Below the pieces are notes generated by a model that saw nothing but the letters and a program-made list of their open reading frames with translations, made no database searches and was not told the DNA's origin. The position numbers and the translations under genes are program-made. DNA of 64,000 nucleotides, taken from contig NZ_FWEX01000006.1 in assembly GCF_900170025.1 (NCBI RefSeq), positions 286,668 to 350,667 of the forward strand, read 5' to 3'. Below are positions 1-64,000 of this stretch, piece by piece. How positions within the stretch are numbered: the first letter of the stretch is position 1; each line of letters opens with the position of its first letter. This stretch comes from Nitrospira sp. ND1. Lineage in GTDB: Bacteria > Nitrospirota > Nitrospiria > Nitrospirales > Nitrospiraceae.

Positions 1-1
1 G

Positions 2-925
2 GGCAGCCTCGACGCCAAACCCCTGGTCGACGTGGTCGTCACCCGCATGAAAGAACTCGACTACACGACCGTGACCGATCCGACCCAGCCGCACGATGTG
101 GAACTGAAGATCAAATGCGAGCAGCGAAAGACCTGGGAGGGCACCACCACGATGGGCAGCGATGCCGACCTTCCCGATGCGCCGTCACGAATCTGGAAAG
201 GACCGGCCTGTCAGCTCGGCTATCTCCTCAACGGGAAAAAAATGGCCTGGCGCAAAGAGGTCCGGACAGATTTCGACGACGCCCAAGCCGCGGCCATGCT
301 CGCGAAAGCCGGCGATCCCACGGCCTACGCGATGGCCAAGCTACAGGCGCGACTGGAAGAGTACGATTTCCCCGCACTCATCACCGCTGAATGGGGACAG
401 GAAGCGCGCCTGTTTCGCCTGTACGACGATCCCAAGACTCCGGTCGCGCGCAAGGTGAAGCTGGTGGCCCTGTTCGGCGACCTGTTCTCCGTGAAGGCGA
501 TCCCTCGCCTCCTCGACGGACTGAACGGAGCCGACCGCAGTATCGCCAAAGCCTCGGCCCTGGCGCTGGGCAATATCGGCCAGAAAGACACGATCCCGGT
601 GCTCATCAAGACGATGAAATCCGGCCCCCCGGATTTGCGCGCGCCGGCCGCAAAAGCCCTGGGCATCGTCGGCGCTTTGCACGGAGACTTCACGATCGTG
701 GATCCCCTGCTCGAAACGTTGAATACCGAGGATGTCGCCGTGAAAACCGAGGTCGCCTGGGCGCTCGGGAAACTGCCGGACATGCGGGCGTATGAACCGT
801 TGTTCACGCTCCAAAAATCGCTCTACCGCGTGCACGAAAACGATGCCGATCCCAACCTGGTCAAATTGAAGGAAGCCGTCAATTGGAGCATCAAACAGAT
901 CGACACCTGGGAACACGTGCAATAG
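2..925 (+). CDS. HEAT-repeat protein, 5' end outside the window
   Basis: The reading frame is open to the left edge, so the start lies upstream; 307 residues are visible. Roughly the last 180 residues form HEAT/PBS-lyase-like helical repeats, seen as recurring units such as 'KASALALGNIGQ' and 'APAAKALGIVGA'. Such repeats usually act as protein-binding scaffolds. The N-terminal part mentions no enzyme motif I recognise and no signal sequence can be judged because the start is missing. The next gene begins 38 bases downstream on the same strand and may be cotranscribed. The HEAT assignment is fairly safe; the cellular role is unknown. Confidence 0.75.
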   Translation, partial: GSLDAKPLVDVVVTRMKELDYTTVTDPTQPHDVELKIKCEQRKTWEGTTTMGSDADLPDAPSRIWKGPACQLGYLLNGKKMAWRKEVRTDFDDAQAAAMLAKAGDPTAYAMAKLQARLEEYDFPALITAEWGQEARLFRLYDDPKTPVARKVKLVALFGDLFSVKAIPRLLDGLNGADRSIAKASALALGNIGQKDTIPVLIKTMKSGPPDLRAPAAKALGIVGALHGDFTIVDPLLETLNTEDVAVKTEVAWALGKLPDMRAYEPLFTLQKSLYRVHENDADPNLVKLKEAVNWSIKQIDTWEHVQ

Positions 926-963
926 CAGGCTCCACCTTCTTCCTCTGCTTCGGCAGGTCGGCC

Positions 964-1482
964 ATGCGGCGGACCCTCGTGGCCTGTCAGATCCTGGCGG
1001 TGGCGCTCATCGTCTGTATCGCCGGCAACGGGCAGGCTCAGGTGATGGGGGAAGAGGCGGAACTCGACCGCCTCCGGGCAAAGGCGGAAGATGCCATGGG
1101 TAATGACGATGCGGAGACTGCGTCGATGAGCATGGGACGCGCGGCATTGATGGCGGCGCAACTCTCCAAGCGGCAGACTGAGCCGGCCCCGCGACAGACC
1201 TTCAACGCGACGGAGCACCTCTACCGGTCGCAGGAACATGGATATCGGGCGATCGCCCTGTTTCGGCGAGCCGGCGGGGAACTCCCCGCTTCAGCCGGCG
1301 TCTGCGGCAGTCTTCAACTGGCACAACTCGAACTGCGCCATGCGCAGGAAGCTCTCAGCGGGCCGAACGATACGGAGGGGAAGACCACCGCCTCCCCTCG
1401 ACGGAAGGCGGCGCAGCAGAGTATGGAAGACTGGTCGATTGTGTTGGATTCGATACAGGGGGAATTTCGCTGCCCCTCCTAG
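964..1482 (+). CDS. Small exported protein of unknown function
   Basis: This encodes 172 residues. I chose the ATG at 964 because it opens directly onto a signal peptide (basic MRR, then a hydrophobic stretch ending near 'GQAQ'). An earlier in-frame start would overlap the preceding gene. The mature part is helical and alanine-rich with no motif I recognise; it may be a helical bundle working with the HEAT-repeat protein just upstream. The stop codon TAG at 1480-1482 is the last part of a CTAG that borders the inverted-repeat element at 1483, so the C-terminus may have been set by that insertion. Confidence 0.65.
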   Translation: MRRTLVACQILAVALIVCIAGNGQAQVMGEEAELDRLRAKAEDAMGNDDAETASMSMGRAALMAAQLSKRQTEPAPRQTFNATEHLYRSQEHGYRAIALFRRAGGELPASAGVCGSLQLAQLELRHAQEALSGPNDTEGKTTASPRRKAAQQSMEDWSIVLDSIQGEFRCPS

Positions 1483-1662
1483 GAGCCTGTCCGAGTCATC
1501 CTTCGTAGCGAGACGAAGAAGATGCCGGCGGATGCGAGGCCGCAGGCTCGAAAAAACCGGAAGCGTATTCGCTGAATACGTTGAGGATTTTTACGGACCG
1601 AGAACGAGGCAGATGCAGGCAGATCATTCGTCGCAGCAGAACGGCATGACTCGGACAGACTC
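1483..1662. mobile_element. MITE-like inverted-repeat element (type E), CTAG-flanked
   Basis: Bases 1483-1499 and 1646-1662 are inverted repeats matching at 16 of 17 positions (GAGCCTGTCCGAGTCAT at the left end). Both ends are flanked by CTAG (1479-1482 and 1663-1666), which fits a 4-base target duplication. The interior of about 146 bases has no transposase. Ends starting GAGCCTGT and a YTAR target are features known from IS5-family elements, so this is probably a non-autonomous IS5-type MITE (inference). The left CTAG supplies the stop codon of the gene ending at 1482. Confidence 0.7.
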
Positions 1663-1666
1663 CTAG

Positions 1667-1839
1667 CCCGGACTATTCATGAATACCTGCTCCGGCGTCT
1701 GGTCCTCTAGCTCGGCGGGGCTGTTCTCGTTCGGCCTCCTCGACGAACTGCAAGTACGCCTGCGTCGGCCTCACTTGCGAGAAGCCCCGGCGGGCTTCGG
1801 TCTCAAACGCCTCGCGACGGCATTCATGAATAATCCGGG
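1667..1839. mobile_element. Inverted-repeat element (type F)
   Basis: Terminal inverted repeats lie at 1667-1684 and 1822-1839, matching at 17 of 18 positions, with the core ATTCATGAAT. The left end abuts the CTAG shared with the preceding element; the right flank is CCAG. The interior has no coding capacity I trust. About 31 bases of its right end recur at 63149-63179, again next to a CTAG, which shows it is a dispersed family. Confidence 0.7.
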
Positions 1840-1963
1840 CCAGCCATCCGTTGAAAAAGACCGCTTGCTTCGTTCTCGCATTGCTCCGAGGCTCAGCCTC
1901 ATGAGCACCCTGCGGGAACACTCACTGCCTCCACCAAAGACATGTCGATGGGCCGTATGTCTG
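1840..1963. other. Non-coding spacer between repeat elements
   Basis: There is no convincing gene here. The segment around 1850-1905 (GAAAAAGACCGC, then TTCGTTCTCGC and GAGGCTCA) faintly resembles half of the repeat type found at 1964 and 7086, so it may be a decayed copy. This resemblance is weak and judged by eye. Confidence 0.3.
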
Positions 1964-2087
1964 CAGGATGTGCAAACAGGCCGTCCAGCAAGGCCGCAGC
2001 AATGCGAAGCGGGGAGGCGTACCCTTGCGGTACGTTGAGCCTCTGAGCGATGCGAGAACGCCGCTGGCGGGCTGTTTCCGCATCCTG
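1964..2087. mobile_element. Palindromic repeat family 1, short form (copy A)
   Basis: The ends CAGGATGTGCAAACAG (1964-1979) and its inverted partner (2072-2087) match at 14 of 16 positions. The interior carries the family core: TCCAGCAAGGCCGCAGC, then GAGCCTCTGAG, then AACGCCGCTGGCGG. Other copies are at 7086, 32118 and 53616. This short form lacks the extra internal hairpin of the 7086 and 32118 copies. It ends six bases before the stop codon of the minus-strand PIN-domain gene. Confidence 0.75.
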
Positions 2088-2093
2088 CCACCG

Positions 2094-2537
2094 CTAGTCG
2101 TCTTCGGGATTGATGATATGCAGCCCCGCCGGACGACAGGCCGCCAGGAGCTGCTTATCCGCACTCACGACCGTCAGCCGGAGCGGCTTGAGTTCCAACG
2201 CCAAGGCCAGGTGTAGCAACTGCGGCGAACGCAGAGCCGGATAGTCCAAAATCAACTCCTTCGCAGCCAGATAGGTCTCCATCGTCGGGGAGATAAATTG
2301 GAAAAGCCCCTGCGAAGCTTCCATCTCGAACTTGTACAGCACCGAATAACAGTCGTCCCTGGTGATTTCACCCTGCTGCGCGCGAACGGAGAGGGCCGAA
2401 TAAAAATCCGTGACGCTCCACATGGGCAGAATGGCGACCTTGCCCCGCTTCACCATGAGCTTGTTCACCACCCGCGTTCCGCGTTCCATGCTGTATCGCT
2501 TCACCAACGCCGTGGAGTCGAAATAGTAATACGGCAT
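2094..2537 (-). CDS. PIN-domain protein, VapC-like toxin
   Basis: At 147 residues this is typical for a PIN-domain ribonuclease. The N-terminal 'YYYFDSTALVKRY' is the classic PIN opening with Asp7; Asp44 and Asp127 (in 'VVSADKQLL') correspond to further metal-binding acids. The third acid of the family, normally in a 'LDALHLA' context, is Gln106 here ('PQLLHLA'), so activity may be reduced or altered. Family members cleave RNA, often tRNA, and are held inactive by a cognate antitoxin. The gene starts one base after the stop of the upstream small gene, as in toxin-antitoxin operons. It is a good structural call; the toxin role is inferred. Confidence 0.8.
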   Translation of the reverse strand: MPYYYFDSTALVKRYSMERGTRVVNKLMVKRGKVAILPMWSVTDFYSALSVRAQQGEITRDDCYSVLYKFEMEASQGLFQFISPTMETYLAAKELILDYPALRSPQLLHLALALELKPLRLTVVSADKQLLAACRPAGLHIINPEDD

Positions 2538-2538
2538 C

Positions 2539-2787
2539 CTACACCCTCCCCTTCAAGAGACTGTCAGCCAACGGCGACTGGAGCTTGGAGAGGCGATCCT
2601 GCAACTCATCCAATGGCAATTCCTCGTAGTAGCCCTGTTTGCGAAAAATGCTCACGATGTCGCTCTTCAGTACCTGCTGCGTATCTGCCGTCAGCCGTTC
2701 GCGCAACCGCTTCTTCATCGCCTGACTGGACAACCGGCGTCCACCGTTGCCTTGCTCACCCGACTTCCGGGTCCCTATTTTACTCAT
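2539..2787 (-). CDS. Small protein upstream of the PIN toxin, putative antitoxin
   Basis: This encodes 82 residues from the ATG at 2787, which has a good ribosome site (GGAG) just upstream; longer in-frame starts would overlap the lipoprotein gene. The N-terminal third is basic (KSG, RR, KKRLRERL), possibly for nucleic-acid contact, and the C-terminal part is amphipathic and acidic, as expected for a toxin-binding tail. I do not recognise the family. Its stop lies one base before the toxin ATG, so translation is probably coupled. The antitoxin role rests on this context only. Confidence 0.65.
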   Translation of the reverse strand: MSKIGTRKSGEQGNGGRRLSSQAMKKRLRERLTADTQQVLKSDIVSIFRKQGYYEELPLDELQDRLSKLQSPLADSLLKGRV

Positions 2788-2821
2788 CCCTGCTCCTCTC
2801 TCCTGTGGTTGACTCACCGAG

Positions 2822-3943
2822 TTAACGACTGACCGGCGGCTGCACCGCCTCTTTCGGACAACCGGACGGCGTCGAGGCCGACGCCGGCAGATCCATCTCT
2901 CCATACACATGCGCGGCCACGGATCGGGCCAGATCGGAGGCAAACTCCTGCTGCATGACACGGACCGCCTTAGCGGCTGCCTCGCGCTCCGTGACATGCC
3001 CTTCCTTCCCGCCTTTCGACAGGGCCCCGACCACACGATGGGTCGCGACCTCTTCGATCACGGACTCTGCGCACCAGCGGACATAGCGGAAGTGGGGATC
3101 GTTCACTTCGATCGGCCAGAGACGCACCGACCCGGTAATGAGTAATTCTGCAGGAACGGCACCGGCGCCGCGCCCCACCACCGTGAAGCCTTCCTGTGCG
3201 AGGCCGTCTACGAGCGCACGCTCAAGCGGCTCGGCTTGATCGCCAGACAGATCGACGGCCATGACGAGATTTTTGGCAAGAAACTGTTCCAATTCAGCAG
3301 TCAACTCCGCCACACGATACGTCGACGCATTGCCCTGACCGTTCGAGCGCAGGACGCGAAGATCGGTGTTATAGGCCTCGCGCAGCACCAGGTTCTTGGC
3401 GGCCCGTTTGAGATTACGCACGCGCGAGAGCTTGTCCTGGGTCTGATGCGCTTCGGTCACTTCGGTCTGAATCGTGCGATCGAGTTCATTGAGGCGTTCC
3501 ACCATCGCCGCTTCGGCTTGCGCCCGGTTCATGCCTGCCAGAGCATAGTACTGTCGCGTCTTTTGGTCAAACCAGGTATCCAGAACCTGCACATTTTCCA
3601 GCACCTTGTCGGTCGTCACACGGGTCACGTTGTCCAAGGTGAGGCGACGCTCCGTGCTCGTCTGCCCGCGGGACTCCACAACCAGGTACGATTCCCAGTC
3701 TTTCGCCTGCGCCGTGATCTCGGCCTTAAAAATTCTGGAGACGGCAGCATAGGCCTGCTCCGTTGCCTGCGGTCGCGAATCGGCCTGACCCACCCCGACG
3801 AGATACTGGGCTGACGGAAACTGGGGGCTTCCTCCGTCGATCCACGCAGGACGGGCAGTTCCGCCGAACCATCCGCAGCCGGCAAGCAACAGCAGCAATG
3901 CCGAGAGAACGGCCGCTCGCCCTCGCCCCGTGACCAGCTTCAT
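2822..3943 (-). CDS. LPP20-type lipoprotein
   Basis: This encodes 373 residues. The start at 3943 gives a signal peptide with lipobox 'LLAGCG', so the mature protein is a lipoprotein. After the lipobox comes 'PAWIDGG...YLVGVGQADSRPQATEQAYAAVSRIF', the pattern of LPP20 lipoproteins, then a long helical region and a C-terminal alpha/beta domain with 'LITGSVRLWP', which recalls CsgG/LpoB-like folds. The start overlaps the stop of the upstream gene by ATGA, implying coupled translation. It is the last gene of a run of four lipoproteins. A cell-envelope role linked to LpoB is likely but inferred. Confidence 0.75.
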   Translation of the reverse strand: MKLVTGRGRAAVLSALLLLLAGCGWFGGTARPAWIDGGSPQFPSAQYLVGVGQADSRPQATEQAYAAVSRIFKAEITAQAKDWESYLVVESRGQTSTERRLTLDNVTRVTTDKVLENVQVLDTWFDQKTRQYYALAGMNRAQAEAAMVERLNELDRTIQTEVTEAHQTQDKLSRVRNLKRAAKNLVLREAYNTDLRVLRSNGQGNASTYRVAELTAELEQFLAKNLVMAVDLSGDQAEPLERALVDGLAQEGFTVVGRGAGAVPAELLITGSVRLWPIEVNDPHFRYVRWCAESVIEEVATHRVVGALSKGGKEGHVTEREAAAKAVRVMQQEFASDLARSVAAHVYGEMDLPASASTPSGCPKEAVQPPVSR

Positions 3944-5370
3944 AACACCACCCGCTCGATCAGGAAGACGGTGTGCCCGGCGCGAAGGACCAGCGGACGA
4001 GACACACCGGCCTGGGTAGCCCCGCCGCTTCGAAGCACCGGTTGAATCCGACTTTCGTATTCGCCGGCCGGGACCCACAGGCGGGAAATCTGAATTTCGT
4101 CCGGCAGGGTCCGCCAACTTCGCGTATCGGCGACTTCGGACGCCACCGCCAGACCATGCGTGAGCAACCCCACCAAGAGCCCGACCCACGCCGCATCTCC
4201 CTTGTTCACGGCATGTTGGGATCCACGGGTCGCCGCTTCGGCTGCGGTGAATTTCACGGCCGCGCGCGCAAGGGCTTTCGTAGTGATTCCGGGCATGCGG
4301 TCCGACAGGGATTTTTCCGCCAACGCCGTACTGTTATACATCAGCTGCGATTGTCCGGTGATCGGCTCTCCGTTTCGCGGCACCAGCGTGATGGATTCGT
4401 GCGAGACCTGCGTTTTTTGTGGCACCAACCGGGGCAGGGCCACCCGCACGACACGCCCGTTCAGGCCATACAACACACTGTCCGCCACTCGACGCTCCTG
4501 ACGATTGGACGCGTGAATCACGCCTCGATTCAGCAGGACCAGTTGCAGTGCGCCCAGGCTGACCGGAATATCGAGATGGACCTCTTCCTTGCGCGGCGCG
4601 CGGCCATTATAGCCGATCACCACCACCTGAGCGAGATCGGGTTGCCCCTGCAGCGACACCCATCCTGTGTCGGGAAACTGCCGACGATACTCCTCGAACT
4701 CAGCCGTCATGTGCAGGGCATCGGTGGTTCGGAGCAGATCTGCGCGAAGCATCGGCGGCATGGGCGTCCTGGCCCACCCCCGCGTGGATTCATAAATTTC
4801 GTAGGCTTTCCGGTAGGCGATGAACGCATTGTTGAGATCGCCCGTCGCCTCGTACAACACACCGGTCAGGTACCGGGCAAACGCATCCTCTCGATACCCG
4901 TCTTTTTCTTTGGCGCTGTCCGACAGCACGTTCAATCGATGATCGATCTGCCGCGCCTCAACGACGGCCTCCATCAACTGCCCCATCGCCGCATAATTGA
5001 GCGCCTTGACGACGTTGATCATCACGTGCTCGTACGGATCGCCTTCGTAGGGCAGCATGGTGTCGTTGGTAAGGAAGGCGGCGGTTTCCGTGCGGATGGT
5101 CCTGGTATACAGTCGCTCCACTTCGAGCGAGGCCTGTTCCAGCAGGCTGTTACTCTGCACATAGTCCCCGGCCAGATGGAGCGTCATCCCGCGATCCATG
5201 TCGTACAGCAGACGATTCCGCGAGCCGTATTCGGATTCGGCCTGCGCCATGATGGCGTCCGCCCGCCTGGGGTCGTTCGCCAGCAAACTCTGGTCGATGA
5301 GGAGATAATGATTGGCGGAGAACCCGCACCCGGACAGGGTCCACAACAGGCCCAGGAAGACAACGCGCAT
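3940..5370 (-). CDS. TPR-like lipoprotein, COG3014-like
   Basis: This encodes 476 residues starting at 5370, giving the signal 'MRVVFLGLLWTLSGCG' with lipobox LSGC. A longer frame to 5436 is possible but would cross the hairpin at 5380-5411, so it is unlikely. Residues from about 20 to 260 are helical TPR-like repeats ('YLTGVLYEATGDLNNAFIAY'); the C-terminal part is beta-rich, ending with a possible surface-exposed segment. Proteins of this kind occur next to LpoB-like and LPP20-like lipoproteins in other bacteria, as here. Function is not established. Confidence 0.7.
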   Translation of the reverse strand: MRVVFLGLLWTLSGCGFSANHYLLIDQSLLANDPRRADAIMAQAESEYGSRNRLLYDMDRGMTLHLAGDYVQSNSLLEQASLEVERLYTRTIRTETAAFLTNDTMLPYEGDPYEHVMINVVKALNYAAMGQLMEAVVEARQIDHRLNVLSDSAKEKDGYREDAFARYLTGVLYEATGDLNNAFIAYRKAYEIYESTRGWARTPMPPMLRADLLRTTDALHMTAEFEEYRRQFPDTGWVSLQGQPDLAQVVVIGYNGRAPRKEEVHLDIPVSLGALQLVLLNRGVIHASNRQERRVADSVLYGLNGRVVRVALPRLVPQKTQVSHESITLVPRNGEPITGQSQLMYNSTALAEKSLSDRMPGITTKALARAAVKFTAAEAATRGSQHAVNKGDAAWVGLLVGLLTHGLAVASEVADTRSWRTLPDEIQISRLWVPAGEYESRIQPVLRSGGATQAGVSRPLVLRAGHTVFLIERVVL

Positions 5371-5379
5371 CCAGGGGAG

Positions 5380-5411
5380 AGAAATGAAACGGCCTCCCTG
5401 AAAGGAGGCCG
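5380..5411 (-). terminator. Hairpin terminator or attenuator inside the lipoprotein cluster
   Basis: A perfect 8-base stem (5390-5397 with 5404-5411, CGGCCTCC/GGAGGCCG) and a 6-base loop are followed on the minus strand by the T-rich GTTTCATTTC. It lies 40 bases after the LpoB-like gene and 10 bases before the start of the TPR lipoprotein, so it would end or attenuate transcription from the LpoB-like gene into its downstream neighbour. Confidence 0.65.
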
Positions 5412-5450
5412 TGGTCGATGGGGAGTGGCGTCTCAACAGAATACGTCGGG

Positions 5451-6080
5451 CTAAAAAATCGTTCGTTTCTTCTCGACGACCTTCTTGATTTTCTTCTGCC
5501 CGAACCAGGCCTTCACGTTGTTCTCCATATCCACCATTTCCAGGTCGATCTGATAGAAGACCGCTTTGGCCCCATCCTGTTCATCCAGAATCGTGGAGAT
5601 GCTCCCGCGCATCATGTAGTCCGCGCCGATTTCTTTCCCGGGAGCTTTCTGCGTGTCTTCACGGGCGTGTACGGCCTGCTCGCGCCGCTCCTCGCGCACC
5701 TCTTCCCGCTCGCCCTTGCCGGCGACGAACGTCACTTTTTGCGAGTTCGTCAGTTCCCGCTCCAGATCACTGATGAAGGTCTGCACGTTGATATGTTCAT
5801 GGCTCTTGTTGAGGACGGTTCCGACGATGACGACCGGTTGGCGACTCTTGCCCTTGGTAAAATTGCCGAGCCAGGGATTGCCCAGGGCTTCTCGCACCAT
5901 GGCTTCAGCCACCATTTGTGAATCGGTGTCGTTCCAGCGCCCGCTGAGGTCCGTGACGATGCCGGTATCGACGCGCGTCACTTTCGTTTCGTGCCCACAT
6001 CCGCTCGCCGCCGCGGCCACAGCCACCAGCGCTGCCGTCGCGAAGGTCCGGCCCACTGAACGATTCCGCCACTCGATCAT
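5451..6080 (-). CDS. LpoB-like penicillin-binding-protein activator lipoprotein
   Basis: This encodes 209 residues, with signal peptide and lipobox 'AASGC'. The ATG at 6080 is preceded by a strong AGGAGG site. The body matches the LpoB family: 'DLSGRWNDTDSQMVAEAMV', then 'PVVIVGTVLNKSHEHINVQTF', then 'GADYMMRGSI' and a C-terminal 'FGQKKIKKVV'. In Enterobacteria LpoB is an outer-membrane lipoprotein that activates PBP1B for peptidoglycan synthesis. Whether this protein touches a PBP here is not shown, since LpoB-like proteins in other phyla have uncharacterised partners. Neighbouring lipoprotein genes on both sides suggest an envelope complex. Confidence 0.8.
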   Translation of the reverse strand: MIEWRNRSVGRTFATAALVAVAAAASGCGHETKVTRVDTGIVTDLSGRWNDTDSQMVAEAMVREALGNPWLGNFTKGKSRQPVVIVGTVLNKSHEHINVQTFISDLERELTNSQKVTFVAGKGEREEVREERREQAVHAREDTQKAPGKEIGADYMMRGSISTILDEQDGAKAVFYQIDLEMVDMENNVKAWFGQKKIKKVVEKKRTIF

Positions 6081-6118
6081 GCTCTCTCCTCCTGGTCTGC
6101 GCGCACCGGCACGTCCGC

Positions 6119-6685
6119 TTACTTCGTCGCCCGCTTGTCTTCTTCCTTCTCCAGACGATCAAACAACCGGTCGGCATTCTTTCGCACAAAGTCGCGGACC
6201 TGGCCGTTCAACTCCTTCGCCTGCTCCAGATTGTTCTTCATGTCTTCGAGGCTCAGCTTGGTGAGGACGTAGTAAGTGCCGGACTTCTCATCTTTGTACC
6301 GATCCATCGGCTTCACACCGTTCAGAGTGACTGCTGAGAAGGTCTTCACTGCCCGTTCGATGTTCTGTTCTTCACTGTTGCGGGAAAAGTCGCCGGCGGT
6401 CGTCGAGGCCGCATAGTCGCGCATGAGATAGGCCGTGTAGGTCTCGAAGGTTTTCGCGATTTCCGCGCGGCTGCGGTTCTCAGCCGTGTCCCAGGCTAAG
6501 GGCTCGTTCCGCACGCCCACCACCGACCCGACACCATAAAAAGACTTATCGCTCTTTTCGTTGAAGGCGCCGGATCCCTTCTTGACCCAGTTCGGAGGAC
6601 CGCCGCAGGCAGTCAGCCCGATGAGGAGTACGAGCGCCAACGCGCTGCCGGTGAACTTGGAAAAAGCCCCCTCTACTCTGCGCAT
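6119..6685 (-). CDS. LPP20-like lipoprotein
   Basis: This encodes 188 residues. The ATG at 6685 has a strong AAGGAGG site seven bases upstream and opens a lipoprotein signal with lipobox 'LTAC'. The mature part begins 'PPNWVKKGSG', followed by 'FYGVGSV' and an alternating helix-strand region ('AENRSRAEIAKTFETYT', 'YYVLTKLSLEDM'), typical of LPP20-family lipoproteins. It ends in a charged helix. It is the first gene of the four-gene lipoprotein cluster and is divergent from the small gene at 6915, so the promoter must lie in 6686-6914. Confidence 0.7.
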   Translation of the reverse strand: MRRVEGAFSKFTGSALALVLLIGLTACGGPPNWVKKGSGAFNEKSDKSFYGVGSVVGVRNEPLAWDTAENRSRAEIAKTFETYTAYLMRDYAASTTAGDFSRNSEEQNIERAVKTFSAVTLNGVKPMDRYKDEKSGTYYVLTKLSLEDMKNNLEQAKELNGQVRDFVRKNADRLFDRLEKEEDKRATK

Positions 6686-6914
6686 ACGATTCCTCCTTGG
6701 TGTGACACAGCTGAACGCTGACGGCTTCGTGGTGTGTGGCAAGATGATGGGAGAGAGACGTGTGTGGCTCACTGTCACCCGACACAGTTGGGCGAAAAAA
6801 GCAGATTTTATGCTAACATGCACCCCTAACACTGTCAACGCGCAACGACTGTTCCGGTTGACGGCGAACTCGAACCATCTACCTAGACACAGGTCTTACA
6901 GAGGAGACAGACAT

Positions 6915-7085
6915 ATGGCTGATGTGCAGATTGAAGACGGCATCATTAAAGTGGTTCAACTCGATATCCAGGATCCCAAGGCCGCCGCCGTGTTGGCGGA
7001 ATACCCCCAGGTCCGCTGGCCGGAAATCACTCGCCGGGCGTTGAAGATTGGATTGGGGTATCTGAAAGGCGGAGGAAAAGACTAG
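6915..7085 (+). CDS. Small cytosolic protein, 56 residues, unknown function
   Basis: The ATG at 6915 has an AGGAG site at a good distance. The protein has a beta-like start ('IIKVVQLDIQD') and one helix ('WPEITRRALKIGLGYL'); this might suggest a ribbon-helix-helix or small adaptor, but I do not recognise it. Its TAG stop (7083-7085) is exactly the CTAG bordering the repeat element that follows, so the last residues (GGGKD) may have been changed by that insertion. It is divergent from the lipoprotein cluster. Confidence 0.55.
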   Translation: MADVQIEDGIIKVVQLDIQDPKAAAVLAEYPQVRWPEITRRALKIGLGYLKGGGKD

Positions 7086-7274
7086 CAGGCTGCGGAAAAA
7101 GTCCGCCAGCAGCGTTCTCACAAGACACTGCCGCCTCACCGTCTCGGCGGCGTTCACAAACGTGACACGCGTTATTCCGCGCGTCGTGAACCTCAGAGGC
7201 TCACCGTACGGCCCGAGTACGATTCGCCTCTTCGCTCGCTGCGGCCTTGCTAAACAGCCTTTTTACGCAGCCTG
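7086..7274. mobile_element. Palindromic repeat family 1, long form (copy B)
   Basis: The ends CAGGCTGCGGAAAAAG (7086) and its inverted partner (ending 7274) match at nearly every position. Read in reverse, the copy matches the 32118 element along most of its length, including an internal hairpin ACGCGCG-GAATAA-CGCGCGT that the short copies lack. The left CTAG (7082-7085) is the stop codon of the plus-strand gene. A second right-end-like sequence (CTGCGCAGCCTG) stops at 7351, directly before CTA, the stop codon of the minus-strand gene. So the two convergent genes on either side both end at this element. Confidence 0.75.
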
Positions 7275-7351
7275 CGAGCGATTCTGACATCGACACGGCA
7301 CGTGAGCTGATCGCGAGCTATCGCGCACAAGCCGAGTTTCTGCGCAGCCTG

Positions 7352-8737
7352 CTAAGGCCCATGTTTCTCAGCTGGAGGAGCACTGCCTTGAACGGCGCGG
7401 ATCGCGCGTTCACTTTGTCCCCCCAGCTCCAGATATCGGCGGAAGGCGTCGACGGACTTTTGCGGTTCGTTCAAATGGTCGGCGTAGAGCTCGCCGAGCG
7501 AGAAATAGACATCCCCGTAGGCCGGGTTCACTACTAATGCCTGCTGCATGGCCTGCTCGGCTTCCTGGTACTGTCCCTTCTTTGTGAGGGCCAGTGCCAG
7601 GGAGTAGTGGGAATCGGGATTCTGCGGCGCATGTTGCACCGCCGCGCGGGCGGCGAGCAGCGACTCCTCCAGATTCGGCAGCACTTCCAAACGGATGTAA
7701 CTCTTTAATACGTAGGCATCGCCGAAGGACGGATCGTAGCCGATCGCGCGGTTGAGCCGTTCCAACGCCTCTTCGGCCGACTTTTGCTGCTGCAGCAATG
7801 CAAAGGCCTGTTCATACTGAGTGCGGGCCTCCCTCATCCGGTCCGCCTCACTCGTCGGTTCCTTTCCGGCCTGGAAGGCGCCTTTTCGTCCTTCAATCAG
7901 AATGACGTCCCCGTCGCCCTCCAACTGCACGAACTGCGGGTGCTGAGCCCCCTTCGTCGCGGCCTCCACGTCCTGCTTCACCTGCGCCGCGAGTTCACTG
8001 GCCATGACCCAGCCGTTCTTGTTGAGATCGGCAGCCCCGTTCAGCCCAGCGACCAATGCCGTTACAAAGGCGCTCTGGCCCGGAGCACGTCCGACCGCCT
8101 CCTCTTTCTCAGCCGCCGTGAGGACCTGGACGGCTCGTTTTTCCGTATCATCTTCGGGCGACAAACGGCCTTCGAGTGAAAGCGGCTGCGGCGCGGTCAC
8201 CTCCCACCCCCGGATGTTCGCGTCGAACAACATCAAGATGTGTTTGGAAGCGGACCGTCGGCTGAATTCTTTGAGTTGATCGAACGTGATGGCTTTAGCG
8301 GGATTGTTCAGCTGCGCATCCCAGGGAACCAGATAGCCCAGTTCTTTGGATTGAGAATCCTGAGTGCCCCCTGCATGCCCGGCAAAAAAGAACAGCACGC
8401 GATCCTGACGCCCTACTTTGCGGGGCAAATAGTCATTGAGAATCTGGAGCAGATGTTTGGAACTTGCCTCTTTATCCTGCAGCTCGATCACTTCATCGAA
8501 CCCGAGCCCCCGCAACGCCGCCGCCACCGCATGCGCACTCTCCAACGCGCCGGGCACTTTCGGTGCCACGAGATAGTTCTCGACACCGACCACGACCGCC
8601 CAGGACTTGTAATAGAGTCCTTCCGGCTTTCCAACCTGCGCGTGGGCAATGGAGAGAATTCCAACCGTTCCAGCAGCGCACATGGCCACCAGGCATACGA
8701 ACATCCGACGAAGATGGGGGAATGTAGACGAGCGCAT
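7352..8737 (-). CDS. Caspase-like (peptidase C14 fold) protein with TPR repeats, catalytic Cys missing
   Basis: This encodes 461 residues. An N-terminal signal (residues 1-34, ending 'AHAQ') indicates export. Residues 45-250 follow the caspase/metacaspase fold: 'SWAVVVGVENY', 'VLFFFAGHAGG' with the expected His121, and 'KHILMLFDANIRG', where Asn174 takes the place of the catalytic Cys ('DACxSG' in active members). Residues 300-450 are three or so TPR units ('GDAYVLKSYI', 'PDSHYSLALALTKKGQYQEAEQAM', 'GDVYFSLGELYADHL'). It is probably a non-proteolytic binding protein in the periplasm. The start at 8737 lacks a clear ribosome site; Met12 is an alternative. Confidence 0.75.
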   Translation of the reverse strand: MRSSTFPHLRRMFVCLVAMCAAGTVGILSIAHAQVGKPEGLYYKSWAVVVGVENYLVAPKVPGALESAHAVAAALRGLGFDEVIELQDKEASSKHLLQILNDYLPRKVGRQDRVLFFFAGHAGGTQDSQSKELGYLVPWDAQLNNPAKAITFDQLKEFSRRSASKHILMLFDANIRGWEVTAPQPLSLEGRLSPEDDTEKRAVQVLTAAEKEEAVGRAPGQSAFVTALVAGLNGAADLNKNGWVMASELAAQVKQDVEAATKGAQHPQFVQLEGDGDVILIEGRKGAFQAGKEPTSEADRMREARTQYEQAFALLQQQKSAEEALERLNRAIGYDPSFGDAYVLKSYIRLEVLPNLEESLLAARAAVQHAPQNPDSHYSLALALTKKGQYQEAEQAMQQALVVNPAYGDVYFSLGELYADHLNEPQKSVDAFRRYLELGGQSERAIRAVQGSAPPAEKHGP

Positions 8738-8876
8738 GAAGGGGTTAATCCAGTGAAGTGCAACGCAATCAGCGTACCCTCGTCTCCTCCTGACTGTCAA
8801 GAAAGGCGGAGTGCTCCGGCCTTGCGCCACGCGGCCTCCGTCTGCATCAGGCAAGGTCTCACAGGGGCGCTGAGGG

Positions 8877-8905
8877 TTGCAGTTCCTTCGCCCCATACGC
8901 ATAAT
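8877..8905 (+). promoter_or_regulatory. Candidate promoter for acs
   Basis: TTGCAG (8877-8882) and CATAAT (8900-8905) are 17 bases apart, a sigma70-like arrangement 60 bases before the acs start. The -35 half is poor, so this is a suggestion only. Confidence 0.35.
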
Positions 8906-8964
8906 GCCGGTGATGATTGAATCGCGTGCCGGACAGGCCCGCGCTTTGTGGAGGCATGGCACTG

Positions 8965-10854
8965 ATGGACGAAAAGATCGATACCCTACTGAAAGAAGGA
9001 CGTGTTATTCAGCCGACCGCCAAGACCAAGGCGGCTGCTCATATTCAGGACTATGAGCAGGCTTACCAGGCTTCCATCGCCGATCCGGAAGCGTTCTGGG
9101 GCGGTGTGGCCAAGGAACTGGATTGGTTTTCGCCGTGGAACAAGGTGCTCGATTGGAACTACCCCTGGGCCAAATGGTTCGTCGGCGCGACCTGCAATAT
9201 CGCTTATAACTGCCTGGATCGCCACGCGAACACCTGGCGGCGCAACAAAGTCGCCATCATCTGGGTCGGTGAAAACGGCGAGGAACGCATCTTCACCTAT
9301 GGAGAACTGTTGCGTCAGGTCAACCGGTGCGCCAATGCCCTCAAGGCACTTGGCCTGCAAAAGGGCGATCGCGTCACCATCTATCTCCCGAAAATTCCTG
9401 AACAGGTCGTCGCCATGCTGGCTTGCGCCCGTATCGGCGTGATCCACAGCGTGGTCTATTCCGGCTTCAGCGCCCCGGCCCTCGCAAGCCGCATCCAGGA
9501 CGCCGAAGCGCGCGTCGTCATCACGGCTGATGTCGGGTACGATCGCGGAAAAACCATCAACCTCAAGGGCGTCGTCGACGATGCCGTGCGAACCTGCCCT
9601 TCCGTCGAAAAAGTGGTAGTCGTGCGGCGCGAATCTCCAGGCGTCGCCCTCGCGGCTCCCAAAGAAATCGATTGGGTCGAGTGGCTGCAAGCACAGAGCG
9701 CCGTCTGCCAGGCAGAAGCGCTCGATGCGGAAACTCCCCTCTACATTCTCTACACCTCAGGCACAACCGGTAAACCCAAAGGCGTCGTGCATGTGCACGG
9801 CGGCTATATGGTCGGTACCTACATCACGACCAAATATGTGTTCGACCTCAAGGAAGAAGACGTCTACTTCTGCGTCGCCGACCCGGGCTGGGTCACCGGC
9901 CACAGTTACATCGTCTACGGCCCGCTGCTGAACGGCGCGACGATCCTCATGGCCGAAGGCAAACCCGACTATCCGAACCCCGGCCGCTGGTGGGATCTCA
10001 TCGCCCGCTACGGCGTCTCGATTTTCTACACCACGCCGACGGCGGTCCGGCTCCTGATGAAGTACGGGGAGGACTGGCCCAAGAAGTACGACCTCTCAAC
10101 GTTGCGCATCCTCGGCAGCGTCGGCGAACCCATTAACCCCGAAGCCTGGGAATGGTTCTACCGGGTCACCGGCAGCGACAAGCCCATCATGGACACCTGG
10201 TGGCAGACCGAAACCGGCTCCATCCTGGTCACGCCCCTGCCTTCCGTGCCGCTCAAGCCCGGTTCGGCCACCAGACCGTTTCTCGGCATCGAGGCCGACG
10301 TGGTGGACAAGCAAGGGAACAGCCTCCCGAACAATGCCGGCGGCTTTGCCGTGATCAAGAAGCCCTGGCCCTCCATGATGCGCACGATCTACAAAGATCC
10401 CGATCGCTACAAGGTCTACTGGAATACGATCCCCAACTGTTATACGGCGGGCGATGTCTGCCGGAAGGACAACGACGGGTACATGTGGTTCATGGGTCGC
10501 GCAGACGATGTGATCAAAGTCGCCGGCAACCGCATCGGCACGGCGGAAGTCGAAAGCGCCCTGGTCAGTCACGAAGCCGTGGCCGAAGCGGCGGTCATCG
10601 GCAAGCCGCATCGCACCGCCGGTGAAGCGATCAAGGCCTTCGTCATCCTGAAGCAAGGCTACCAGGACTCGAAAGAGTTGGTGCAATCGCTCAAAGACCA
10701 TGTGCTGAAGGAGTTGGGGAAAATCGCGGTGCCGCAAGAAATCGACATCGTGCCGTCGTTGCCGAAGACCAGGTCCGGCAAGATCATGCGGCGGGTCCTC
10801 AAAGCCAAGGAACTGGGACAGGACGTGGGCGATATTTCGACGATCGAAGACTGA
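8965..10854 (+). CDS. acs: Acetyl-CoA synthetase (AMP-forming)
   Basis: This encodes 629 residues. It converts acetate, ATP and CoA to acetyl-CoA in the cytosol. The N-terminal ACS domain ('WFSPWNKVLDWNYPWAKWF'), the ATP-binding loop 'YTSGTTGKPKG', 'DTWWQTETG', and the C-terminal 'GRADDVIKVAGNRI' and 'PKTRSGKIMRR' (with the lysine that is acetylated for control in known Acs) are all present. I chose ATG 8965 because GGAGG lies 10 bases upstream; ATG 8956 is too close to it. The length is normal. It could serve acetate uptake or recycling alongside PPDK in this window. Confidence 0.95.
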   Translation: MDEKIDTLLKEGRVIQPTAKTKAAAHIQDYEQAYQASIADPEAFWGGVAKELDWFSPWNKVLDWNYPWAKWFVGATCNIAYNCLDRHANTWRRNKVAIIWVGENGEERIFTYGELLRQVNRCANALKALGLQKGDRVTIYLPKIPEQVVAMLACARIGVIHSVVYSGFSAPALASRIQDAEARVVITADVGYDRGKTINLKGVVDDAVRTCPSVEKVVVVRRESPGVALAAPKEIDWVEWLQAQSAVCQAEALDAETPLYILYTSGTTGKPKGVVHVHGGYMVGTYITTKYVFDLKEEDVYFCVADPGWVTGHSYIVYGPLLNGATILMAEGKPDYPNPGRWWDLIARYGVSIFYTTPTAVRLLMKYGEDWPKKYDLSTLRILGSVGEPINPEAWEWFYRVTGSDKPIMDTWWQTETGSILVTPLPSVPLKPGSATRPFLGIEADVVDKQGNSLPNNAGGFAVIKKPWPSMMRTIYKDPDRYKVYWNTIPNCYTAGDVCRKDNDGYMWFMGRADDVIKVAGNRIGTAEVESALVSHEAVAEAAVIGKPHRTAGEAIKAFVILKQGYQDSKELVQSLKDHVLKELGKIAVPQEIDIVPSLPKTRSGKIMRRVLKAKELGQDVGDISTIED

Positions 10855-10909
10855 GACGATTCGTCTTCAGTCAATGCATCATCTTTTATTGTGTGCATGG
10901 AGGCCGGTC

Positions 10910-11428
10910 ATGCAGAGGCAGAGCGAGAAGCAGAGTGTGGTGTGGTCGACGGTGATGGGATTTGTGCTGCTGGGAGGGGTCATCCCCGTCGCGGCCGCCG
11001 AGGACACCAAGAAGCCGGCTGAACAGGCCGCACCAGCAGCAAAGAAGACTCCCGAGAAAAAGGCCACCGCGAAGAGCGGAAGTCAGAAGGCGAAGCCGGC
11101 GGCCACCGCCAAAGACCAGGCCCCCAAGTATACTTCGGCAGAAACGGCAGCCAAGGCGCAAGCCTGCTTCGGAGAAGCACCGAAGATCCAGTCGGTCACG
11201 CCGGATGAAGCCAAAGCAGGCGAGAAGGTCACGACCTCGGGCAGAGGATTCGGTCCCGCCGACTGTCTGCGCTCACTATCCTTCGGTCCCGGGTATCCCG
11301 CCGCATTCACATTCGTCAACGACACCCAGATCACGGCAACCGTGCCGACCGGCAGACGCAAAGGCATGGCTATGATGACCGTCACGACTGCGTCCGGTGA
11401 AGATTCCAAGGCATTTCTGGTGAAGTGA
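10910..11428 (+). CDS. Exported protein with IPT/TIG domain
   Basis: This encodes 172 residues. The ATG at 10910 has a GGAGG site. After a signal peptide (cleavage near 'AAAED') comes a Lys/Ala/Pro-rich linker (residues 27-75), then an immunoglobulin-like IPT/TIG domain from about residue 85: 'PKIQSVTPDEAKAGEKVTTSGRGFG' and 'ITATVPTGRRKGMAMMTVTT'. Two cysteines (in 'QACFGEA' and 'ADCLRSL') could form a disulfide. Such domains bind proteins or sugars; the low-complexity linker suggests attachment to the envelope. It follows acs by 55 bases but the link is not obvious. Confidence 0.7.
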   Translation: MQRQSEKQSVVWSTVMGFVLLGGVIPVAAAEDTKKPAEQAAPAAKKTPEKKATAKSGSQKAKPAATAKDQAPKYTSAETAAKAQACFGEAPKIQSVTPDEAKAGEKVTTSGRGFGPADCLRSLSFGPGYPAAFTFVNDTQITATVPTGRRKGMAMMTVTTASGEDSKAFLVK

Positions 11429-11464
11429 GAGGGCGCGGCTACGGCCTGATCGACCTTCATTGCT

Positions 11465-12121
11465 CTAGATCAATCCCCGCCGTTTCAGATAATCCGTATC
11501 GATAACCGGCGTTGGTTTTGGGGGGAGGAGACCGCGCTCCTGGAGCAGGCGCTCTACGTATTTGCCGATCAGGTCTGATTCCAGGTTAAGCTTGTCGCCC
11601 ACCTGTTTCAGTCCGAGTGTGGTGACTTTTGCAGTGTGGGGAATGATCGAGACGACAAACGAGCGTTCGGTCACGTCGTTGATGGTGAGACTGATGCCAT
11701 CGACCGTGATCGATCCCTTCTGAACACAGAGGCGCAGAATCTCCTTCGGCGCCTCAATCTCCAGAATCAGCGCGTTCCCGTCCTGATGCCGGCTCCGGAT
11801 GGCACCGATGCCATCCACATGTCCTGACACCATGTGCCCGCCGATGCGCTCGTTCAACTTCATGGCACGCTCCAGATTCACGGGCGAACCGGAAGTGAGA
11901 CCGCCGAGCGTCGTCACCGCGAGGGTTTCAGGCGAGACATCGACCGAGAAGTCATGGTCGGTTCTGGCGACCGCCGTCAGGCAGGTCCCATTGACGCTCA
12001 CGCTGGCGCCGATGGTGAGATCGCTCATGATCGTCGAGGCGATGATGGTCAGACGCGTGCCGGCCAGCCCCTTATTCAGTACGGAGACCGCGCCCATCTC
12101 TTCCACGATGCCGCTGAACAT
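11465..12121 (-). CDS. ribE: Riboflavin synthase alpha chain
   Basis: This encodes 218 residues. It dismutates two 6,7-dimethyl-8-ribityllumazine molecules to riboflavin. It shows the twofold repeat of the family: 'MFSGIVEEMGAV' at the N-terminus, 'SVNGTCLTAV', and in the second half 'GSITVDGISLTINDV', with the linker 'MVSGHVDGIGAI'. The length is normal. It lies downstream of a 35-residue membrane-protein gene, only three bases away, and is in the same direction as ribD at 15.6-16.8 kb, so riboflavin genes are split by three or four others. Confidence 0.95.
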   Translation of the reverse strand: MFSGIVEEMGAVSVLNKGLAGTRLTIIASTIMSDLTIGASVSVNGTCLTAVARTDHDFSVDVSPETLAVTTLGGLTSGSPVNLERAMKLNERIGGHMVSGHVDGIGAIRSRHQDGNALILEIEAPKEILRLCVQKGSITVDGISLTINDVTERSFVVSIIPHTAKVTTLGLKQVGDKLNLESDLIGKYVERLLQERGLLPPKPTPVIDTDYLKRRGLI

Positions 12122-12124
12122 GGC

Positions 12125-12232
12125 TTACGCTCCCTTGCGAGTCTTCAAGAGATAGAGACAAAAACCCAGTAGTCCGATCCCGCCCACGACGGCAATGCCG
12201 CGCTGCAGCGTTTCGATAAAATCCGTGTCCAT
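12125..12232 (-). CDS. Small membrane protein, 35 residues
   Basis: A short frame starts at ATG 12232 with a GGAGAAGG site next to it and ends at TAA 12125-12127, three bases before ribE. The product starts 'MDTDFIETLQ', has one hydrophobic segment ('IAVVGGIGLLGFCLYLL') and ends 'KTRKGA'. It looks like a single-pass inner-membrane peptide with cytosolic basic tail. Tight coupling to ribE and a good ribosome site argue that it is real; the function is unknown. Confidence 0.55.
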   Translation of the reverse strand: MDTDFIETLQRGIAVVGGIGLLGFCLYLLKTRKGA

Positions 12233-12295
12233 CCTTCTCCGCTTCCTTTTGCAAAATGTGACCGTCCCCAGGCGAAAAGCGGCGGCATTATAGCA

Positions 12296-13471
12296 CTACC
12301 GCGAGAGAGTTCTCATCGTGGCCCAGAAGGCGATGGCCGCCAGGATCTGGAGACCGGCAATCACGGCAAAAGCCCCCTGGTAACTCACATGGGCGATCAG
12401 CAGACCGGCCAGCAGGGGCCCGCTGGCATGGCCGATGTCCATCACCGTCCCCTGCATACCCATCCCCGCCCCCAATCGCTTGAATTCGGAACTGTCTGCG
12501 ACCAGCGCGGCGGACGACGACGACACCACAGCCTCTCCGAATCCAAACCCGGACGAAAGCACCAGCAACAGAGCAAATGAGCCGACATGGGGCATGCTGA
12601 TGAAGGTCGCGGCGCAAATCAGGAGGCCGGCCAGAATCAGCGGCTGCCGCCCTACGCGGTCCGAGACCCGCCCCATCACCGGCTTGGAAAGAAATGACGT
12701 CACCGCCTGCACACTAAACAGCAGCCCCACCTGTCCCGCGTTGAGGCCGACTGAAAGACCATACAGCGGCAGGAATGCCATCAGGGCGCCGTTGGCCACC
12801 ATCTTGGCGGCATCTGTTGAACTGGTGATCAACACCTTCCGGTTGCGCGCCACGGCGAGAAACCCTTTCCCCATCTCAGCCATGACCGGTGCCAAACCCC
12901 GCTCGCGCACGCGCGGCGGCGGTTCATCCAGATGGAGACTGAAAAAGATCAGGATCGCGATACAGCCGAACACTCCGGCCGTCACGAAGGCCGTGGAAAA
13001 TCCTGCCGTGTAGGCCAACCAGCCACCCAGGAACGGGCCGAGCAGAGAACCGGATTGGGTGCAGGCCGTATAGGTTCCCAGCGCTGCGCCGCGCCGTTCC
13101 TTATACAGATCGGCCACGGTGGCCAGGGCACTCGGCGCAAAGATGGCCGTGGCCAGGCCATGCACAAACCGCAGCGCCGTCAGCGCGTTGAGATCCGAGA
13201 TGAAGGGGTAGATGAACGGCGGCAGTCCGAACGCCACCACGCCGATACGCAGCAGCATCTTCCGGCCATAGATATCGGAGAGGGCACCCGAGGGCAATTT
13301 CAGCAACACACCGGTGATGGTCGAGACCGACACGATCAACCCGATCCGCTCAGGGCCTGCACCCAGCGATTCTGCAAAGAGGGATAAGACCGGCATGCGG
13401 ACGAGGTTGTAGCTGATGAAGCAGAACACGCCAAGGGTGCAGAGATAAAAAAAACTTCGGCAAGTCGTCAT
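12296..13471 (-). CDS. MFS transporter
   Basis: This encodes 391 residues with about 12 hydrophobic segments. The start at 13471 places the first membrane helix at 'FYLCTLGVFCFISYNLV'. The MFS signature between helices 2 and 3, 'GALSDIYGRK', and its second-half copy 'GRVSDRVGRQ' are present. The substrate is unknown; the family includes drug and metabolite exporters. It starts 10 bases after the upstream gene's stop, so it is probably in an operon with the exported protein and esterase. Confidence 0.85.
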   Translation of the reverse strand: MTTCRSFFYLCTLGVFCFISYNLVRMPVLSLFAESLGAGPERIGLIVSVSTITGVLLKLPSGALSDIYGRKMLLRIGVVAFGLPPFIYPFISDLNALTALRFVHGLATAIFAPSALATVADLYKERRGAALGTYTACTQSGSLLGPFLGGWLAYTAGFSTAFVTAGVFGCIAILIFFSLHLDEPPPRVRERGLAPVMAEMGKGFLAVARNRKVLITSSTDAAKMVANGALMAFLPLYGLSVGLNAGQVGLLFSVQAVTSFLSKPVMGRVSDRVGRQPLILAGLLICAATFISMPHVGSFALLLVLSSGFGFGEAVVSSSSAALVADSSEFKRLGAGMGMQGTVMDIGHASGPLLAGLLIAHVSYQGAFAVIAGLQILAAIAFWATMRTLSR

Positions 13472-13481
13472 GGATATCTCA

Positions 13482-14288
13482 TCAGGGAGTTGGGCGAAGC
13501 GATTCGACAGGATTGTGCAGACCCGCAAGAGCGGCTTTCAAGAAGGCCACCTCGTCATCCGGCAGAGCCGGTGGATCCGTCGCTTCAAACAGGACCTGCT
13601 CGGAATGTTCGCGCATCGCGCCACCTAACCGGCGGGCGGCATCGAAGGCTTTCAGGATCTGACGATTCACCACATTCCCGATCAACGGACGGAGCAGCGA
13701 CAGCATCCCCGACAAGAAGCGATTGTCGAGTCGCAGGTAGGCGACCATCGTACTGTCGATCGATTCGACTCCCCGGTTGTCGGTCACAGGGTGCAGCCTC
13801 AACAGGACCACCGCCTTGCCGCTCACCCGCGGCAGAAACCGTCCGTCATGGCTTCCCTCCACGTAATAGATACGCGTCGCAGGATCTCGAAACAGGGAAT
13901 GGACGATCCCTTCCGTGCCTTCCCCGTCGGTGGCCCAGAATTCCCCCAGCCCGCGCTGCTCGGCCTTATACAGCCCGAGATCGAGGCGATTGACCAGCAT
14001 GGCGGCCATCACCGGATGATCCAGGAGATAGAGGAAGACCGGTTGCGGCAAAGGCGTGCGTTGTGGTCCGACTTTATTGGCGGTGGTGTAATGCGTAACG
14101 ATCGGCTCAAGTCGGCAGGCCCAGGCGGCCTCGACTTGATCCAGCGGAAAGACGACACCGGCATGGTGTGCGGGAAGGGAGCACCGGTCCGATTCAGTTC
14201 GCCCGACAGACGCGAGGACCGCCAGCCCGGCTGTGAGCACGACCCCGATCAGGCCGGCTCGTCGCGCGACCGGCCTGAACCTGCTCAT
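13482..14288 (-). CDS. Exported protein of unknown function
   Basis: This encodes 268 residues with an N-terminal hydrophobic segment ('AGLIGVVLTAGLAVLASVG') that is a signal peptide or anchor. The middle ('LDLGLYKAEQRGLGEFWATDGEGTEG', 'YYVEGSHDGRFLP', 'VESIDSTMVAYLRLDNRF') is alternating strand and helix and could be a START/SRPBCC-like lipid pocket, but this is a guess. The start overlaps the stop of the upstream esterase by ATGA, so the two are translationally coupled. Confidence 0.65.
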   Translation of the reverse strand: MSRFRPVARRAGLIGVVLTAGLAVLASVGRTESDRCSLPAHHAGVVFPLDQVEAAWACRLEPIVTHYTTANKVGPQRTPLPQPVFLYLLDHPVMAAMLVNRLDLGLYKAEQRGLGEFWATDGEGTEGIVHSLFRDPATRIYYVEGSHDGRFLPRVSGKAVVLLRLHPVTDNRGVESIDSTMVAYLRLDNRFLSGMLSLLRPLIGNVVNRQILKAFDAARRLGGAMREHSEQVLFEATDPPALPDDEVAFLKAALAGLHNPVESLRPTP

Positions 14289-15616
14289 GAAGGCCGTTGC
14301 GGCAGTGAGAGCGTGAGATGAGCGGGATACAGTTGCCCGGGGTCCTGCCTGAGCCGCGCTTGCCGCAGCAGCGTATCGACCTGTGGCGTGACGACGCCCT
14401 CGAAGGAAACCTGCCCATCGGTGGTGATGACGACCGGCTTCGACAGATCGACAAGGTCTTCGTTCAGGAACAACGTGTATTGCCGGACGCGATCGGTCTT
14501 GACCTCAATCCGATTCGGCCCGGTCACCTGAGCGGTCAGCCTGGCGTAGATGCGCTGCCGGATACTCGCATCCCGCTTATCGACCAAATCTTCTGAAAAG
14601 GATGCGATCTGGTCCGTCGCATCGATCCGCACCCAGCCGAACGGCAGCAAATGGCTCGCATCGCGCACGACCGTCAGCGCCTTCGGAACAGGAGTCCGCC
14701 GCTGGTCGTCGAACCACTTCACCAGATCGGGAAGTTCTTCACGCGGAAAAAAGTGGCCCCCGGCCATCGCATGGGTGCGATCATGCTCGCGATAGATGTA
14801 GGGATACCCGAGGTTCTTGAGTTCTCCCGCCAGCTTCCGGCTCAATTCCACCGGCATCACCTGATCCTGCGCTCCATGAATGATGTAAGTCGGCGTCGTG
14901 CGAAGGTTCTCCAGAAACGGAAACAAGACGTCATCGATCCCGCTGGCCATCGGCGCAAGTCCGGCGAACAGAGGCGCATGATGCATGCCGATCAGCCAAG
15001 CGCCGATACCGCCGTTGGACATGCCGCTCAGGAAGATGCGGTTGGGATCGATCCGATACCGCTGCTGCACGGCCTGCACGGTCGCCAGCACCAGATCTTC
15101 CGCGCGTCTGGTGAACCAGGCTCCGGCTGGATAGGTCGGACAGGCCAGGATGTAGCCCTCGCCCAAGCGTGATTTCCATCGATCTAAGTAGGCCTCGCCG
15201 GTGAATCCGGCGCCATGGAGACAGACGATCAGGGCATAATCTCGGGTCGGTTCATAACTCTGAGGGACGGACAAGCTCAGCTGATACGGTCGTTCGCGGA
15301 CGACGATCTGCTCATCCGGCAGGAGTCCCACGGGCTGCAACCCGTGAGGCGGACCTTTGCGCAACAGTTCCTGTACGGCCTGCACCGTCGCGTCCGGTCG
15401 CTGCACAATCGACGCGAGCACGGTGCGCTGCTGTTCGGCATCCTGGGTCGTGAGATATTGCCAGACCTGCGAGGCCAGGTCGGTCGAGGCCCCCTCCTCC
15501 GCGGCGTGGGTGGCCGGAATCGAAAGACTCGCCCATAGCAGGCACGAGAAGAGAACCGGGAGCAGGAAAAGTCTGCGTTGGTGAAACCGGTCGAAGGGCC
15601 GGAAAGAATGTCGCAC
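14285..15616 (-). CDS. Secreted alpha/beta-hydrolase (esterase/peptidase type)
   Basis: This encodes 443 residues with a signal peptide ending near 'ATHAAEE'. Residues 110-320 form an alpha/beta-hydrolase: 'IVCLHGAGFTGE' oxyanion loop, nucleophile Ser200 in 'SGMSNGG', Asp251 in 'GAQDQVMP' and His288 in 'GGHFFP'. The C-terminal 110 residues form an extra beta-rich domain ('RIEVKTDRVRQYTLFLNEDLVDLSKPV'). The overall plan resembles polyhydroxybutyrate depolymerase/feruloyl-esterase-like enzymes and phospholipase/carboxylesterases. Substrate unknown. It lies seven bases after ribD in the same direction. Confidence 0.8.
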   Translation of the reverse strand: MRHSFRPFDRFHQRRLFLLPVLFSCLLWASLSIPATHAAEEGASTDLASQVWQYLTTQDAEQQRTVLASIVQRPDATVQAVQELLRKGPPHGLQPVGLLPDEQIVVRERPYQLSLSVPQSYEPTRDYALIVCLHGAGFTGEAYLDRWKSRLGEGYILACPTYPAGAWFTRRAEDLVLATVQAVQQRYRIDPNRIFLSGMSNGGIGAWLIGMHHAPLFAGLAPMASGIDDVLFPFLENLRTTPTYIIHGAQDQVMPVELSRKLAGELKNLGYPYIYREHDRTHAMAGGHFFPREELPDLVKWFDDQRRTPVPKALTVVRDASHLLPFGWVRIDATDQIASFSEDLVDKRDASIRQRIYARLTAQVTGPNRIEVKTDRVRQYTLFLNEDLVDLSKPVVITTDGQVSFEGVVTPQVDTLLRQARLRQDPGQLYPAHLTLSLPQRPS

Positions 15617-15623
15617 AACGCTC

Positions 15624-16751
15624 CTAACGAGTCGAGAAGTCAGCCTGTATCAACATATCACGCCCCACCGGCTCGATGCGCAGATTCTTCAGGGGTACGG
15701 CATTCCGGAGTCGGTGCGGCGACTGCCCGCCGAAGATTCCTTTCGCATCCTGCCCGCCGAGCAGCAACGGGGCGACATACCACATCAATCGCTGGGGCAA
15801 TCCGGCTTGCAGCACGGCCGCGTTCAGGTCGCTGCCGCCTTCGACCAAGACCGTTGTGACGCCAAGCTGACCGAGGCGCGCCCACAACACCGGCAAGTTC
15901 ACATGGCCACCAGCCTTCGGTAAGACCAACACATCGATCCCCCTCTTCCTCAGAAGCGCAATCTTACGCCCTGAAGCTGCCGCTGTCGTAGCGATCAACG
16001 TGTGAGCCGTCTGCTGGTCCTGCAGCACCTTGGCCTTGAGGGGAATACGCAATCGACTATCGACCACAATGCGCAACGGCTGCCGCGGAGCCAACCGCGC
16101 CGGGCCGTCGGTCAGCCGGGCGGTCAACTGTGGATTGTCGCGTAACACCGTGCCGATGCCGACCAGGATCGCGTCTACATCAGCCCGCAAGCGATGGGCC
16201 TGCTGTCTGGCGGCCTCATCCGTAATCCATTGCGACTCGCCCTTCGCAGTGGCGATCTGCCCGTCCAGCGTCATCCCGGCTTTCAGGATCGTAAACGGAC
16301 GGCCTGTCTGCACCCAATGAAGATAAGCTTCATTGAGCTGCCTCGCCTCGGCCTCGCAGCAACCGACATCGACACGAATTCCCGCCCGCGTCAGCTGCGC
16401 AACCCCATTGCCCTTCACCTGCGGGTTGGCATCGACCGTGGCCACCACGACGCGGCGGACTCCCGAGGCAATGACCAGCGGAACACAGGGTGGAGTGCGT
16501 TTTTTGAGATGACTGCAGGGTTCGAGGGTGACGTAGAGGGTGCCGCCTTTAGCCCGTGAGCCGGCCTGGCTGAGGGCGATGACTTCGGCATGTGGACCGC
16601 CGGCTTTGCGATGGGAACCCTGACCGACGATCCGGCCGCGGGTCACCACCAATGCGCCGACCATGGGATTGGGGCTGGTGGATCCCCGGCCCTTCGCCGC
16701 GAGGCGAAGCGCCAGGGTCATGTATTCACGATCGCGGGAAGACAACCTCAC
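15624..16751 (-). CDS. ribD: Bifunctional riboflavin deaminase/reductase
   Basis: This encodes 375 residues. It deaminates and then reduces the pyrimidine intermediate in riboflavin synthesis. The N-terminal deaminase has the zinc site 'HAEVIAL' and 'LEPCSHLKKRTPPC' and the opening 'SPNPMVGALVV'; the C-terminal reductase has 'DILVGIGTVLRDNP'-like sequence, 'RIVVDSRLRIP' and 'LVEGGSDLNAAVL'. The start is GTG at 16751, which overlaps the PPDK stop by GTGA; the next Met lies within the conserved N-terminal helix, so GTG is preferred. Confidence 0.93.
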   Translation of the reverse strand: MRLSSRDREYMTLALRLAAKGRGSTSPNPMVGALVVTRGRIVGQGSHRKAGGPHAEVIALSQAGSRAKGGTLYVTLEPCSHLKKRTPPCVPLVIASGVRRVVVATVDANPQVKGNGVAQLTRAGIRVDVGCCEAEARQLNEAYLHWVQTGRPFTILKAGMTLDGQIATAKGESQWITDEAARQQAHRLRADVDAILVGIGTVLRDNPQLTARLTDGPARLAPRQPLRIVVDSRLRIPLKAKVLQDQQTAHTLIATTAAASGRKIALLRKRGIDVLVLPKAGGHVNLPVLWARLGQLGVTTVLVEGGSDLNAAVLQAGLPQRLMWYVAPLLLGGQDAKGIFGGQSPHRLRNAVPLKNLRIEPVGRDMLIQADFSTR

Positions 16752-19597
16752 CGTTTCGTACGCTTGGGGCGACGGACCACACGCTTGGCGGCGGGCCGCT
16801 TCTTCACCGGCGCGTGCGTTGCGGACTTCTTGGCCGGCTTGGATTTCGCCACCCGCTTGGTGCTCGGTTGAACTTTCTTCGGCTTGGCTTTTTCCGTTTC
16901 AGCCTCCGCCAGCGCCGCCTGTGCCGCAGCCAATCGCGCAATGCCGACCCGGTAGGGTGAACAACTCACATAGTCCAGGCCCAGTTGATGACAGAATTCC
17001 ACAGAACTGGGATCGCCGCCATGCTCGCCGCAGATGCCCAGCTTGATCGTGGGACGGGTCTTGCGCCCGCCCACAATGGCCGCGCGCATGAGCGATCCGA
17101 CGCCCTCCCGGTCCAGCACCGCAAACGGATCGCTGTCGAGAATATTGGCCGTCTTATAGAAATCGATGAACTTCGCGGCGTCGTCGCGGGAGAACCCGAA
17201 CGTCGTCTGGGTCAGATCGTTCGTCCCGAAGGAGAAGAACTCGGCCTCCTCCGCGATACGATCGGCGGTCACGGCGGCGCGCGGCAATTCGATCATGGTG
17301 CCGACCAGGTACGACAGTTTCACGCCGTACCGCTTCATCGTGTCCGTGGCCACTTCGCGGACCAGATCTTTCTGCGCCTTCATTTCCGAGACCATGCCGA
17401 CCAAGGGAATCATGATCTCAGGCACGATCTTCGTGCCTTCCTTCGCCAGCTCGCAGGCCGCTTCGATGATCGCGCGCGCCTGCATCTTGGTAATTTCCGG
17501 CATCGTAATCCCGAGACGGCAGCCGCGCAGACCCAGCATGGGGTTAAACTCATGCAGCTCTTCCACGCGAGCCAGCAACCGCTTCTTTTCCTCCAACACC
17601 GTCGGCGCGCCGCTGGTGAGTTCGAGCTGAGCAATTTCGACCATGAGATCTTCGCGCTTCGGCAGGAACTCGTGCAGGGGCGGATCGAGCAGACGGATCG
17701 TGACCGGGAACCCCTTCATCTCGCGATAAAGACCGATGAAATCCTGTTTCTGCAACGGCAGCAGCTGATCCAGATACATTTCCCGCTCTTCGCGTTTCCG
17801 CGCCAGAATCATCTTCTGCATGATCTGGATACGGTCTTCGGCGAAGAACATATGTTCCGTGCGGCACAGGCCAATACCTTCGGCGCCGAAACTGCGCGCA
17901 ATACGGGCTTGATCCGGCACATCCGCATTCGCCCGGACCTTCAGCTTGCGCACTCCGTCGGCCCACTTCAGCACCGACTCGAACAATTGGTACTTCTCGG
18001 AAGCCGAGGCTTCCATCTTGCCCTGCAGCACTTGAATCACTTCTGATTCCACGACGGGAATGTCGCCGCCATACACGTTGCCGGTCGAACCGTTGACCGA
18101 CAGGTATTCGCCTTCGCGAAACACCTGGGTCCCGATCCGCACCGACTGACTATCCAGCACCTCGATCGCTTCACAGCCGGCCACGCAGACTTTCCCCATC
18201 TGCCGGGCGACCACGGCCGCGTGGGACGTCATGCCGCCACGCGCAGTCAGAAAACCTAACGCCGCGTTCATGCCGTGAATATCGTCCGGGCTGGTTTCCT
18301 GCCGGACAAGGACCACGCGATTGCCCGCGGCTTTCATCTCCACCGCACGGTCCGCCGTCAATGCGAGTTTTCCGGCGGCGGCGCCGGGACCGGCCGGCAA
18401 TCCCTTGCCGAGCGGCGTGCAGCGCGACTCTTCCTGCGCGTCGAAAATGGGATAGAGATACTGCGCCAGTTGATCGGGCCCGATGCGCTGGAGCGCCTCC
18501 TTTTTGGTAATGAGGCCTTCCTTCACCATATCCACCGCAATCCGGACGGCCGCCACACCCGTGCGCTTCCCGACGCGGGTTTGCAACATGTAGAGCTTCC
18601 CTTCCTGGATCGTGAACTCCAGGTCGAGCATGTCGCGGTAATGGCGTTCGAGTTTTTTGTAGGTCGCTTCGAGATCCTTGTAAGCCTCCGGCATGAACTT
18701 TTCGAGTTCCTTGACGGGCAGCGGGGTCCGGATACCGGCAACGACGTCTTCACCCTGCGCGTTCGTCAGACACTCGCCGAAGAACTGACGCTGACCGGTG
18801 GCGGGATCGCGCGTGAAGGCCACGCCGGTGCCGCTGGTTTCACCCATGTTGCCGAACACCATGGCGACCACGTTGACGGCAGTGCCCCAGGTTTCGGGAA
18901 TGTTGTACAGACGGCGATACGTCACGGCGCGCGCACCGTACCAGGAGGAAAACACGGCGTTGATCGCCATCCGCAGTTGCTCCAGGGGATCATCCGGGAA
19001 ATCCCGCTTGGTCTCTTCCTTCACCAACTCCTTGAAGCTGACGACGAGTTCCTTGAGCGCCTTGGCATCGAGGTGCGTGTCCTGCGTCACCCCGAGATCC
19101 CGCTTCTTATGCTTGAGAATGTCTTCGAAATGTTCGCGATTGACGCCCATCACGATGCTGCCGAACATACCGATGAAGCGGCGGTAGCTATCCTGCGCAA
19201 ACCGCTCATTCTTCGTCTTGAGGGCCAGGCCGTGGACGGTCTTGGTCGTCAAGCCGACGTTCAACACGGTATCCATCATGCCGGGCATGGACGCGCGGGC
19301 GCCGGAGCGCACGGACACCAACAAGGGATTGTCCGGATCGCCGAAACCGGCCTTCATCGACCGTTCGATCCGCTTGAGAGCGTGCAGCGCTTCGTCCATC
19401 ATGCCGGGAGGATAGGCCTTGCCGCGTTTGTAATATTCGACGCAGGCTTCGGTGGAGATCGTAAAGCCGGGGGGCACGGACACTTTGAGGTTCGTCATCT
19501 CGGCCAGTCCGGCGCCTTTGCCGCCGAGCAGTTCCTTCATGTTGCCGGTGCCTTCGGCTTTCCCATCTCCGAAATAATAGACGTATTTCTTGGCCAC
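16748..19597 (-). CDS. ppdK: Pyruvate, phosphate dikinase with a basic histone-like tail
   Basis: This encodes 949 residues. It interconverts pyruvate, ATP and phosphate with PEP, AMP and diphosphate. The nucleotide-binding domain ('LLGGKGAGLAEMT'), the swivelling domain with His459 in 'GGMTSHAAVVARQ', and the PEP/pyruvate barrel with Cys in 'LGICGEHGGD' are all intact. The core ends near residue 890. The last 55-60 residues are Lys/Ala/Pro/Arg-rich ('KPAKKSATHAPVKKRPAAKR'), like the tail of histone H1 or AlgP-like proteins, and are not part of the enzyme family. Its stop overlaps the ribD start. Confidence 0.95.
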   Translation of the reverse strand: MAKKYVYYFGDGKAEGTGNMKELLGGKGAGLAEMTNLKVSVPPGFTISTEACVEYYKRGKAYPPGMMDEALHALKRIERSMKAGFGDPDNPLLVSVRSGARASMPGMMDTVLNVGLTTKTVHGLALKTKNERFAQDSYRRFIGMFGSIVMGVNREHFEDILKHKKRDLGVTQDTHLDAKALKELVVSFKELVKEETKRDFPDDPLEQLRMAINAVFSSWYGARAVTYRRLYNIPETWGTAVNVVAMVFGNMGETSGTGVAFTRDPATGQRQFFGECLTNAQGEDVVAGIRTPLPVKELEKFMPEAYKDLEATYKKLERHYRDMLDLEFTIQEGKLYMLQTRVGKRTGVAAVRIAVDMVKEGLITKKEALQRIGPDQLAQYLYPIFDAQEESRCTPLGKGLPAGPGAAAGKLALTADRAVEMKAAGNRVVLVRQETSPDDIHGMNAALGFLTARGGMTSHAAVVARQMGKVCVAGCEAIEVLDSQSVRIGTQVFREGEYLSVNGSTGNVYGGDIPVVESEVIQVLQGKMEASASEKYQLFESVLKWADGVRKLKVRANADVPDQARIARSFGAEGIGLCRTEHMFFAEDRIQIMQKMILARKREEREMYLDQLLPLQKQDFIGLYREMKGFPVTIRLLDPPLHEFLPKREDLMVEIAQLELTSGAPTVLEEKKRLLARVEELHEFNPMLGLRGCRLGITMPEITKMQARAIIEAACELAKEGTKIVPEIMIPLVGMVSEMKAQKDLVREVATDTMKRYGVKLSYLVGTMIELPRAAVTADRIAEEAEFFSFGTNDLTQTTFGFSRDDAAKFIDFYKTANILDSDPFAVLDREGVGSLMRAAIVGGRKTRPTIKLGICGEHGGDPSSVEFCHQLGLDYVSCSPYRVGIARLAAAQAALAEAETEKAKPKKVQPSTKRVAKSKPAKKSATHAPVKKRPAAKRVVRRPKRTKR

Positions 19598-19622
19598 GCG
19601 ACGCTCTCCTTGTGCTATGAGG

Positions 19623-20141
19623 TCAATGAGTCGGAACCGAATGGCGGGCGGCGGCTTCCAATCGCAGGCGGTAGCGGTTCACGACGTGCCTGGTCACTCG
19701 AATGCCGCACACGATGATCCCCACCACGAACGCGCCGACCGCAAACAGTCGGTAGTCCACGAACGGTCCATAATCGAAATAGAACTTTCCGTCTGCGCCC
19801 TGTTTGAGTTGTGCGTCTTTTTGAAACGTATGGGTCTTCCCGGTCGGATCGGCGAGGTTGAGCCACTCCGAGCAGAACTGCACGGGGTTCTCCGAACCGG
19901 GGACATGTTGGTAGGCCAGTCGCAAGCAAATGTCTTGTCTGGAGTCATAGATATCCGGTGTCCGCACCAGCCGTTCGAAGTTGACGCCGGTCACCCAGAT
20001 GCCGAAGAGGAACACCGCGTTGCACACCACCATCATGACGACGCTGATGCCGGACGCAAACCGCCGGACCTTGGTCGCCCTCAGCTGGGCCGCGGCACTC
20101 GCCTCGGGTGACTCAGGAAGGCTCTCTGACGTAGAGTCCAA
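19623..20141 (-). CDS. Membrane protein with two transmembrane segments
   Basis: This encodes 172 residues, starting at TTG 20141 with a GGATGG-like site upstream; no ATG in this frame is better. Two hydrophobic segments ('ISVVMMVVCNAVFLFGIWV' and 'LFAVGAFVVGIIVCGI') flank a periplasmic loop of about 85 residues with two cysteines (in 'DICLRLAY' and 'QFCSEW'). I do not recognise the family. It sits between glyS and ppdK, with 14 bases after glyS, so it is probably in the same operon. Confidence 0.6.
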   Translation of the reverse strand: MDSTSESLPESPEASAAAQLRATKVRRFASGISVVMMVVCNAVFLFGIWVTGVNFERLVRTPDIYDSRQDICLRLAYQHVPGSENPVQFCSEWLNLADPTGKTHTFQKDAQLKQGADGKFYFDYGPFVDYRLFAVGAFVVGIIVCGIRVTRHVVNRYRLRLEAAARHSVPTH

Positions 20142-20155
20142 ACGTTCACCATCCG

Positions 20156-22348
20156 CTACGTCCCTTGTACCATAATCTGGGAGAAATCAGCGAATGACAT
20201 GAACAAATCGTCGACGCTCTTCAACAGGGATAGCCGGTTTCCGCGCACCGCCGGATCGTCGGCGTTCACCATCACCGCATTAAAAAAGTCGTCGATCGGA
20301 CCCTTCATTCGAACCAGCACATCGAGCGCCTGTCCATACTGCCCGCCGCGCATCGCCGCCGCATAGTCCTGCTGACTGCTCTGCACGGTCTGATGCAGGG
20401 CCGACTCCGCACCTTCCCGGAAGAGACCGGACTCCACCGGCTTGCGGTCCCACTGTTCCTTCTCGGTCAGCCGGTGGGCGCGTTTGAATCCGACGATCAA
20501 CGGATCGAACTCCGCCCGCACGGTGATCTGCTGCAATGCCTTCATCTTGTCGAAGAGGTCCGTCAGGTCGAGGGTCTGGCGATCGGCCGACTTCAACACG
20601 GCTTCCATCACATCGTCCCGTACCTGATGCGCGCTCTTTCCGTAAAAACGGACACGTTCGAAGAGAAAGCCAATGATGTCCGGTGTCCCGCCCTTGCCTG
20701 TCTGCGGCGCGGCGATCACATCCTGGGCGCTCAGCACCTCCTGTGCCGTTCGCACAGCTTGGGCGAGATTGAGTCGCAGCTTGCTCTCGATCACGATGCG
20801 CACAATGGCCGTGGCATGGCGCCTCAAGGCAAAGGGATCTTCAGAGCCGCTCGGGACCATACCGACGAGGAAAAATCCAGCGATGCTGTCCAGGCGGTCC
20901 GCCAACGACAGCACTTTTCCCGCGAGCGACTCAGGCAACTCCCCTTCCATGGCGCGAGGCATGTACTGCTCACGGATTGCCGCGCTCACCACCGGAGATT
21001 CGCCGTCATGTTTGGCATATTCCCCGCCCATCAGGCCCTGCAGGGTTGGAAACTCCCCGACGATACCGGTCAAGAGATCGGCCTTACTGAGTTCCGCCGC
21101 GCGCCGGCAATCCTGAACCAGTCGGTCGTCACCGAGTTGCCCGGCCACATGGGCCGCCATCGCGACGACACGTTGCGTTTTCTGATGCAGGCTGCCGAGT
21201 TTCTGGTGGAACGTCACCGCCAGCTGTTTCGCTACGCGATCGACCAACGAGGTCTTGCGATCTTCATCGAAGAAGAACTTGGCATCGGCCAACCGCGCCG
21301 CCAGAACCCTCTCGTTCCCTTCGCGAATCAGCTGCATGTTCGACAACTTCATGTTCGTGACGGCGAGGAAATTCGGCAGCAGCGCGCCCTTCTGATCGAC
21401 CAGGGAGAAATACCCTTGATGCTCCTTCATGGAGGTCATGAGGATTTCTTTCGGGAGCGAGAGATAGTGCGGCTTAAAGGAACCCAGAATCGTCAGCGGA
21501 GACTCCACCATATAGACGGCCTGCTCCAGCAAATCGTCGTCCTGGTGCAGATGGCCGCGGGCCGATTTGGCGAGCGAGGCCAGCTGGTCGAGGATCATCG
21601 CGCGCCGCCGCTCCTGATCCACAATCACCCCATGCCGTTCGGTCTCCTTCAGATAGTGCGCAATCGACTTCACCGCAAAGCCCTTCGGGCTGGACACCTT
21701 GGCGCCCAGCACCCGATGTCCGTGACTGAGATTGCCGGCCTTGATCGTGGCGAACTGGATCGGGAGTACCTTCCCGCCGCACAAGGCCACCAACCACCGC
21801 ACCGGTCTGGCAAAGCGCACCCCGGTCTGGTTCCAATGCATGGCTTTGGGAAACGACAGTTTGCCAAGGAGCTGCGGCAAGGCCTGGGTCAGAACCGCCG
21901 CCACGGCCTGCCCCTTCTCCTGCTTCACCGCAAAGAGATACTCGCCCTTGGGCGTCTGCCGCACTTGTAAGTCTTCAACCGGAATACCATGGCCCGCGGC
22001 AAAACCGACGGCCGCTCTCGTAGGCTGTCCATTTTGGTCGAAGGCCACCGCCTTAGAAGGCCCCATGGCCTCTTTCACGGCAGACGCTTGTTGCCGCGCA
22101 AGTCCTTCGATCAACAGCACCAGCCGCCGCGGAGTGCCCATCGTGCGGACCGTGCCGTACGTGAGACGCAGGTCTTTCAGCAGAGTCTCGGCCGATTGCT
22201 GCAGAGCGCGCATGGCCGGGGCAACGAACTGATAGGGCAACTCTTCCGTTCCGATTTCCAACAGGAGTTCCGTGGTCGCCGGAGCCTTGGGGGCTTTGGC
22301 CACCTTGGAGCGTGAGGCAGTTTTGGTCATGGTCTTTTTCGTCGGCAT
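20156..22348 (-). CDS. glyS: Glycyl-tRNA synthetase beta subunit
   Basis: This encodes 730 residues, close to the family's usual size. It works with the alpha subunit GlyQ to charge tRNA-Gly. The recognisable start is 'ELLLEIGTEELPYQFV', followed by 'GTPRRLVLLIEGLA', 'KYLFAVK'-like sequence and the HD-like 'FVESPLTILG' region, and the C-terminal anticodon-binding domain ('RLSLLKSVDDLFMSFADFSQI'). The first 25 residues are an unusual Lys-rich extension ('MTKTASRSKVAKAPKAP'). It begins 20 bases after glyQ. Confidence 0.95.
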   Translation of the reverse strand: MPTKKTMTKTASRSKVAKAPKAPATTELLLEIGTEELPYQFVAPAMRALQQSAETLLKDLRLTYGTVRTMGTPRRLVLLIEGLARQQASAVKEAMGPSKAVAFDQNGQPTRAAVGFAAGHGIPVEDLQVRQTPKGEYLFAVKQEKGQAVAAVLTQALPQLLGKLSFPKAMHWNQTGVRFARPVRWLVALCGGKVLPIQFATIKAGNLSHGHRVLGAKVSSPKGFAVKSIAHYLKETERHGVIVDQERRRAMILDQLASLAKSARGHLHQDDDLLEQAVYMVESPLTILGSFKPHYLSLPKEILMTSMKEHQGYFSLVDQKGALLPNFLAVTNMKLSNMQLIREGNERVLAARLADAKFFFDEDRKTSLVDRVAKQLAVTFHQKLGSLHQKTQRVVAMAAHVAGQLGDDRLVQDCRRAAELSKADLLTGIVGEFPTLQGLMGGEYAKHDGESPVVSAAIREQYMPRAMEGELPESLAGKVLSLADRLDSIAGFFLVGMVPSGSEDPFALRRHATAIVRIVIESKLRLNLAQAVRTAQEVLSAQDVIAAPQTGKGGTPDIIGFLFERVRFYGKSAHQVRDDVMEAVLKSADRQTLDLTDLFDKMKALQQITVRAEFDPLIVGFKRAHRLTEKEQWDRKPVESGLFREGAESALHQTVQSSQQDYAAAMRGGQYGQALDVLVRMKGPIDDFFNAVMVNADDPAVRGNRLSLLKSVDDLFMSFADFSQIMVQGT

Positions 22349-22368
22349 CGTCAGGTACTGCCTGCGGA

Positions 22369-23289
22369 TTATTTGGTTGGAACGGGTGAATGAGCGCCGG
22401 CGCGCTTGCCGGTCCCAGCCGATTGCTTGATCAAGGGATGTCCCATCGCTTCGCGATCAGCCAGGTAGGACTCGGCGCAACGACGGGCCAGCGCCCGCAC
22501 ACGGGCGATATAGGAGGTCCGTTCGGTGACGCTGATCGCCCCGCGGGCATCGAGCAAATTGAACATGTGCGAGGTCTTGATGCAGTAGTCGTAGGCCGGC
22601 AGCGTCAGCTTCTTGTCCAGCAACCGCTGGCACTCGCCCTCGAACGCCTGGAAGGTGGCCATCAGCATGGGCACCTCTCCCTCCTCGAAGTTGTAGCGGG
22701 AAAACTCCACTTCGCTGCGGTGATGCACATCGCCGTAGCTCACACCGTCGGTCCAGGCCAGGTCATACACGTTATCGACCTGCTGCAGGTACATCGCAAT
22801 ACGCTCGGTGCCATAGGTAATTTCGCCGGTGATGGGATTCAGGGGAATGCCGCCGATTTCCTGAAAGTAGGTGAACTGGGTAATCTCCATGCCGTCGAGC
22901 CGGACTTCCCAGCCCAACCCCCAGGCGCCGAGCGTGGGGGACTCCCAATCGTCCTGCACAAACCGGATGTCGTGTTTCTTCGGGTCGATGCCCAGCTGTT
23001 TCAGGCTCTCCAGGTAGAGGCTTTGGATATTGTCGGGAGCCGGTTTCAGCACCACCTGATACTGGTAGTAGTGCTGCATACGGTTGGGATTTTCGCCGTA
23101 TCGACCGTCGGTCGGCCGGCGACAGGCTTGCGGATAGGCGGCTCGCCAGGGTTCCGGACCGAGGGAACGGAGAAACGTGGCGGGATGGAATGTTCCCGCG
23201 CCCATTTCCAGGTCATAGGGTTGGTGGACGACACACCCGCGGTCGGCCCAAAAACGATGCAGGGTCAAAATGAGGTCTTGGAAATTCAC
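22369..23289 (-). CDS. glyQ: Glycyl-tRNA synthetase alpha subunit
   Basis: This encodes 306 residues. It is the catalytic subunit of the bacterial two-subunit glycyl-tRNA synthetase. The typical '[18 protein letters not shown]', '[19 protein letters not shown]', '[19 protein letters not shown]' and 'TYFQEIGGI' motifs are present. The C-terminal 20 residues ('[16 protein letters not shown]') are variable. It is the first gene of glyQ-glyS; the promoter must lie in the 242-base divergent spacer before the rrf2 gene. Confidence 0.96.
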
Positions 23290-23463
23290 CGGGTATCCAG
23301 ATCTAGCAGCAGTCTGCTGGTGGTGGCTGACAAAAAACAGGCTGAAGCTAGCAAGAACGGTTACAGGGTGTCAAGAAACAGAACCTCCGATTTCAATGAG
23401 TTGCATTCATGATTCCGGCAGCACGGAGCGCGAATCACACCAGTCGCCTGGCATCTGAAACGC

Positions 23464-23492
23464 TTGAATCACAGCGCGCGCTGGTTTATTCT
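23464..23492 (+). promoter_or_regulatory. Candidate promoter for the rrf2-sulfate transport genes
   Basis: TTGAAT (23464-23469) and TATTCT (23487-23492) are spaced by 17 bases, a good sigma70-type match 40 bases before the rrf2 start. An Rrf2-type repressor could bind here to control its own operon, though no operator is clear. Confidence 0.5.
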
Positions 23493-23531
23493 TCAAAAAC
23501 TTGAGCAACTCACTAGACAAAATCTCCCCGC

Positions 23532-23957
23532 ATGAAGTTCTCCAAGAAAAGCGAATATGGCCTCCGGGCACTGCTCGAATTGTGCGAGACCTATGGCGGG
23601 CGTGTCCTCCAACGCCATGAAATTGCAGAACGGCAGAATATCCCGGTGGAATTCCTGGAACAGATTCTCCTCGCGTTGAAACGCGCCGGCCTGCTGGCCA
23701 GTCGTCGAGGAGTCCGGGGCGGCTATTCCCTTATCAAATCGCCGGAAGAAATTACGCTTGGCCAGGTCATCCGTATTCTGGATGGACCCCTCGCCCCGAT
23801 CAGCTGCGTCAGCAAAACCGCCTACCAAAAGTGCGCGGACTGCCCCTACGCGGCCAAACCTTCGTGCCCGCTCCAACAGGCCATGGGTGAGGTGCGGGAT
23901 GCCATCGCGAACATTCTCGACCATTACACATTGAGTCGATTCGCCCATTCGAAATAG
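23532..23957 (+). CDS. Rrf2-family transcriptional regulator
   Basis: This encodes 141 residues. The N-terminal winged helix is typical ('MKFSKKSEYGLRALLELCE', 'QNIPVEFLEQILLALKRAGLLASRRGVRGGY'). The C-terminal half has Cys92, Cys101, Cys104 and Cys112. The first three lie in the region that binds a [2Fe-2S] cluster in IscR and related sensors, although the spacing differs, so a cluster is possible but unproven. It precedes a sulfate transport operon by 22 bases, which suggests control of sulfur uptake, similar in theme to CymR of Bacillus. Confidence 0.9.
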   Translation: MKFSKKSEYGLRALLELCETYGGRVLQRHEIAERQNIPVEFLEQILLALKRAGLLASRRGVRGGYSLIKSPEEITLGQVIRILDGPLAPISCVSKTAYQKCADCPYAAKPSCPLQQAMGEVRDAIANILDHYTLSRFAHSK

Positions 23958-23979
23958 GTGGAAGGAGCCGCGACCCGCT

Positions 23980-25035
23980 ATGACTCGTCAGACACGAACC
24001 ATTTTTGGCCTTGCACTCGGCGCCTGGTTGACCATGCTCCTTCCGACCACTGCCCCGGTGCAGGCCGCCGAAACCCGTGATCTCATCCTGGCCGCCTACA
24101 GCGTGCCGAAAGAAGCCTACGAACGACACATCATCCCCGCCTTTCAACGACATTGGAAACAAAAAACCGGGCAGGACGTGCGTGTGCGCAGCTCTTATGG
24201 AGCCTCGGGCGCTCAGGCTAGGGCTATCATCGGAGGTTTCGATGCCGATGTCGCCGTGCTCTCGCTGGAAGGCGACGTCGATCAGATCGTCAAAGCCGGA
24301 TTGATTACCCATGATTGGAGAAAGGCACCCCATGGGGGCATGATCTCCGCATCGGTCGTGGCCCTCGGCGTACGCAAGGGCAATCCTAAAGGCGTTAAGG
24401 GATGGGACGATGCCGCGCGCCCCGGCGTGGAAGTGCTCTACCCGAATCCCAAGACATCCGGCGGCGCGATGTGGGATGTGATCGCGATTTATGGCGCCGG
24501 CTTGAAACTGGCGGAGCAGCGCGCAGGTGGAAAGCCCCTCGCCCCGGAGGCGGTGGCTTCGCAGGCCGTGGACTTGCTGACCCGCGTCCAACGCAACGTC
24601 AAGGTCATGGACAAGAGTGGCCGCGAATCGGTGACCACGTTCGAACGCGGCGTCGGCGATGTCATCGTCACCTACGAAAACGAGTTGCTGCCGCGCGTGA
24701 AGAGCGGACGGCCCTATGAAATCATCGTGCCGGCCGAAACCGTCTGGATCGAAAATCCGGCGGCGGTCGTCGACACCTATGCCGACCGCCACAAGGCCAG
24801 GGATCTCGCTGAAGCGTTCGTCGCGTTTCTCCACGGACCGGAGGCACAGGCTGCCTTCGTTGAATTGGGCTTTCGCCCGTTGGACAAGAATGCCGGTACC
24901 CAGGCCACCACGCTCCCACTACCGGCTCGACTCTTCACGATTGCAGACCTCGGCGGCTGGGACCAGGTGAGCAACAAACTGTTCGGCGCGCAAGGTCTGT
25001 GGACGAAGATTGTCGAAGACGTGACAAAGAAATAG
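23980..25035 (+). CDS. sbp: Sulfate/thiosulfate ABC transporter substrate-binding protein
   Basis: This encodes 351 residues with a signal peptide ending near 'VQAAET'. It is a periplasmic binding protein of the Sbp/CysP family: 'ILAAYSVPKEAYERHIIPAF', 'SYGASGAQARAIIGGFDADVAVLSLEGD' and 'YPNPKTSGGAMWD' are family landmarks. It delivers oxyanions to the permease encoded by the next three genes. The whole set (binding protein, two permeases, ATPase) is complete and in order. Confidence 0.92.
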   Translation: MTRQTRTIFGLALGAWLTMLLPTTAPVQAAETRDLILAAYSVPKEAYERHIIPAFQRHWKQKTGQDVRVRSSYGASGAQARAIIGGFDADVAVLSLEGDVDQIVKAGLITHDWRKAPHGGMISASVVALGVRKGNPKGVKGWDDAARPGVEVLYPNPKTSGGAMWDVIAIYGAGLKLAEQRAGGKPLAPEAVASQAVDLLTRVQRNVKVMDKSGRESVTTFERGVGDVIVTYENELLPRVKSGRPYEIIVPAETVWIENPAAVVDTYADRHKARDLAEAFVAFLHGPEAQAAFVELGFRPLDKNAGTQATTLPLPARLFTIADLGGWDQVSNKLFGAQGLWTKIVEDVTKK

Positions 25036-25137
25036 CAGCCTCCTGAGAAAATGATTCGTGATGAATCATCACGACCAATGATAGGAATGGTGCCTGTCGA
25101 ACATGCGTGACCGTAACCAGTAAGGTAGAACGCTCGT

Positions 25138-26019
25138 ATGACCGCTCATCTCTTGCTCAGCCTGGCCTTACGATCTGCCGCAGTCGGCTATGTGCTCGTG
25201 CTGATTTTCTTGCCCCTTGCGGCGCTGGCGCATCAATCGTTCGCGGCCGGATGGGACCGGTTCATCCAGGATCTGTCGGCTCCCCAAGCTGCGGCAGCGC
25301 TGTGGCTCACCGTGGAAACCGCCGCCATTGCGACCGCCATCAATGCCCTGTTCGGCACCTTGTCTGCGCTTGTGCTGGTGCGCTACGAATTCCCGGGCCG
25401 GTGGCTCCTCAACGCGCTCGTCGATTTGCCCTTTGCCATTCCAACCCTGGTCGCCGGCCTCATGATCGCCGCGATCTATGGACCGACCAGTCTGCTGGGC
25501 ACCTGGCTTCAACAGGGCGGGATGGCGGTACTCTACAACCAGCCCGGCATCATCCTGGCTATGGTGTTTGTGACGATGCCGTTTACCATCCGCTCTCTGC
25601 AGCCGGTGTTGATGGGACTTGAGCGCGATCAGGAAGAAGCAGCCTTCACGTTGGGAGCCAGCCCCTGGATCACCTTCTGGAAGGTCACGGTCCCGTCGAT
25701 CCTGCCCGGCCTGCTGACCGGCGTCTTCCTCACCTTCGTGCGGGCGCTCGGCGAATTCGGGTCCATCGTGATCGTGGCGGGTAATATTCCGATGAAGACG
25801 CAGGTGGCTTCCGTCTATGTCTATGGGGAAATCGAGAGCTACAACCCCCAGGCAGCTACCTCCGTCTCGGTGCTGATTCTACTGATCTCCTTTCTGGTTC
25901 TCTTGCTCTTAGAACGGTTGACCCGTCGTCCCGGAGAACGGCTGCCAAGATTGTTTCAATGGACCCGACAGAAAGATGAGCGCGGCTCCGAGTCAGCGGT
26001 GTCGACCGCGACAATCTGA
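25138..26019 (+). CDS. cysT: Sulfate ABC transporter permease CysT
   Basis: This encodes 293 residues with about six membrane segments. The cytosolic EAA loop that docks with the ATPase is visible ('EEAAFTLGASPWITFWKVTVP'), as is 'RALGEFGSIVIVAGNIPMKTQ', typical of CysT/CysU. The ATG at 25138 is preceded by an AAGGTAG-like site. About 100 bases separate it from sbp, which could hold a weak internal signal, but the operon is otherwise continuous. Confidence 0.93.
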   Translation: MTAHLLLSLALRSAAVGYVLVLIFLPLAALAHQSFAAGWDRFIQDLSAPQAAAALWLTVETAAIATAINALFGTLSALVLVRYEFPGRWLLNALVDLPFAIPTLVAGLMIAAIYGPTSLLGTWLQQGGMAVLYNQPGIILAMVFVTMPFTIRSLQPVLMGLERDQEEAAFTLGASPWITFWKVTVPSILPGLLTGVFLTFVRALGEFGSIVIVAGNIPMKTQVASVYVYGEIESYNPQAATSVSVLILLISFLVLLLLERLTRRPGERLPRLFQWTRQKDERGSESAVSTATI

Positions 26020-26067
26020 GACTATGAATCCGGCAGAGCGTGAATTGGTAGTGATGGGAGCATGTGC

Positions 26068-26877
26068 ATGCGTTGGCTGTTGATCGGGATCGTCTGGCTC
26101 TACTTCCTCGTCCTGCTGGTCGGACCGATCCTCTATATGGCGAGCCAGAGCTTCAGCGAAGGGCTGACGGCATTCTGGACGGAGATCTCGAGGCCGGAAG
26201 CGTTGCACGGCTTCACGCTCACGGCAGAAATCACCCTGATTGTGTTGGTGCTGAACGTGATCTTCGGCACCATGACGGCGATGGTGCTGGCGAGGCAGAA
26301 GTTTTGGGGCCGCAGCCTGGTGAGCGGTGTCATCGACCTGCCGTTTGCGGTCTCCCCCGTCATCGCGGGCTTCATGCTCATATTGCTGTTCGGCCCGGAC
26401 ACCGTGCTGGGCACGTTTTTCGGGCAGGCACAGATCAAGGTGCTGTTTGCCCTGCCGGCCATGATTCTCGCGACCCTGTTCGTCACCTTCCCATTTATGG
26501 TGCGTGAGCTGACACCCTTGCTGCAAACACTCGGCACCGAAGAAGAGGAAGCGGCAAGAACGTTGGGGGCCGACGAATGGCAGGTGTTTCTCAAGGTCAC
26601 CCTGCCGGCCCTCCGATGGGGACTGGTCTATGGAGCCACCCTCACCGTGGCGCGCGCGATCGGCGAATTCGGAGCCGTCCTCGTGGTCTCGGGGAATATT
26701 TTGTTGCTCACGCAGACCGCCACATTGCACATTTATCAAAGTTACGTCGATTTCAACTATGTGGCGGCAAACGCCGTCGCATTGACCCTGTTGGCTGTCT
26801 CCTTTGCCATCTTGACCGTGCTGGAGATCGCCAAGGCACGCGCTGAAACGACGGTAGCGGAAGCGGGAGCGCAGTAA
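26068..26877 (+). CDS. cysW: Sulfate ABC transporter permease CysW
   Basis: This encodes 269 residues with about six membrane segments. The EAA loop 'EEEAARTLGADEWQVFLKVTLP' and 'RAIGEFGAVLVVSGNI' identify it as the CysT partner. I chose ATG 26068 because GGGAG lies seven bases before it; ATG 26062 is too close to the site. It is followed after four bases by cysA. Confidence 0.93.
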   Translation: MRWLLIGIVWLYFLVLLVGPILYMASQSFSEGLTAFWTEISRPEALHGFTLTAEITLIVLVLNVIFGTMTAMVLARQKFWGRSLVSGVIDLPFAVSPVIAGFMLILLFGPDTVLGTFFGQAQIKVLFALPAMILATLFVTFPFMVRELTPLLQTLGTEEEEAARTLGADEWQVFLKVTLPALRWGLVYGATLTVARAIGEFGAVLVVSGNILLLTQTATLHIYQSYVDFNYVAANAVALTLLAVSFAILTVLEIAKARAETTVAEAGAQ

Positions 26878-26881
26878 GCCA

Positions 26882-27979
26882 GTGAAGATAGAAGTACGCG
26901 GGCTCACGAAGACGTTTGGTTCGGCCACGGCAGTGGGAGGCGTCTCGTTCGTCGTCAACGAAGGAGAATTGCTCGGTCTGCTCGGACCAAGCGGCAGCGG
27001 AAAAACCACGGTGCTGCGATTGATCGCCGGCCTGGAGGTTCCGACCGCCGGCGATATCTTCATCGACGGCAAACGGGTGAACGACCTCACCGTGCAGGAA
27101 CGTAATATCGGCTTCGTCTTCCAGCATTACGCTCTATTCAAACACCTGACGGTCTTCGACAACATCGCCTTCGGTCTCAAAATCAAAAAGTGGAACCGGC
27201 GTGACATCGAACAACGCGTCACGGAACTGCTCGCACTCATGAGCCTCGAAGGACTGGGCGGTCGGTATCCGCATCAACTATCCGGCGGCCAACGACAGCG
27301 AGTCGCCATCGCCCGCGCCCTGGCCCCGCGCCCGTCGGTCTTGCTGATGGACGAACCGTTCGGCGCCGTCGATGCGAAGGTGCGGCAGGAGTTGCGCGAG
27401 TGGCTCATCCGCCTGCATACGGACCTGAACGTCACCAGCCTGTTCGTGACACACGATCAGGAAGAAGCGATGGAAGTGTCCGGCCGCATCATCGTGTTCT
27501 CCAAAGGCAAATTGGAACAGGCCGGATCTCCCGCTGATGTGTATGAAGAACCCGCCACCGAGTTTGTCGCCCGCTTCATCGGTTCGATGAATATCGTGGC
27601 CGGCGTTGTGCGGCGCGGGCAGGTCCAGGTCGGCTCGCTCGAATTCCCTGCCCCCGGCTTTTCCGACGGTCAGACGCTGCAAGTGGGCTTTCGTCCCTAC
27701 TACGTAAAGGTAGCGGAAGATCCTACGCGGTACCGTCAGCAGGCGAAACTACGACACATCTACTTCCTGGGCGTGGCCTACCGACTCGAAATTGAAACCC
27801 CGGATGGACTCATCCTCCGCTCCCGCATGAACAAGGAAGAATTTCGGCGCTGCCGCTTCACCGTGGGCCAAGCCGTCTCGTTCGCTGTCACCCATTTCCG
27901 CATTCTTCCCCAGGAAGGCACGAGCCCCTCGCCGGGCGCAGAGGCCGGAAAACCGATCACCGGGCCACTGACTCCATAG
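26882..27979 (+). CDS. cysA: Sulfate ABC transporter ATP-binding protein CysA
   Basis: This encodes 365 residues starting with GTG at 26882. The Walker A 'GPSGSGKT', signature 'LSGGQRQRVAIARAL', Walker B 'LLMDEPFGAVD' and switch His in 'LFVTHDQEEAME' are intact. The C-terminal 130 residues form the CysA/TOBE-type regulatory domain. It hydrolyses ATP in the cytosol to drive CysT/CysW. Overlap with cysW is only four bases of spacing, so translation is probably coupled. Confidence 0.95.
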   Translation: MKIEVRGLTKTFGSATAVGGVSFVVNEGELLGLLGPSGSGKTTVLRLIAGLEVPTAGDIFIDGKRVNDLTVQERNIGFVFQHYALFKHLTVFDNIAFGLKIKKWNRRDIEQRVTELLALMSLEGLGGRYPHQLSGGQRQRVAIARALAPRPSVLLMDEPFGAVDAKVRQELREWLIRLHTDLNVTSLFVTHDQEEAMEVSGRIIVFSKGKLEQAGSPADVYEEPATEFVARFIGSMNIVAGVVRRGQVQVGSLEFPAPGFSDGQTLQVGFRPYYVKVAEDPTRYRQQAKLRHIYFLGVAYRLEIETPDGLILRSRMNKEEFRRCRFTVGQAVSFAVTHFRILPQEGTSPSPGAEAGKPITGPLTP

Positions 27980-28079
27980 CAGAGAACAGCGGCACAACCC
28001 TGACTCAACGAACCAAAGTAGGTTGGTGAGAGTTTCCGAGCGCACTCCCCTCCCACCATACTCCTAAGGAGGACCCACA

Positions 28080-28676
28080 ATGCCTGCCCATTGTCTAGAT
28101 GGCTGGAACCAACTAGTCATGCAGAATGTATGTCGAAATCTTTCAATCTTTCTCATAGTGCTGACCGCTGCGCTTGCATTCCCTTTCACGCAGGCTCAGG
28201 GTTCTGAATGGGGAGACGTACCCGCAATCAAAGGCCTCGATTTTTCGAACGTCGAAATCTACGCTCTCATCGCAGTTCAAACTCGCAACGCTGGCCAGGA
28301 CACCAGCCAGCTTTACTCCCACACGATTGCTCGGCTTGCAGAGCACAAGTTAGTCGGAGTTTCGCCAGATTCGAAGGATCCCAAACCATTGAAGAACCCA
28401 CGGCTTATCATTACGTTGCTTGCCAAGCAAATCCCCGACTGTCCCGACAAACTCTTGTACGTCAGAAACTTTGAGTTACGAGAACGGGCTGTTCGAGAGC
28501 GAGAGCCCGAGGTTTATACGGATGGGATCAGTTTTGGGGGAACAGATCTGCTTCCTGAGGTTATAGATGTGAACGCAGCCTCTAGGGACCGATTCGAAAA
28601 GGATCTTGATCAGATGATCGATCGGTTTGCCCAGCACTACTGGGAGTGGAACGGGAAAAATAACGTCTCCCAATAA
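28080..28676 (+). CDS. Exported protein of unknown function, lower GC
   Basis: This encodes 198 residues. The ATG at 28080 follows a perfect AAGGAGG. A hydrophobic signal segment ('LSIFLIVLTAALAFPFTQAQ') lies behind a slightly long N-terminus; an inner Met at residue 14 is the alternative. The mature part has no motif I know ('PAIKGLDFSNVEIYALIAVQ', 'RLIITLLAKQIPDC'). Its base composition is more AT-rich than neighbours, which suggests a later acquisition. It is convergent with a degraded gene. Confidence 0.6.
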   Translation: MPAHCLDGWNQLVMQNVCRNLSIFLIVLTAALAFPFTQAQGSEWGDVPAIKGLDFSNVEIYALIAVQTRNAGQDTSQLYSHTIARLAEHKLVGVSPDSKDPKPLKNPRLIITLLAKQIPDCPDKLLYVRNFELRERAVREREPEVYTDGISFGGTDLLPEVIDVNAASRDRFEKDLDQMIDRFAQHYWEWNGKNNVSQ

Positions 28677-28689
28677 CCATAATCACGGT

Positions 28690-28947
28690 TGACCATGAAC
28701 GGGCTGTTTGAATAAACGAAGATGCGCCAGTTCGCCGCTCGGCATAATACGGTTCATTTAAGACCGGCTCCCCGATCGTCAGTTCATGAAGAGTGCCGAA
28801 TGGGTCCATGTATATGGAGTTGTAGCCTAGAACGAAGCTTTCCCAGACAAAGTCCCGGTCGCCGCCGATCCCGCGAATGTGATCGGTATCGAGAAGCATG
28901 ACCTTACGGCCATCGGCTGTGGGAAGATTGCAGGCATGCCCTCATCA
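28690..28947 (-). pseudogene. Fragment of a DUF4038-type glycoside hydrolase
   Basis: On the minus strand the frame reads 'CNLPTADGRKVMLLDTDHI', 'GIGGDRDFVWESFVLGYNSI' and 'YMDPFGTLHEL', which resembles the C-terminal part of DUF4038/apiosidase-like glycoside hydrolases ('LLDTDHLWGIGGDR...'). TGA TGA codons stand just upstream in the same frame, so no full gene exists. Downstream homology fades near the convergent gene at 28080-28676. I read it as a decayed remnant; the family name is from memory and should be checked. Confidence 0.45.
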
Positions 28948-29016
28948 GCAACCTGCCAAGAACTCGCGGTGGCATAGAGGCACCAGCGCGCCTGAAACAA
29001 ACACTGGCGACTGGGG

Positions 29017-29916
29017 TTAGTGGTAGATGATGCTCCGCTCGCGAACAGAAGATTGCTTGAGCGTCTCGCGGCCATCAGCCACGGCCCACCACTGGAGCGT
29101 TTCCTTGATCCAATTCCCCACGGCGTCGTATTCGTAGCGGTAGACTTTGCGGTCCGTGGCCTGTCCCTTGGCATTGAAGATGCGTTCTTCGTTTTGATTG
29201 CCCTGTTCGTCGTAGCGAAACTCCGAACGGCCCTGTGGTCGGCTCCGGAGATCGGACACGACTTTCTCGCGAACATGCCCCTGCTCATCATAGACGATGG
29301 CGACTTCATACCCGGTATCGAATCGATCGGTCATGACGACCTGAGTCCCGGCTGCATTGTAGTGATAGTTTCGTTCGAACCGCTCACGCACCAGCCGTCC
29401 GGCACTGTCGAAGGCATAGAGATTTCGATTGATCACTTGCACGCCATTGAAGTGAAGCCCTCTGATCGGCCGATGTGCTTCGTCGTATTCATACAAGGAG
29501 ACGTTCTCAAACGTGCCGTCGCCCCAGGCTGCCAGTTCGGCGGACCGATTCCCGCGGTCATCGTAGACCGAGCGCGTCTCTTTCACGACGGCGCCCCGCG
29601 CATCCTGCACAACCTCGGCAGTCCGTCTTCCTGCCTGGTCATAGGTATAGACAAATCGAAGCGGCCATAACCCCTGAGATGTCTCCCCGCCGCCCTGAAT
29701 GCGCTCGATGAGGCGACCGACCGGATCGTACCGATCGGTTTGCACCAACAGGCTCTCTCTGGTTTCGACGGACCGGACGTCACCCAGCAACCCGTCCTCC
29801 TCCCGATCGGAGAGATCGGCAGAGAAGGAGGGTATGGCAAGGCCAAGCGTGGGAAAAAGAATGAAGAAAGTCAGGAAGAAGGACGAACCTAGAAAATCCC
29901 GTCTACGCCGCGTCAT
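29017..29916 (-). CDS. Short exported YD-repeat (RHS-like) protein
   Basis: This encodes 299 residues. The start at 29916 gives a signal peptide ('FLGSSFFLTFFILFPTLGLA'). The rest is a chain of RHS/YD-type repeats of about 20 residues: 'YTYDQAGRRTAEVV', 'SVYDDRGNRSAEL', 'YEYDEAHRPI', 'YAFDSAGRLVRERF', 'FRYDEQGNQNEE', 'YEYDAVGNW'. Long RHS toxins use such repeats as a shell; this short, stand-alone form has no toxin tip and is more likely a surface or periplasmic binding protein. Confidence 0.75.
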   Translation of the reverse strand: MTRRRRDFLGSSFFLTFFILFPTLGLAIPSFSADLSDREEDGLLGDVRSVETRESLLVQTDRYDPVGRLIERIQGGGETSQGLWPLRFVYTYDQAGRRTAEVVQDARGAVVKETRSVYDDRGNRSAELAAWGDGTFENVSLYEYDEAHRPIRGLHFNGVQVINRNLYAFDSAGRLVRERFERNYHYNAAGTQVVMTDRFDTGYEVAIVYDEQGHVREKVVSDLRSRPQGRSEFRYDEQGNQNEERIFNAKGQATDRKVYRYEYDAVGNWIKETLQWWAVADGRETLKQSSVRERSIIYH

Positions 29917-29976
29917 GGCATCGGCTCGATCGGGCAGGGCGTACGACACGACTGTGTGAGCAGCCCACCAGACCTC

Positions 29977-30756
29977 TTAGTCGACAGAGGCCAATGACCC
30001 CAGGATATGATAACCCCCATCGACGTAGATCACCTCTCCGGTGATGCCGCGCCCCAAAGGACTTACGAGGAACAAGGCCGTATCGCCGACCTCGCCCTGC
30101 TCCGTCGCCCGCCGGAGCGGAGCGAACGCGCGATGGTGATCGACCATCTTACTGATACCGGACACGCCACGCGCCGCCAATGTCTTGATCGGCCCGGCTG
30201 AGACGGCATTGACCCGGATATTCTTCGGCCCCAAATCGTGAGCCAGATACCGGACCGTCGCCTCAAGCGCCGCCTTGGCCACACCCATGACATTGTAATG
30301 CGGCACCACCCGCTCGCTGCCGAGATAGGTCAGCGTCACGACCGATCCGCCTTCCGTCATCAGCGGCATCGCCGCCCGCGTGACGGCCACAAGGGAGTAG
30401 GCGCTGACATCAAGGGCCGTCGCAAATCCCTGACGGGTGGTATTCACGAATTCTCCGGTGAGCTCTTCCCGCGGAGCAAAGGCCAGGGAATGCACCAGAA
30501 AGTCCAACCGCCCCAGCTTCTCAGAGGCCTGTTTCATCATCGCATCGATCTGACTGTCGTCTCCGACATCGCACACGCAAGCCGACGCGCCGGGCAGGGT
30601 CTGCACCAACTCCTCGACGTTTTCGCGCAACCGTTCGTTCTGATAACTGAACAGCATCTGCGCGCCTTCTCGCGCCGCAGCCTGCGCGATAGCCCAGGCG
30701 ATGCTGTGCTTGTTGGCGACACCGATGATCAGACCCTTTTTCCCTTCTAACAACAT
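29977..30756 (-). CDS. fabI: Enoyl-[acyl-carrier-protein] reductase (NADH)
   Basis: This encodes 259 residues. It catalyses the last step of each fatty-acid elongation cycle. The FabI nucleotide site 'GLIIGVANKHSIAWAIA' and the catalytic Tyr154-x6-Lys161 pair ('HYNVMGVAK') are present, with Tyr144 in 'LTYLGSERV'. Length and motifs are normal. The gene stands alone; nothing nearby is obviously in the same pathway except accD 24 kb away. Confidence 0.95.
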   Translation of the reverse strand: MLLEGKKGLIIGVANKHSIAWAIAQAAAREGAQMLFSYQNERLRENVEELVQTLPGASACVCDVGDDSQIDAMMKQASEKLGRLDFLVHSLAFAPREELTGEFVNTTRQGFATALDVSAYSLVAVTRAAMPLMTEGGSVVTLTYLGSERVVPHYNVMGVAKAALEATVRYLAHDLGPKNIRVNAVSAGPIKTLAARGVSGISKMVDHHRAFAPLRRATEQGEVGDTALFLVSPLGRGITGEVIYVDGGYHILGSLASVD

Positions 30757-30939
30757 ACCGGCTCCTACTCCTTCAATGTGATGAGACCCTATAAGGCGCT
30801 GAACATACCATGATTCGCCGCGGGAGTGAATCGCCCTCTAGCCATGAACGCTCGCAATCCCTTCTCGCCTATGATCACAGGCCGCGGACAAACCAAAAGA
30901 CCCTGCGACGTTCGCGCGCCCTCACGTCCCCGTCACCCC

Positions 30940-31788
30940 TCACAACTTCTTTCTGACGTCCTTCCACTCTTTCGCCGCCTTAGCCTTTCGCGGCATCTCG
31001 CCTTTGGGCAATTCTGGGACCACCACCACCTCGAATCGATGCTGCAGCAGCATTTCTGCAGACGACCGCGTGCGGACGATGCCGGTTTTCATGGTCGCCC
31101 AGCCGCCCTGCTTGAAGGTGTCCAGCGTGGCGCCCAGTCCTTCCGACGACGGCGCCACAAAGCCGGGCGGAAACTTGTGAGACTCCAACCATCGACGCAC
31201 GTTTCCGATCGCGGCAATCTCCGACGGCGACTGTTCGCCGCCCGTTACATAGACCACGTTGTAGTAATACTGGGTCAGCCGCGACAGTTCGTCGGCTGCA
31301 TCGGACACAGGCTGCAGGGATGATTCAGTCACTGTTCCCGTCGAGGCGGAAACTGCCGGCTGGATGAGGGCGGCCAGTTCGACAAGAATAATCGGACGCC
31401 GGCGCTCCCACACACAGAGCGTCGCGTGACCGTTGTCCGCCGCAACTGACGCCGCGTCATCGACCGATACCGCAATAACGTACGTGCCCCGCATCTTCGC
31501 GAGGTAATCGAACGAGGCGTGCCCGCTCTCATTAGTCTTCGCCGTCGCCACGGCCTTGCCGTCTATAGACAGGTGCACGCCAACGCCGCCCCATGGGGAA
31601 CTTCCCCCAGGAGCCTTCCCGCCAAGTTGGGCCTCGATGCGGACCGGGTGATTCGGCAACGTCAACGCATCATGTACGGTCAGGATACCCTGCACCTTCT
31701 CGGCAGCCTCGCCGGTGCCCGCCATGGTCCAGCCGAAGAGCAGCAGCAGGAGGAACGTGCGTGACCCGAGACGAAGCCATTTTGCCAT
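30940..31788 (-). CDS. Exported protein with Ig-like domain and HAD-like C-terminal region
   Basis: This encodes 282 residues from ATG 31788, with a signal peptide ('TFLLLLLFGWTMAGTGEA'). Residues 35-115 resemble an immunoglobulin-like carboxypeptidase-regulatory/Big-type domain ('VGVHLSIDGKAVATAKTNESGHASFDY'). The C-terminal part ('RPIILVELAAL', 'YYYNVVYVTGGEQS', 'RRWLESHKFPPGFV', 'WATMKTGIV') recalls HAD/LNS2-like folds, as in App1-type phosphatidate phosphatases, but the key DxD is not present, so catalysis is doubtful. Function unknown. Confidence 0.6.
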   Translation of the reverse strand: MAKWLRLGSRTFLLLLLFGWTMAGTGEAAEKVQGILTVHDALTLPNHPVRIEAQLGGKAPGGSSPWGGVGVHLSIDGKAVATAKTNESGHASFDYLAKMRGTYVIAVSVDDAASVAADNGHATLCVWERRRPIILVELAALIQPAVSASTGTVTESSLQPVSDAADELSRLTQYYYNVVYVTGGEQSPSEIAAIGNVRRWLESHKFPPGFVAPSSEGLGATLDTFKQGGWATMKTGIVRTRSSAEMLLQHRFEVVVVPELPKGEMPRKAKAAKEWKDVRKKL

Positions 31789-31828
31789 GATACGGTCCAC
31801 GCTCCCTTTCTGAGGACGATCGGCTTGG

Positions 31829-32080
31829 TTAGGCGAGGAGGCCGCGATCGCGGCTGACGGTGAGATAGGTATCTCCCATACAAAACAACACCAGACCGAT
31901 CAACGGCACGAGCGCAACCGAGAACACCGCCATCCAGAGGACAATCAGCAGCACCCCGGCCAGGAACAGAGGACCGCCGCGCTTTTCCCCGATGTAGAGA
32001 TGTCCGAGCCCCGGCACGAGGGAGAGCGCGGCGGCACGGCAGGCATGAGAGGTTTTTTCCAGCGGATCCATGTCATTCAA
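31829..32080 (-). CDS. Small TM2-like membrane protein
   Basis: This encodes 83 residues with two or three hydrophobic segments. The pattern 'SLVPGLGHLYIGEKRGG' followed by 'LFLAGVLLIVLWMAVFSVALVPLIGLVLF' matches the TM2/DUF5683-like small membrane protein theme (PGLGhlYlG). It starts at 32080 or at Met4 (32071). Role unknown. Confidence 0.65.
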   Translation of the reverse strand: MNDMDPLEKTSHACRAAALSLVPGLGHLYIGEKRGGPLFLAGVLLIVLWMAVFSVALVPLIGLVLFCMGDTYLTVSRDRGLLA

Positions 32081-32117
32081 CCAAGCAGTCGACCCGTATA
32101 GTGGATCGCCGCCCTAG

Positions 32118-32434
32118 CAGGCAGCGGAAAAACTCGATTGTTGCGCAATGCGCTACGATCACTCATGTGCTGTGTCGGTATTACCAGAACCCGCAGGATG
32201 CGCAAAAAGGCTGTTCAGCAAGGCCGCAGCAAGCGAAGCGGCGAATCGTTCATTCGTACCCGCCCACCCCGAGCCTGTCAAGACAGGCTCTTGTCCCGTG
32301 GCCGTACGGTGAGCGGTGAGCCTCTGAGGTTCACGACGCGCGGAATAACGCGCGTCACGTTTGTGAACGCCGCCGAGCCGGTGAGGCGGCAGTGTCTTGC
32401 GAGAACGCCGCTGGCGGACTTTTTCCGCATTCTG
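32118..32434. mobile_element. Palindromic repeat family 1, long form (copy C)
   Basis: The outer ends CAGGCAGCGGAAAAA (32118) and the inverted TTTTTCCGCATTCTG (ending 32434) are both bordered by CTAG (32114-32117, 32435-32438), a candidate target duplication. A second left end, CAGGATGCGCAAAAAG, begins at 32194, so an inner unit of 241 bases sits in a larger one. Internal hairpins include GAGCCTGTC-AA-GACAGGCTC (32271-32290) and ACGCGCG-GAATAA-CGCGCGT. The right CTAG is the stop codon of bcp. Confidence 0.75.
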
Positions 32435-32902
32435 CTAGGCCTTCAGCGCCGCCAGCACTTCATCGACATGGCCGGGCACCTTCACCTTCCGGAAAAGGGC
32501 CTTGATCCGACCCGTGGCATCGATCACAAACGTGCTCCGCTCGATGCCCAGATACTTCCGTCCGTACATGCTCTTCTCTTTATAGACTCCGTAGGCCTTA
32601 CAGACCTCGGCCTCTTCGTCGCTCAACAACGCAAAGGGCAAGCCATACTTGGCGATAAACTTCTGGTGCGAGGCTTTCCCGTCCTTACTGACTCCAATCA
32701 CCACCGCCCCGGCCTTTTTGATCGGCGCAAGGGAATCCCGGAAATCGCAGGCTTCTTTCGTACAGCCCGAGGTATCGTCCTTGGGATAAAAATAGAGGAC
32801 CACCTGCTTGCCCTTGAGGCTCTTCAGCGTCACGGTACTGCCGTCCTGGTCCGGCAAGGAGAAATCCGGCGCCTTCGCTCCCACGTTCAATTCGTCAGCC
32901 AT
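32435..32902 (-). CDS. bcp: Thioredoxin-dependent peroxiredoxin (PrxQ/Bcp type)
   Basis: This encodes 155 residues. It reduces hydrogen peroxide and organic peroxides using thioredoxin. The active site 'YPKDDTSGCTKEACDFRD' contains peroxidatic Cys47 and resolving Cys52, five residues apart as in atypical 2-Cys PrxQ. The rest is a standard thioredoxin-like fold ('FVIDATGRIKALFRKVKV'). Its stop codon TAG is the edge of repeat copy C. Confidence 0.95.
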   Translation of the reverse strand: MADELNVGAKAPDFSLPDQDGSTVTLKSLKGKQVVLYFYPKDDTSGCTKEACDFRDSLAPIKKAGAVVIGVSKDGKASHQKFIAKYGLPFALLSDEEAEVCKAYGVYKEKSMYGRKYLGIERSTFVIDATGRIKALFRKVKVPGHVDEVLAALKA

Positions 32903-32941
32903 GTCTCAATCCTCTCCAGTGCAACGCTTCGTGTCAGCCGG

Positions 32942-33382
32942 TCAGCGTGGTCCGCTGCCGATCACCGGACGCTGTGTCCCATACGGGTGTTCCCTGGGCG
33001 GCCCCTTTTGCGCCTGGGGACTGCCGAAGGGGCGTAACGCAGGAGAATCCCAGATCACCTTATCCCCGGGAGCTAAATTCGCCGCCTCAATAAACTCCAG
33101 GCGGGCCTGGTCCGTTTGCCCCAACGCATTCAGCGCGAGCGCGTAATTGTAATGGGCCTGGCCGGAATCCGGCGACGCCTTGATGGCCTGCCCGAAAAAA
33201 TTCTTGGCTTCCGCAACCTGTCCGGCCAGATAGGCTTGCATCCCCTGATTGTTCAGAGCGATGGCGTCAGCCTTGGCCCCATAGGCCAATTCCAACGGAA
33301 CCAGCGGCTGCGGTTTGGAATGGGTACAGGCGGGCAACGACACCGCCATCACGCAAAACACTATCCATAGAGCAACTCTCAT
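32942..33382 (-). CDS. TPR lipoprotein
   Basis: This encodes 146 residues with a lipoprotein signal ('FCVMAVSLPAC'). Residues 40-105 hold two TPR units ('AIALNNQGMQAYLAGQVAEAKNFFGQAI' and 'GQAHYNYALALNALGQTDQARLEFIEA'). The C-terminus is Pro/Gly-rich. It is likely an envelope scaffold. Confidence 0.8.
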   Translation of the reverse strand: MRVALWIVFCVMAVSLPACTHSKPQPLVPLELAYGAKADAIALNNQGMQAYLAGQVAEAKNFFGQAIKASPDSGQAHYNYALALNALGQTDQARLEFIEAANLAPGDKVIWDSPALRPFGSPQAQKGPPREHPYGTQRPVIGSGPR

Positions 33383-33417
33383 CGCACAACCTCGTCGAAA
33401 TCTCTCGCCACGCCGGA

Positions 33418-33693
33418 TCAGGGCTTGGCGCGCTTTTTTTGTTCTTCTTCAGCTGTTTTCCGATACATCACGTCCCATTCCGGACTCCCCTCCACGATTT
33501 GTCGTGAGTAGGACGCCAGTTTGGTCCGTACTTTCTTATCGATCTCCGCTTCCAACAACAACTCTGCGGCCACCACCCGTTTGATCTCGCGCAGCACCTT
33601 CCCATCATCTTCAGTAAACCGGCAGTGCGGGCTCTTCTTCAAGGCGCCGAGAGCGAGGTGGGCAAGATGGCTGGCTTTATCGTCGCTGATCAC
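33418..33693 (-). CDS. DUF507 family protein
   Basis: This encodes 91 residues. 'MISDDKASHLAHLALGALKK', 'REIKRVVAAELLLEAEIDKKVRTKLASYSRQIVEGSPEWDVMYRK' is the DUF507 pattern, a helical cytosolic family with no known function. A sister DUF507 gene lies just upstream; the pair may act together. The stop region is 35 bases from the TPR lipoprotein gene. Confidence 0.85.
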   Translation of the reverse strand: MISDDKASHLAHLALGALKKSPHCRFTEDDGKVLREIKRVVAAELLLEAEIDKKVRTKLASYSRQIVEGSPEWDVMYRKTAEEEQKKRAKP

Positions 33694-33765
33694 GAATTGG
33701 ACTCCAGTCCTGAGTGAGGCTACTCTGCGCTTTTCTATGACGAAGATTCACACACCGGTCAGCAC

Positions 33766-34047
33766 CTATAAAATGATGCCCCGTTCACGCACCAGCTTCT
33801 GCTTGATCATCGTGAACATCTTCTGGTAATCGACCTGTCCCTGCTCGATCTGCCGTTCATAGGGTTGCATCATCCGGCGCACTTCAGCATTGAGGCGATC
33901 TTCCACTCCGAGCTCTTCCGTCATCGTCTGTTCCAACGAATCCCGAAGCGCCTTTCGATCCCCGGTGACGTCCAGAAAACCCAGCTCGTGGAGCCGTGCG
34001 ATCACTGATTCCGCCATATGATGGACCCGCTCTTTTGCCAGCCTCAT
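33766..34047 (-). CDS. DUF507 family protein
   Basis: This encodes 93 residues and is a second, diverged DUF507 copy: 'MRLAKERVHHMAESVIARLHELGFLDVTGD', 'LEQTMTEELGVEDRLNAEVRRMMQPYERQIEQGQVDYQKMFTMIKQKL'. Two side-by-side paralogues are common for this family. Function unknown. Confidence 0.85.
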   Translation of the reverse strand: MRLAKERVHHMAESVIARLHELGFLDVTGDRKALRDSLEQTMTEELGVEDRLNAEVRRMMQPYERQIEQGQVDYQKMFTMIKQKLVRERGIIL

Positions 34048-34104
34048 CGCAGAAGACTCCCCGCCGACAAACTATGGCCGCTTACAAGACCACTCCCCAT
34101 GAGC

Positions 34105-34515
34105 CTATCCGATCGACGACCCCTGTTCAATCCGTTCGACTCGAATCGTGCTGGCATTCATCGCCTGCCGCAGAGTCGCCGCGTCTCCCACGACGCGACC
34201 CACCACATTGACCCGGTCAGCCGGCACGGGATCGGCCCCCATGCTCATCGGCGTACGCCCGAAGAAAATCGCCAACACCTGACCGGCGCCCCAGAAGGCC
34301 ACGTCACCGACTTTGACCTGCGTGGTCGCCGTTTCGCGATGGTCCTTCACTCCGGGAATCTTAAAATAGAACTCTTCGCCCCAGACATTCAATGGTCCCT
34401 CAGCGGGCAGCGCCTGGTAGAGTTCTTCAGCCGTTCTCGTGCTTTTCAACTCCGCCTCCAACTGTATCCCGCCGACCTTGATTCGAATACGTTTCGCCGA
34501 TCCGTTCGTGGTCAT
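34105..34515 (-). CDS. Cyclophilin-like fold protein (TM1367-type)
   Basis: This encodes 136 residues. 'IRIKVGGIQLEAELKSTRTAEELYQALP', 'NVWGEEFYFKIP' and 'VKVGDVAFWGAGQVLAIFFGRTPMS' match the cyclophilin-like TM1367/DUF369 family. These have the cyclophilin barrel but are not known to isomerise prolines. It follows the DUF507 pair upstream in the same direction. Confidence 0.8.
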   Translation of the reverse strand: MTTNGSAKRIRIKVGGIQLEAELKSTRTAEELYQALPAEGPLNVWGEEFYFKIPGVKDHRETATTQVKVGDVAFWGAGQVLAIFFGRTPMSMGADPVPADRVNVVGRVVGDAATLRQAMNASTIRVERIEQGSSIG

Positions 34516-34647
34516 GTTCCCTCATTTACACCGTGATACACTGCACAACTCAAGCGCACGAAACTCCGCACCAGTCGCGGACTCTAACTTGTTTATCCCT
34601 TGAAATCAAGGCTACAATCCCGGCGGAGGGAGATCGCGACCCGCATT

Positions 34648-35421
34648 ATGTTGACCTCGACATTCGTCCATCTGAACGGCATCGGCCCGTCCACGGAGCG
34701 GCGGCTCTGGGAAGGCGGCATCGCCGATTGGACGACCTTTCGCCGTGAGCCGAACCTTCCCGGCATCTCACCCTCGCGCAAAGTCCTGTACGATATCGAT
34801 CTTGCCTCGGCGCAGGAGCAGCTCGACCGCCGCAATGCCCGGTACTTTGCCGGCTGCCTGCATACCCGCGACCACTGGAGGCTGTTCCGCACCTTCGGCC
34901 CACGGGCACTCTATCTGGACATCGAAACGACCGGACTGTCCGCGCACGAGGGGCAGGTGACCATCGTCGGCCTCTACCGCCAGGGGCGACTGCGCACCCT
35001 GATCAGCGGTGACGACCTGACGCTTGGCGTGATTCAGGAGGAACTCGACCAAGCCGACTTGCTGATCACGTTTTTCGGCAGCGTGTTCGATATCCCCTAC
35101 CTCCAAACCTGTTTCAAGGGCCTGCGGGTGTCGATTCCTCACTTCGATCTCTGTTTCGCCGCGAGACGCGTGGGCCTGCAGGGAGGCCTCAAGCACATCG
35201 AGCGCGAGTTGGACATCGCGCGGGACTCCGATCTGCTGACACTCGACGGCATGGAAGCCGTTCGTCTCTGGCACCAGTACCGCGCAGGCGACGAGGCAGC
35301 GCTGGATCAACTCGTCCGTTATAATGCCGCCGACACCAGAAACCTTGAACCACTGGCGGAGTGGCTATATGACCGGCTCGCCCTGCGCTACGGTCCACCG
35401 TCATTGACGCCGGCCGGATAG
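34648..35421 (+). CDS. RNase H-fold exonuclease (YprB-like) with helix-hairpin-helix start
   Basis: This encodes 257 residues. The N-terminal 'FVHLNGIGPSTERRLWEGGI' is helix-hairpin-helix-like. Residues 87-245 are a DEDDy 3'-5' exonuclease fold: Asp91 and Glu93 in 'LYLDIETTGLS', Asp148 in 'FFGSVFDIPYL', and Asp229 with Tyr225 in 'RYNAADTRNLE'. This matches YprB-type ribonuclease H-like domains. It probably trims nucleic acids; the substrate is unknown. ATG 34648 is chosen although its GGAGGG site is 17 bases away. The next gene begins one base after its stop. Confidence 0.85.
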   Translation: MLTSTFVHLNGIGPSTERRLWEGGIADWTTFRREPNLPGISPSRKVLYDIDLASAQEQLDRRNARYFAGCLHTRDHWRLFRTFGPRALYLDIETTGLSAHEGQVTIVGLYRQGRLRTLISGDDLTLGVIQEELDQADLLITFFGSVFDIPYLQTCFKGLRVSIPHFDLCFAARRVGLQGGLKHIERELDIARDSDLLTLDGMEAVRLWHQYRAGDEAALDQLVRYNAADTRNLEPLAEWLYDRLALRYGPPSLTPAG

Positions 35422-35422
35422 C

Positions 35423-36229
35423 GTGAGCACACAGCAGAACAGATGGGCATGGAGGGCATTCGGGCAGACCGAGGGCGGGTTGGTCCGTCCCACGAATCAA
35501 GACACCTTCCTCGTTGAGAACCGACATCGACTCTGGGCAGTGGCGGACGGAATGGGAGGCCACCCGGGAGGAGATGTGGCCAGCCGTCTCGTAATGGACT
35601 CCCTCGCCGAACTTGCGCCGACTCTCGGCGGAATTGCATCTGCCCCCGACCTTCACGAGGAAGAGCGCGCAACCGACCGTCTCACAACCATGGCGGAGCA
35701 GGCTCATGCCTCCATCCTCACCCATGCGGCTCAGCACCCGCCGCTATACGGCATGGGAACGACACTCGTGATGGCCCATCTCCTCCCGCTGCCCAAGCCA
35801 CGCTTACTTGTTTTGAACGTCGGCGATAGCCGGGCCTACCTGGTCAGAGCCGGCACCCTCACGCAACTCACACGGGACCATACCCTGATTGAAGAGTACG
35901 TCCGTGACGGGCGCCTCACACCTGCGCAGGCCGCATGCCACCCGAACCGCCATGTGCTCACCCGCGCCATGGGCCTTGCCCCTCACCTGGAAAGCGACCT
36001 GTTCTTCTTCGATCTTCTCGATGGAGACCTCCTGCTGCTCTGCTCAGACGGCCTCACAAAAATGTTGACCGACGAACGCATTCTGCAGACCGTGAGGCCT
36101 CATCAGCATATCCCTTCCCTTGCCACCCAGGCACTGATTCACACAGCGCTCGATGCGGGAGGGATCGACAACGTCACCGTGGTGGCTTGCACCATTACTG
36201 AGATACCCGATCAGGCAAATATCCATTGA
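35423..36229 (+). CDS. PP2C-type protein phosphatase
   Basis: This encodes 268 residues from GTG 35423. The PP2C metal and catalytic motifs are complete: 'RPTNQDTFLV', 'WAVADGMGGHPGG', 'GMGTTLVMAHL', 'VLNVGDSRAYLVR', 'LLLCSDGLTKML' and 'GGIDNVTVVA'. It dephosphorylates Ser/Thr residues, usually opposite a Hanks-type kinase, but no kinase is in the window. It forms a tight pair with the exonuclease gene and ends at a terminator. Confidence 0.93.
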   Translation: MSTQQNRWAWRAFGQTEGGLVRPTNQDTFLVENRHRLWAVADGMGGHPGGDVASRLVMDSLAELAPTLGGIASAPDLHEEERATDRLTTMAEQAHASILTHAAQHPPLYGMGTTLVMAHLLPLPKPRLLVLNVGDSRAYLVRAGTLTQLTRDHTLIEEYVRDGRLTPAQAACHPNRHVLTRAMGLAPHLESDLFFFDLLDGDLLLLCSDGLTKMLTDERILQTVRPHQHIPSLATQALIHTALDAGGIDNVTVVACTITEIPDQANIH

Positions 36230-36267
36230 CACCAACTCGAGGCACCAGGTAGCCTCGCAGAATTGCC

Positions 36268-36290
36268 GCCTCGTAAAATCACGAGGCTTT
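36268..36290 (+). terminator. Rho-independent terminator after the PP2C gene
   Basis: A perfect 7-base stem GCCTCGT (36268-36274) with ACGAGGC (36281-36287), loop AAAATC, is followed by TTT. It lies 39 bases after the phosphatase stop. Confidence 0.7.
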
Positions 36291-36315
36291 CGTCCATATA
36301 TTTCCCTATACCCCT

Positions 36316-37227
36316 ATGCACTTTCAGCCCATTGAACGTCGATCCCGCCGCGCCTCGTTGCGGCACTGCCTCTTTATCTGTTCCCTCATGAGCATCCTGG
36401 CGGGCTCCCTTGCAGCGGCCAAGGAGCCAGTCGATGCAGAAGCCACTCTGCGCCTCATCGTGCAAGCAAACGCCGATCGTGATCTGCCCACTATGTCGAA
36501 GTATATGTCTCACGACTCCGACGCCGTCGGCTACACGATCGACGGACACAAATACGTAGGATGGACGGCTTTGGCTACCGACATGCGCACCGAGTTCACC
36601 TCGGTCGCCAAACTGGAACTTCCCATCACCTACCTGCAATTTTGGCATAAGGGTGACATCGCCTGGTTCGCGATGGAACTCGACTATATTCGTTATCTCA
36701 ACGCAACGGACCTGACCCAACGCATGGTGCTTCCACTGCGTGAGACAGGGGTGATGGAGCGAAGGGACGGCACCTGGATTCTCGTGACCTGGCACGAATC
36801 CACTAGACAGCCCGATACCGGAATGGGGATCGCCCTGGCCGACCCCGGCACCGTAGTGCGTCGCGTGTCAGACAATCAGGCGCCCGGGCCGAATGGCGCG
36901 GACTTGAGCGGCGAATGGGAAGTCACTGAAATCGAAGACAATAAGAAATACGTCGCCACTCTGGACGCGCACGGCAACGGCCCTTACACCTGGCAAGGGG
37001 GACAGTTCGCCACCACCAGCTTCAACGACCGGCGCTGGCAGGGGACCTGGAAACAGACCGGCAATGACCGCGAAGGTGCGTTTGAAGTGGTGATCTCGGA
37101 GGATGGCACCGAAGCCAAGGGAATATGGTGGTACGTGCGTGTCGGCACCAGAGACAATATTCCGCCCCGGCAACATGGCGGTACTTACCTGTGGAAGCGA
37201 CTGACCCCGCCCCCGACGGCTCCCTAA
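36316..37227 (+). CDS. Exported protein with SnoaL-like (NTF2-fold) domain
   Basis: This encodes 303 residues with a signal peptide ('CLFICSLMSILAGSLAAAK'). Residues 40-165 resemble an NTF2/SnoaL-like fold ('EATLRLIVQANADRDLPTMSKYMSHDSDAVGYTIDGHKYVGWTAL' and 'LPLRETGVMERRDGTWILVTWHESTR'). The C-terminal 120 residues are a beta-rich domain ('GEWEVTEIEDNKKYVATLDA'). It is probably a periplasmic ligand-binding protein; no catalytic residues are evident. Strongest neighbour is the His-rich protein just downstream. Confidence 0.7.
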   Translation: MHFQPIERRSRRASLRHCLFICSLMSILAGSLAAAKEPVDAEATLRLIVQANADRDLPTMSKYMSHDSDAVGYTIDGHKYVGWTALATDMRTEFTSVAKLELPITYLQFWHKGDIAWFAMELDYIRYLNATDLTQRMVLPLRETGVMERRDGTWILVTWHESTRQPDTGMGIALADPGTVVRRVSDNQAPGPNGADLSGEWEVTEIEDNKKYVATLDAHGNGPYTWQGGQFATTSFNDRRWQGTWKQTGNDREGAFEVVISEDGTEAKGIWWYVRVGTRDNIPPRQHGGTYLWKRLTPPPTAP

Positions 37228-37301
37228 CGGGTGGGCCTATTTCCCAACATTGTCTCACACACACTCACGGACGGCCGGTCTGTTATAAACGAGGAGGGGC
37301 T

Positions 37302-38303
37302 ATGAATCGTGCGCTGCTATCGATGGTCATGCTGCTGATGGTCACCAGTACGGTCTACGCCGACGGTGGCCACGATCACCATGCCATTCCAACCATGCCG
37401 AGTTTAGGCGACACTAAGATTACCATCGATGATCACACGGTCACTCTCACCTTCGGTCCGGTCGATTTGCCGACCGGTCATGACGGCGATCTGGCATCCA
37501 GTATGCCCAAGAAGGTCTTCCAGTTGCCGGACGACACGTACATGATCGGCTATAAGTCCGAGGTCTACACGAAAGACGGCAAGCCGCTGCCCAAGAATTA
37601 CCTCCATCACATTCTCATGCTGAACAACGACAAGCCGAGCGTGTCATGCGATGGCGAGCCGTTGTTCTTCGCCGGTGCCGGTTTGGAAATGACGGAAGCA
37701 CGTTTTCCGGACGGATACGGGGTCAAGCTGGGAAAAGGGCAAAACCTCATGTCCGTTGTGGCGTTCTACCACAAGGCTCCCCCGACAAAGGACGTGATGG
37801 CCCGTTTCACGATGTATGTCGCGCCGAAAGGCACGAAGGTGCAGGAAATGGATGTCTACCAGGTCGGGGTCAATATTGTCTGCTACAGCAAGTTCGGCCA
37901 GCGTGGCGCGGACCAAACTGACGAAGGCATCGAAATCAAGCCCGGGGTTTCAGTTCTGTCAGCCCCTTTGAAATTCAACATGGACGGCTGCGTCAAATTC
38001 GCCTACCCCCATGGCCACGATGAATTGCTGATGGTTGCCCTGGAGAATAAATCCTCCCGAGAAACCCTCCTGCGAACGGTCCCTGAAGTGGGTGCCGACG
38101 GCACGTTTCGTGATTTTCGCCCTCATCAGGTGTACCGGGATGACAAAGGGTTCACGGTAACCAAACGCGACGACTATGAAATGGTGATGGTTCACCACCA
38201 CCCGCTTCAAAACCCGAATATTCATCATGGAATGGGAAATTACCTGCTGTATATGACCCCTGGCGTTTGCCCCCGATCTGCCAACACCGCCTCAGCACGC
38301 TAG
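37302..38303 (+). CDS. His/Met-rich exported protein
   Basis: This encodes 333 residues from ATG 37302, with a strong GAGGAGG site and a signal peptide ('LSMVMLLMVTSTVYA'). His-rich patches stand at the mature N-terminus ('GGHDHHAI'), middle ('NYLHHILML') and C-terminus ('MVHHHPLQNPNIHHGMGNY'), and cysteines at 'PSVSCDGE', 'IVCYSK', 'DGCVKF' and 'GVCPRS'. The layout faintly recalls copper type-II monooxygenase/Nod19-like proteins, but that is uncertain. Metal binding in the periplasm is plausible. Confidence 0.6.
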   Translation: MNRALLSMVMLLMVTSTVYADGGHDHHAIPTMPSLGDTKITIDDHTVTLTFGPVDLPTGHDGDLASSMPKKVFQLPDDTYMIGYKSEVYTKDGKPLPKNYLHHILMLNNDKPSVSCDGEPLFFAGAGLEMTEARFPDGYGVKLGKGQNLMSVVAFYHKAPPTKDVMARFTMYVAPKGTKVQEMDVYQVGVNIVCYSKFGQRGADQTDEGIEIKPGVSVLSAPLKFNMDGCVKFAYPHGHDELLMVALENKSSRETLLRTVPEVGADGTFRDFRPHQVYRDDKGFTVTKRDDYEMVMVHHHPLQNPNIHHGMGNYLLYMTPGVCPRSANTASAR

Positions 38304-38318
38304 ACTTAGGAGTTTCTC

Positions 38319-38348
38319 GCCCACCGCGATCCAACGATTGCGGTGGGC
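38319..38348 (+). terminator. Strong hairpin after the His-rich protein, possible terminator
   Basis: GCCCACCGC (38319-38327) pairs perfectly with GCGGTGGGC (38340-38348) across a 12-base loop, 15 bases after the stop codon. There is no T-run, so termination efficiency is uncertain. Confidence 0.5.
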
Positions 38349-38702
38349 ACCCCGTTCGTTCCGGAAGCCTTCGCCGCATCACCCGACCGGCGAAACCCTC
38401 GCCCCGAACCCTCTCCCCAACGAGAATTGCACCTTTTTCTTGGGGTGTGATCACTGTTGCCTGCTCCGCACAGCACACTCCCCTACTGAAGTACACGCGC
38501 CCCCTCAGGCAGCGGGCTGGGATTCTCAATAAGGTGTATGATATTGAACCAGTCATGCACTCCAACCGGCTACCGGAGGACACAATCGTCCCTTTGACAG
38601 CGAGCGCATGTTCACTTCTGTGCGGTGGTGCAGTTCCAAGCGTCCGCCCGGCGGCATCGAACCAGAATGATCGCACCCCTGCATAGGAAGATGAAATCCT
38701 CC
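38349..38702. other. Non-coding spacer before the multi-domain signalling gene
   Basis: This 354-base stretch has no convincing gene. It should carry the promoter and leader of the signalling cluster. A TATGAT near 38537 is a possible -10 element, but I see no matching -35. Confidence 0.4.
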
Positions 38703-41700
38703 ATGTCGCCGGCTGAACCGTCCCTCAACATTCTCCTCATCAACGAACAACCGGATGAAATCAAGCTGGTGACCTCCAGCCTGAGAGGATTTTTCCCCGG
38801 CTGCCGGATCGAAGCGGGTTACTCATCCGAAGAAGCCCTGACATTCAGCCATCAGGGCGAATGGCACATCATCCTCATCGATCACGATTTACGCCCTGAA
38901 CGCGGTCTCGACATTCTTTCCCGCCTTCGTCGCAATGCTCCCTATGCGGCCATCATCCTCCAAACGAATGAAAGCGATTCCCAAACCGCCGTCCAGGCGC
39001 TGCAAAACGGCGCTGACTTCCTCCTGTTCAAACGGTCACCCGCCTTTATCACCGAGTTGTTGTTTTCCGTCCAGGAGGCGGTTGAAAAGCGCGACCTCCA
39101 AATGAAACTGGACCACACCTTTCAACGGCACCAGCGGTTCATCGAAACGCTGAGCGACTTGGTGTACGAGCTTGATCGGGACGGTCGCTTTGTCTACGTG
39201 GGTACTGCCGTCACCGCCATGCTCGGCTATACTCCCGAGGAGCTTGCCGGACGACACTATTCGCTTCTACTCCCTCCCCTCCAAGAGGCAACAGGACGCT
39301 TTCGCCTGAACGAACGACGGGCCGGCAGCCGCTCGGTACGCAGACTTGAGCTCACTCTTCATCGGAAAGCCCTACCAGATGCACCACCCGCATCGATCAC
39401 CGTCGATGTAACAGCCAAGGGACTCTTCGATTCGGCCAATCGTTATCTCGGCACGGTCGGGGTCCTGCGCGACCTTTCCCAACAGAAGGCGCAACAGGAC
39501 CGACTCACCGAGTTGGAGTCACGCCTCCAGGAAACCACCCGTCAACTCACGCTTTCCCGGGAGGCGGCCCGGGTATCCCGCCAGCTCCAGCAGCCCCTCA
39601 CCACGCTATTGCAGGATTCACAACGATTGCTCAGCTCAATTCAGCACAGCAAGATCGAGCAGCATGTCGAAACGATGATCGAGAAAGCGTCGCAGGCCAG
39701 CCAACTTGGCCACCAATTGGCTCAAGCCATCCATGCCCCTCCTTTAGAGTTTTTCCCCCTCGATCTGCACCATGTTCTTGAGACCGTGGTACAAACGATC
39801 CGGCACGAGACAGAAGGCTCGGGGCTCCTCGTGACCACGCACTTGGCTCAACACCTTCCACTCATTCTGGGCTCACCGGACGCGCTGGAGGATCTCGTGA
39901 GAATCCTCCTTAATTATGCACACCACTACACGTCCTTGCCCAACACTCCGTCCCATCTTCTGCTACAGACGGCGCTGCTGGCCGGAGTCACTCCTTCACT
40001 CGCTTCACGCAACCTTCCGCTGCATTCGAGCGTCTCGCGCGAGTATGTGAGCTTCACCATCAAGGAAAGCTCCAACCACACCGCTGCTCCCATGGGCGAA
40101 CAGCCAGATTTCCATATTTCTCCCGAGCAGTTCTTTCGGGCTCACCAAATTGTCCAGGCACATGGTGGCGCCATCGAAATAGAACATGCACCCGACAGCG
40201 GTCTGACCATCACGGTACGAATTCCTGTTCCCACTCATTTCTTCGCGGATGAGGGCGCTGAATCTCCCACAGCCTCGCCCGCCAAACCCGGCATTGTTCG
40301 AGTTCAATCTCAGCACGTCGCCGGAGAACGACCCGACCGACGGCGCTCCGAACGCAAGCTGTTCGCGCTCCCCGTGCAACTATCCGTCGGAAGCACCACC
40401 CTTCGAGGCGTCTTACGAAACATGAGCACCGGCGGCGCCCTCCTCACCATCCATGACCTGTCGGCCTCCATTCATCTGCAACCAGCCTACGTAGTGATCA
40501 AGACACCGGTGAGCTTCCTGGAACTTCAAGGAGTCGTGCATGAACGACCGGCTGCACTTACGGACCTGCCTCTCCCTGCCATCAAGAACTTTGTGATTTC
40601 CTTTTCACCGAGCGGCGAACGCGACCGCAGTGTCCTCCGTTCACTTCTCGACGGGCTGCAAGACGGTTCAACAATCGTCACGTTCGAAGGATTAATCCTT
40701 CCTCTTTTCACAACCGCCGCGAACAACCCCGACGCCCCCCTCCCCTCCACCGCAGCGCCGACAGATAGACGTGAGGCCGCACGTCTCAACGTCCCATGCC
40801 CGATTCGACTGGTCGGCTCATCAGCCACGCCAACCCGTCCTCTCGGAGTGACGGTCAACCTGAGCCTGGATGGGGCCTGCATCGGATTACCGGGAGGTTC
40901 CGACTTCCCTGAAAATCAGCAGGTCCTTCACCTGGTGCCCGTTGAGCCAAACACTTCGTCAATCGGCGCCGCCTTGCCTGAGGGTTCTGAAACCCCTTGG
41001 CCTGCGCGGATTGTCTGGACACATCAATCTCAGGTCAGGACAACCTCGAATCCCGCAGCACCAGAAGGAGTCCGACGCCGCTTCGGTGTGCGCTTTGAGG
41101 GTTTATCGCCCGCGCAGGAGCAGAGACTCCGGGCCCTTATCTCGCCGCGGATCGGCACTTCGCAAGATCTTGCCGAACCGATGTCAGACTCGCCGGTCCT
41201 CACCGTTTCACACCACCTACGCAATCGTGAGGGCCTCACGATTGCACTGTGTCACGATGTTCCGAGACGAGTAGACGGCACACAATGCCCGCTGGTACTG
41301 CTCTGCTCGGGGTATGGGACGACACAACAGGCTTATGCCGCCCTGGCCTACACACTTGCTGCATGCGGCCTGCAAGTCCTGCGCTATGATCACAGCCGTC
41401 ACATCGGATTGAGCGACGGCGACCCCACGCAAACCACGCTCACAACCCTGGAAGATGATCTCGATACCATACTGAGCTTTGCGCAGAAAGAGTTCCCCGG
41501 ACTCCCCCTCACGTTGCTGGCACCGGACCTGCTCGGCCGCATCGCGCTACGTCGCCAGGATTGGCACAAGTCAGTCCGCCGGCTCTTACTTCTCAATCCG
41601 ACACTCGACATCCGAAACTGCCTGACAAGCCTCCATCAGCGGGATCTGGTAGGTGAACATCTGACTGGAACGCGGCTCGGGCTCGGCAACCTCCTGGGGA

Positions 41701-42896
41701 TTCCACTCGACATCGATCATTTCGTGGCCGATGCGGTGGCCGCTCAATATACAGAGAGCAACGCGCTTCAGGAGGACCTCTCGCATTGTGGAACCGAGGT
41801 CGTGTTTCTGACGACCGGCCCAGGCGCTGCTGAATACCCGACTCCCTCACCGGCGCCGGCACTCGTGGAGGATGCTCTGCATCGGCTCGGATCAAGAGGT
41901 AGTCGCGTCATGCTACAAGCTCCGCTTCTGCCTGCCGACGCTGTCGCACCATCGGCACTGCACGCAAGCTGGCACCGAATCGCACAGCTCTGCCTTACTC
42001 CAGATAGCTTCCCGTATCCCACCGCCCCGGCTCCCTCGAATCTCTCACGCATGATATCCATTCGCGCACGACTCGAACGCGACCGACTCCGCATCAAATA
42101 TGCCGCCGGAACGGCAGGCCGCGAGCGCCTCTGGGCCGCACAGACCGACCTCACACGAAGTTTGGATGAACTCCCCGCGCATTGGCAATATATCGATCAG
42201 CTGTATCAACTCCTCCAACCGCTCGATGGAGGCCTGGCCCTGCTCGATGTCGGATGCGGCATTCATTCATTCGCCAGACTCCTGCTCTTGAACCTTTCCT
42301 ACCGTCTCCGCGCTCAAACCTGGAACCAGAACCAGCCTCTTCGATACATCGGCATAGACTTCTCAGTGGCCGCGCTGCATGCCGCGCAGGACGCGACGAG
42401 TGACGCCCTGAAGCACGTGGATCGGCTGTTCTCCGGTCGCATCTCCGGGCCGACACCCGTCAGTCAGCAGTGGGTACGTGGTCGATCCGTAGAAACGCTT
42501 CCCTTCGCGGACCATTCGTTCGATCGCATCGTGGTGAATCTCTCCCTCAGCTTTTCACGTTCTCCTCTCCATGCTCTTCGTGAACTGTTCCGTGTGCTTC
42601 GCCCCGGCGGAAAACTCATCGTGAGCGTCATCACCCCCTTGGCAGATATGGCCCTCCCCTATCGTTCATCCTTGCAGGAGCTCGGCGTCGATGCCTTCTC
42701 GGGAGACGCCCGCCTTGCCCTCAATCGCATGGCTCAGTGTTGCGTCGCCCTGCGCGTCGGTCAACTCCACGCATTCCAGGAAGAGAGCCTGAGCGCCGCC
42801 CTCGCCCAAGTCACATCTACTCCAACAAGACTCGTGCGTACGTTCTCCGGACAAATTCTGGTCGCCCTCGCTGAAAAACCTGATTCCGCTGGCTGA
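38703..42896 (+). CDS. Receiver-PAS-kinase-like-PilZ-PilZ-LuxD-like-methyltransferase fusion
   Basis: This encodes 1,397 residues. Order: receiver 8-128 (Asp60, Thr88, Lys110 intact); PAS about 140-260; degenerate kinase about 268-510, where the phospho-His position reads 'SRQLQQPLT', and the D-x-G box is absent although 'HQIVQAHGGAIEI' remains; PilZ 545-655 with RRxxR (547-551) and NxSxxG (573-578), the c-di-GMP motif; PilZ 688-815 with NxSxxG (719-724) but an altered RR motif; a LuxD-like alpha/beta domain 833-1100 ('LRYDHSRHIGLSDG') lacking the triad; and a SAM methyltransferase 1130-1395 ('LLDVGCG', 'YIGIDFS', 'FRVLRPGG'). The start is uncertain; ATG 38691 or 38667 are alternatives. The domain calls are strong, the joint function is not known. 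Confidence 0.85.
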   Translation: MSPAEPSLNILLINEQPDEIKLVTSSLRGFFPGCRIEAGYSSEEALTFSHQGEWHIILIDHDLRPERGLDILSRLRRNAPYAAIILQTNESDSQTAVQALQNGADFLLFKRSPAFITELLFSVQEAVEKRDLQMKLDHTFQRHQRFIETLSDLVYELDRDGRFVYVGTAVTAMLGYTPEELAGRHYSLLLPPLQEATGRFRLNERRAGSRSVRRLELTLHRKALPDAPPASITVDVTAKGLFDSANRYLGTVGVLRDLSQQKAQQDRLTELESRLQETTRQLTLSREAARVSRQLQQPLTTLLQDSQRLLSSIQHSKIEQHVETMIEKASQASQLGHQLAQAIHAPPLEFFPLDLHHVLETVVQTIRHETEGSGLLVTTHLAQHLPLILGSPDALEDLVRILLNYAHHYTSLPNTPSHLLLQTALLAGVTPSLASRNLPLHSSVSREYVSFTIKESSNHTAAPMGEQPDFHISPEQFFRAHQIVQAHGGAIEIEHAPDSGLTITVRIPVPTHFFADEGAESPTASPAKPGIVRVQSQHVAGERPDRRRSERKLFALPVQLSVGSTTLRGVLRNMSTGGALLTIHDLSASIHLQPAYVVIKTPVSFLELQGVVHERPAALTDLPLPAIKNFVISFSPSGERDRSVLRSLLDGLQDGSTIVTFEGLILPLFTTAANNPDAPLPSTAAPTDRREAARLNVPCPIRLVGSSATPTRPLGVTVNLSLDGACIGLPGGSDFPENQQVLHLVPVEPNTSSIGAALPEGSETPWPARIVWTHQSQVRTTSNPAAPEGVRRRFGVRFEGLSPAQEQRLRALISPRIGTSQDLAEPMSDSPVLTVSHHLRNREGLTIALCHDVPRRVDGTQCPLVLLCSGYGTTQQAYAALAYTLAACGLQVLRYDHSRHIGLSDGDPTQTTLTTLEDDLDTILSFAQKEFPGLPLTLLAPDLLGRIALRRQDWHKSVRRLLLLNPTLDIRNCLTSLHQRDLVGEHLTGTRLGLGNLLGIPLDIDHFVADAVAAQYTESNALQEDLSHCGTEVVFLTTGPGAAEYPTPSPAPALVEDALHRLGSRGSRVMLQAPLLPADAVAPSALHASWHRIAQLCLTPDSFPYPTAPAPSNLSRMISIRARLERDRLRIKYAAGTAGRERLWAAQTDLTRSLDELPAHWQYIDQLYQLLQPLDGGLALLDVGCGIHSFARLLLLNLSYRLRAQTWNQNQPLRYIGIDFSVAALHAAQDATSDALKHVDRLFSGRISGPTPVSQQWVRGRSVETLPFADHSFDRIVVNLSLSFSRSPLHALRELFRVLRPGGKLIVSVITPLADMALPYRSSLQELGVDAFSGDARLALNRMAQCCVALRVGQLHAFQEESLSAALAQVTSTPTRLVRTFSGQILVALAEKPDSAG

Positions 42897-43002
42897 AACA
42901 ATACCTCGCATATATACTTCAGTCACTAACACACGACATGCGGCGCGTCGGACGACACCACATGCACGATGGTGTCCGGGTTGATATTTTCTGCGCAAGA
43001 CT

Positions 43003-44283
43003 ATGGCACTCCACGAGCACATTCGGCACACCCCTATTCTTTCTGCTTCCGAAGCCCCCATCAGAATGATCGGCGCGTTTGCCGAATCGGTGGGACAGGC
43101 CACCGACCTCACGCAGGTCGGCGAGTGCATCTTGAGGATCCTCAGCGAACAGTTGCGCTTGCCGAAAGCCGCCATATGGATACGAGAAGCAAACGGCGAA
43201 TACCATCTCCTTGCCTCTCTAGGACACCGCACGCTTGCGGCATTGCCGGCTAGCCTGCCGGATAACCACGCCCTTATCACGGGCCTTTCCGATCGGCTAC
43301 ACCTGCTCCGATACGACCAGGCCTCATCTTCGCCCGCCGGCTCAGCCATGATATCGATACAGGCAGCCGTGTGCCTTCCTCTCCGGAACAAGACGCAGTT
43401 TCTCGGACTCTGCGCCCTTGGGCCGATCGGCACGGAGTGTCACCTGGACGAAGACACCGTGATCATTGCAGAGACCGTCGCACGCATCGCTTGCAATACC
43501 TTGGACCATCACCTGGCGCAGGACGACCTTCGGCGCTCCTCCACCTTGATGAGACGCACCGATCGATTACGCTCGTTGGAAATTATGGCGGGCGGGTTCG
43601 CACATGAAATCCGTAACCCCCTCACGTCGATCAAGACGTTTATTCAGCTGGCCCCGCAACGCCAGCAGGACCCGGTGTTCATCCGTGAATTCAGCCAAGT
43701 CGCCATTGAAGACGTCCATCGCATCGAGCGGCTGCTGCACGAAATCCTCGACTATGCGAGTTACATGACTCCCCAGCCGAGCGACGTGGACCTGAACGAA
43801 CTGGTCACCTCCTGCCTCGGTTTCGTCTCGTCCACCGCCTCGCATCGAGGAATTCGTCTGCACACGACACTGGCCCCTCAACTGCCCACGCTCTCGCTCG
43901 ATCGCCAGCAGATCAAACAGGTGCTCTTGAACCTGCTATTGAATGCGCTCGATGCCATGCCCAACGGCAACGGCGTGATTCAGATCCGCACGCGCGTGCT
44001 GCCGCAAGCCGGCCGCACAGCCTGGGTACAGCTGGAGGTCGAGGACGAGGGATGCGGCATTGCCCCGGACCACCTGGAGCATATTTTCGATCCGTTTTTT
44101 ACAACCAAGCATACCAATAGCGCGAGCGATGGGTCCGGCCTTGGCCTGACCACCGCGCATCAAATCGTCCGCGAACATGGCGGCACGCTATTGGTGGAGA
44201 GTCGAGTCGGCGCAGGTTCGACGTTTTCCGTGAATCTTCCAGCACCGGATGCACGCACCACAGTTTCAGCCGCACGGGAGTAA
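43003..44283 (+). CDS. GAF-domain sensor histidine kinase
   Basis: This encodes 426 residues without membrane segments, so it is a soluble sensor. Residues 20-180 are a GAF domain. The dimerisation helix has His201 in 'GGFAHEIRNPLTSI'; the ATPase domain has the N box ('VLLNLLLNALDAM'), D-x-G box ('VEDEGCGIAP'), 'DPFFTTK' and 'GSGLGLTTAHQIV'. All catalytic residues are present. It phosphorylates the regulator encoded one base downstream. It follows the multi-domain fusion gene by 106 bases. Confidence 0.93.
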   Translation: MALHEHIRHTPILSASEAPIRMIGAFAESVGQATDLTQVGECILRILSEQLRLPKAAIWIREANGEYHLLASLGHRTLAALPASLPDNHALITGLSDRLHLLRYDQASSSPAGSAMISIQAAVCLPLRNKTQFLGLCALGPIGTECHLDEDTVIIAETVARIACNTLDHHLAQDDLRRSSTLMRRTDRLRSLEIMAGGFAHEIRNPLTSIKTFIQLAPQRQQDPVFIREFSQVAIEDVHRIERLLHEILDYASYMTPQPSDVDLNELVTSCLGFVSSTASHRGIRLHTTLAPQLPTLSLDRQQIKQVLLNLLLNALDAMPNGNGVIQIRTRVLPQAGRTAWVQLEVEDEGCGIAPDHLEHIFDPFFTTKHTNSASDGSGLGLTTAHQIVREHGGTLLVESRVGAGSTFSVNLPAPDARTTVSAARE

Positions 44284-44284
44284 C

Positions 44285-45697
44285 ATGAAAAAACGGGTAC
44301 TACTTGTCGATGACGAGCCGCGTGTCCGCGCCTCGCTGAGAACAGTGCTGGAACCGACCTATGAGATTCTCGAAGCGGCGGACGCCGCGGAAGGCCTCAA
44401 GAGTTTCAAACACGATGCGCCGGACCTGGTCCTGCTGGACGTGATCCTCCCGGGAACAGACGGTCTGGCGGCGCTCCAGACAATGCGCACCGAGAATCGT
44501 GCCGTCCCGGTGATCATGCTAACCGGGACCAAATCGGTCAAGACGGCCGTCGATGCCATGAAACTGGGGGCAGCCGACTATCTATCCAAGCCATTCGATG
44601 TCGAAGAGCTGCAAATCGTCATTGAGCGCACGCTGGGCAAACAGGAATTAGAACAAGAGGTTCGTCAACTGCGCGCGCAGGTTGTCCAGCGGTATGCCTT
44701 TCACAATCTGATCGGCAAAAGCCCGGCGATGCAGGAAATCTATGCGAAGATCGAGCAAGTGGCCGACAGTCGCACCACCGTCCTCGTAACCGGCGAGAGC
44801 GGGACCGGAAAAGAACTCGTCGCCAAGGCCATTCATTACAACAGCGCGCGGCGCGAACGCCCGTTCGTGGCGCTCAATTGTGCGGCTCTGCCTGAAACTC
44901 TGATCGAAAGCGAACTGTTCGGCCACGAAAAAGGCTCCTTTACCGATGCCACGGCAAGGCGCGTAGGCCAGTTCGAATTGGCGCATACGGGCACGCTTTT
45001 TCTCGATGAAATCGGGGACCTCAGCGCGGCGACCCAGGCCAAACTCCTCCGCGTGCTACAGGAACGGGAGTTCACCCGCGTGGGCGGAGTGCAGTCCATC
45101 AAGGTGGATGTCCGAATTGTGGCGGCCACCAACAAAAACCTCGATGAGATGGTCCGGAAGAACCAGTTTCGCGAGGACCTGTATTACCGCATCAACGTCA
45201 TCGCGCTGTATCTACCGCCCCTGCGCGAGCGGGGCGAAGACATCGCCCTCCTGGCCAAACACTTTCTGGCAAAACGTATCGAAGAAGAGAAACGTCCTCC
45301 TCAGGAATTTACGAAAGGCTCGCTGGAGTTGATCTCGCACTATCCCTGGCCCGGAAACGTCCGCGAGATGGAGAACATCATCGAGCAGGCGTTCATCTGG
45401 TCAAAAGGCTCCGATGTCATCACGCCGGAGCACTTACCGAATATCCTACGCACCGATACACGCTCCACCTCACTCCGGGACGACACCCTGGCGGGGCGAT
45501 TGTCGCTCGAAAAAGCCGTCATGGAATTCGAGCGTGAAATCATCCTGGATGCACTCAAGCGAACAACGTACGTACAGACCCATGCGGCCGCCATGCTGGG
45601 AATCAGCCGCCGCATGCTGAAGTACCGCATGGATACCCTAGGCATCAGCCGGCCCGATAACGGAGTGACTCCCGAGCCTCCACTGACTCAGGAATGA
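44285..45697 (+). CDS. NtrC-family sigma54-dependent response regulator
   Basis: This encodes 470 residues. The receiver has Asp52 and Lys101. The AAA+ domain has Walker A 'GESGTGKE' (169-176) and Walker B 'GTLFLDEIGD'. The sigma54-contacting loop reads GSFTDA (216-221) rather than the consensus GAFTGA. The C-terminal Fis-type helix-turn-helix ('THAAAMLGISRRMLKYRM') is complete. It starts one base after its kinase, ATG 44285, with GGAG just upstream. The pair is a clear two-component system; targets are unknown, but the flanking genes are likely ones. Confidence 0.94.
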   Translation: MKKRVLLVDDEPRVRASLRTVLEPTYEILEAADAAEGLKSFKHDAPDLVLLDVILPGTDGLAALQTMRTENRAVPVIMLTGTKSVKTAVDAMKLGAADYLSKPFDVEELQIVIERTLGKQELEQEVRQLRAQVVQRYAFHNLIGKSPAMQEIYAKIEQVADSRTTVLVTGESGTGKELVAKAIHYNSARRERPFVALNCAALPETLIESELFGHEKGSFTDATARRVGQFELAHTGTLFLDEIGDLSAATQAKLLRVLQEREFTRVGGVQSIKVDVRIVAATNKNLDEMVRKNQFREDLYYRINVIALYLPPLRERGEDIALLAKHFLAKRIEEEKRPPQEFTKGSLELISHYPWPGNVREMENIIEQAFIWSKGSDVITPEHLPNILRTDTRSTSLRDDTLAGRLSLEKAVMEFEREIILDALKRTTYVQTHAAAMLGISRRMLKYRMDTLGISRPDNGVTPEPPLTQE

Positions 45698-45883
45698 CAC
45701 AGGTGGCGCAACGTGTCCCGCAGCCTGTCTCAGTTCCTCAAAGGTGAAATCACTTACATCAAATATCTAGTGGCCTGAATATGCGGGACCTGCTATATAT
45801 GGGCCGATCAGCACAATCAGGAGCGGTATAGGTTTTGCGTTTATCCTTCAGTAACGCCTGCAATGCACCCGGGAGCGCTCTGG

Positions 45884-47026
45884 ATGGGGACCCATACATC
45901 ACCTGAATACGTAGGCACGAAACCGTCGGTACTGGTCGTCGATGATGAGACCGGCCCACGGGACGCCCTCAAAGTCATTCTTCGCCCGTTCTTCACCATC
46001 CACTCCGCCGACAACGCCAAATCCGCCCTCCGGGTCCTCAAAGATCAGCATATCGACCTCATCACCCTCGATCAAAAACTGCCCGACCGCCAGGGAATCG
46101 ATCTGCTGCAAGACATCAAGCAGGACTACGCCGACATCGAAGTCATCATCATTACCGGCTATGGCAGTTTGAAGTCTGCGATGGAAGGCATCCGGCACGG
46201 CGCGGCGGGATATCTGCTCAAGCCATTTAACGTGACCGAACTGATCACCCTCATCAACCAAACACTCGAGAAAAAGCAGCGGCTGGACTACCTGCGCTCG
46301 TTCCTCAAAACATCGACCGCCTTGTGGGGAACGGAACAGGAAGCGGCCCAGGCGTGGAAAGATCTGCAAGCCAACTATTTCTCCATCGGCAAATCCGCCC
46401 CCGAGCCGGCCGCCAAGACAGGCGATGTCACTGCGTTGATCCCGTTGTTATCCGACCTCCTCGAAGCAAAGGACCGCCAACTCCTGAACCACTGCAGCCG
46501 CGTCAGCTTTTATGCGTCGCTTCTTGCCAACCAGCTCAACCTTTCCCTTCCCGATCAGAAGGGACTCGCGCTGGGCGCGTTTCTCCACGACATCGGGAAG
46601 ATCAGTATTCCCAACTATAAGTATGCAGCGAACGATGACGACGGTATCAAGAACGGAGTTCTCGCCAAAGCATACTCCGAGGCCGGTGCGCGGATGCTGC
46701 TACCGCTTGAATTTCAGGCCGAGGTGGGACAGATCGTGGTCTATCACCATGAACGATTCGACGGACTGGGCAATCCGCACGGGCTGGAAGGCGAAGGCAT
46801 TCCACTCTTGGCACGCATCGTCGCCATCGCCCAAGCCTTCGACAACCTGACGGTCGATATGCCGGGACACCTTCCGATGTCCATCGACGACGCCATCCGC
46901 AAGATCGTGCTCCAAGCGGACACTCACTTCGATCCGAAGCTGACCGAGCTTTTCGCCCAAGTCGTGCGGGAATGCAAATCTTCCCTGCCCGCCCTCGCGA
47001 TCGCAAAAACCTCACCGACGACCTAA
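45884..47026 (+). CDS. Response regulator with HD-GYP-like output
   Basis: This encodes 380 residues from ATG 45884 (GGGAG eight bases before). Receiver 14-132 has Asp63 and Lys113 in 'YLLKPF'. Residues 185-375 are an HD-type phosphodiesterase fold: His203, His235-Asp236 in 'FLHDIGK' and 'HHERFDGLGNP' (288-298). The GYP triplet of HD-GYP c-di-GMP phosphodiesterases is GNP here, and several motif residues are spaced as usual. It could hydrolyse c-di-GMP, or act as a non-canonical variant. It ends four bases into the convergent recN stop. Confidence 0.85.
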   Translation: MGTHTSPEYVGTKPSVLVVDDETGPRDALKVILRPFFTIHSADNAKSALRVLKDQHIDLITLDQKLPDRQGIDLLQDIKQDYADIEVIIITGYGSLKSAMEGIRHGAAGYLLKPFNVTELITLINQTLEKKQRLDYLRSFLKTSTALWGTEQEAAQAWKDLQANYFSIGKSAPEPAAKTGDVTALIPLLSDLLEAKDRQLLNHCSRVSFYASLLANQLNLSLPDQKGLALGAFLHDIGKISIPNYKYAANDDDGIKNGVLAKAYSEAGARMLLPLEFQAEVGQIVVYHHERFDGLGNPHGLEGEGIPLLARIVAIAQAFDNLTVDMPGHLPMSIDDAIRKIVLQADTHFDPKLTELFAQVVRECKSSLPALAIAKTSPTT

Positions 47027-48720
47027 TCCGATCGCGCCCGTCGTTCCTTCGCGCTGCCGATCATTTCAGCCGCCGCCGCGCGCGCACTGTTGGTCACCGT
47101 GACCCCGGCTAACATCCGCGCCACTTCCTCTTCCCGCTCGCGCTCCGTCAGCAACCGGACTTGCGTCACGGTGCGCTGCTGGCGCACCTGCTTCTCTACC
47201 AGGTAATGCGCATGGGCTTGGGACCCGACCTGGGGAAGATGCGTCACACAGAGCACCTGGTGGTGCCGGCTGAGATCCCGGAGACGTGTCCCCATGACCT
47301 CAGCCACGGCCCCGCCGACTCCGGCATCGACTTCGTCAAAAATCAGCACGGGAACTCGATCGCTCTCGGCCAGAATGGTTTTCAACGCCAACATGACACG
47401 GGACAGTTCCCCCCCGGAAGCCACTTTGGCAAGCGGCTTGAGTGGTTCACCCGGATTGGCCGAAAAGACGAACTCCACGGCATCGTGGCCCATCTGGCCG
47501 TAGGACGTCTCGCCGGGCAGCGGAAGCACCTCCACCGCGAAGCGGGTTCGCTCCATTCGAAGCGCGCTCAACTCTTTCGTCACCTGCGTCGTGAGTTTCT
47601 TGGCCGCGTCGATTCGCTTGCGAGAGAGACGCCCGGCCAGTTCACCCACGCGACGTGCAGCATCCTCCACGGCAGTGGCCAGGTCCTGCAGCCGGGTTTC
47701 CGCTGTGTCCAGTTGGGCCAGCTGAGCGCGTAGAGAGTCTTGTAGCACCAGCATGGCATCCAACGATCCGCCGTATTTCTTGCTCAGCCGATGCAATCGA
47801 TCCAGCCGCTGCTCGATTTCCATCAATCGTGCCGGGTTGGCTTCGACTTGATCACGATAGTGCCGGATCTGGTCGGCCAGGTCCCTCAGCGGAACGATGG
47901 CGTCCTCTACTACCCGCGTCCATTCGACGGCAGTCTGATCGATCGACACCATCTTCGCGAGCAGTTTGCGCGCGGAAGCCAACAGGCTCAGCACGCCCTG
48001 ATCACCCGCATACAGCAACTCATGGAGTTGGTCGGAGAGGTCGCCCAGTTGTTGACTATGCATGAGACGCGGGCGTTCCTGTTCAAGCCGCGCGTCCTCC
48101 CCCGCCTCCACTGCGGCATCGGAGATTTCCTGAAATTGAAAACGCAGCAGATCCTCTCGTTCTCGGCGTTGGGCGATATGCACAGTCAGTGTCTCACGTT
48201 CAGCCACCCGCTCCTGCCACGACCGATATGCGACCTGATAGTCCTGACGAAGAGCATGAAGTCGGCCGAAGGCATCCAACGCCTCCAACTGAGCCGCGGA
48301 GGACAACAGCGATTGCTGCTCGTGCTGGCCATGCACATCCACCAACGCGCCGCCCAGTTCCTCCAGAAGATGAACCGGGCAGAGATTGCCGTTGAGATAG
48401 GTCCGGTTGCGGCCCGTCCTGGAAATCACGCGACGGATGACAATGTCCGTCTCACCCGGACGGGCGAATTCCTTGGTTTGGAGCAGATGGAGAATGGGAT
48501 GGCCGGACGGCAACACAAACGCCGCTTCGAGGTCGGCTTCATCGGACTGGGCACGGATCTGATCCGTCGAGGCACGGCCCCCGACCAAGAGCGTCACCGC
48601 ATCGATGAGGAGAGATTTGCCGGCTCCGGTTTCACCGGTAAACACGATGAAGCCGGAGCCGAAACAGACGGCCAGCTGCTCGATCACGCCGAAATTCGAG
48701 ATGCGCAGCTCGGTCAGCAT
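47023..48720 (-). CDS. recN: DNA repair ATPase RecN
   Basis: This encodes 565 residues. It is an SMC-like protein of double-strand-break repair. Walker A 'GETGAGKS' (29-36), 'DVHGQHEQQSLL', the long coiled-coil middle, the signature 'KVASGGELSRVMLALK' and Walker B 'VLIFDEVDAGVGG' are present and length is normal. It is convergent with the HD-GYP-like gene and shares four bases with it. Confidence 0.96.
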   Translation of the reverse strand: MLTELRISNFGVIEQLAVCFGSGFIVFTGETGAGKSLLIDAVTLLVGGRASTDQIRAQSDEADLEAAFVLPSGHPILHLLQTKEFARPGETDIVIRRVISRTGRNRTYLNGNLCPVHLLEELGGALVDVHGQHEQQSLLSSAAQLEALDAFGRLHALRQDYQVAYRSWQERVAERETLTVHIAQRREREDLLRFQFQEISDAAVEAGEDARLEQERPRLMHSQQLGDLSDQLHELLYAGDQGVLSLLASARKLLAKMVSIDQTAVEWTRVVEDAIVPLRDLADQIRHYRDQVEANPARLMEIEQRLDRLHRLSKKYGGSLDAMLVLQDSLRAQLAQLDTAETRLQDLATAVEDAARRVGELAGRLSRKRIDAAKKLTTQVTKELSALRMERTRFAVEVLPLPGETSYGQMGHDAVEFVFSANPGEPLKPLAKVASGGELSRVMLALKTILAESDRVPVLIFDEVDAGVGGAVAEVMGTRLRDLSRHHQVLCVTHLPQVGSQAHAHYLVEKQVRQQRTVTQVRLLTEREREEEVARMLAGVTVTNSARAAAAEMIGSAKERRARSD

Positions 48721-48738
48721 GCCGCTGAGGATCAGGCG

Positions 48739-49113
48739 CTAGGCAGCGCCGGAATGTTGCGCGAGAAGCGAATCGATGATTTCTTTAAACTGGCGCTTGG
48801 GACGCGCCCCCACCAGCCGCTCGACCGCTTGACCGTTCTTGAAGAAGAGAATGGTCGGAATGCTCATCACCTGATAGCGTCCGGCAATTTCCGGGTTCTC
48901 ATCGGTATTGAGCTTACGGACCTTGACCTTGCCGGCATATTCTGTTGCTAATTCATCGACGATCGGCGCGACCATCTGACAAGGCCCGCACCAGACCGCC
49001 CAAAAATCCACCATCACTAATTCGGATGCCTTCATGACATCCTCATCCCACGTCGCATCAGTCGCCTTCAACGCATCGCCTGCCACAGTGTCCTCCTTCG
49101 CTCGACCTGCCAT
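48739..49113 (-). CDS. trxA: Thioredoxin
   Basis: This encodes 124 residues from ATG 49113 (an earlier in-frame ATG at 49161 would add 16 residues). The active site is WCGPC (41-45) in 'MVDFWAVWCGPCQMVAP', and the cis-Pro motif is in 'MSIPTILFFKNG'. It is a general cytosolic disulfide reductase and a possible donor to the PrxQ in this window. An 18-base gap separates its stop from recN upstream on the same strand's map order. Confidence 0.93.
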   Translation of the reverse strand: MAGRAKEDTVAGDALKATDATWDEDVMKASELVMVDFWAVWCGPCQMVAPIVDELATEYAGKVKVRKLNTDENPEIAGRYQVMSIPTILFFKNGQAVERLVGARPKRQFKEIIDSLLAQHSGAA

Positions 49114-49190
49114 ATCATCGTTTTTCGATGTGCTGAAGCGGTTCCACACACCGTCCGTCATCCTATAACACGGTTTTGCAGAGAGTCAAA

Positions 49191-49724
49191 TCACGGCCTG
49201 TCCCAGTGCCACTCAGCTGGCGCACCCGACCACCAGTCCGTCGGCCTGGCGCGTCGCCACGCATCCTGTTCCTTCCAGAACTGCCTCACCAGGACCTCAT
49301 CCAGGCGAGCCGCCATCGCCGCAGTGACGTCAGACTGTCGCTGCACCGCCTGCTGGATCACTTCTTTTGCGATACGCGCGAGCACATCCGGCGGATCAAT
49401 CAGATCTTCACTCCGTCCGGTCGCGAGATTCAGGTAGAGCTGTTCCACGCGAACCCATTGATCGGTGGTCGCCAGGTGCTCAAGGTAGCCATCGAGCGCG
49501 TGATACACATACGTAAGAAAGACATAGGTTCGAGCCGAGGGTGTCTCCCTCACCGCCGCCTGACAGGCCTCGACCGCCTGACGGTAGTCAGCGGCTTTGA
49601 GAAACACCGCGGCGCGTTGAAGATGCGATGGCTGCTCCGCCGCCTCCAACTGAGCCGGGACCGCCCCCTGAACCGCGCTCCACAAGCATACCCCGATCAA
49701 CAGGAAGAGCTGGTTTCGTCGCAT
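49191..49724 (-). CDS. Exported TPR-like protein
   Basis: This encodes 177 residues with a GGGAGG site and a signal peptide ('LFLLIGVCLWSAVQGAVPA'). The middle ('HLQRAAVFLKAADYRQAVEACQAAVRE') looks like a TPR helix pair. It follows lptD by 78 bases, so it may share its transcript, but its role in outer-membrane assembly is speculative. Confidence 0.65.
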   Translation of the reverse strand: MRRNQLFLLIGVCLWSAVQGAVPAQLEAAEQPSHLQRAAVFLKAADYRQAVEACQAAVRETPSARTYVFLTYVYHALDGYLEHLATTDQWVRVEQLYLNLATGRSEDLIDPPDVLARIAKEVIQQAVQRQSDVTAAMAARLDEVLVRQFWKEQDAWRRARPTDWWSGAPAEWHWDRP

Positions 49725-49802
49725 GAGGATGCGCCTCCCTCACCGTCTCCGCATCGCGCTCCGGGCCGTCTAATTTCGACCCGTCAGGCGAGACTTTGCG
49801 GC

Positions 49803-52286
49803 TCAATACCGACCCATCGGCATCGACTGCACCGGCATCGGATTCAGGGTTCGTCCATAGGGGCCACCCGGCGCTGCCCAGGGCAAGCCGCGATCCCCGA
49901 CCAGCAATGGACCCAAAATCGTGCGCGCCACAATCGTGCCGAAGTTCTCTGTCCAGCCGATGCCGGTCATGCTCAGCATGAAGGAGTAACTCTGGCGGTC
50001 CGGGAACTGCAGATAGTACAACCCGAGCGACCAGCACTTGCACGGATTCTGATACAAGGCGACCACATCGTATTCCGGACTGCGGCCGCCTTTGACATCG
50101 TAATAGCCCTTGGCGCCGACGGTCCAGCCCCACGGTGTTCTAAATCCGCCGCCCGCGGTGACGAACTGGATCTCCTCGGTTGGAGCATAGACCTCATTAA
50201 ACGAGACCGGATTCCAAATATCGCCGCGCCGGACCCGGTTGCCGTCACGACTGAACCGTTGCCCGACCTCCACGTACCAATAGTTGGATTGCTGCACCCG
50301 AAGATCGGTATTCCACTGGCTGAACGTCCCCCGGTAGGGATCGAGAAAGGCATCGACCGTCAGATACGAATTCGTCGGAGGTAACATCTGTCCGCCCGTC
50401 ACATTCTTTCCGAGCGCTTCGTTGACACCGGGTGGACGAAAGAATTCCGGCGCGGTATTGCCGATCACCGCCCGTAGCCACAAGTCGGACAGTTTTCGCC
50501 CCTGCACCTCCACGGTCGCCGGCTGCAAGGGCTGCGTGAGAGATCCCAGGAACGGTAACACGCCGGGAGTAAACTCCCGCGCGCGGGTCTGCACCCCGCC
50601 CACGTGATAACTCTGCGCCAGGGTCAAGTCGAGCCAGTTGAACGATTGGCCGTTCACCTGTTGTTCGAGCAACTTGGTCCGGAGTGAATAGGTTAATAAG
50701 TTTTTCTTCGGGATGTCATCGACTTGATCGATCTGGGCGATCTGAGACTGGTTACTCCCCGGCACGTATTCATACATCACACTCGGTTCGATCGTGTGCA
50801 GGAAACTCCCGCCGTCACCCCCGGTATACCGGCGGCTCAGCCTGGAAGACGCATCCATAGCCGCCCAAAACGTCTCGCGATGGAGAGGACTGGCCTCCTG
50901 AATGCCGCGCGTATAATAGACTTCCTTGAATTTAAAATGCGGCGTCAACCCGATCACATGCCCGACATCGATCACATCGGTGGTGACGCCAGGCATAAAA
51001 TCCATGCGATTCACAGCGAATCCCTGCTCGCGATAAAAATTCACAAAGTTACTGTCGAGATTCATGAGCAGCGGCAGCCCGAACGCCGACGTATTCGGCA
51101 ACACATAGCCGACCTCCGGGAGGCGCTGGAACGTGTCGGGACCGCCGGAGTTCAACGGCTGGAGATACTGACCCAGAAAATAGGCGCTGCCGTAGGGCAG
51201 GCGTTGCGTCGCCAGTAATGTGGATTCGCCGCTGGGAGAAGCCCGCTGGGCTCCTGAATTGCTCAACTGTTGGAGATACTGCCGATCGGATACAAACGAC
51301 GCCTGGCCTCGCACCAGGAGTGTGTCCGTGACCTGTTGAACATGCTGGCCGCTGATCAAGCCTCGCAAGCGCCGCTCATCCGAGGCGGTCTGATCGACGC
51401 CCGACACATTCGGCAGTTTCGTCTGCTGCAGAAAGCTGGCAAACCACTGCCCGCTCGACCGCCGGTCCAGATAATAGCGATAGGTAAAATCGCTTCCGTA
51501 CCCAAGATCCGAATAATACGAAGGTGCGATCGTCAGGTCCTGGCTGGGGTTAATGGCCCAGAAATAGCCCTGCTGGTAGTGCAGCCCGAAGCGGTTGTCG
51601 TAGCCGGGCGTGGGAATGAGGAACCCGCTGTGACGATTACTGAGCGGATAGGTCAGGGTCGGCACAGGGATAATGGGCGTATCCCGCATGCAGAGCCACG
51701 CCCGCTTCATCCCGATACTTTCGCCCGTGTTCACATCGAGATCGTCGAACTTGAATCGCCAGGCCGGCACTTCGCCGTCTTTGGCGTCACAATTCGTGAA
51801 CGTCCCCTCCTTGATGCGATAGTGATCCTCGGACAGCCTCCGGATGCTGCGACCGGTAAAAAACGAGTTGCTCGGCCGGATATACATCGACCCATGGGTG
51901 ATGACTCCGGCTTCGGTATTCACGTTTAACTCCAGCCGCTCCGACTTCAGATCGGAACTCGGGTCGAAGAAATGCACATGCCCGGTCGCCACTAAGGTAC
52001 CCGGCAGCGAATTGATCGTGACATGATCGGCCGTGAGTCGAAACGAGCCTTGCGTCACCACCACCGACCCGTCCGCTTCGTACACCTCCTGCTCCTGCAG
52101 ATGGTCGATGCGTTCGGCCGTCACGGTGAGGGGCTGGTTGCTCGGTGAGGCGGTGGTCACCGTTGATTGCGCCGAGGCGGCTTCGACCAGCAGCAACACA
52201 CTGAGGAGGAGAGTAAGGAGGACAACCGGGAACGGACAACCAGCCGTCCGCCGCCGTATGGAAGCCGAGTAGCGGTCTGGCCCCAT
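49803..52286 (-). CDS. lptD: LPS-assembly protein LptD
   Basis: This encodes 827 residues. A signal peptide ('LLTLLLSVLLLVEAASA') is followed by the OstA/LptA-like domain ('TVTAERIDHLQEQEVYEADGSVVVTQG', 'FRLTADHVTINS') and a large C-terminal barrel region with 'YPLSNRHSGFLIPTPGY'. It inserts LPS into the outer membrane, and proves a Gram-negative envelope with LPS. Start ATG 52286 lies one base after the folC stop (TGA-G-ATG), so the two genes are translationally coupled. Confidence 0.93.
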   Translation of the reverse strand: MGPDRYSASIRRRTAGCPFPVVLLTLLLSVLLLVEAASAQSTVTTASPSNQPLTVTAERIDHLQEQEVYEADGSVVVTQGSFRLTADHVTINSLPGTLVATGHVHFFDPSSDLKSERLELNVNTEAGVITHGSMYIRPSNSFFTGRSIRRLSEDHYRIKEGTFTNCDAKDGEVPAWRFKFDDLDVNTGESIGMKRAWLCMRDTPIIPVPTLTYPLSNRHSGFLIPTPGYDNRFGLHYQQGYFWAINPSQDLTIAPSYYSDLGYGSDFTYRYYLDRRSSGQWFASFLQQTKLPNVSGVDQTASDERRLRGLISGQHVQQVTDTLLVRGQASFVSDRQYLQQLSNSGAQRASPSGESTLLATQRLPYGSAYFLGQYLQPLNSGGPDTFQRLPEVGYVLPNTSAFGLPLLMNLDSNFVNFYREQGFAVNRMDFMPGVTTDVIDVGHVIGLTPHFKFKEVYYTRGIQEASPLHRETFWAAMDASSRLSRRYTGGDGGSFLHTIEPSVMYEYVPGSNQSQIAQIDQVDDIPKKNLLTYSLRTKLLEQQVNGQSFNWLDLTLAQSYHVGGVQTRAREFTPGVLPFLGSLTQPLQPATVEVQGRKLSDLWLRAVIGNTAPEFFRPPGVNEALGKNVTGGQMLPPTNSYLTVDAFLDPYRGTFSQWNTDLRVQQSNYWYVEVGQRFSRDGNRVRRGDIWNPVSFNEVYAPTEEIQFVTAGGGFRTPWGWTVGAKGYYDVKGGRSPEYDVVALYQNPCKCWSLGLYYLQFPDRQSYSFMLSMTGIGWTENFGTIVARTILGPLLVGDRGLPWAAPGGPYGRTLNPMPVQSMPMGRY

Positions 52287-52287
52287 C

Positions 52288-53592
52288 TCAACCACGAACA
52301 GGTGAGAGGGAACACCCTCGAAGAAGGGCCTTGATCTCGCCGACCAACATCAAGGAGCCCGTGACACAAATCAGATCGGACGGAGCGGCGGATCGCTTCG
52401 CGGCAGCCAGCGCATCGGCTGGCGTGGCCGCCACCTGGGCGGACGGCGCACAGTCTTGCAGCAGCGTGCGCAATTCGGAACCGGTGGATGCACGCGGCAG
52501 ATTCGTCTGTGTCAGGATCAACGTATCCACCTGGGACAACAACGGCGCAAGGAATTCGCGTGGATGTTTGTCGCACATCATTCCGACGATCAGGCTGATC
52601 CGCGCTCCGGGCCGGCCACGCCGCCAATCGGCGAGATACTCGGCCAGCACAGCCGCGGCAGCAGGATTGTGGGCCCCGTCCACCATGATCGTCGGCGACT
52701 CGGCGACAATTTCCAGCCGGCCTTCCCATGCGACATACTGCAATCCACTCCGCACCGCCGTCTCAGACACGCCTAACCCGCGCTCGCGGGCGAGTTCGAT
52801 CAAAGCCAGCGAGCAGGCGATATTGTCCAGTTGAAACCGTCCCTGGAGCGGGCAGGAGAGATGATCGTAGTGCGAAGACCTGCCGACATACCGGCAATCA
52901 GCCGTTGAAGAGCCGTCGCACTGAAACTCGCGCTCCAAACAATACAGGGGAGCCGCCACCTCCGACGCGCGCTGTTCAATGACCCGGCGAGTCGAGGACT
53001 CGATGCGACCAAGCACGACCGGCACGGCTGGTTTCACAATGCCCGCCTTCTCAAATGCGATCGCCTCCAACGTGGACCCGAGATAGGCCTCATGGTCCAA
53101 GCCGATCGTCGTAATGGCGCAGGCCAGCGGCTCCACCACATTGGTGGCGTCGAACCGTCCGCCCAACCCGACTTCAAGCACCGCCACATCCACCTGACAG
53201 TCCGCAAAATACTGGAACGCCAGTGCCGTCGTGAACTCAAAAAAAGTCGGCGCAAGATCGGGCGCAGCGGCACCCCGTAAGGTCTCGACCAGTCTGCCGA
53301 CCGTCTCCTCCGGAATCATCACACCGTTGACACGGATACGTTCACGGAAGTCGATCAGATGCGGCGACGTGTAGAGCCCGACCCGATATCCGGCAGCTTG
53401 CAAGATGGCCGCAGTCATCGCCGCTGTAGAACCTTTCCCGTTCGTCCCGCCGATGTGAAGCACCGGATAACGACGATGCGGCTCCCCCACCCGGGTCAGC
53501 AGGACACGGATCGTCTCCAGTCCCAACTTGATGCCGTGCTGCTGTAGGCCGTAAAGAAACTGGACGGTGGCGGAATAGGTCATTGTGGTCAT
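52288..53592 (-). CDS. folC: Folylpolyglutamate/dihydrofolate synthase
   Basis: This encodes 434 residues. It adds glutamate to folates. The nucleotide-binding 'LHIGGTNGKGSTAAMTAAIL', 'LYTSPHLIDFRERI' and the C-terminal 'MVDGAHNPAAAAVLAEYL' are family hallmarks. The start is ATG 53592 or 53583, both without a strong ribosome site; longer versions would run into repeat copy D. In many bacteria folC follows accD directly, and here the repeat separates them. Confidence 0.92.
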   Translation of the reverse strand: MTTMTYSATVQFLYGLQQHGIKLGLETIRVLLTRVGEPHRRYPVLHIGGTNGKGSTAAMTAAILQAAGYRVGLYTSPHLIDFRERIRVNGVMIPEETVGRLVETLRGAAAPDLAPTFFEFTTALAFQYFADCQVDVAVLEVGLGGRFDATNVVEPLACAITTIGLDHEAYLGSTLEAIAFEKAGIVKPAVPVVLGRIESSTRRVIEQRASEVAAPLYCLEREFQCDGSSTADCRYVGRSSHYDHLSCPLQGRFQLDNIACSLALIELARERGLGVSETAVRSGLQYVAWEGRLEIVAESPTIMVDGAHNPAAAAVLAEYLADWRRGRPGARISLIVGMMCDKHPREFLAPLLSQVDTLILTQTNLPRASTGSELRTLLQDCAPSAQVAATPADALAAAKRSAAPSDLICVTGSLMLVGEIKALLRGCSLSPVRG

Positions 53593-53615
53593 GCGTGAGA
53601 ACTCGCCTGCGCTAG

Positions 53616-53814
53616 AAGACTGCGGGAAAATCCACTCTTGCACCAGCCAGCACGATCAGGTCACGTAGCATGTTGAAATTGGAATTACCAGCAGGATGCA
53701 CAAAAAGGTCGTCCAGCAAGGCCGCAGCGAGCGAAGGGGCGAATCGTACTCTGGCAGTACGGTGAGCCTCTGAGCGACGCGAGCACGCCGCTGGCGGACT
53801 TTTTCCGCATCCTG
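53616..53814. mobile_element. Palindromic repeat family 1 (copy D)
   Basis: The right end TTTTTCCGCATCCTG (ending 53814) pairs with the left end CAGGATGCACAAAAAG at 53692. A larger unit begins at 53616, whose start (GCGGGAAAA) resembles that of copy C and, like it, leads through ATTACCAG to the inner end. CTAG flanks both outer edges (53612-53615, 53815-53818). The internal hairpin of the long form is absent. The right CTAG provides the stop codon of accD. Confidence 0.7.
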
Positions 53815-54651
53815 CTAGAAGTGGCCGACCAATGTACTGACCGCTTCCTTCAACTGTTTCCGTTCGACGATCATGTCGATCATGCCGTGATCCAGCAAGA
53901 ACTCGGCCCGTTGAAACTGATCCGGCAATTGCTGTTTGATGGTTTGCTCGATGACGCGCGGACCGGCAAACCCGATGAGCGCCTTCGGCTCGGCAATAAT
54001 GACGTCTCCCAGCATCGCAATGCTCGCGGTCACTCCGCCGAACGTCGGGTCCGCCAAGATGGAGATGAACGGCACCTTCGCCTCTCCCAACTTCGCCACC
54101 GCTGCGGACGTTTTAGCCATCTGCATGAGCGACAGGATGCCCTCCTGCATGCGGGCGCCGCCCGAAGCCGTCACGAGGATCAACGGCATGCGCCCTTCCA
54201 AGGCCCGATCGACGGCGCGACAGATCTTTTCACCGACGACCGACCCCATACTGCCGCCCATGAACCCGAAATCGAAGACGCACAACGCCACCTTGCGCCC
54301 ATTGATCGCCCCCTGGCCGATGACCATGGCGTCTTTACGGCCGGTCTTTTCCTGTTGCGCCTTGATCCGGTCTTTATACGTGCGGGTATCCTGAAACTGG
54401 AGCGGGTCTTGCGGCTCCAGCTCGGCGTCCCACTCTTTGAAGGTTCCGAGATCCACCAGCAGGTTGATACGTTCAATCACCGAAATGGGAAAGTGATAGT
54501 CGCACTTCGGACAGACCTTGTTGTTCCGGTCCACCTCTTTGCGATACACGATCTCCCGGCAGTGATTACACTTCAGCCACATCCCCTCCGCCACTTTGGA
54601 GCGTTTGGGAGGCTCTGCCTCCTCGGTTTTGCCTTTTTTAAACCATGCCAT
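53815..54651 (-). CDS. accD: Acetyl-CoA carboxylase carboxyltransferase subunit beta
   Basis: This encodes 278 residues. It works with AccA to make malonyl-CoA. The N-terminal zinc ribbon has Cys28, Cys31, Cys47 and Cys50. The carboxyltransferase core has '[17 protein letters not shown]', '[11 protein letters not shown]' and '[10 protein letters not shown]'. The stop codon is the CTAG edge of repeat copy D, so the final residues (VGHF) may reflect that insertion. Confidence 0.96.
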
Positions 54652-54661
54652 CTGTGCTCAC

Positions 54662-55450
54662 CTATAGTACAAGGGTTTGCCCCTCTTCAAGCGCGGTCAA
54701 ATGAGGAATGCCCAGTTGCCCGAGCTCCTGCCGGATCTGGTCGCGAAACCGCGGCTTGAGATGGTAGGCGTATACCGGCAACTCCGGCCTCGCCATCTTG
54801 GTAAATTCCTGTGCCAGCAGCGCCGGAGTCAGGTGTTTCGCCACACGCGCCAACTCATCCATCTCATTGGGAAACGAACTCTCGATAAACGCCGCCCGCA
54901 ACCCGGTGACTTCCTTCGCCACCTGCCAGAGCGCGTCCGTTTGATACGTATCACCGCTATAGAGCACCCTGTGCGCCCCTTCGCGAAGGAGAAATCCCAC
55001 GGTCGGCACGACATGGTTGACGCGAATCGGCGTCACGCCCATCCCGCACAGCAGATCCTCTCGTCCCGCTCGCAACTCGTAAGGGACGAACACCGGCCTG
55101 GCGGGATCGGGAAGCCGGAAGAAATCAGGGTACACCGTTCCGTTAAAAATATGCGCGCGTAGCCCGTCCAACACTTCGGGAATGGCCGCAATGACCACCG
55201 GCTCGTCGATCTCACCGACCAGGTTATCGGCCAGCGTCGGCAATTCACGAATATGATCGAAGTGCAGATGGGTCAGCAGGACCACCCGAATCCGCCGTTG
55301 CTCATCGAGGAACAGGCGCGACCCGATCGTGCCGGCATCCACGAGCAACTGGTCATTGACCAGGAATCCGCAGGTACCGCACTGAATCGGCCCGTTCGCC
55401 CCCGGAACCAACTGTCCGGACCCATGACAGCCCAGCACGCGGACATTCAT
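54662..55450 (-). CDS. Metallo-beta-lactamase-fold hydrolase
   Basis: This encodes 262 residues. The metal motif 'LLTHLHFDHIRELP' (HxHxDH) is intact; other ligands fit ('VLYSGDTYQTDALW', 'AYHLKPRF'). The layout resembles class-II cyclic-nucleotide phosphodiesterases or ribonuclease Z-like enzymes, but the substrate is unknown. It lies 10 bases upstream of accD on the same strand, so may be cotranscribed. Confidence 0.8.
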   Translation of the reverse strand: MNVRVLGCHGSGQLVPGANGPIQCGTCGFLVNDQLLVDAGTIGSRLFLDEQRRIRVVLLTHLHFDHIRELPTLADNLVGEIDEPVVIAAIPEVLDGLRAHIFNGTVYPDFFRLPDPARPVFVPYELRAGREDLLCGMGVTPIRVNHVVPTVGFLLREGAHRVLYSGDTYQTDALWQVAKEVTGLRAAFIESSFPNEMDELARVAKHLTPALLAQEFTKMARPELPVYAYHLKPRFRDQIRQELGQLGIPHLTALEEGQTLVL

Positions 55451-55640
55451 GGCCCTGGATTCCCGGAACGTCCCTCGAACCCCGGCGCTCCCTCAGAAGC
55501 TTGTGGATGAGTCCTCCGCACTGCGCGGCAGAATAGCATACCTCTCGAAAAGGCGCACACAGATTTGCACGGCCCGTTCCGGGAAGACCTCACGTGATAT
55601 GGGCGGGAGTGACTCTGTCATGAGCGCATCATGCAGGCAC

Positions 55641-56348
55641 TTAGGACCAACCGCCGCCCAGCCCGATCCGGACCATCATCAACAATCCCAAGCCAATACT
55701 TGCCAGACAAGCCAAGCCCTGCACCATCCAATAGGCGCGCGGACCAACTGTGACAGAATAGACCACCGGCAGACTCAGTACCGCCCCGACGCCGACCATG
55801 CCGAGAATCGACCCCACGCCGAACACCACGATATAGCCGATGCCCTGACCGATCCCCGTCACCGTCGAAAGCACGATCAACATGAGCGCCGCCGATCCGG
55901 CCAACCCATGCGCCATTCCGATCAAGAGCGGTCGCAGCGATCCTTGATACCAATGTCCGTGCGCGTGATCCGGCTGCAGATGGTGACTATGTAAATGAAC
56001 GTGCGGCCGCCCATCGTGTTCATGCGTATGGAGGTGCCATTGCTCGCGGTAGATCCGGCGAGCCAACGAGAGGCCGAGGACCACCAGCATCACTCCGACG
56101 GCAAACTCGAACAGCGTGGCCAGCCGGTCTGGAATCGTGAGGTTCAACGCCAACAGCAGGGTCCCCACGCACAACAACATCAGCGTGTGCCCGAGTCCCC
56201 AAAAAAACCCGATGGCCGTGGACGCCTGCACCGTCGGACGCTCTGCCAATACCGTGGAGAGCGCGGCAAGATGATCCGCGTCCAGGGCATGACGCAGCCC
56301 CAGCACGAATCCAAGACTCAGGATAGTCAGGGTATGAGGATCGAACAT
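55641..56348 (-). CDS. NiCoT/UreH-type nickel or cobalt permease
   Basis: This encodes 235 residues with about six membrane helices. Helix 2 carries 'RHALDADHLAAL', the HX4DH nickel/cobalt signature (His20, Asp25, His26), and 'WGLGHTLMLLC' is a second family feature. A His-rich loop ('HLHTHEHDGRPHVHLHSHH') lies in the middle. It likely imports nickel or cobalt, or exports excess; direction is unclear. It follows the moa cluster by 60 bases. Confidence 0.85.
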   Translation of the reverse strand: MFDPHTLTILSLGFVLGLRHALDADHLAALSTVLAERPTVQASTAIGFFWGLGHTLMLLCVGTLLLALNLTIPDRLATLFEFAVGVMLVVLGLSLARRIYREQWHLHTHEHDGRPHVHLHSHHLQPDHAHGHWYQGSLRPLLIGMAHGLAGSAALMLIVLSTVTGIGQGIGYIVVFGVGSILGMVGVGAVLSLPVVYSVTVGPRAYWMVQGLACLASIGLGLLMMVRIGLGGGWS

Positions 56349-56408
56349 CCGCTGCTCCGAGAGAGGTGCGTCGACTGCCCCAGTGATAGGAACAGCATGA
56401 ACTGACGG

Positions 56409-57473
56409 TCAGCCCCCTCGCGCATGCATTTCCAGGTGGGGATCTTCGCGTAGACGGTTGATTTCGATGAGTCGTTGTTCCCGGAGGCCGAGCGCTTCGA
56501 GCGCCTTGCGCTCTTCGGCACCCCGATCCGCCCGCCCTTCCCAGGCAGCGGTGATCAACGATTTGATCTCGTCGCGGGAGCGGCCCTGGCGCAACGGCGC
56601 CCGCAGGTCGAGGCCGTCCTTCGCATACAGACAGAGATACCACATGCCGTCCGCCGTGAGGCGGCTCCGATCGCAGGAGCGACAAAAGGGCGTGGTGGTG
56701 GACGGAATGATGCCGAAGCTGGTGCCGTCCGGTAACCGGAACCGCTCCGCCGGCGCAACACTGTTCTCGACGATGGGTGTGACTTCGCCATAGTGTCGGC
56801 CGATGTGCTCCAGCATCTCCGCCCGCGAAAGTACCTGATTCATGGACCAATCCGTGGCCCCTCCCACATCCATGTACTCAATGAACCGGACCTCGCCGCC
56901 GACTGTTTTTCCGTACTCGATCAGATCGATCAGTTCGTCGTCGTTGTACCCTTTGATGATGACCGTGTCGAATTTCAGCGAAGGAAACCCGGCCTGCACC
57001 ACCGCCTTGATACCGTCGAACACCTGATGATGAAGATCACGCTTGGTCAACGTGCGGAACCGGTCGGCCCGCAGGGTATCCAGACTGATCGTGACGCGAT
57101 TCAACCCGGCAAACGACAGGTCGGCAGCCTGGTCCGCCATGAGCACACCGTTGCTGGTGAGGGCGATCTCCGTAATCCGGCGATTCTCGGACAGCTGCCG
57201 GACAAACCGCGGCAGGTCCCGACGCAACAGCGGCTCCCCGCCCGTAAGCCGGACCTTGTCCACCCCCAACTCCGTGAAAATCGCCGTGAGTTCGGCCATC
57301 TCTTCAAAGGTCAGGATGGTATCGCGCGGCAACCAGGCATAGTCGTCTTCGGGCATACAATACTTGCACCGAAGGTTGCAGCGGTCGGTCACAGACAGGC
57401 GCAGACTGCGGAGCGGGCGCCCTAAACGGTCGAAAATTGTGGGAGCGGGTGTATCGAGCGTGCGGTGGTCCAT
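56409..57473 (-). CDS. moaA: GTP 3',8-cyclase MoaA
   Basis: This encodes 354 residues from ATG 57473. It is a radical SAM enzyme that starts molybdopterin synthesis from GTP. The N-terminal cluster ligand set 'CNLRCKYC' and the C-terminal set 'FCRSCDRSRLTADG' with the later Cys ('WYLCLYA') are present, as is 'VRLTGGEPLLRRDL'. The C-terminal ~25 residues add an acidic/basic extension. It is the last moa gene in the run moaC-moaD-moaE-moaA. Confidence 0.94.
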   Translation of the reverse strand: MDHRTLDTPAPTIFDRLGRPLRSLRLSVTDRCNLRCKYCMPEDDYAWLPRDTILTFEEMAELTAIFTELGVDKVRLTGGEPLLRRDLPRFVRQLSENRRITEIALTSNGVLMADQAADLSFAGLNRVTISLDTLRADRFRTLTKRDLHHQVFDGIKAVVQAGFPSLKFDTVIIKGYNDDELIDLIEYGKTVGGEVRFIEYMDVGGATDWSMNQVLSRAEMLEHIGRHYGEVTPIVENSVAPAERFRLPDGTSFGIIPSTTTPFCRSCDRSRLTADGMWYLCLYAKDGLDLRAPLRQGRSRDEIKSLITAAWEGRADRGAEERKALEALGLREQRLIEINRLREDPHLEMHARGG

Positions 57474-57526
57474 GGTGACTCGAAGGCGCGGGCCTCTCCC
57501 CCCTGACTGCTCGCCCCTGACAGGGG

Positions 57527-58000
57527 CTATGGGTGCTCCTCGACCCACACCTCTCCTTCGGGGGTGTGCTCGAGTTTCCAAATCGGCGTAATTTGCTTCA
57601 GTTCGTCGATCGCCCACTGACAGGCACGGAAGGCCTCGGCGCGATGCTCAGCCGCGGCAATGATCAGCACAATATTCTCTCCGATGGTGATCTCACCGTA
57701 CCGGTGCAGGACCAGCACTTCGATCACGCCGAAATCTTTGATGGCACGCTCACGAATCTCGCGGAGTTTCTTCTGCGCCATGCCCTCGTAATGCTCGAAG
57801 GTGATGCCATCCACATCCTTCCCCTTCGAGCGATCACGGGCCGTGCCCAGAAACATGGCAATGCCGCCGATCCGTTTGGAGCGTCGGCGTACCCGCTTGA
57901 GTTCCTCGTCGATCGAAAAGTCTTCCCGTTGGACGCGAACCAGCATCGCGTCATCGTCGGTCGCGGGCTGATCGGCTTTGGTGACCTGTTCGAGACTCAT
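57527..58000 (-). CDS. moaE: Molybdopterin synthase catalytic subunit MoaE
   Basis: This encodes 157 residues. It adds sulfur to precursor Z using thiocarboxylated MoaD. The family core 'GGIAMFLGTARDRSKGKDVDGITFEHYEGMA' and 'HRYGEITIGENIVLIIAAAEHRAEAF' with 'PIWKLEHTPEG' is intact. It starts nine bases after moaD. Confidence 0.95.
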   Translation of the reverse strand: MSLEQVTKADQPATDDDAMLVRVQREDFSIDEELKRVRRRSKRIGGIAMFLGTARDRSKGKDVDGITFEHYEGMAQKKLREIRERAIKDFGVIEVLVLHRYGEITIGENIVLIIAAAEHRAEAFRACQWAIDELKQITPIWKLEHTPEGEVWVEEHP

Positions 58001-58009
58001 CCTGTGCTC

Positions 58010-58267
58010 CTATCGATTACCACCCGCGAAGGGTGGCAACAGCGCAATTTCGTCCCCATCTTTCACTTCAAGATCCTCGTGTGCGATCTCTTGATTGACC
58101 GACACCAGCACCTTTTTCTTCTGCAACAACTCGCCGATCTTCGGATAGGCCGCATCGATCACCGACACCAGGTCTTTCACCCGTTTCCCGTCGTGGAGCG
58201 ACAGAGACAGCGTCCCCTGGTTACCGGCCAGCATCTTGGTCATGCCGAAAAGTTGTATCGTGACCAT
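58010..58267 (-). CDS. moaD: Molybdopterin synthase sulfur carrier MoaD
   Basis: This encodes 85 residues of ubiquitin-like fold ('IQLFGMTKMLAG', 'VLVSVNQEIAHEDLEVKDGDEIALLPPFAGGNR'). Normal MoaD ends exactly in Gly-Gly, which is adenylated and thiocarboxylated; this one ends GGNR, with two extra residues. Either the tail is removed first or another route is used. It sits one base downstream of moaC. Confidence 0.93.
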   Translation of the reverse strand: MVTIQLFGMTKMLAGNQGTLSLSLHDGKRVKDLVSVIDAAYPKIGELLQKKKVLVSVNQEIAHEDLEVKDGDEIALLPPFAGGNR

Positions 58268-58268
58268 C

Positions 58269-58766
58269 TCAGCCGACCTTCCTGGTATAGAGGCCGGACT
58301 TCCCGCCGGATTTCGTCAACAGGCAGATGTCGCCGAAGCTCATGCCCCGGTCCACCGCCTTGCACATATCGTAGATCGTCAACGCGGCCACCGAAGCGGC
58401 GGTCATGGCTTCCATTTCCACGCCGGTCGGACCCGTGGTCTTGGCCGTGGCGGTGATCGTGATCGCGCAACGCCCTTCCTGGTCGGGTTCAGCTGTTTCG
58501 GTGAAAGAAATATCGACGCTGGTCAGAAGGATAGGATGGCACATGGGGATCAAATCCGGGGTCTTCTTCGCCCCCATCACCCCGGCGACCTGGGCAACGG
58601 CCAGCACATCCCCCTTGGCAATCTTCCCCTGCCGGATCTTTTCGAGGGTCTCGGGCTGAAGGAATACCGTGGCTTGCGCCGTCGCGAGACGCTCGGTGGA
58701 GGCTTTCGCCCCGACATCGACCATCCGTGCCCGCCCCGACTCGTTGAAATGCGTAAACTCGGCCAT
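58269..58766 (-). CDS. moaC: Cyclic pyranopterin monophosphate synthase MoaC
   Basis: This encodes 165 residues. It works with MoaA to produce precursor Z. '[18 protein letters not shown]', '[29 protein letters not shown]' and '[24 protein letters not shown]' are complete. It is the first gene of the moa run, after a 180-base spacer that contains no clear gene. Confidence 0.95.
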
Positions 58767-58947
58767 TCTCTACGCCAAATCAGCTGGTTGCCGCGTGTGA
58801 ACCGCCGAATTATAGGAGCCGGTGAAAATGGGAGTCAAGAAGGGAAGCGGGCGTAGCCGGGCGACAGAATGTTGGAGTTTCCTCCAATTTCGCACTGAAC
58901 ATCCGCCTGCGCTGTCTCGTTTGCCTACGTTGTGCCCTCACACCATT

Positions 58948-60132
58948 TCACTTTGCAACGAGGCTTGCGCGCAAGTTGGCCTGCCGGAAATGATTCGGCA
59001 GCAGCATGATGCAGTTCGGGTTGAACCCTTGCGCCTTCAACGTGTCGATACTCCCCAGCACCGTCCCGCCTTTGGCCAGATCAATCACGGTGATGGACCC
59101 GTCGCTCATGCCTTCCAGGTTGAGCAGGCTGTTTTGGACAAAGAGGTAGCGTTCATCGGGCGACAGCACGCTATGGTGCGCGCCCTGGGCCGCGGGGATG
59201 GCCTGGAGAAACCGCGGGTGACTGGGGTCGGAATTGTCGTACAGGTTCACAAATCCCGGCTTCGCCGTCGTGACGAACAATCGATCTCCCTTCGCATTGT
59301 AAAGCATCTCCAACGGCATGCCCTGTTGCCGGGGCCCGTAGTCGTCCACCTGCTGAAACGAAAACGACTGGCTCGCCGCATCCCAGGTGCCGGTCCACAA
59401 GGTTCCCTCCAACATGTTTGTGATCTGCACCACCGGCGGGTTCGAAAAGGGAGCGAACATCACCTCGACCGGGGCAGCCTTGGCCGGTGACGGTTTAGAG
59501 GACACTTTGTGCGTTGAGAGCACCGCACCCGTACTCGCCTGCAACACCGTCACCGAGTCGCCCGCATCCGACATATCGGGCTTCACCGTGCTCGTAATCA
59601 GCACACGGTCGATCCCGTTGTGAATCGCAATGCCGTGCGGATAGAGCACGGACGCGCCCCCGCCGTCCGGCGTACGAATGGTCTTGACCGGCTTGTCCTT
59701 CACAGCATCACCCATGATGACGGCGCTCGACCCCATACAGGTCAGGTACCAGATCCGGTTATCCTCCGACACCACGAGATCTTCCAACACCTGGCAGTCG
59801 GGCACATCGATGGCGCGGAGGCGATAGGGAAAGCGGGTGAGGTCCACGACGTGGAGGACGCTTTTGCCTAAGGCCGTGATGTAGGCTTTCGTCCGGTCGC
59901 GGTTGAAGAAAATGTGGTGCGCGACAAGGTCCGGCGGAAGGGGAATCTCCATCAAGACCTTTCCGAAGTCCGACGACTCGGGATCGATGTCCATAATCGC
60001 GATCCCTTCCCGTCTGACCGATTGGTCTGGTTTACTCTCGTAGTTGAGCAGGGCCAGCAGTTCCGACAAGGCCGGCGATGTACAGGAAAGAAGCAGCCCG
60101 AGGGTCAAGGAGAGGAGTCGGAAGCGTCTCAT
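58948..60132 (-). CDS. Exported YVTN-type beta-propeller protein
   Basis: This encodes 394 residues. ATG 60132 has a strong GAAGGAGG site; the signal peptide ends near 'SPALSE'. The body is repeated beta-propeller blades ('TKAYITALGKSVLHVVDLTRFP', 'NRIWYLTCMGSSAVIMGDAV', 'ERYLFVQNSLLN'), of the YVTN or lactonase kind. It may bind a periplasmic ligand or protein. Downstream relation to the symporter is divergent. Confidence 0.75.
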   Translation of the reverse strand: MRRFRLLSLTLGLLLSCTSPALSELLALLNYESKPDQSVRREGIAIMDIDPESSDFGKVLMEIPLPPDLVAHHIFFNRDRTKAYITALGKSVLHVVDLTRFPYRLRAIDVPDCQVLEDLVVSEDNRIWYLTCMGSSAVIMGDAVKDKPVKTIRTPDGGGASVLYPHGIAIHNGIDRVLITSTVKPDMSDAGDSVTVLQASTGAVLSTHKVSSKPSPAKAAPVEVMFAPFSNPPVVQITNMLEGTLWTGTWDAASQSFSFQQVDDYGPRQQGMPLEMLYNAKGDRLFVTTAKPGFVNLYDNSDPSHPRFLQAIPAAQGAHHSVLSPDERYLFVQNSLLNLEGMSDGSITVIDLAKGGTVLGSIDTLKAQGFNPNCIMLLPNHFRQANLRASLVAK

Positions 60133-60425
60133 AATAGCCTCCTTCTGTGAGGTGAGAATGCTTAAGAAAATACTCCTTTCACAAGGTCCTCGCAATGGGC
60201 AGCGCTGGCGCTGATCGCCTGCGCCGGGTTTCAGACCCACTCCCTTAGGGCCCAGCCAGGATTTTTCACCAATGTCCTACCGAGGAGTTCAAGACTGAAG
60301 CCCGCGGTTCGAGAGGAGCAGACGACTGAGGAGGTCCTCCTGAAGAGTCCGGGCTAGCCTTTCCCCCAAGCGGGATGTTATCCAGTGAAGAAACCGGTAT
60401 TCTTCCGCCTCCACTAGAGATCGAC

Positions 60426-61784
60426 ATGAAGCCGACGCATCGCTGGATCCCACTGCCGCTCTACACACAAGTGCTCATTGCCGTGATCTGCGGCGGGCTG
60501 CTGGGCGCCCTCTTCGGGCAGGAGCCCTATTGGGGCGGTCTGCGCAATGCGCAGCTGGGCAAACTCGGCCTCTTCGTCGTCACCCTGCTCAAGACACTCG
60601 CCATTCCGTTGATCTTTTTCGCGATCCTCGATGCGCTCATCCGCACCACCATTCCGCTGCGCCAGGGGGGTAAACTCCTGCTGATCTGCCTCGTGAACGT
60701 CTCCGTCGCCATGGCCATCGGCCTCGCGATCATGAACACCTGGCAGCCGGGCCTGGCCTGGCAGGGCCGCGTCGATGCCCTGCTCCAACTGGTGCCGGGG
60801 ACCAAGCCCTCCGCAACCGTGCTGGCCAACGTGCAGGCCGGGTCTCAAAGCCCGATCGAGTACCTCGCCTCCTACATTCCCCGCACCATCGCCGACCCGT
60901 TCTCGAGCAACAACATCATCGGCGTCGTCCTCCTCGCGCTGGTGCTCGGCGCCACCCTGCGGATGGTCCGGAGCGAAAAGGACCAGACCACCGGGCTGGT
61001 CAATGCCCTCGTGCGCGGCATCGAACGGGTCTATGTCTGGCTGGTGCAGATACTCGAATGGATCATCCTGGTGGTGCCGCTCGCCGTCTTCGGTGTCGTG
61101 GCGCAGGTCGTGGGCAAGGCCGGCATCGGCGTCTTTTCCGTGCTCTGGATCTTCCTCGTCGCCATGCTCGCAGGACTCGCGGCCCACGCGCTCATCTATT
61201 ATCCGCTCCTCGCCTGGCTGGTGGGAAAGAAGTCGCCAAAGGTCTACCTGGGCCAGGGGGCCGACGCCATCCTGACCGCCGTGTCCTGCAACAGCAGCCT
61301 CGCGACCGTGCCGGTGACACTCCAGTGCCTCCATCGCATGAACGTCTCGCCGCAATCGTCGCGCCTCGCAGCCTGCGTCGGTACGAACCTCAACAACGAC
61401 GGCATCACCCTCTATGAAGCCATGGCCGCCCTCTTTCTCGCGCAAGCGCTGGGCTTCGACCTGCCGATGGTGAAACAGGTGCTGATCGTGCTCGCCTCCA
61501 TCATTGCGGGGGCCGGCGTGGCGGGGATTCCCGAAGCCGGACTGATTGTCCTGCCACTGGTGTTGGCTGCCGCGGGCCTGCCGGATCACGTCATCATTGC
61601 GGCCATTCCACTCATCATGACGGTGGATTGGATCATCGCCCGCGCCCGCTCCGGCGTGAACGTCATGAGCGATATGCTCGTCGCCATCCTGCTCGATGCC
61701 GGGCACGTCGCGCCTGCCGCCGAACCGGCCGCAATTCCTCGCCCGTCCGGCGCGCAGCATTCGGGAGAAGCACAGGCATCCTGA
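60426..61784 (+). CDS. Dicarboxylate/amino-acid:cation symporter
   Basis: This encodes 452 residues from ATG 60426. It has about eight membrane segments and belongs to the DAACS (GltP/DctA) family: 'LFVVTLLKTLAIPLIFFAIL', the serine-rich 'TAVSCNSSLATVPVTL' hairpin and 'GTNLNNDGITLYEAMAALFLAQ'. The family's NMDGT-type motif is NNDGI here. It takes up C4-dicarboxylates or amino acids with Na+ or H+; which is unknown. Confidence 0.9.
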   Translation: MKPTHRWIPLPLYTQVLIAVICGGLLGALFGQEPYWGGLRNAQLGKLGLFVVTLLKTLAIPLIFFAILDALIRTTIPLRQGGKLLLICLVNVSVAMAIGLAIMNTWQPGLAWQGRVDALLQLVPGTKPSATVLANVQAGSQSPIEYLASYIPRTIADPFSSNNIIGVVLLALVLGATLRMVRSEKDQTTGLVNALVRGIERVYVWLVQILEWIILVVPLAVFGVVAQVVGKAGIGVFSVLWIFLVAMLAGLAAHALIYYPLLAWLVGKKSPKVYLGQGADAILTAVSCNSSLATVPVTLQCLHRMNVSPQSSRLAACVGTNLNNDGITLYEAMAALFLAQALGFDLPMVKQVLIVLASIIAGAGVAGIPEAGLIVLPLVLAAAGLPDHVIIAAIPLIMTVDWIIARARSGVNVMSDMLVAILLDAGHVAPAAEPAAIPRPSGAQHSGEAQAS

Positions 61785-61800
61785 AGAGCGCAGTCCCCAT

Positions 61801-63069
61801 TTACCGCCCCCCGATCAACAGGGCCAGGGCATGCAGGAGCAATCCCACCAGGCCTCCGACGATCGTCCCGTTGATGCGAATGTACTGCAGGTCTTTGCCG
61901 ACTTCCCGCTCGATGGTCTCCACCATCTGAGCCGGCGACCATTCCCTGACCGTGTTGGCCACCAACTCCCCGATCTTGTCGCTGTGCCTGGTGGCGAGTG
62001 CCTCGACCAGACCCTGCACCCCATCATGCAACATGGCGCGCAATGCGGCATCTTTCTGCAACGTGCGCCCGATATCGGCCAGGGCGGCATCGAGATAGGT
62101 CCGAATGTCGGAGGGATCCTGGCTCAAATCATCGAGCATCCATTGCTTGAGCCGATGCCATGAATCGTCAAGGAACTGCAACAACGTGTCGTATGCGAGC
62201 AGCTTTTCTTTGAGGGACGCCTCTCGCCTCAACGCTTCGCCGGAATGCATGAGCCACTGAGACAATTCGTGGAGCCGCTCAATCGCCTTCCGCCTCATCG
62301 GATCGTGCGGATCGTCCCGCATCGTGCAGAGGGTGTCGTAAACCGAGTCCAGGACTTTGTGGGAGACGGGGTAATCCAACTTCACGAAACTGAGCACCCG
62401 CGACCAAGGGAGCTTTTCAGCCACCGTCCTGCCCAACGAGTCTCTGTTAGCGTCCACATACTCGAGAACAGCAGACAGGATGTCGTTCAGCAGGCGATCC
62501 CGTTGGTGGCTCCCGAGAAAGCCGGCCAGCATCTGACCGGCAAGGGGGGCGACGCTCACGCCCCGCATGACCTTGGTGGCAATGTCGCGCAGCATCCTCT
62601 GCATCGTCGCATCTTCCGACGCGTTCAGCGCTCGAACGAGTATCTGCGCGCATTCGTATGTCAGCGCACGCCTGCGTTCGGGGGCGAGGAGCGCCTCGAT
62701 CAGTTCTTCAGGGATGCGCCAGGAACCGACCAATCGGGCGATCCCCTCCGGCGTGACCAGCTTCCGCTGGGTGAGACTGCCGATATTAGAGGCAATGCGC
62801 TCGGTATTCCCGGAGATGATGGCCGTGTGCGGAATCGGCAAGCCGAGGGGGTGTCTGAACAGCGCCGTCACCGCATACCAGTCGGCAAGCGCGCCCACCA
62901 TCGCGGCCTCAGCGAAGGCTCGGAGCCATGCAAACATGGGATGCGTCTCTTGTTGAAACAAGGCCACGACAAACAGCAGCGCCATGAACAACAGGAGCCC
63001 GGTTGCCAAGGCCCGCATGCGAACATAGTCCTCAGCCTTCGTCGGCAGGGTCTGCTCTGTAGCACTCAC
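61801..63069 (-). CDS. DUF445 (YjiN-like) membrane protein
   Basis: This encodes 422 residues starting at GTG 63069 with a GAGGAGAAG site. N- and C-terminal hydrophobic segments frame a long helical body. 'AFAEAAMVGALADWYAVTALFRHPLGLPIPHTAIIS' is the DUF445 signature, and the C-terminal 'IRINGTIVGGLVGLLLHALALLIG' is typical. Function unknown; it converges with the symporter gene. Confidence 0.88.
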   Translation of the reverse strand: MSATEQTLPTKAEDYVRMRALATGLLLFMALLFVVALFQQETHPMFAWLRAFAEAAMVGALADWYAVTALFRHPLGLPIPHTAIISGNTERIASNIGSLTQRKLVTPEGIARLVGSWRIPEELIEALLAPERRRALTYECAQILVRALNASEDATMQRMLRDIATKVMRGVSVAPLAGQMLAGFLGSHQRDRLLNDILSAVLEYVDANRDSLGRTVAEKLPWSRVLSFVKLDYPVSHKVLDSVYDTLCTMRDDPHDPMRRKAIERLHELSQWLMHSGEALRREASLKEKLLAYDTLLQFLDDSWHRLKQWMLDDLSQDPSDIRTYLDAALADIGRTLQKDAALRAMLHDGVQGLVEALATRHSDKIGELVANTVREWSPAQMVETIEREVGKDLQYIRINGTIVGGLVGLLLHALALLIGGR

Positions 63070-63148
63070 AGCTCTTCTCCTCTCTCACACCTGGAGCAGG
63101 CGAACAGTTTCACCCGTACTCACACACTCACACGCGCGCGCCGGGAGC

Positions 63149-63179
63149 GCCTCGGGACGGCATTCATGAATAATCCAGG
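63149..63179. repeat. Truncated right end of repeat type F (copy G)
   Basis: The 31 bases at 63149-63179 match the right end of the element at 1809-1839 (GACGGCATTCATGAATAA core) with a few differences, and are followed by CTAG at 63180-63183. No left end is present. Confidence 0.6.
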
Positions 63180-63340
63180 CTAGTTGATCCTTCAGACTTG
63201 CGCAACCGGGAGACCTCCAGGCCTTGACCTTCTTCCTGTTGCCTTAATCCTTCCACTTTCCTATAGTGGAGACATAGGCGCTCCGCGTATGAGCTGTGTG
63301 ACGAGCCTTCCTGGTACGAACCACAAGGGGGGAGTACTCC

Positions 63341-64000
63341 ATGGCGAGTCAAGACGAAACAGACCGGACCGATACCGCAAACCAGGCCGGTCTATCTCCG
63401 CAAGCCCAAGCCCGTTCGGCTCAGGGAGACGGAAGTCACGGCCTGCCACCACCCCAGTTACTCTCCGACGCCGAAAACAAGCAATTCCGGCTGAAACTGA
63501 CGATTTTTTGGAGCGTGGTGATCGCGGCGATTGTTGCGGCCTTTGCGACCGGTTATCCCAGTTGGGAAAACTATATCGTTCAAGAGGCGGCGAAACGACA
63601 ATTGCGCGCCTACATCGATGTGCGGCCCCGGGGAATCAGTACGATCGAGGAAGGCCTGGTGCCTCGCGTCCACGACACCTTCCACAATATCGGCAGGACT
63701 CCCGCATACGACAACGGGTCGTTTTCAAGAATTCTTGTGATGGATTACCCTCTGACGCGTCGGCTCGTCAACGACGAGTGTCGCCACGTCACGCCGGATC
63801 CGAAGGCGGGGAAGTGGTTTATCGGAACGCCCAAGCGCCCGGGAATCGCGCGGGAAAGCCCCCTCACGGCTGCGGAGGTCGATGCCATCAAGGGCGGAAA
63901 ATCCGCAATCTATTTTCACGGCCGGGTCTGTTATCGGGACATTTTTAACGAGCCGCACCGCACCGACTTTTGTCTCTATTGGAAATGGGACGCCGGCCGG
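63341..64000 (+). CDS. Membrane-anchored protein, 3' end outside the window
   Basis: The ATG at 63341 follows an AGGGGGGAG site and the frame is open to the right edge (220 codons visible). A hydrophilic N-terminus of about 50 residues precedes one transmembrane helix ('LTIFWSVVIAAIVAAFATGY'), then 'RAYIDVRPRGISTIEEGLVPRVHDTFHNIGRTPAYDNGSF', a pattern seen in a common family of uncharacterised single-pass proteins. Cysteines in 'ECRHVT', 'VCYRDI' and 'DFCLYW' are notable. Function unknown. Confidence 0.65.
   Translation, partial: MASQDETDRTDTANQAGLSPQAQARSAQGDGSHGLPPPQLLSDAENKQFRLKLTIFWSVVIAAIVAAFATGYPSWENYIVQEAAKRQLRAYIDVRPRGISTIEEGLVPRVHDTFHNIGRTPAYDNGSFSRILVMDYPLTRRLVNDECRHVTPDPKAGKWFIGTPKRPGIARESPLTAAEVDAIKGGKSAIYFHGRVCYRDIFNEPHRTDFCLYWKWDAGR

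Follow-up and report, generated by a model that had tools for sequence, protein, structure and literature searches.

RAYT-mobilised REP sequences have as their hallmarks a palindrome of 20–40 bp, a GTAG or CGTC head and a RAYT gene. The Nitrospira repeat family described here resembles them in its many palindromic intergenic copies, but differs in its target duplication, its symmetric inverted ends and its length of 124–320 bp, and by the REP criteria neither element size nor duplication fits. RUP and Correia-type elements share with the family a size of ~100–250 bp, terminal inverted repeats, a TA target, a mostly intergenic location and movement in trans, in the case of RUP by IS630-Spn1 (PMC2229807). 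They have, however, other ends and another transposase family, and no stop-codon preference is mentioned for them in the passages and searches consulted. QMITE2 of Coxiella is located mainly in the 3′ untranslated regions of genes, as is our family, whereas insertion inside the stop codon itself is not reported there (PMC10969869). With the IS5-family IS (NF033581) and the MITEs derived from them, the family has in common that its ends match those of an IS in a related genome, that the MITE lacks a transposase, and that the IS copies show a 4-bp NTAN/CTAG target duplication. In contrast to those MITEs, nearly half of the copies described here lie exactly in stop codons, and the covarying fold of the MITE core is not simply an IS without its middle. 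A search of the open-access literature retrieved nothing matching on stop-codon-targeting MITEs or on such Nitrospira repeats.

The locus lies in a window of 64,000 nucleotides from Nitrospira sp. ND1 (genome size 4.45 Mb; its close relatives are Nitrospira), where a 56-residue gene and a caspase/TPR gene converge with a repeat between them. Its features are the following:

6915–7085, plus strand: 56-residue gene (MADVQIEDG...LKGGGKD), with ATG at 6915 and its stop TAG at 7083–7085, on the left edge of the element
7082–7085, no strand: left target copy, CTAG, containing the stop of the 56-residue gene; the empty site of the relative G052 is CTAA
7086–7351, no strand: inserted MITE, 266 bp between the target copies, precisely missing from the relatives G052 and G030
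7085–7275, plus strand: R core, long form with an internal insert of ~70 bp, an imperfect palindrome with arms at 7085–7101 and 7259–7275
7276–7351, plus strand: T tail, with the outer right inverted repeat at its end (7336–7351)
7352–7355, no strand: right target copy, CTAA, of which CTA is the minus-strand stop of the caspase gene
7352–8737, minus strand: caspase (Peptidase_C14) and TPR gene (Pfam PF00656, 2e-12, plus TPR families)

The original prediction had placed the stop codons of both genes at the edges of this repeat, which is what we find. Positions 7082–7089 read CTAG CAGG, with the TAG of the small gene at the left edge, and 7348–7355 read CCTG CTAA, with the CTA of the caspase-like gene (7352–7354) at the right edge. 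The outer arms (7083–7106 and 7331–7354) are inverted repeats (83%), and a second, inner right end is present at 7259–7278. The T tail matches the tails of other copies in the same genome and in G092, while its outer end resembles an IS5-family IS end. No transposase gene is found in the 266-bp element, just short overlapping ORFs. Of the 147 genomes sampled from the family, whose assemblies vary in completeness, 139 contain relatives of the small gene and all contain a match to the caspase gene. The 56-residue protein matched no Pfam family, and its C-terminus is well conserved.

The further claim that the element had changed both C-termini does not survive the alignment of orthologues lacking the repeat, which had been named as its check: nine element-free relatives (G052, G030, G116, G095, G048, G080, G089, G058 and G061) end at the corresponding residues. 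In G052 (caspase 97% identical) the junction of the two genes reads GAC TAA GGC: TAA ends the small gene, CTA, on the opposite strand, ends the caspase gene, and the TA is common to both stops. The two proteins end like those of the window, in LKGGGKD and PAEKHGP. Small sequence differences are present in the protein tails of the other eight. The element-free flanks join as GACTAAGG in G052 and GATTAAGG in G030, and in all nine relatives the genes are convergent with overlapping stops (CTAA, TTAA or CTAG). In the caspase gene tree, several separate lineages, some of them early-branching, show this empty state with overlapping stops, which is therefore probably ancestral. The repeat has inserted into a shared stop site, leaving each gene a stop.

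At the same locus, the repeat is present in the opposite orientation in G055, G072 and G113. In another clade (G083, G107, G104, G069, G038, G077 and G043) the same two genes are separated by a spacer of ~90 bp bounded by TAG and CTA (loci L016, L017, L020, L022–L024 and L029), which is weakly similar to the non-repeat half of the G072 element and may be an old, decayed insertion. These reversed repeats and spacers indicate more than one hit or alteration at the locus. On the caspase tree, genomes with and without the repeat are interspersed, a pattern that requires repeated insertion, excision or exchange; as empty genomes fall within groups of filled ones, the repeat may also have been lost precisely or exchanged.

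The repeat belongs to a family with dozens of copies in the genome. Its end motif, GCAGGCTGCGGAAAAAG, has 9 matches in the window with at most 3 mismatches (0.25 expected), and genome-wide the ends match ~99 times and a reversed control pattern 4 times; a survey of 11 genomes yielded 125 copies. The core R occurs in a short form of 124–132 bp and in long forms of 191–243 bp, and many copies carry the tail T, which ends in an outer inverted repeat. The long cores (L072, L093 and others) contain two different inserts, one of ~70 bp after position 41 and one of ~45 bp after position 132, so that the family has nested modules. Other copies in the window are:

1850–2090, minus strand: family copy without stop fusion
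32115–32437, minus strand: family copy with the stop of a peroxiredoxin gene as its right edge; the G030 and G055 orthologues end at the same codon without the element
53613–53817, minus strand: family copy whose right edge is the stop of accD; the G052 orthologue ends at the same codon without the element

When genes were called with a simple model of codon usage that had been checked on the window, 59 of the 125 copies (47%) are fused to a stop codon at their exact edge, and none lies within a gene. The proportion is 27/57 for copies of the own genome and 32/68 for those of other genomes, and the locus described here is the sole copy that is stop-fused at both ends. At these loci, 12% and 7% of the non-coding TA sites are stops, as are 29% and 13% of the non-coding CTAG sites (own and other genomes, respectively); the pooled fusion (59/125) was compared with the 22% of non-coding CTAG sites that are stops, giving p = 6e-10. 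The clear targets are CTAG in 11 of 19 cases, as opposed to 2.3% of TA sites, and the CTAG sites in the own-genome loci comprise 28 coding, 56 intergenic and 23 stop sites. The scarcity of CTAG in genes and its concentration at stops account for part of the stop preference; the excess over the CTAG expectation (47% versus 22%) is probably due to selection.

To find empty sites, the joined flanks of 23 stop-fused copies were searched against four relatives, and an element-free orthologous site could be aligned for ten copies, this locus and nine further ones. At each of the ten, the gene stops at that very codon, TAA or TAG, in one relative or more. Examples are accD (window 53613; TTC TAA), the peroxiredoxin gene (window 32115; GCC TAG), the PmbA-like protease gene at L069 (AAC TAG GTT) and L088 (TCC TAG). 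Exceptions occur in single relatives, G072 having TGA at window 32115 and G052 being without a stop at the L082 codon. At the ten tested copies, the stops existed before the insertion.

A probable parent of the MITE family was identified by scanning relatives for pairs of ends, which revealed in G075 two 1,323-bp elements with the ends (TIR) TAGCAGGCTGCGGAAAAAC, each encoding a 363-residue transposase. The G075 transposase has the Pfam domains PF01609 and PF05598, and the one copy tested scores 285 bits against NCBIfam NF033581 (IS5 family), for which the cut-off is 140. The TIR of this IS is identical to the MITE end over 21 of 21 bp (T end of L080) and 18 of 18 bp (left end in the window). 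Homologous copies of this IS, in other genomes, likewise have ends of this kind and targets resembling CTAG. Identical 4-mers are present at both ends of 13 of the 19 IS copies, and four matching 4-mers are other than CTAG (TTAG, CTAT, ATAG and TTAG), which shows that the target duplication is of 4 bp. The target copies of the present locus differ (CTAG and CTAA, with an empty site of CTAA), which would be explained by a mutation of TAA to TAG in the left copy or by the duplication of TA alone. A plain 2-bp TA duplication was rejected for the family, as the IS copies favour 4 bp, although a duplication of TA alone would suit this locus just as well. In the genome that contains the window we found no transposase match at E ≤ 1e-60 and no end pairs 0.9–2.5 kb apart that would mark an autonomous IS; the MITEs there may therefore be old, or have been moved by a transposase since lost.

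From the empty sites, the target motif, the duplication in the IS copies, the ends common to IS and MITE and the 47% stop fusion, we infer with good confidence that the segment 7086–7351 is a non-autonomous MITE whose movement in trans most likely depends on a transposase of the IS5 family, through CTAG targeting, stop-safe insertion and selection. In this mechanism, a Nitrospira IS5-family transposase (NF033581) would insert at NTAN, preferably CTAG, and duplicate its target. This motif is seldom found in genes and relatively often at stop codons (NNC TAG), and the duplicated C-TA-R would give each side a whole stop codon, so that an insertion there would leave the protein unchanged. Before the insertion, the convergent genes would have shared one TA, CTAA being read as TAA on the plus strand and as TAG on the minus strand. 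A single insertion would then have given each gene its own copy, with the TAA of the small gene becoming TAG as the sole change. Selection against insertions in genes and near promoters would probably leave about half of the surviving copies in stops; of 74 gene contexts, just 2 are divergent.

A motif that is rare in genes, common at stops and copied on insertion offers a transposon a simple way to live in a gene-dense genome, and copies lie in the stops of core genes such as accD, the protein being unchanged. The analysis also yields a probable parent IS and a structured element family absent from Rfam. More tentatively, the family may use stop codons as its main safe landing site, with the target duplication re-creating the stop for genes on either strand and the structured core becoming the new 3′ end of host transcripts, a combined reading that we regard as possible rather than probable.

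The fold of the core was analysed in an alignment of 55 core copies (A1; 124-bp core), in which 93.6% of the cells stay paired and 16 of the 25 pairs have changes on both sides. None of 500 shuffles reached any of the five measures used, and slid controls were far lower. Inverted-repeat evolution could account for the outer helix; the internal helices (columns 45–48/79–82 and 55–58/67–70) point to selection on the fold, as RNA or single-stranded DNA; both a 3′-end RNA structure and a transposition-related DNA structure are possible. Rfam gave no match in the window, nor in four copies at E ≤ 0.1. The core with its internal covarying helices is widespread in Nitrospira and could be modelled as a new structured family.

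The suggestion that the repeat acts as a bidirectional terminator is unproven. If the element were kept as a bidirectional transcription terminator or 3′-end RNA structure for convergent genes, this would agree with the compensatory changes, those of the internal helices included, with the A-tract and T-tract carried by the core arms, and with the preference of the copies for convergent gene pairs (24/74 versus 6/58; Fisher p = 0.003). We nevertheless consider it unlikely: a consensus scan found no canonical intrinsic terminator (a short GC-rich hairpin running directly into a T run) inside 7083–7354, and ten orthologous pairs do without the element. In addition, tandem genes flank about two thirds of the copies, and several are in operon-like gaps with the next gene just 8–20 bp away, a spacing at which a strong terminator would have polar effects. 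It seems less likely still that the transposition machinery itself seeks stops beyond CTAG, for example via translation- or replication-coupled DNA. The fusion of 47% of the copies against 22% of non-coding CTAG sites could be read in this way, but selection against other sites can account for the MITE excess, and the autonomous IS copies alone, of which 5 of 19 are stop-fused, have no significant stop excess over CTAG (p = 0.09–0.69).

That the element truncated or re-made both C-termini through new stops, as first proposed, we regard as extremely improbable despite the position of both stops on its edges. Besides the unchanged endings of the nine element-free relatives and the pre-existing stops in at least one relative at 10 of 10 testable copies, random truncation should often lead to reading on into the element, whereas almost all stops that overlap an element edge do so exactly at −3. 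A gene ending at a repeat need not, then, have been truncated by it. As for the mover, our preferred IS5-family transposase has to be weighed against an IS630/Tc1-mariner element, which would fit the TA-centred target and the preference of IS630 for TA in CTAG that is reported in a title (Tenzen and Ohtsubo 1991, as cited in PMC2170065). This is very unlikely, as the duplications are of 4 bp and not 2 bp, a full IS5-family IS with the same ends as the MITE exists, and the sole DDE_3 transposase found in the own genome was rejected as the mover, since it sits in an element with ends unlike those of the MITE. This DDE_3 (IS630-type) transposase is located at L080:150–1180 (C6, near 1217350–1218380) in two overlapping frames, and its element has CTAG at both ends, different terminal repeats and a position ~300 bp from a MITE copy.

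Follow-up and report, generated by a model that had tools for sequence, protein, structure and literature searches.

The window, a 64,000-nucleotide stretch of the Nitrospira sp. ND1 genome, was analysed around a minus-strand gene encoding a caspase-like protein. The features of the locus were as follows:

7352..8737, minus strand: pseudo-orthocaspase gene encoding 461 aa with a predicted export signal, a caspase fold and TPRs
8737 and 7352-7354, minus strand: ATG start and stop codon of the 461-aa ORF
8636..8737, minus strand: predicted export signal, residues 1-34, with a hydropathy peak and a cleavage-like AHA-Q site
7925..8605, minus strand: Peptidase_C14 (caspase) domain, residues 45-271 (Pfam PF00656, E 2e-12, 47.7 bits against a cut-off of 21.4)
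8375..8377, minus strand: codon of His121, the retained histidine of the catalytic dyad
8216..8218, minus strand: codon of Asn174, at the position of the catalytic Cys
8135..8206, minus strand: loop that follows the dead site, residues 178-201, with clade-specific residues (W178, E189-G190-R191, E195, R201) conserved at 98% or more in 70 pseudo-orthocaspase rows and at 0-45% in 20 Cys-bearing rows
7412..7840, minus strand: TPR region, residues 300-442 (approximately), matching Pfam TPR families and helical repeats in the model
6915-7085 (approximately), plus strand: small ORF, conserved and 56 codons long, lying tail-to-tail with the caspase gene

In-frame alternatives to the start codon were present further upstream, as far as 8962. 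With the ATG at 8737, the alignment began in the same region for 27 of the 28 homologues from the genus, the 28th being truncated by a contig end. The N-terminus was the most hydrophobic stretch of the protein (a mean hydropathy of 2.31 in a 19-residue window from residue 13) and was followed by AHA-Q, which, from hydropathy and motif, is a plausible signal-peptidase site at the end of the first 34 residues. An AxA-Q/S site was found within the first 50 residues in 47 of 71 family proteins. The initial annotation had described a caspase-like protein followed by TPR units, and this architecture was confirmed by Pfam, the TPR profiles above cut-off including TPR_16 (44.9 bits) and TPR_11 (40.8 bits) among others.

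To model the structure, AlphaFold2 was supplied with 31 family sequences. The resulting model had a mean pLDDT of 83.1 and a pTM of 0.55, with the helical repeats of the TPRs mostly above 90 pLDDT; the caspase and TPR domains can thus be taken with confidence singly, but their mutual placement cannot. The caspase part (residues 40-284) matched MALT1 (8v4x_E) with a Z of 23.0 and an rmsd of 2.6 over 206 residues, aligning to its whole caspase domain, and Arabidopsis metacaspase 4 with a Z of 21.8. Across MALT1, metacaspase 4 and caspases the Z values were 20.7-23, which identifies a caspase fold. Sequence identity to MALT1 and metacaspase 4 was only 14-19%, and a search of PDB sequences with the family profile at E 0.01 gave no match. 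These best structural matches, the MALT1 paracaspase and the plant metacaspase, are active proteases, whereas the window protein, compared with active orthocaspases and metacaspases (MEROPS C14B), has the catalytic His and is missing the catalytic Cys.

The positions of the dyad were located with 20 Cys-bearing paralogues (L108-L127), high-scoring phylum matches outside the ortholog group that were chosen and do not constitute a census. In their alignment with the window protein, column 121 was His in 20/20 and column 174 was Cys in 20/20, making the assignment of the site unambiguous and bearing out the earlier reading of His121 as kept and of the Cys position as Asn174. The family set was then merged with the set from a scan of the GTDB genome collection to give 116 distinct domain cores. 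Residue 121 was His in every one of them. Residue 174 was Ala in 40, Pro in 31, Asn in 25, Gly in 17, Ser in 2 and Glu in 1, and was never Cys. A nearby cysteine that might serve the active site was also looked for and none was found: the only cysteines of the whole protein, C15 and C20, both lie inside the predicted signal, leaving the mature protein Cys-free, and 69 of 71 family proteins likewise had no Cys beyond residue 34. Since the mature protein is Cys-free and position 174 is never Cys in the 116 domains, the predicted inactivity as a cysteine protease is well supported by sequence. Whether close relatives share Asn174 received a divided answer. In the first set, Asn was present in 26 of 28 proteins of the window's genus (Ser in the other two), but in 0 of 43 outside it. 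As judged from this alignment, Asn is the state of one genus and not a designed replacement for Cys, because relatives carry Ala, Pro, Gly or Glu at the same position.

Fourteen columns showed no variation in the 20 Cys-bearing rows; of these, 174 was the most released in the pseudo-orthocaspase clade (rank 24 of 228 columns, at 2.16 bits). Y55, G120, H121, K165, G242 and Q265 were still invariant there, and R110, W178, E189, G190, R191, E195, R201 and W243 were nearly fixed and new to the clade. In the Cys-bearing rows the frequencies were 0% for R110, W178, E189 and W243, 5% for G190 and 20% for R191. R161 was a further clade-specific residue. Several of the new conserved residues lie in the stretch directly after the dead site, where caspases have their active-site loop. 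Such a pattern could mean that the site has been re-purposed, with His121 and the neighbouring clade-specific residues binding a ligand or metal or catalysing a thiol-free reaction. The invariance of His121 despite the loss of its Cys partner fits this explanation, as do W178, R110, R161 and E189-R191, and there is a precedent in the pseudoprotease MamO, described as having gained metal binding (PMC4794232). Position 174, however, can be Pro, Gly, Ala, Asn, Ser or Glu, which leaves no part for a side chain at that position, and His121 may be kept for packing; we regard a re-purposed site as doubtful. The acids at 67 and 172 presumably correspond to the basic-residue (S1) pocket of metacaspases. 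D172 was present in the window protein, with Ser at 67; position 67 was Ser or Gly in the window's genus, and across the family D67 was found in 77/116 and D172 in 86/116.

The Cys-bearing paralogues are putatively exported His-Cys orthocaspases of Nitrospirota and the nearest paralogues of the window protein, with which they have in common the fold, the GH motif and mostly a signal-like N-terminus. They differ in keeping the Cys and, where scanned, in their partner domains (PDZ, DUF4384, Sel1 and FGE-sulfatase). The initial annotation had called the periplasmic use of the fold uncommon. This did not hold, as most of the inspected paralogues, judged by eye, also had signal-like N-termini, in agreement with a 2012 survey, according to which many bacterial homologues of caspases have N-terminal membrane helices that might be signals (PMC3501461). 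The same survey lists TPR among the commonest partner domains of these proteins and puts the share of Nitrospirae caspase homologues with a complete dyad at only 57%.

Pseudo-forms of animal caspases are known to regulate active relatives. A comparable role here, as a regulator or decoy acting on active exported orthocaspases through shared substrates or dimerisation, would be in keeping with the several family genomes that contain His-Cys paralogues, most of them with signal-like N-termini. Two C14 domains passed the search in the window's own genome, that of the window protein and that of L148, but the latter, which keeps His-Cys, has an N-terminus that is not signal-like. With no exported active partner found in this genome, a decoy is unlikely here, and for the group as a whole we consider such a role improbable. 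Two more distant caspase-like proteins were also observed in this genome (L002:1420-3384 and L005:1390-3567), in which the dyad positions hold Arg/Ser and Gln/Thr in place of His and Cys; a Pfam scan of the L002 protein gave no match.

At a threshold of E 1e-20, the pseudo-orthocaspase was matched in 166 of 175 family genomes and in 21 of 22 genera. For five of the nine missing genomes (G011, G077, G111, G146 and G168), the LpoB gene lay so close to a contig end as to put the expected caspase gene beyond it, and in three others (G041, G044 and G126) the LpoB match was absent too. The remaining genome, G078, had a different sequence at the expected site of the gene, near a contig start. The ORF at that place (L238:1-543) contained a YADD stretch, which to us resembles reverse transcriptase and may reflect either a misassembly or an inserted group II intron. 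In the scan of the GTDB collection, the best 80 of 134 candidates were all from Nitrospira, Nitrospiraceae or Nitrospirota records. A search of the phylum at E 1e-15 matched 134 of 395 genomes; outside the family the best matches were at approximately E 1e-35, and those that were aligned carry Cys. One family genome (G076) had a tandem pair of pseudo-caspase genes (L061:244-1635 and 2377-3768).

In a quick maximum-likelihood tree, whose root is not established, a branch with an SH-aLRT of 99 set all 70 pseudo-orthocaspase rows apart; the program cautions that long branches come together at this point. As all 20 paralogues have Cys and the dead forms make up one clade, a single ancient loss is the simplest history, and the catalytic Cys was probably lost in one event. 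Of 351 pairs within the genus, 161 could be used for the caspase part, 142 for the TPRs and 244 for the signal, with median dN/dS values of 0.075, 0.046 and 0.51, respectively. In an alignment of 31 divergent members, the columns averaged 66% identity. The gene is neither a one-off nor decaying, and the constraint on it is strong. A degenerating protease gene lacking a present function might be proposed from the missing catalytic Cys and the variability of its position, but near-universal retention, intact frames, the low dN/dS of the caspase part and the column identity all stand against it. Contradicted by the selection measure, this proposal was rejected as hardly credible.

The surroundings of the gene were compared across the family and beyond. 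In all 22 family loci examined, the caspase gene had a divergent acs gene on one side and the small conserved ORF on the other, and in 21 of them the LPP20-LpoB lipoprotein genes came next after the small ORF, the remaining locus stopping at a contig end. A Pfam scan of the small ORF (6915-7085) gave no match; its relatives occupied the same place in 22/22 family loci and in 8 of the 12 caspase-less loci of other families. This fixed order could indicate that the protein belongs functionally to the LpoB/LPP20 outer-membrane lipoprotein locus and acts in peptidoglycan synthesis. Against this, the LpoB block was present and the caspase absent in 12 of 12 loci from other families (11 of the same order and one of the phylum), with acs still nearby in nine. 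Three genes occupying the caspase's place in these loci were scanned; two encoded DUF4301 proteins and one a nucleotidyl-transferase protein. Furthermore, the oppositely oriented small ORF lies between the caspase gene and the LpoB operon, and second caspase copies are located elsewhere. Most likely, the caspase gene entered an acs/LpoB block that already existed; because the block would be the older of the two, the gene's surroundings say little about what it does. The idea of a functional link with the LpoB locus was accordingly set aside despite the order being strongly kept within the family, and we give it little credence.

Second pseudo-copies were found in N. moscoviensis and in one other genome, G046, 48 and 21 bp downstream, respectively, of a multihaem cytochrome gene, each at the end of a same-strand run (L239:3189-9839 and L240:2357-9008). 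The run in N. moscoviensis encodes two multihaem cytochromes, a cupredoxin, a TPR protein and an ethylbenzene-dehydrogenase-type haem protein, and the run in G046 was equated with it by protein similarity. The multihaem cytochrome is itself core to the family (162 of 175 genomes). Among 30 cytochrome loci inspected, a caspase-like gene was within reach in two; none was seen in the fetched flanks of the other 28, several of which were shortened by contig ends. A tie to electron transfer was therefore kept as a lead only, the cytochrome being core but just 2 of the 30 loci having a caspase-like gene nearby.

Pseudo-orthocaspases were described by Klemencic et al. in 2019, mainly from Alphaproteobacteria and Cyanobacteria, in a paper whose main text does not contain the word Nitrospira (PMC6426788). 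As set out in that text, they are like the window protein in having a caspase p20-type domain devoid of the His-Cys dyad; some of them, the Phe-Ser forms, carry TPRs C-terminal to the domain, as here, and a His-Ala dyad is common in Rhizobiales. The published forms are tied to photosynthesis (PMC6426788), unlike the present gene, which is near-universal in Nitrospiraceae, always keeps the His, varies at the Cys position and encodes a Cys-free mature protein. SyOC of Synechocystis is likewise a caspase homologue from a prokaryote in which the dyad is substituted, and its deletion is reported to give higher oxidative-stress tolerance (PMC7889975). Among the entries listed in searches of open-licence literature on Nitrospira with caspase, on bacterial pseudoproteases and on LpoB/LPP20/COG3014, none was a study of the window protein, and the word caspase was absent from the main text of two Nitrospira papers.

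The explanation that we favour, and consider probable, is that the protein is a periplasmic pseudo-orthocaspase whose catalytic Cys was lost in an ancestor of the Nitrospiraceae and which has been retained in a non-catalytic role, as a binding or scaffold protein. What the sequences show is an export-like signal, a caspase fold, loss of the nucleophile, a single clade, strong purifying selection, an invariant His121 and clade-specific residues by the dead site. The predicted N-terminal signal would export the caspase-fold protein to the periplasm. There the 178-201 loop may have reshaped the former substrate groove, which would hold a peptide or protein uncut, and in most members the TPR superhelix could provide a second docking face, so that the protein would bridge envelope proteins. 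The initial annotation had also suggested a scaffold; this accords with the presence of TPRs, with purifying selection and with the conserved residues specific to the clade, while the partner and the binding itself are inferred.

Several observations count against parts of this mechanism. Matches of short length occurred in approximately 33 family genomes, and the six short forms that were inspected (297-308 aa; L064-L069) had no TPRs in the fetched locus and kept the signal and the caspase domain; the TPRs of a long-form control were detected. The caspase domain can thus persist without TPRs, and bridging through two faces cannot be how the protein works in general. An entirely intact peptide pocket is opposed by the Pro found at 174 in 31 of the 116 domains and by the partial loss of D67 and D172. 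The invariance of His121 exceeds what a plain scaffold would need, and may be structural. The second copies linked to cytochromes were confined to two genomes.

Nitrospiraceae are non-phototrophic. Pseudo-orthocaspases, some with TPRs, are already published and have so far been discussed mainly for phototrophic Cyanobacteria and Alphaproteobacteria and for cell death. The most interesting part of the present finding is a near-universal, strongly constrained gene in a non-phototrophic family. Tentatively, the dead caspase fold might be a core housekeeping periplasmic protein of the whole family, which comprises nitrite oxidisers and related Nitrospiraceae; His121 and the clade-specific loop would form a new ligand or partner site used when envelope or electron-transfer proteins are assembled, with no relation to cell death or photosynthesis. 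With the His invariant and the Cys position free, the family offers a clean natural test of the caspase fold without proteolysis, in organisms that are central to nitrification.
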